DNA of 14,621 nt, from NCBI GenBank assembly GCA_947466165.1, contig CANIDW010000010.1, positions 1 through 14,621 of the forward strand, written 5' to 3'. Source of the DNA: Comamonadaceae bacterium. GTDB lineage: Bacteria; Pseudomonadota; Gammaproteobacteria; Burkholderiales; Burkholderiaceae_C. The translations under genes and the position numbers were made by a program. Shown in pieces: positions 1 through 14,621 of this stretch; position 1 is the first letter of the stretch, and every line of letters begins with the position of its first letter. The notes under the pieces are model-generated. The model worked only from the letters and a program-made list of their open reading frames with translations. It was not told the origin of the DNA and made no database searches.

Positions 1-364
1 CAGCGTCCCACACCGCCATGTCGATGGTGCCGACCGCGACCGAGCGCTCGCCGTGACCGCCCGGCTTTTCATTGGTCATCATGCGCGCCCAGATCTTGTG
101 CGGATCCAGGTTGTCGGCGCTGTCGCTCAATAAGGACTCGGGCGGCGCTTCCAGCAGACGCGGCAAAAAACGTTCGCGGATCAGTCCACCCTGGCCGTAG
201 CGGCCGTTGGAGTTGAAGCCGTAGCCCACCACCGGCTTGCCGTCCCGGATCACGTCTGTCACCACCGCCACCAGGCTGAGGGTCATCTTCGAGAAGTCGA
301 TGTAGGCGTTGCGGATGTCCGACTTGATCGGGAGCGTGGATTCGAGGATGTTGACGATTTTCAT
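1..364 (-). CDS. tarD: D-tartrate dehydratase-like enolase-superfamily enzyme, N-terminal part (cut by window edge)
   Basis: Reading the minus strand from an ATG at 364 gives 121 residues and the frame is still open at base 1. The protein begins MKIVNILESTLPIKSDIRNA and contains VGYGFNSNGRYGQGG (about 47-60) and NEKPGGHGERSVAVGTIDMAVWD (98-120). These match my recollection of the N-terminal capping domain of Bradyrhizobium TarD, the enolase-superfamily enzyme that dehydrates D-tartrate to oxaloacetate. The catalytic barrel with its Lys and His residues lies outside the window, so substrate specificity cannot be checked and a dehydratase for another sugar acid is possible. No strong Shine-Dalgarno is visible before the ATG. 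The 79 bp separating it from the upstream gene show no terminator, so co-transcription with that gene is possible. Confidence 0.72.
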   Translation of the reverse strand, partial: MKIVNILESTLPIKSDIRNAYIDFSKMTLSLVAVVTDVIRDGKPVVGYGFNSNGRYGQGGLIRERFLPRLLEAPPESLLSDSADNLDPHKIWARMMTNEKPGGHGERSVAVGTIDMAVWDA

Positions 365-443
365 GGGGCGAGGTTCAGGTAGCGGTGAAAGTAGAGTTGC
401 AAGCTAAGGACGAGGTGTCGACGATGCACGTCGGCTACGGCTA

Positions 444-2429
444 CTACAGCTCCATTGTCGGGCGCATGCTTCTGGATGCGACAAAGCGCCAGCGTCCGAT
501 AAGTGTTGCAAAAGCAAAAGCGCAGATTCCCCAGGCCGCGACGATCATCAAGGGACTTTGCCAATTGCTTTCGTAGGCGCCAAACATGCTGGCTTTGATG
601 CTTTTGACAACCCAGGTCATTGGTAACCAAGGGCTGATTTCTGAGTACACACTTCCCGTCAGTTCAACCGGGATAAAGCCACCGGATGCCGAAATCTGCA
701 GGGCTAAAAATAGCATGGCAAGCGCTTTGCCTGCATCACCTAGTGCGCGTGTCAAGGCAAACACAATGAGCATGAAGGTCAGGGCGCTGCAGGCCAAGGT
801 CAATGCCAAGGCGGCCGGGTTTTGAACTGCGATATTCAGCACGAAGCGGACTATTAAAAAAATCAATGCCGCCTGAATCAACACCAGAACAGAAGGGACA
901 AAAACCTTGCCTGATACAAGTGCCCAGCGTGAAAACCGCTTTGCCAGTCTAGGCTGCAGGCGAACATGAATCAAAAATGCTGCCACCCCTGCGCCCAACC
1001 AAAGGGCCAAGGGAATGATATTGGGGGCAAATCCGCTGCCGTAGTTAGCAACTGCGTCCTCTATTTCCAGTTGCGGCGAAACAGAATGCGCCAAACCCGC
1101 TGCACTGCCTTCGATGGCGGGCGCCGCCCCGGGAAGTTCTTTGAGCATCAGATCCAAGCCGACCGTCAGGTATTGAGCCCCTTGGGTCACTCGTTGAATG
1201 CCTTCGTGGAGTTGTTGAAAATTTTGGGCTAATTCGGCCGTGCCGGTGCTCAGTTGATTGATTTGCTGCTCTTCAGGAAGGGCGCCTGTCATGGAGCTCA
1301 TTCCCCTGCGCAAATCTCGAATTCCAAATGTCAGTGTCCTGAGGTTGTTGTTCAGCGAAGACATTCCTGTACTGAGTTTTTGCTGCCCGTCTGCCGCTTG
1401 ACGCAAGCCTTGATCTATTTGAACCATGCTGTCGCTTAATTGGCTAACTCCTTCGAGTAGCGGGGCAGGTACGAACAGGCGGTTGTCCAGGTCTAGCCTC
1501 AAAGCTTCGACGCTTTGCAGCAGCTTTTGGTGGCCGGTGAGCAGCTCATTAAGGCCTCTGCTCAGATCCTGGTGGCCCGCAGCCAGAGATTCGGCCCCGA
1601 GACGCAAGCCGCGTACGTTTTCGGCAGGGGGTAGACCGCCTGCTGTGGCGCGGATACCGTTGCCCAATGTTTGGGTGCCCTCGGTCATTTTGTCGATGCT
1701 GCTTTGCAATCGCACAAAGCCTTGTTTCATGCCGGCGCTGGCCGCTTCGGTTTTGGCTGTGCCGCTCGCTAATTCTTTGGCCCCTTGACTGAGTTTGGCA
1801 ACTCCTTCGCGCAAGCGCTCAACCCCTTGCTGAGAGCCGACACTGGAACTGAGCACCAAAGCCCAGCGTTGTTCGCTCAAGGTTCTGTTGACATCTTCCC
1901 CCAAAACACGCGCAAATTGAGCTGCCAGCAAGGAGCTTTCATAGTTGTTACCGGCCGAGGTATAGACCACGGGTTGCCCGCTGCCTTCTGCCTGCGCCGG
2001 GATGGCGTTTGCGCTGAAGTTGGCAGGAATGATGAGTGTGAAGGCGAGTTGCCCGCTGCGCACCATTTGCCGTGCCTCCTGCTCGTTGTTCAACTTGCGG
2101 TAACCAAATTGTTTTTTATCCTCCAGGCGGCGGATGATCTCGTTGCCGACGTTGACGGATTTATCCTGGTAGGTAAAACCTTGGTCCTGATTGACCAGCC
2201 CCACAGGCAAAGTTACTGCACGGCCTGTCGGATCCCAAACGCTGGAGAGGTAAATCAGCAGATAGATGGCGGGAATCAGCAGCACGATGCCGGCAGCCCA
2301 TAGGAGCGGGGTGTGGCGCTTGAAAATACGCAATTCAAGGCGACCCAAAAAATGAGCTTGTTGCCAGAATCCTTTGAGTCTCATGGCAGAGGGTGGGTTT
2401 GGATTCATCGGAGGCTTTTTGTTAGACAT
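444..2429 (-). CDS. YhgE/Pip family membrane protein
   Basis: A 661-residue protein if translation starts at the ATG at 2429 (MSNKKPPMNP). An N-terminal membrane segment at about 41-62 is followed by SSVWDPTGR and LPVGLVNQDQG, the usual opening of the YhgE/Pip N-terminal domain. The long middle part (about 150-460) is soluble and rich in Leu/Gly spaced repeats (L..G...L..G), as in the helical extracytoplasmic stalks of this family. The last ~190 residues hold about five membrane spans resembling an ABC-2 type permease. Firmicute relatives include the lactococcal phage infection protein Pip and the SPP1 receptor YueB; in proteobacteria the role is unknown, and export is only a guess. GC is visibly lower (about 50% in sampled stretches) than in hppA upstream. 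No start has a good ribosome-binding site: ATGs at 2489, 2408 and 2384 are alternatives. Confidence 0.8.
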   Translation of the reverse strand: MSNKKPPMNPNPPSAMRLKGFWQQAHFLGRLELRIFKRHTPLLWAAGIVLLIPAIYLLIYLSSVWDPTGRAVTLPVGLVNQDQGFTYQDKSVNVGNEIIRRLEDKKQFGYRKLNNEQEARQMVRSGQLAFTLIIPANFSANAIPAQAEGSGQPVVYTSAGNNYESSLLAAQFARVLGEDVNRTLSEQRWALVLSSSVGSQQGVERLREGVAKLSQGAKELASGTAKTEAASAGMKQGFVRLQSSIDKMTEGTQTLGNGIRATAGGLPPAENVRGLRLGAESLAAGHQDLSRGLNELLTGHQKLLQSVEALRLDLDNRLFVPAPLLEGVSQLSDSMVQIDQGLRQAADGQQKLSTGMSSLNNNLRTLTFGIRDLRRGMSSMTGALPEEQQINQLSTGTAELAQNFQQLHEGIQRVTQGAQYLTVGLDLMLKELPGAAPAIEGSAAGLAHSVSPQLEIEDAVANYGSGFAPNIIPLALWLGAGVAAFLIHVRLQPRLAKRFSRWALVSGKVFVPSVLVLIQAALIFLIVRFVLNIAVQNPAALALTLACSALTFMLIVFALTRALGDAGKALAMLFLALQISASGGFIPVELTGSVYSEISPWLPMTWVVKSIKASMFGAYESNWQSPLMIVAAWGICAFAFATLIGRWRFVASRSMRPTMEL

Positions 2430-2458
2430 TGTTTGCAAATCATTTTGGCATGTCCGCC

Positions 2459-2471
2459 CCAACAATGTTGG
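2459..2471. promoter_or_regulatory. Short perfect inverted repeat upstream of the YhgE/Pip gene
   Basis: CCAACA and TGTTGG flank a single central A, making a 13-bp near-perfect dyad 30 bp upstream of the chosen start of the YhgE/Pip gene. It sits between the hppA terminator and the start codon, where an operator would be expected. No regulator is encoded next to it and no clear -35/-10 pair was found, so the role is a guess; chance occurrence is quite possible. Confidence 0.25.
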
Positions 2472-2515
2472 ACCTTGCCCGCACAGCATCTATGCCGGTC
2501 ATTTTCAGCTGGCAC

Positions 2516-2547
2516 AAAAAAAGCCCGCTAAAAAGCAGGCTTTTTTA
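2516..2547 (-). terminator. Rho-independent terminator of hppA (possibly bidirectional)
   Basis: A run of seven A, then GCCCGC, a six-base loop TAAAAA, GCAGGC and a run of six T. The GC stem has one C/A mismatch and is flanked by pairing A and T runs, so it can terminate in both directions. It lies 30 bp after the hppA stop codon on the minus strand and before the YhgE/Pip gene, which therefore probably has its own promoter. Confidence 0.85.
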
Positions 2548-2576
2548 TAAACCGGCGCTAGGCCGCTGAGTAGCGC

Positions 2577-4643
2577 TTAACCGCCGTGGAACTTCATCAT
2601 CAAAGGCACGATGAGCAGAGCCACGATGTTGATGATCTTGATCAGCGGGTTCACAGCCGGGCCGGCGGTGTCTTTGTAGGGGTCGCCAACGGTGTCGCCG
2701 GTGACGGCGGCTTTGTGGGCCTCGCTGCCTTTGCCGCCGTGGTTACCGTCTTCAATGTACTTTTTGGCGTTGTCCCAGGCACCGCCGCCGGTGCACATGG
2801 AGATGGCGACAAACAGGCCGGTGACGATGGTGCCCATCAGCAGGCCGCCCAGAGCTTTGGGGCCGAGCAACAGGCCAACCGCAATCGGCACCACCACGGG
2901 CAGCAGCGACGGAATGATCATTTCCTTGATGGCCGAGGTGGTCAGCATGTCTACCGCAGCGCTGTAGTCAGGCTTGCGTTTGCCGGCCATGATCTCACCG
3001 TCAGCAAACTGGCGGCGCACTTCCACCACGACTGAGCCCGCAGCGCGGCCCACGGCTTCCATGGCCATGGCGCCGAACAGGTAGGGAATCAAACCGCCTA
3101 TGAACAAACCGACGATCACCATCGGGTCGCTCAGGTCAAAGCTGATGGCTTTGCCGTAGGCTTCCAGCTTGTGGGTGTAGTCTGCAAACAGCACCAGCGC
3201 GGCCAAGCCGGCTGAACCGATGGCGTAGCCTTTGGTCACGGCCTTGGTGGTGTTGCCTACGGCGTCCAGTGGGTCGGTCACGGCGCGTACCTCGGGCGGC
3301 AGCTCAGCCATTTCGGCAATGCCGCCGGCGTTGTCGGTGATCGGGCCGTAGGCGTCGAGCGCCACGACAATGCCGGCCATGCTCAACATCGACGTTGCGG
3401 CAATCGCAATGCCGAACAAGCCGGCGAGTTTGTACGACACCAAAATAGCAATACAGACAAAAATCACGGGCCAGGCGGTCGAACGCATCGACACGCCCAG
3501 GCCGGCAATGATGTTGGTGCCGTGGCCGGTGGTAGACGCTTGCGCAATATGCTTGACCGGTGCGTACTGCGTGCCGGTGTAGTACTCGGTCACCCAGACC
3601 AGCGCTGCTGTCAAGACCAGGCCGACGGCGCAGGCGCCGAAGAGCTTCATCTGGCTGCCGCTGGCGGCAATCGCGTTGTCGGGCATCAGCCAGGTGGTGA
3701 CAAAGTAAAACGCCACCAGTGACAAACCGCCGGCAATCGCCAGGCCTTTGTAGAGCGCCGGCATGACGTTCTTCATACCGGGCGAAGCTTTGACGAAGAA
3801 GCAGCCGATGATGGACGCGATGATGGACACCGCACCGAGCGCCAGCGGGTAGACCACGGCATTAGTTGGGGCGGAGGACACCAGCAGGGCGCCCAGCACC
3901 ATGGTGGCTATCAGTGTCACGGCGTAGGTTTCAAACAAGTCAGCGGCCATGCCGGCGCAGTCGCCGACGTTGTCGCCCACGTTGTCGGCAATCACGGCCG
4001 GGTTGCGTGGGTCGTCTTCCGGAATGCCGGCCTCGACTTTACCCACCAGATCGGCACCGACGTCGGCGCCCTTGGTGAAGATGCCGCCGCCCAGACGGGC
4101 GAAGATGGAGATCAGCGAGGAGCCGAAGGCAAAACCGATCAGCGGGTTGAGCAAGTTGGCCAGGTTTTTATCGGGCGTGAGATTACCGTTGCCGACCAAA
4201 AACCAGTAAAAACCGGTCACGCCCAACAAACCCAGGCCCACCACCAGCATGCCGGTGATGGCGCCGCCGCGAAAGGCAACGTCCAGGGCAGGGCCGATGC
4301 CGCGGGTGGCAGCCTGGGCGGTGCGCACGTTGGCGCGCACCGACACGTTCATACCGATGAAGCCGCAGGCGCCGGAGAGCACCGCGCCGACCACAAAGCC
4401 GGTGGCGGTCAGGCCGTCCAGGAAAACACCGATCAGCACCGCCAGCACAACGCCGACGAAAGAGATGGTTTTGTATTGACGCGCCAGGTAGGCGGCCGCA
4501 CCGGTCTGAATGGCGGCTGCTATTTCCTGCATGCGCGCATTGCCAGCGTCTTGAGAGAGGATCCAGCTGCGGGCCCAGACGCCGTACACCACGGCGATAA
4601 GTCCACAGGCGAGCGCCAAAATGAGCGCTGAGTTGCCAACCAT
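2577..4643 (-). CDS. hppA: Membrane-bound proton-translocating pyrophosphatase, K+-independent type
   Basis: Integral membrane enzyme of 688 residues that couples hydrolysis of pyrophosphate to proton pumping across the cytoplasmic membrane. The signature [11 protein letters not shown] is at about 194-204, followed by DNVGDNVGD at 220-228. A further acidic cluster lies near the C-terminus ([18 protein letters not shown]). The K+-dependence site reads GNTTKA (463-468): Lys here, rather than the Ala of GNTTAA, is the known mark of K+-independent H+-pumps. The start at 4643 was chosen because GGAG lies just upstream and the first membrane helix begins at once ([17 protein letters not shown]); a 33-residue upstream extension is open but lacks family character. 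The gene is divergent from ppa and ends at a strong terminator. Confidence 0.96.
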
Positions 4644-4763
4644 AGCTATTCTCCAGTTGTTTTGTCTTAAAGGTTCGGTTGCAAGGCTGGGGCGAACACC
4701 GCCTTGCGTTGCTTCCTCAACCCCAGCACTGTCTGGTGTCAATTGGCCAACACAGGGAATTTA

Positions 4764-4794
4764 ACGCGAAAAGATGAGCGTTCCCGCTTCGCGT
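4764..4794. promoter_or_regulatory. Inverted repeat in the hppA-ppa divergent intergenic region
   Basis: ACGCGAA (4764-4770) and TTCGCGT (4788-4794) are perfect 7-bp inverted arms separated by 17 bp, with partly matching TTA/AA flanks. The repeat lies between the divergent starts of hppA (4643) and ppa (4908), in a 264-bp gap without a gene. A candidate ppa promoter overlaps the right arm: a weak -35 CTTCGC at 4787-4792, 16 bp spacing, and a -10 TAAAAT at 4809-4814. The arrangement would suit a shared operator or a transcript hairpin; neither is proven. Confidence 0.35.
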
Positions 4795-4907
4795 AAGGCC
4801 GGCATCAGTAAAATGAGGGTAAATACTAGTTAATGAGCGGCCAGACGGCTTGGCCGCGCCCTCTTCATCACTTCATCCAGCTTTTTCACCAAGATTACCG
4901 AGAGCCC

Positions 4908-5447
4908 ATGTCCCTATCCAAAGTCACCCCTGGAAAAAATGCACCCGACACCTTCAATGTGATCATTGAAATTCCGATGAACGCGGATCCGGTGAAGTAC
5001 GAAGTCGACAAAGAGTCCGGCGCGATTTTTGTGGACCGCTTCATGAGCACGTCCATGCACTACCCGACCAACTACGGTTACGTGCCGCAGACCATCAGCG
5101 GTGACGGTGACCCGGTGGATGTGCTGGTGATCACGCCCGTGCCCCTGATCCCCGGCGTGGTGGTGACCTGCCGGCCCATCGGCATCCTGAAGATGACCGA
5201 CGAAGCCGGTGAAGACGGCAAGGTACTGGCGGTGCCCACTGACAAAATTTTGTCGATCTACACCCAGTGGCAAAAGCCAGAAGACCTGAACCCGCTGCGC
5301 CTGAAAACCATTGCCCACTTCTTTGAGCATTACAAAGACCTGGAAGAGGGTAAGTGGGTCAAGATCAATGGATGGGAAGGCCCTGAGTCGGCTAAAAAAG
5401 AAATCCTAGAGGGCATCGCCAACTACCGGAATTCGCTCAAGGGCTGA
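4908..5447 (+). CDS. ppa: Soluble inorganic pyrophosphatase (family I)
   Basis: Cytoplasmic Mg2+-dependent enzyme that hydrolyses pyrophosphate to phosphate and so pulls biosynthetic reactions forward. The 179-residue product starts [20 protein letters not shown]. It carries the family I signature DGDPVDV along with YPTNYGYVP and the C-terminal segment [14 protein letters not shown], and has the normal length of bacterial family I enzymes. The ATG at 4908 was preferred to one at 4833 because homologues start here; the upstream extension has no family character. It stands back to back with the membrane pyrophosphatase hppA, so the cell encodes both an energy-wasting and an energy-conserving route for pyrophosphate from one locus. 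The next gene follows after 45 bp with no terminator visible and may be co-transcribed. Confidence 0.96.
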
Positions 5448-5492
5448 TGTTGGCGGGCTGACACACAGTTTTTTCTACGCAAAGGTTTTTGT

Positions 5493-5885
5493 ATGGCTAT
5501 CCCCTGGCTGACAGTACTTCAAAGCGTGCCCTGGTCGGATGTGGTGCGTAACACGCCCAAGGTGGCTGCCGGCGCCAAAAAACTGTGGGACAACGTCGCC
5601 CTCAAGGGCGCCGCTCAGCAAGATCCTGCAGACAGCGCATCGACAGTTGAAACCGAGCCTACTTTGCTCGGTTTGAAGGCCGATGTCATGGCCCTGCGGG
5701 CCGCCAGCATGCGTCTGCAGCAGCAGTTGGCCGAATCTTCGGCTCTGGTGTCTGAGTTGGCAGAGCAAAACACGCAATTGATTACAGGCATGGATGCATT
5801 GCGCCGCAAGCAAAGGCGCATGCTATGGGCTTTGTTGGTCGTCGCGGCCGTGGCGCTGCTTGCCCTGAGGCTTGCATTTGCCTGA
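5493..5885 (+). CDS. Small coiled-coil, tail-anchored membrane protein of unknown function
   Basis: A 130-residue protein with AAAGG correctly spaced before the ATG. The N-terminal part (1-40, MAIPWLTVLQSVPWSDVV) is amphipathic and Trp-containing. It is followed by a low-complexity linker (40-56) and a strongly helical heptad-like stretch (57-104) rich in Leu, Ala and Gln. A basic cluster RRKQRR (104-109) then precedes one hydrophobic segment (110-128) at the very C-terminus. This suggests a tail-anchored inner-membrane protein with its bulk in the cytoplasm and a coiled coil for self- or partner association. I do not recognise a named family. Its position 45 bp after ppa suggests joint transcription. 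It converges on the acyltransferase gene with only 8 bp between stops. Confidence 0.8.
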   Translation: MAIPWLTVLQSVPWSDVVRNTPKVAAGAKKLWDNVALKGAAQQDPADSASTVETEPTLLGLKADVMALRAASMRLQQQLAESSALVSELAEQNTQLITGMDALRRKQRRMLWALLVVAAVALLALRLAFA

Positions 5886-5893
5886 TTGGAGAC

Positions 5894-7294
5894 TCACCCG
5901 AGCTTCGGCTTGAAAGGGTTTCGTCGCTCCAGCGCCTGCATGTAGCCGGCGATACCTTCTTCCTCCCGGGCCAGAAAGCGCTCAACGGCATCGGCAAAAG
6001 AGGGATGTGCCAGCCAGTGGGCGCTGGTGGTCTTGACGGGTAACAGGGCCCTGGCCATTTTGTGTTCGCCCTGAGCGCCGCCCTCAAAGCTGTCAAAACC
6101 ATTCGCGATACACCATTGCAAGGGCTGGTAATAGCAGGCCTCAAAGTGCAGGCAATCGACCCGCTCTAATGCACCCCAGTAGCGCCCGTAAGCGGTTTTT
6201 TGAGCGTTTTGATCCCCTGTGCTCAGTGCAATGAGACTGCAGGCCATGGGCTTAGCCTCGCGCTCAGCCACAAACATAAGCCAGTTTTCCTGCATCTGGC
6301 TGGCCATCAGCTCAAAGAAGTTGCGGCTGAGGTAAGGGGCATTGCCATGCTCGAGGTAAGTGCGCTCGTAGCAGCGGTAAAAAAAATCCCAATCCGCCGT
6401 GGTGATGTCTGCAGCGCGTTTTGTGCGGAAAACCAAACCGGCCTCAGTTACCTTGCGCCGTTCCTGGCGGATTTTTTTCCGCTTTTCCTGATTCAGCGAA
6501 CCCAAAAAATCCTCAAAATCTTTGAATCGAGTGTGCGTGGGGGGCAGCGCAGTACGCGCAGCGACAAGCGTGGGGGCCACAGTCTGCAGCGACGGGCCGC
6601 CCCTAGCCAAGACAGCCCCCTCGGGGGGCAGCGCAGTACGCGCAGCGACAAGCGTGGGGGCCACAGTCTGCAGCGACGGGCCGCCCCTAGCCAAGACAGC
6701 CCCCTCGGGGGGCAGCGCAGTACGCGCAGCGACAAGCGTGGGGGCCACATTCTTCCAATGGAATTGCACGGTGTGGCGCAGCATCAGGCCTGCTTCAGCG
6801 CAGGCGGCAATATCGGCTTCGTGGCCGAATAGCAAATGCAGCGATGACAGCTTCTCACTTTCGCACCATGCCATCAGTGCCTTGACCAGCAGCACCCGTG
6901 TGGCGGCATCTTTGGCCAAGAGTCGCGGGCCAGGCACGGGGGTGAAGGGCGTTGCCACCAAAGCCTTGGGGTAATAGGCCAGGCCATGCTGCTGGTAGGC
7001 GTTGGCCCAGGCCCAGTCAAAAACGTACTCGCCGTAGGAGTGCGACTTCAGGTAAAGAGCACACGCGGCCACCAGCCGGGTGCCGTCGTAAAGCGCCATA
7101 AAACGTGGCGTCCAGCCGGTGTCCGGGACGGCGCTGCCACTGGCCTGCATGGCTGTCAGGTACTCATGGCGCATGAAAGGATTGAGTGCCCCGGCAGGGT
7201 CTTGTTGTGCCAGCAATTCGTTCCATTGAAGGCCATCCATCGCTTGTGGGCTGTCCAGCACCCGAATGACATAATCGTCTGGCTTGTTTTTCAA
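5894..7294 (-). CDS. GNAT/FemAB-like N-acyltransferase (COG3146-type) with in-frame repeat insertion
   Basis: A 466-residue protein of the 'peptidoglycan biosynthesis/recognition' GNAT-like family (COG3146, DUF482). Recognisable segments are LKSHSYGEYVFDWAWANAY (about 82-100), FEDFLGSLNQEKRKKIRQERRKV, AYGRYWGALERVDCLHFEACYYQ and FEGGAQGEHKMARALLPV near the C-terminus. The substrate is unknown. The start is a TTG at 7294 with GGGA about nine bases upstream; no ATG lies upstream in frame, and the first internal ATG would remove 18 residues. Residues 183-252 are five alternating 14-residue blocks from the 84-bp DNA repeat; without them the protein would be 396 residues, close to the usual family length. 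The block falls between QFHWKN and THTRFKDFEDFL, two parts that are near neighbours in homologues as I recall them. Frame and flanks are intact, so the protein may be functional. Confidence 0.88.
   Translation of the reverse strand: MKNKPDDYVIRVLDSPQAMDGLQWNELLAQQDPAGALNPFMRHEYLTAMQASGSAVPDTGWTPRFMALYDGTRLVAACALYLKSHSYGEYVFDWAWANAYQQHGLAYYPKALVATPFTPVPGPRLLAKDAATRVLLVKALMAWCESEKLSSLHLLFGHEADIAACAEAGLMLRHTVQFHWKNVAPTLVAARTALPPEGAVLARGGPSLQTVAPTLVAARTALPPEGAVLARGGPSLQTVAPTLVAARTALPPTHTRFKDFEDFLGSLNQEKRKKIRQERRKVTEAGLVFRTKRAADITTADWDFFYRCYERTYLEHGNAPYLSRNFFELMASQMQENWLMFVAEREAKPMACSLIALSTGDQNAQKTAYGRYWGALERVDCLHFEACYYQPLQWCIANGFDSFEGGAQGEHKMARALLPVKTTSAHWLAHPSFADAVERFLAREEEGIAGYMQALERRNPFKPKLG
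6539..6749. repeat. Tandem 84-bp GC-rich repeat, 2.5 copies, inside a coding sequence
   Basis: Identical units start at 6539, 6623 and 6707 with a period of exactly 84 bp; the third is cut after 43 bp. I see no mismatch between copies. The structure is A-B-A-B-A, with A of about 43 bp and B of about 41 bp. GC is about 74%. Each copy junction carries a perfect hairpin GCCCCC-TCG-GGGGGC (6615-6629 and 6699-6713). As 84 is divisible by three, each unit adds 28 codons to the minus-strand gene (VAPTLVAARTALPP then EGAVLARGGPSLQT). The unit has no stop in four of six frames; the other two are closed by its single CTAG. The sequence style recalls GC-rich dispersed intergenic repeats of Comamonadaceae, but this is from memory. 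No other copy is seen in the window. Confidence 0.97.
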
Positions 7295-7366
7295 TGTCGA
7301 TTTCCCGTTTATGACCTGAATGATGGATTGTCTTTTGTCTGAGCCCCGCTCACCGAACAGTTGCCC

Positions 7367-9058
7367 ATGCTACTGAAAATTTATGTTGCCCAGCTGAACT
7401 ACTGTGTCGGCGACATGGCTGGTAATGCCCGCAAGATCATTGCCGCCGCGCGCAAGGCTTATGCCGACGGTGCCCGGCTGGTGCTCACGCCCGAGTTGGC
7501 GATTTGCGGTTATGCCGCTGAAGATCTTTATTTAAGGCCGGCTTTTATTAAGGCGTGCCAGGATGCCGTCGACCTTGTTGCCAGCGAGTTGGCCGACTTG
7601 AGTGACTTGAGCGTGGTGATTGGCTGCCCGGTCCCTGTGGATGGGGGGTCCGGTTTGCGTACGCACAGCGTTTCCGTGCCGCAGCTTTATAACGCGGCCT
7701 GTGTGCTGCAAAGCGGCCGGCGCGTTAAGACCTACGCCAAGCAGGAACTGCCCAACTACCAGGTCTTTGATGAGCGGCGTTATTTCACACCGGGGCAGGG
7801 CGCTTGCGTTTTTCATGTCGGCCAGGGCAAGGAACGCGTGGCCCTTGGTGTGTTGATTTGCGAGGACGCCTGGTTTGAAGCGCCGGCCCGGCAGGCTAAA
7901 GCCGCGGGCGCCGAGCTGCTGGTGGTGATCAATGCCTCGCCATTTCACCTGGGCAAGGGCGATGAACGCGAGGCCATGATGCAAAGTCGCTCCAAGTCCT
8001 GCGGTTTGCCGCTGGTCTTTGCGCATCTGGTCGGCGGACAGGATGAGGTGGTTTTTGAGGGGCGTTCGTTCGCCGTTCAGGCTGATGGTGCTCTGGCTGG
8101 ACGCGCACTCAGTTTTGAAGAGTCACTCTTTGCTGTGGACGTTTTGCGCAATCCAGGCGCTGGTCTGTATCTGGCTGCTGCGTGCGCGCCAAGCCGAAGT
8201 TTGGAAGCCGATCTGTGGGACGCGCTGGTGCTGGGCGTGCGCGACTACCTGGGGAAAAACAATTTTCCGGGGGCAATTTTGGGCTTGTCTGGCGGCATTG
8301 ACTCAGCCTTGGTGCTGGCTGTGGCGGTCGACGCCCTGGGTGCAGACAAGGTTCGTGCAGTGATGATGCCTTCTGCTTATACGGCCGATATGTCATGGCT
8401 GGACGCCCGCGAGATGGCTGTGCGCATGAAGGTGCGCTATGACGAGCTGTCGATAGAGCCGCAGGTCCAAGCGTTCAAGGCATCACTGGCCGGTGAGTTC
8501 CGCGGGTTGGCAGAAAACACAGCCGAAGAAAACATCCAGGCCCGCATCCGCGGGGTTTTTCTGATGGCCCTGTCCAACAAGTTCGGCTCTATCGTGCTGA
8601 CCACCGGCAACAAAAGCGAGATGGCCACGGGCTATTGCACGCTTTACGGTGACATGGCCGGCGGCTTTGCCGTCATCAAGGATTTGCTCAAGACCACGGT
8701 GTTCAAGCTGGCGCGCTGGCGCAATGAAAATGATCCCTACGGCACGGGACAAAATCCGATACCTGAGCGAATCATCACGCGAGCGCCCAGCGCCGAGTTG
8801 CGCGCCGATCAAACCGACCAGGACAGTTTGCCTCCCTACGAGGTCTTGGATGCCATTTTGCAGCGCTACATGGAAAATGATGAGAGCATTGAATTTATAG
8901 TGGCTGCGGGCTTTGATGCGGCACTGGTCGATCGCATCACTCGGCTTATTAAGCTCAATGAATACAAACGACGCCAGTCGCCCATTGGCATCCGGGTTAG
9001 TCATCGCAGCTTCGGTAAAGATTGGCGCTATCCTGTGACCAGTCAATTCCGGGCGTAA
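7367..9058 (+). CDS. nadE: Glutamine-dependent NAD+ synthetase
   Basis: Final step of NAD biosynthesis: ATP-dependent amidation of nicotinate adenine dinucleotide using ammonia released from glutamine. The 563-residue protein has an N-terminal nitrilase-type glutaminase domain. Its expected catalytic triad is Glu43 (TPELAICGY), Lys125 (YAKQELPNY) and Cys165 (LICEDAW). The C-terminal synthetase domain carries the ATP pyrophosphatase P-loop SGGIDS at 308-313 and the segment TTGNKSEMATGYCTLYGD. The ATG at 7367 is used; a TTG two codons upstream (7361) is also open, and neither has a strong Shine-Dalgarno. The gene is divergent from the acyltransferase gene (72-bp gap) and followed by glnB, an order I recall as common in Burkholderiales. 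NAD synthesis consumes glutamine, so the pairing with a nitrogen sensor fits. Confidence 0.96.
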   Translation: MLLKIYVAQLNYCVGDMAGNARKIIAAARKAYADGARLVLTPELAICGYAAEDLYLRPAFIKACQDAVDLVASELADLSDLSVVIGCPVPVDGGSGLRTHSVSVPQLYNAACVLQSGRRVKTYAKQELPNYQVFDERRYFTPGQGACVFHVGQGKERVALGVLICEDAWFEAPARQAKAAGAELLVVINASPFHLGKGDEREAMMQSRSKSCGLPLVFAHLVGGQDEVVFEGRSFAVQADGALAGRALSFEESLFAVDVLRNPGAGLYLAAACAPSRSLEADLWDALVLGVRDYLGKNNFPGAILGLSGGIDSALVLAVAVDALGADKVRAVMMPSAYTADMSWLDAREMAVRMKVRYDELSIEPQVQAFKASLAGEFRGLAENTAEENIQARIRGVFLMALSNKFGSIVLTTGNKSEMATGYCTLYGDMAGGFAVIKDLLKTTVFKLARWRNENDPYGTGQNPIPERIITRAPSAELRADQTDQDSLPPYEVLDAILQRYMENDESIEFIVAAGFDAALVDRITRLIKLNEYKRRQSPIGIRVSHRSFGKDWRYPVTSQFRA

Positions 9059-9066
9059 GCTGGTAG

Positions 9067-10042
<976 letters not shown>

Positions 10043-10046
<4 letters not shown>

Positions 10047-10432
10047 GTCGCGAACCGATGAAAAGCGGCGGCGGTCCAAATCCCGATGCACAGTGTCAGA
10101 CTGAGCAAGACGGCGGCACTGCCAATGTCCTTGGCACGCTTGGACAGATCGTGCCACTCAGGGCCAATGCGGTCGATGGCACTTTCGACGGCGGTGTTAA
10201 GCAACTCGACGACCATGACCGCCACAACACTGGCGATCAGTAGGGCGATTTCAACCCAACCTTGACCCAGCCAAAAGGCGGCGGGCACCAAAATAATGGC
10301 GGCCATGGCCTCTTGCCGGAAGGCAGTTTCACCCCACCCTGCCCGTAGGCCGGCGATTGAAAATCTCACCGCGTGCCACATCCGCGACAGACCTCTACGC
10401 TGCTTTTGCGGGTTCACGGCTTGGGTGCGCAT
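10043..10432 (-). CDS. dgkA: Diacylglycerol kinase
   Basis: A small inner-membrane enzyme of 129 residues that phosphorylates diacylglycerol to phosphatidic acid and recycles lipid left over from envelope glycan modification. The family signature VELLNTAVESAIDRIG is at about 75-90, followed by HDLSKRAKDIGSAAV. Glu41 (RQEA), Glu76, Asn79 and Glu83 correspond to the active-site residues of E. coli DgkA. About three membrane helices are visible. The start at 10432 lies 6 bp after the RDD gene stop and the stop overlaps the LOG start (ATGA), so translation is probably coupled. In undecaprenol-kinase homologues the substrate differs; the beta-proteobacterial type is normally annotated as diacylglycerol kinase. 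Confidence 0.92.
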
Positions 10433-10438
10433 CGATGC

Positions 10439-10942
10439 TCAGGCAGGTTTGCCGGGTACTTGATGAAAGCTGACCAGGCGCGTGCCTGCCAGAGCGTCAT
10501 GCAAGAACTGCCGCCGGGGGTGTAGGCGTGAGAGCAGGGCCCAAAAAAGGATCCAGCCCGCAGCGATGAACAGCGAATGACGGACTTCGATGTTGAAAAT
10601 CCAACTGACAGCCAGTGGCGGCAGAAACCACAACCAGCTCAGGATGTAACGCCACAAAGCGCGCTGCTGACTCAGGGCGCAGCCTTTCAGATCGGTCACG
10701 CGTATGTGCCAGGTTTTCATGGCCAGGGTTTGACCATGTGACCAGAACCAAACGAAGTAAATTCCGAACACCACAAACAAAAAAAATTGCTGCGCGTGGC
10801 GGTTGTCCATGGCATGACGCGTCTGTGTCAGTGTGCTGAACAGGTAGTCAGCAATGAACATCACCCCAAAAATCAGCATGCCCTCATAGAGCCAGCAGGC
10901 CATACGCCTGAGCAAAGATGGGGTTTGAGGCGCGTCAATCAT
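10439..10942 (-). CDS. RDD family membrane protein
   Basis: A 167-residue integral membrane protein with the three RDD marks: LLRRMACWLYEG at the start (about 10-21), SHGQTLAMKTWHIRV in the middle (68-82), and RQFLHDALAGTRLV near the end (144-157). Hydrophobic spans lie at about 22-38, 52-67, 101-117 and 124-138. RDD proteins are of unresolved function; some have been linked to ion exchange, which cannot be claimed here. The gene lies 58 bp after the DUF3106 gene and 6 bp before dgkA, within the minus-strand cluster. The ATG at 10942 begins right at the family N-terminus, though no strong ribosome-binding site is visible. Confidence 0.88.
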   Translation of the reverse strand: MIDAPQTPSLLRRMACWLYEGMLIFGVMFIADYLFSTLTQTRHAMDNRHAQQFFLFVVFGIYFVWFWSHGQTLAMKTWHIRVTDLKGCALSQQRALWRYILSWLWFLPPLAVSWIFNIEVRHSLFIAAGWILFWALLSRLHPRRQFLHDALAGTRLVSFHQVPGKPA

Positions 10943-11000
10943 GGCTTGTAGTCACTGGCACCGGTTTGTGGCCTGGCGCAAAGCCGAAGCTGGAAGCCGC

Positions 11001-11654
11001 TTATTCGGTCTGCAAGACTGGCTGACCGATGGAGGCGGGAGGCGGATTGATTTTAAGCTTATTGGCCGCTGTTTCAGTGGGGGCTATTGTGGCGAGCTTT
11101 TTTTCAGGGACAGGCCGCGCCGGCAGGGCCGCCCCAACGGGCGGGCGGACACCGCTTTCAGCAAGTTTGCGCTTTTCTTCGTTGCTCAGAGATTGGTAGG
11201 CCTGCCATTTAGCTTGCTTTTCTTGGGGGCTCAGTTGTTTGGACAATTCGTTGGTGCTGGCAAAGTTCAGCCTGGCTTCGGCCCGTGCGCGAGGGCTGAG
11301 GGCTGCCCATTCGGACATCCGGCTGTGCATTTTGGCTTTGTCATCTGTGCTCAAAGACGGGTAATTGAGCGAGATTTCGAGCCATTTGCGTTTTTGGCCA
11401 TTGCTCAGGCTTGCCCAGCTTTTAGCCAGAGGCTGCAAGGCCTGCTGCTGGGCGGGCGTGAGCAAGGCCCAGTCTTGTTTGCTTGGTGCGGCAGTTGCTT
11501 GTTTGTTGGGGATGGGTTTTGCAACCGGAGCAGCTGTGTTACCAGACTGTGCCCGGGCCGGCAAAGCAGATGCGACCCATACGCTGACAAGGGCGAAAAA
11601 AGTGATGCTCCATACCCGCATGAGTATCAGCAGACGGCCCGTAATCAGGGACAT
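11001..11654 (-). CDS. Secreted DUF3106 protein with LTxxQ-like repeats
   Basis: A 217-residue protein with a signal peptide: a hydrophobic core at about 15-31 and a likely cleavage after ALPARA (35). ATGs at 11654 or 11621 are both usable; the second gives a more typical short signal. The mature part holds a run of similar short modules: LTPAQ (65), LSNGQ (84), LSPRA (119), LSPQE (141) and LSNEE (156), mostly preceded by Trp or Tyr three residues before. This pattern suits DUF3106 and looks like the LTxxQ motif of CpxP/Spy/ZraP periplasmic proteins; that kinship is my inference. The C-terminal ~50 residues are Pro/Ala-rich and probably unstructured. The gene lies 14 bp after the DUF3619 gene and is probably translated from the same message. 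Confidence 0.85.
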   Translation of the reverse strand: MSLITGRLLILMRVWSITFFALVSVWVASALPARAQSGNTAAPVAKPIPNKQATAAPSKQDWALLTPAQQQALQPLAKSWASLSNGQKRKWLEISLNYPSLSTDDKAKMHSRMSEWAALSPRARAEARLNFASTNELSKQLSPQEKQAKWQAYQSLSNEEKRKLAESGVRPPVGAALPARPVPEKKLATIAPTETAANKLKINPPPASIGQPVLQTE

Positions 11655-11668
11655 TTGTAGATGTCGGG

Positions 11669-12091
11669 TTAAAGATCAGTTTTAAGGAACTGCAGGAAGC
11701 CAGGATCTGCAAAAGCGGCCGGCGGCAGGTCGTCGGTGAGCAAGGCGACATCGACTTCGGCCAATTCCCGGGCGCGATCCTCGTTTTGCATTGAATTGAT
11801 GAAAAGCAAGCCCGCCACCAGTGCAAACAGCGGCAAGACAGAACCAATTCGACCCAGCCAGCCCAGACCATCCTCACCGCCCCAAGTCAGTGCATTACCG
11901 CTGACTGCTGATGCGTAGGAAAATCCTGGTTTGGCCAGTTTGCGCTTTGACAAGGCCTGAAAACGCGAGACCCGCAAGCGCTCCGAAACATGATGCGGCA
12001 GCTCATTGGCGCTCAGTGTGAGGTACGAGGCAAGCTTGTGACCCTGGCGGTCTTGCAAAATGTCTGCACGATGGCGTAATGAATTGGTCAT
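11669..12091 (-). CDS. DUF3619 family single-pass membrane protein (candidate anti-sigma factor)
   Basis: A 140-residue protein with a cytoplasmic-looking basic N-terminal half (ELPHHVSERLRVSRFQALSKRK, about 30-51), one hydrophobic span at 83-99, and a short acidic C-terminal tail (LAEVDVALLTDDLPPAAFADPGFLQFL). Its ATG overlaps the sigma factor stop codon (ATGA), which implies coupled translation and matched amounts. A single-pass protein translated with an ECF sigma factor is the usual arrangement of a membrane anti-sigma factor. No zinc-binding HxxxCxxC motif is visible, so any inhibition would be of a different type. The DUF3619 assignment is from recalled family features; the anti-sigma role is inference. 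Confidence 0.83.
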   Translation of the reverse strand: MTNSLRHRADILQDRQGHKLASYLTLSANELPHHVSERLRVSRFQALSKRKLAKPGFSYASAVSGNALTWGGEDGLGWLGRIGSVLPLFALVAGLLFINSMQNEDRARELAEVDVALLTDDLPPAAFADPGFLQFLKTDL

Positions 12092-12654
12092 AATTTGATT
12101 CCTTTGGCGCCCAAGGATTTGCTCAGAGCGTGAACCGCTCTGGAACAGTGCGTTTTAACACTTCCTTCTGAACAGCCCATGGCGGCAGCTGTTTCCGCAA
12201 CGTCCATCTCCTCCCAGTAACGCATGAGAAAGGCTTCCCGTTGACGTCCGGGCAAGGCCTCAATGTGTAATTCGATCTCATGCATGATCTGTGCCCGTTC
12301 AGTGGCATCTTGCGCGCTTTCTGTGCCTTCGGAGTCAACCAGGCTTTCTAAAGTGCCTAAAAAGTCAAATTCGCCCTCTTCGCCAGACGAATCAAAATCA
12401 TTGATGTTCGTGAAAAGAGCGTTGCGTGTCTTGCGGCGGCGAAACCAGTCGAGCGTGGCATTAGACAAAATGCGCTGAAACAGCATGGGCAGTTCGCCCA
12501 CAGGCTTGTCGCCATAATGTTGAGCCAGCTTCATCATGCTGTCTTGAACGATGTCGAGCGCCGCGTCTTCGTCACGGACGTGGTACATGCTCCGTTTGAA
12601 AGCGCGTTTTTCAACACTTTTCAGGAAGTCGGAGAGTTCTTGTTCAGTGGCCAA
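12088..12654 (-). CDS. ECF-like sigma-70 family RNA polymerase sigma factor
   Basis: A 188-residue protein with only regions 2 and 4. Region 2 (about 13-75) includes DEDAALDIVQDSMMKLAQHY and LPMLFQRILSNATLDWFRRRK. An acidic linker (about 86-118, rich in Glu, Asp and Ser) follows. Region 4 (about 130-182) has LPGRQREAFLMRYWEEMDVAETAAAMGCSEGSVKTHCSRAVHAL, with the helix-turn-helix near its end. It directs RNA polymerase to an alternative promoter set, unknown here. The start is a TTG at 12654: homologues as I recall them start at this point (M-A-x-E-Q-E-L-S-D-F-L) and there is no suitable ATG. A weak start would keep the sigma level low. It is the first gene of the minus-strand cluster and is divergent from ilvB. 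Confidence 0.9.
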   Translation of the reverse strand: MATEQELSDFLKSVEKRAFKRSMYHVRDEDAALDIVQDSMMKLAQHYGDKPVGELPMLFQRILSNATLDWFRRRKTRNALFTNINDFDSSGEEGEFDFLGTLESLVDSEGTESAQDATERAQIMHEIELHIEALPGRQREAFLMRYWEEMDVAETAAAMGCSEGSVKTHCSRAVHALSKSLGAKGIKL

Positions 12655-12735
12655 AGGTGATGAATTCCGGTTGTCCCAATGTTGTTCTTGTTTTTGGCAG
12701 ATGAGCGGCTGAATTGCGTTATTTGGTGTTGGGAA

Positions 12736-12810
12736 ATTATGGCACTAGCTCTCCATTTGACTGAGGAATGCCTAAACTTTAGTCAATAAGTGTCCTAACA
12801 ATGTCATAAT
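12736..12810. promoter_or_regulatory. Divergent extended -10 promoters around an inverted repeat (sigma gene / ilvB)
   Basis: On the plus strand TGTCATAAT (12802-12810) is an extended -10 box that would start an ilvB transcript near 12817. On the minus strand TGCCATAAT (12744-12736) is the matching element for the sigma gene. Between them lies a perfect 6-bp inverted repeat, TTGACT (12757-12762) and AGTCAA (12781-12786), centred almost midway. No good -35 box is found for either, as expected for extended -10 promoters that may need an activator. The whole gap 12655-12959 contains only these elements and the ilvB leader described separately; 12655-12735 shows nothing recognisable. Confidence 0.45.
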
Positions 12811-12840
12811 AGCCCTTGCAATTTAAAAGGCAAACGGGTC

Positions 12841-12903
12841 ATGACTCGGCGGAATATGAATCTGCTTATGGTTTTGGCCTCAAGTCTCAACGCTGTTTCA
12901 TAA
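12841..12903 (+). CDS. Putative ilvB leader peptide rich in Leu/Val
   Basis: A 20-codon ORF starts with ATG at 12841, preceded by AAAAGG and ACGGG, and ends with TAA at 12901-12903, 56 bp before ilvB. A second ATG in frame at 12856 gives 15 codons. The key part reads Asn-Leu-Leu-Met-Val-Leu-Ala, with Leu codons CTG, CTT and TTG and a later CTC; Leu and Val make up 6 of 20 residues. It lies downstream of the proposed promoter, so it would be transcribed. Leader peptides rich in the end-product amino acids control ilv and leu operons by ribosome stalling. No terminator hairpin with a T-run follows, so control at ilvB translation seems more likely than transcription attenuation. Confidence 0.5.
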   Translation: MTRRNMNLLMVLASSLNAVS

Positions 12904-12958
12904 GAACGGGCGAAGAGGCACCCAAGTTATTTCGTTAGAGAAATTCACAAAGGTTCAT
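12856..12958 (+). promoter_or_regulatory. Possible long-range RNA helix masking the ilvB ribosome-binding site
   Basis: ATGAATCT (12856-12863), at the second start codon and first Leu codon of the leader ORF, can pair over eight positions with AGGTTCAT (12951-12958), which contains the ilvB Shine-Dalgarno; one pair is G-U. A smaller hairpin, ATTTC-GTTAGA-GAAAT (12929-12944), lies just before it. A ribosome stalled on the Leu-Leu-Met-Val-Leu codons would cover the upstream arm and free the site. An 8-bp match over this distance could also be chance. Confidence 0.3.
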
Positions 12959-12959
12959 C

Positions 12960-14621
12960 ATGGAAATCACCAAAGCGGAATTCGCATCCGCTGCTGCTGT
13001 TTCGCAGCCATCCGAAGACAAAAATCCTGATTTGATGGGCGCCGAGATCCTGGTGCGTTCCCTTCAGCTTGAAAACGTACAGCACGTCTGGGGCTACCCC
13101 GGCGGCGCTGTCTTGTACATCTACGACGCGCTCTACAAACAAGACACCATTCAGCATGTGCTGGTGCGCCATGAGCAGGCCGCAGTTCACGCCGCTGACG
13201 GCTATGCGCGTGCTACCGGTGAAGTCGGCGTGGCCCTGGTGACATCTGGCCCTGGCGTGACCAATGCCGTGACCGGCATTGCGACCGCCTACATGGACAG
13301 CATCCCGATGGTGATCATCACTGGTCAGGTGCCTACGCATGCGATTGGTCTTGACGCTTTCCAGGAATGCGACACCGTGGGTATCACTCGCCCCATCGTC
13401 AAGCACAACTTTCTGGTCAAGGATGTTCGTGACCTGGCTGCAACGATCAAGAAAGCCTTTCATATCGCCCGCACCGGACGCCCCGGTCCGGTGGTGGTGG
13501 ATATTCCGAAAGACGTTTCCTTCAAAAAATGCGCTTTTCATTACCCCGAAACCGTGGAAATGCGCAGCTACAACCCGGTGCGCAAAGGCCATAGCGGCCA
13601 AATCCGAAAAGCCCTGCAGTTGTTAATGGCTGCCAAGCGGCCTTACATTTACACCGGTGGCGGCGTATTGCTGAGCAATGCCTCGCAAGAGTTGCGCACG
13701 CTGGTGGACATGCTGGGTTATCCATGCACCAACACCTTGATGGGCCTGGGCGCTTACCCGGCCAGTGACCCGAAGTTTCTAGGCATGCTGGGCATGCATG
13801 GCACGGTCGAGGCCAACAATGCCATGCAAAACTGCGATGTGTTGCTGGCTGTGGGTGCGCGTTTTGACGACCGCGTGATCGGTAATCCCAAGCACTTTGC
13901 GCAGAATGAACGCAAGATCATTCACATCGACATCGACCCTTCGAGCATTTCCAAGCGCGTGAAGGTTGACATCCCCATCGTGGGCGACGTCAAGGACGTG
14001 CTGACCGAAATGATCGGCATGATCAAAGAGTCCGGTCTCAAGCCGGACGCTCTAGCCCTGGGCGGCTGGTGGGACACCATCGAAGCATGGCGCAAGCGCG
14101 ACTGCATGAAATACAGCATGGGTGACGGCAGCGTCATCAAGCCGCAGCATGTGATTGAAACGCTGTCTAACCTGACACGCGACGCGGACGCCTACATCAC
14201 CTCGGACGTGGGGCAGCATCAGATGTGGGCGGCCCAGTACTACAAGTTCAATGAGCCACGCCGTTGGATTAACTCGGGCGGCCTGGGCACGATGGGCGTT
14301 GGTATTCCGTATGCCATGGGCATCAAACTGGCCAAGCCTGACAGCGAAGTGTTTTGCGTCACGGGTGAAGGCTCGGTGCAGATGTGCATCCAGGAGCTTT
14401 CCACCTGCCTGCAGTACAACACGCCGATCAAGATCGTGGCGCTGAACAACCGCTACTTGGGCATGGTGCGCCAGTGGCAGGAAGTTGAATACGCCGGCCG
14501 CTACAGCAGCAGCTACATGGACGCACTGCCTGACTTTGTGAAACTCGCTGAAGCCTACGGCCACGTCGGCATGCTGATCGAGCGGCCAGAAGATGTCGAG
14601 CCCGCCTTGCGTGAAGCGCGC
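12960..14621 (+). CDS. ilvB: Acetolactate synthase large (catalytic) subunit, C-terminus outside window
   Basis: ThDP-dependent enzyme that joins pyruvate to pyruvate or 2-oxobutyrate as the first common step of valine, leucine and isoleucine synthesis. The 554 codons seen include [15 protein letters not shown] (about 45-59), the catalytic Glu72 in [19 protein letters not shown], and [21 protein letters not shown]. The ThDP/Mg site near 469 reads GEGSVQM...NN rather than the common GDGS, a conservative Asp to Glu change. The start at 12960 has AAAGG seven bases upstream; an ATG at 13035 is an unlikely alternative. The frame is open to the last base and only the final few dozen residues are missing. 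A small regulatory subunit gene (ilvN/ilvH) and ilvC would be expected next. Some databases call this paralogue ilvI. Confidence 0.96.

Follow-up and report, generated by a model that had tools for sequence, protein, structure and literature searches.

Introduction

The closest described systems are small palindromic repeats that are read as parts of bacterial proteins. Rickettsia palindromic elements (RPEs) are, in the available text of two reports (PMC2229807, PMC10969869), dispersed palindromic repeats of 105-146 bp that lie in frame inside conserved Rickettsia proteins. In the accessible part of PMC2229807, an insert in guanylate kinase is stated to leave the activity in place and to change the substrate affinity. 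Intragenic REPs of the GTAG/CGTC kind, as far as the available text of PMC3733652 describes them, form clusters coding for 43-82 residues in Thauera and R. conorii, occupy about the same recB site in two Xanthomonas species, and occur in UvrA, the UvrD/REP helicase, DNA ligase and tRNA synthetases; the same text reports GTGG as a variant of GTAG. A term search of that text did not find Burkholderia, Acidovorax, Polaromonas, Rhodoferax or Variovorax.

Here we describe an in-frame tandem array in a FemAB_like gene of a Comamonadaceae bacterium. The kind of system is already known, and the element is different from the RPE. We consider it highly probable that a dispersed, RPE/REP-like mobile palindrome, apparently non-autonomous, has expanded locally in tandem to form the array and is tolerated in an inter-domain linker.

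Results

The window (the whole stretch of DNA analysed, 14,621 nucleotides) is contig C10 of a 1.98-Mb MAG that consists of 343 contigs and is 74% complete. The host gene, on the minus strand at 5894-7294, encodes a protein of 466 amino acids assigned by Pfam to FemAB_like (PF04339, E 1.3e-128); the match consists of two stretches, the better of which begins past the array. Comparison with homologues divides the enzyme into a first half with QFHWKN as its last residues (residues 1-182; 6749-7294, minus strand) and a second half (residues 253-466; 5897-6538, minus strand). Between them, according to the translation and frame check, the element supplies 70 codons (residues 183-252; 6539-6748, minus strand), which separate QFHWKN from THTRFKDFEDFL and leave the frame intact. 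Read on the plus strand, the array runs through half-unit A (6539-6581; small hairpin and GTGGGGGC end), half-unit B (6582-6622; variable arms around GGGCCGCCCC), a second A (6623-6665), a second B (6666-6706) and a third A (6707-6749). These half-units were delimited by the repeat search, together with covariation for the first A and B and exact comparison for the third A. Tandem Repeats Finder reported a period of 84 with 2.6 copies and 99% matches at 6539-6753; in the repeat search of the window the two 84-nt copies are 100% identical and the third is identical over its first 43 nt, and 6539-6665 is exactly equal to 6623-6749. Four of the six frames of the array are without stops and the remaining two have two stops each. 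The initial annotation, which had described two and a half identical 84-bp units in the order A-B-A-B-A, in frame, stop-free in four of six frames and adding exactly 70 residues between QFHWKN and THTRFKDFEDFL, is accurate on all these points, the last also by comparison with empty homologues (linkers of 0-17 residues, with the one exception described below). Elsewhere in the window, a 21-bp unit is repeated twice (80% matches) at 2253-2293, within the minus-strand ORF 444-2489.

The copy number of the array is uncertain, because the MAG is divided into 343 contigs, the exact repeat extends over 127 bp and the contigs of two relatives (L056 and L065) end inside the array. The short contigs of the MAG and the truncated arrays of these relatives might suggest an assembly artefact, or the gene might be a pseudogene; we regard either as very improbable, since independent genomes, including the one-contig G063 and G074, are filled at the same codon, and the dN/dS is low in both halves of the gene. 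Measured against L057, L058 and L156, for which synonymous change is close to saturation, the first half has a dN/dS of 0.10-0.12 and the second one of 0.04-0.06. Both halves are under purifying selection.

The AlphaFold model of the protein is weak (mean pLDDT 57.9, pTM 0.39, 4 sequences) and other parts are also below 50; in this model residues 172-254 have a pLDDT of about 25 and no secondary structure, and lie between two folded parts. The best PDB matches of the model are FemX, with a TM-score of only 0.24-0.26 by query length; the PDB sequence search returned no match. FemX has two GNAT-like domains. In our enzyme the linker would be situated between two GNAT-like parts, and the peptide is predicted to be, most likely, a loop without structure that hardly affects catalysis.

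Two hairpins, A and B, make up the unit as a mosaic; their arms vary between copies yet stay complementary. The full unit has the order B then A: variable arm, GCC-GGGCCGCCCC-AA, complementary arm, CCCCCTCGGGGGGCAGCG, small hairpin and AGCGTGGGGGC; the array of the window lacks the first B, since it starts with A. In hairpin B, 4.78 of 6 bases pair at positions 3-8 of the arms (114 distinct arm pairs), against a mean of 2.77 and a maximum of 3.16 in 2000 shuffles, and 2.07-2.54 with the arms shifted against each other by one or two bases. In the small hairpin of A, 4.52 of 5 bases pair (44 distinct 18-mers), the shuffled maximum being 3.50. Folded as single-strand DNA, 6570-6665 does not exceed dinucleotide shuffles in stability (z 0.12), therefore the hairpins rest on covariation and not on energy. 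Of the proposal that the copy junctions form hairpins, the covariation in both hairpins supports the hairpins themselves, but an excess of folding stability over shuffles did not appear. Tandem spacing in named records is 81, 82 or 84, thus 84 is not universal. The ends of the element are only roughly mapped; the right end is commonly GTGG, accompanied by a mild base preference (A 42% at position 3; T 42, 49 and 39% at positions 4, 6 and 7) that is partly fitted by FemAB codons.

As had been suggested, the unit was searched in the source genome and its relatives, and it proved to be dispersed. Pieces of the array match 17 places in its own MAG, 16 of them outside the window. Among 41 sampled genomes, the array query matched 24 of 25 from the genus, the window's included, and none of 16 from other families of the order. 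When one unit of a Xenophilus record served as the query, a related unit was found in 142 of 160 genomes of the family (122 of 133 genera), with 1 to 196 first-look candidates per genome. A pattern scan of named genomes gave at least 117 stretches with at least 128 copies. By record title, the stretches listed comprise 73 from Comamonadaceae, 10 from Burkholderiaceae and 12 from other Burkholderiales, besides 2 from Desulfovibrionaceae, 1 from Rhodocyclaceae and 19 without rank; genera with cultured members, Variovorax, Acidovorax and Comamonas, are represented among the hosts. Phage records gave no match to the element, and plasmid records two partial ones (Acidovorax and Variovorax, 54-57% of the query covered). 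Rfam returned no match within 6400-6900 at E up to 1. In the open-licence literature, the only kind covered, the element family was not found: the four longer element strings are absent, and the shortest occurs by itself in 13 papers that seem, from their titles, unrelated. The perfection of the tandem copies would suit a minisatellite born of slippage within the gene itself, but the dispersal of the unit across genome, genus and family, together with the single 84-bp copies at the FemAB site, leaves this origin barely credible.

The same site was compared in 143 homologue loci, of which 139 rows were readable and 138 distinct (the window occurs a second time as L048); L056 and L065, which carry the element but are cut by contig ends, are outside the 139 rows. 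The homologue set includes the best 110 of 140 listed matches, 109 of them usable, the 30 weakest having been left out; L080, L156 and L184 were reached by way of the element and are not an unbiased sample. Element scores are bimodal, with 26 rows (25 distinct) at 50 or above and 113 rows at 22 or below. Thus defined, the element lies at the same codon junction, in a single orientation and as about 0.5 to 3.5 units, in 25 of the 138 distinct homologues, the window included. Besides the window, 13 of 26 are filled in the genus sample and 8 of 108 in the family sample; the further three filled ones are those found through the element. The junction NNN-GCCCCCACG is exact in 24 of 26 rows, the exceptions being L057, with a substitution, and L273, with a one-base difference. 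The 113 unfilled rows have linkers of 0-17 residues, except L267 (79 residues of another repeat). The element score was run in one orientation; a reversed full unit was not missed, because L267 has the only unfilled linker above 17 residues. In L267 (G094) the linker is an in-frame array of a different palindromic repeat, of the ATTCCCGCG...CGGGAAT type. In the FemAB linkers of L050, L052 and L059 a third hairpin module (CGGCCCGGCAAAGCCGG type) occupies the place of B, and in L052 and L055 an element-like peptide is found at a second point of the protein, between SLIAVSAG and an AYGRYWG-like block.

The filled homologues span nine genus codes, the window's included; filled named records come also from Hydrogenophaga, Polaromonas and Xenophilus, which may overlap the nine. 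The initial annotation had held that homologues in many genera with the same 70-residue stretch at this place would refute its reading, and this is borne out in part: the same codon is indeed filled across these genus codes, but with versions of their own and not with the same residues. Its suggestion of possible copy-number variation is supported, as to length, by the nearest homologues, L057, L058 and L156, with linkers of 14, 37 and 42 residues against 72 in the window. The filled/empty pair L253/L258, two members of one well-supported group of four, differs by exactly 84 bp. Recurrence at one site in many homologues could also mean that the insert is a useful domain under selection, such as a length-tuned linker. 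We find this very improbable, since filled linkers range from 14 to 97 residues (exactly 28 in L184, L253 and L255), about half of the same-genus homologues do without the insert, and its sequence follows the DNA repeat.

The history of the site was followed on a flank tree of 134 rows, 24 of them filled, from which L048 (the window again), L054 and rows outside the length rule were dropped. The filled/empty state changes at least 16 times on the tree, and 8 of the changes are forced by starred branches. One old insertion in a Comamonadaceae ancestor, inherited, often lost and with units turning over, would dispense with repeated insertion; it agrees with the one orientation of all 25 distinct filled rows, with the exact junction common to 24 of 26, with L067, which resembles a decayed remnant, and with the clustering of the filled rows on the tree (shuffled labels average 22 changes, and 0 of 500 shuffles are as low as the tree). 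Such a history is quite conceivable, though on balance less than probable: one gain needs 34 losses, compared to 17 events if gains alone are allowed, the insert subtypes differ widely, and L267 holds a different repeat at the same place. We favour repeated gain at the FemAB site with some loss. The array had also been described as a recent expansion; this fits the tandem state, which looks recent, but not the insertion at the site, which is old or recurrent according to the filled homologues in several genera.

The element also resides in other conserved proteins. Among the copies listed, 11 of 128 lacked a recognised right end and were dropped, and merging of tandem neighbours left 109 places; at 72 of these the frame is open over 40 or more residues to either side. 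The GC3 filter passed 55 of these 72 open frames to the Pfam scan, which found matches flanking or spanning the element in 28; Pfam prints the better of two stretches, so that in some cases the other side is inferred. With the FemAB gene of L156, at least 29 of the 109 listed places are in frame inside conserved proteins, and at least one further case that is likely to be real was lost to the filter: L106, whose peptidase-like frame (named by eye) runs on through the element. The element strand that is read is one in 17 of the 28 Pfam cases and the other in 11. The proteins include RrnaAD, a class I tRNA synthetase, NAD-dependent DNA ligase, UvrD, a UvrA-like protein, a RecQ-type protein (two records), a biotin carboxylase with a methylcrotonyl-CoA carboxylase domain, PEP carboxylase, glycine dehydrogenase and a SIS/glutamine-amidotransferase protein (GlmS-like). 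In L335 (G144:C28:272507-273010) six tandem 84-bp units add 168 residues in frame to an 884-aa ORF, of RND efflux type as judged by eye. Together with the dispersion in genome, genus and family, these in-frame copies uphold the initial suggestion of an RPE-like repeat tolerated within proteins. Genes fill most of a bacterial genome, hence a quarter to a third of copies in genes would mean purging.

RAYT (PF01797) was considered as the mover and rejected: none of the 30 PF01797 loci listed, 21 of them in the genus, has the element within up to 1.5 kb on each side, while the same flank scan, as a positive control, located 17 clusters of the element among 110 FemAB loci. PF01797 is present in 32 of 33 genus genomes, with exactly one match in 24; G022 has PF01797 and no element match at threshold. 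The 77 single copies show no target-site duplication, a feature of MITEs; the longest string shared by their flanks has a mean of 2.38, compared to a shuffled mean of 2.00 (maximum 2.70), and none is of 7 or more. An origin of the left arm by copying of the target was also considered, and the L253/L258 pair argues against it, the arm being within the 84 bp gained.

Discussion

We propose that the element moves as a DNA hairpin, by some enzyme, and that insertions into genes are mostly purged. Copies in genes would survive if the unit length is divisible by three, no stop interrupts the frame and the insert falls in a flexible linker; slippage, or recombination of the direct repeats with each other, may then add or remove steps of 28 residues. 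A bolder version, possible but rather doubtful in our judgement, is that a mobile hairpin with its own mover extends over Burkholderiales, has its arms rewritten yet complementary, re-enters one FemAB codon junction in many lineages and steadily adds new segments of 28 residues, which can grow to six units, to conserved and even to essential proteins. This steady supply would result from the absence of stops in several frames and from a length that is frequently divisible by three.

The best-known protein-coding palindromes are those of Rickettsia, and other repeats have given scattered cases; the element of this study, a different one, occurs in free-living Burkholderiales. The fact that some hosts have cultured members makes the absorption of repeat DNA by proteins, the neutrality of the inserts and the agent that moves them open to experiment. 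The element is also an annotation hazard, because peptides derived from it recur in unrelated proteins.

The element is filed here neither as an RPE nor as a REP, because the length and host of RPEs, the RAYT flanking and a target-site duplication are not found with it. It shares features with several small repeats. The likeness to ERIC/RU and other small elements is that a small repeat is read as part of a protein, while ERIC, in the available text of PMC2229807, is enterobacterial and 127 bp long. With REP-RAYT/BIME systems, as described in the accessible part of PMC2817692, it has in common the palindromic structure, the high copy number and the mosaic of alternating modules; the RAYT gene is flanked there by two REPs, in contrast to the 30 PF01797 loci listed here. 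Like the intragenic REPs in the available text of PMC3733652, the present element is found in UvrA, UvrD, NAD-dependent DNA ligase and class I tRNA synthetase, but a clear GTAG or CGTC tag is not seen in it; the GTGG conserved at its right end may be a form of GTAG. Its likeness to the RPEs is that both are dispersed palindromic repeats inserted in frame in conserved protein genes. In the text available on them, RPEs are elements of 105-146 bp and of Rickettsia, a host absent from the at least 117 stretches listed here (95 from Burkholderiales, 19 unranked and 3 others), whereas the present element is an 84-bp, GC-rich unit of two covarying hairpins that forms tandem arrays, mostly in Burkholderiales.
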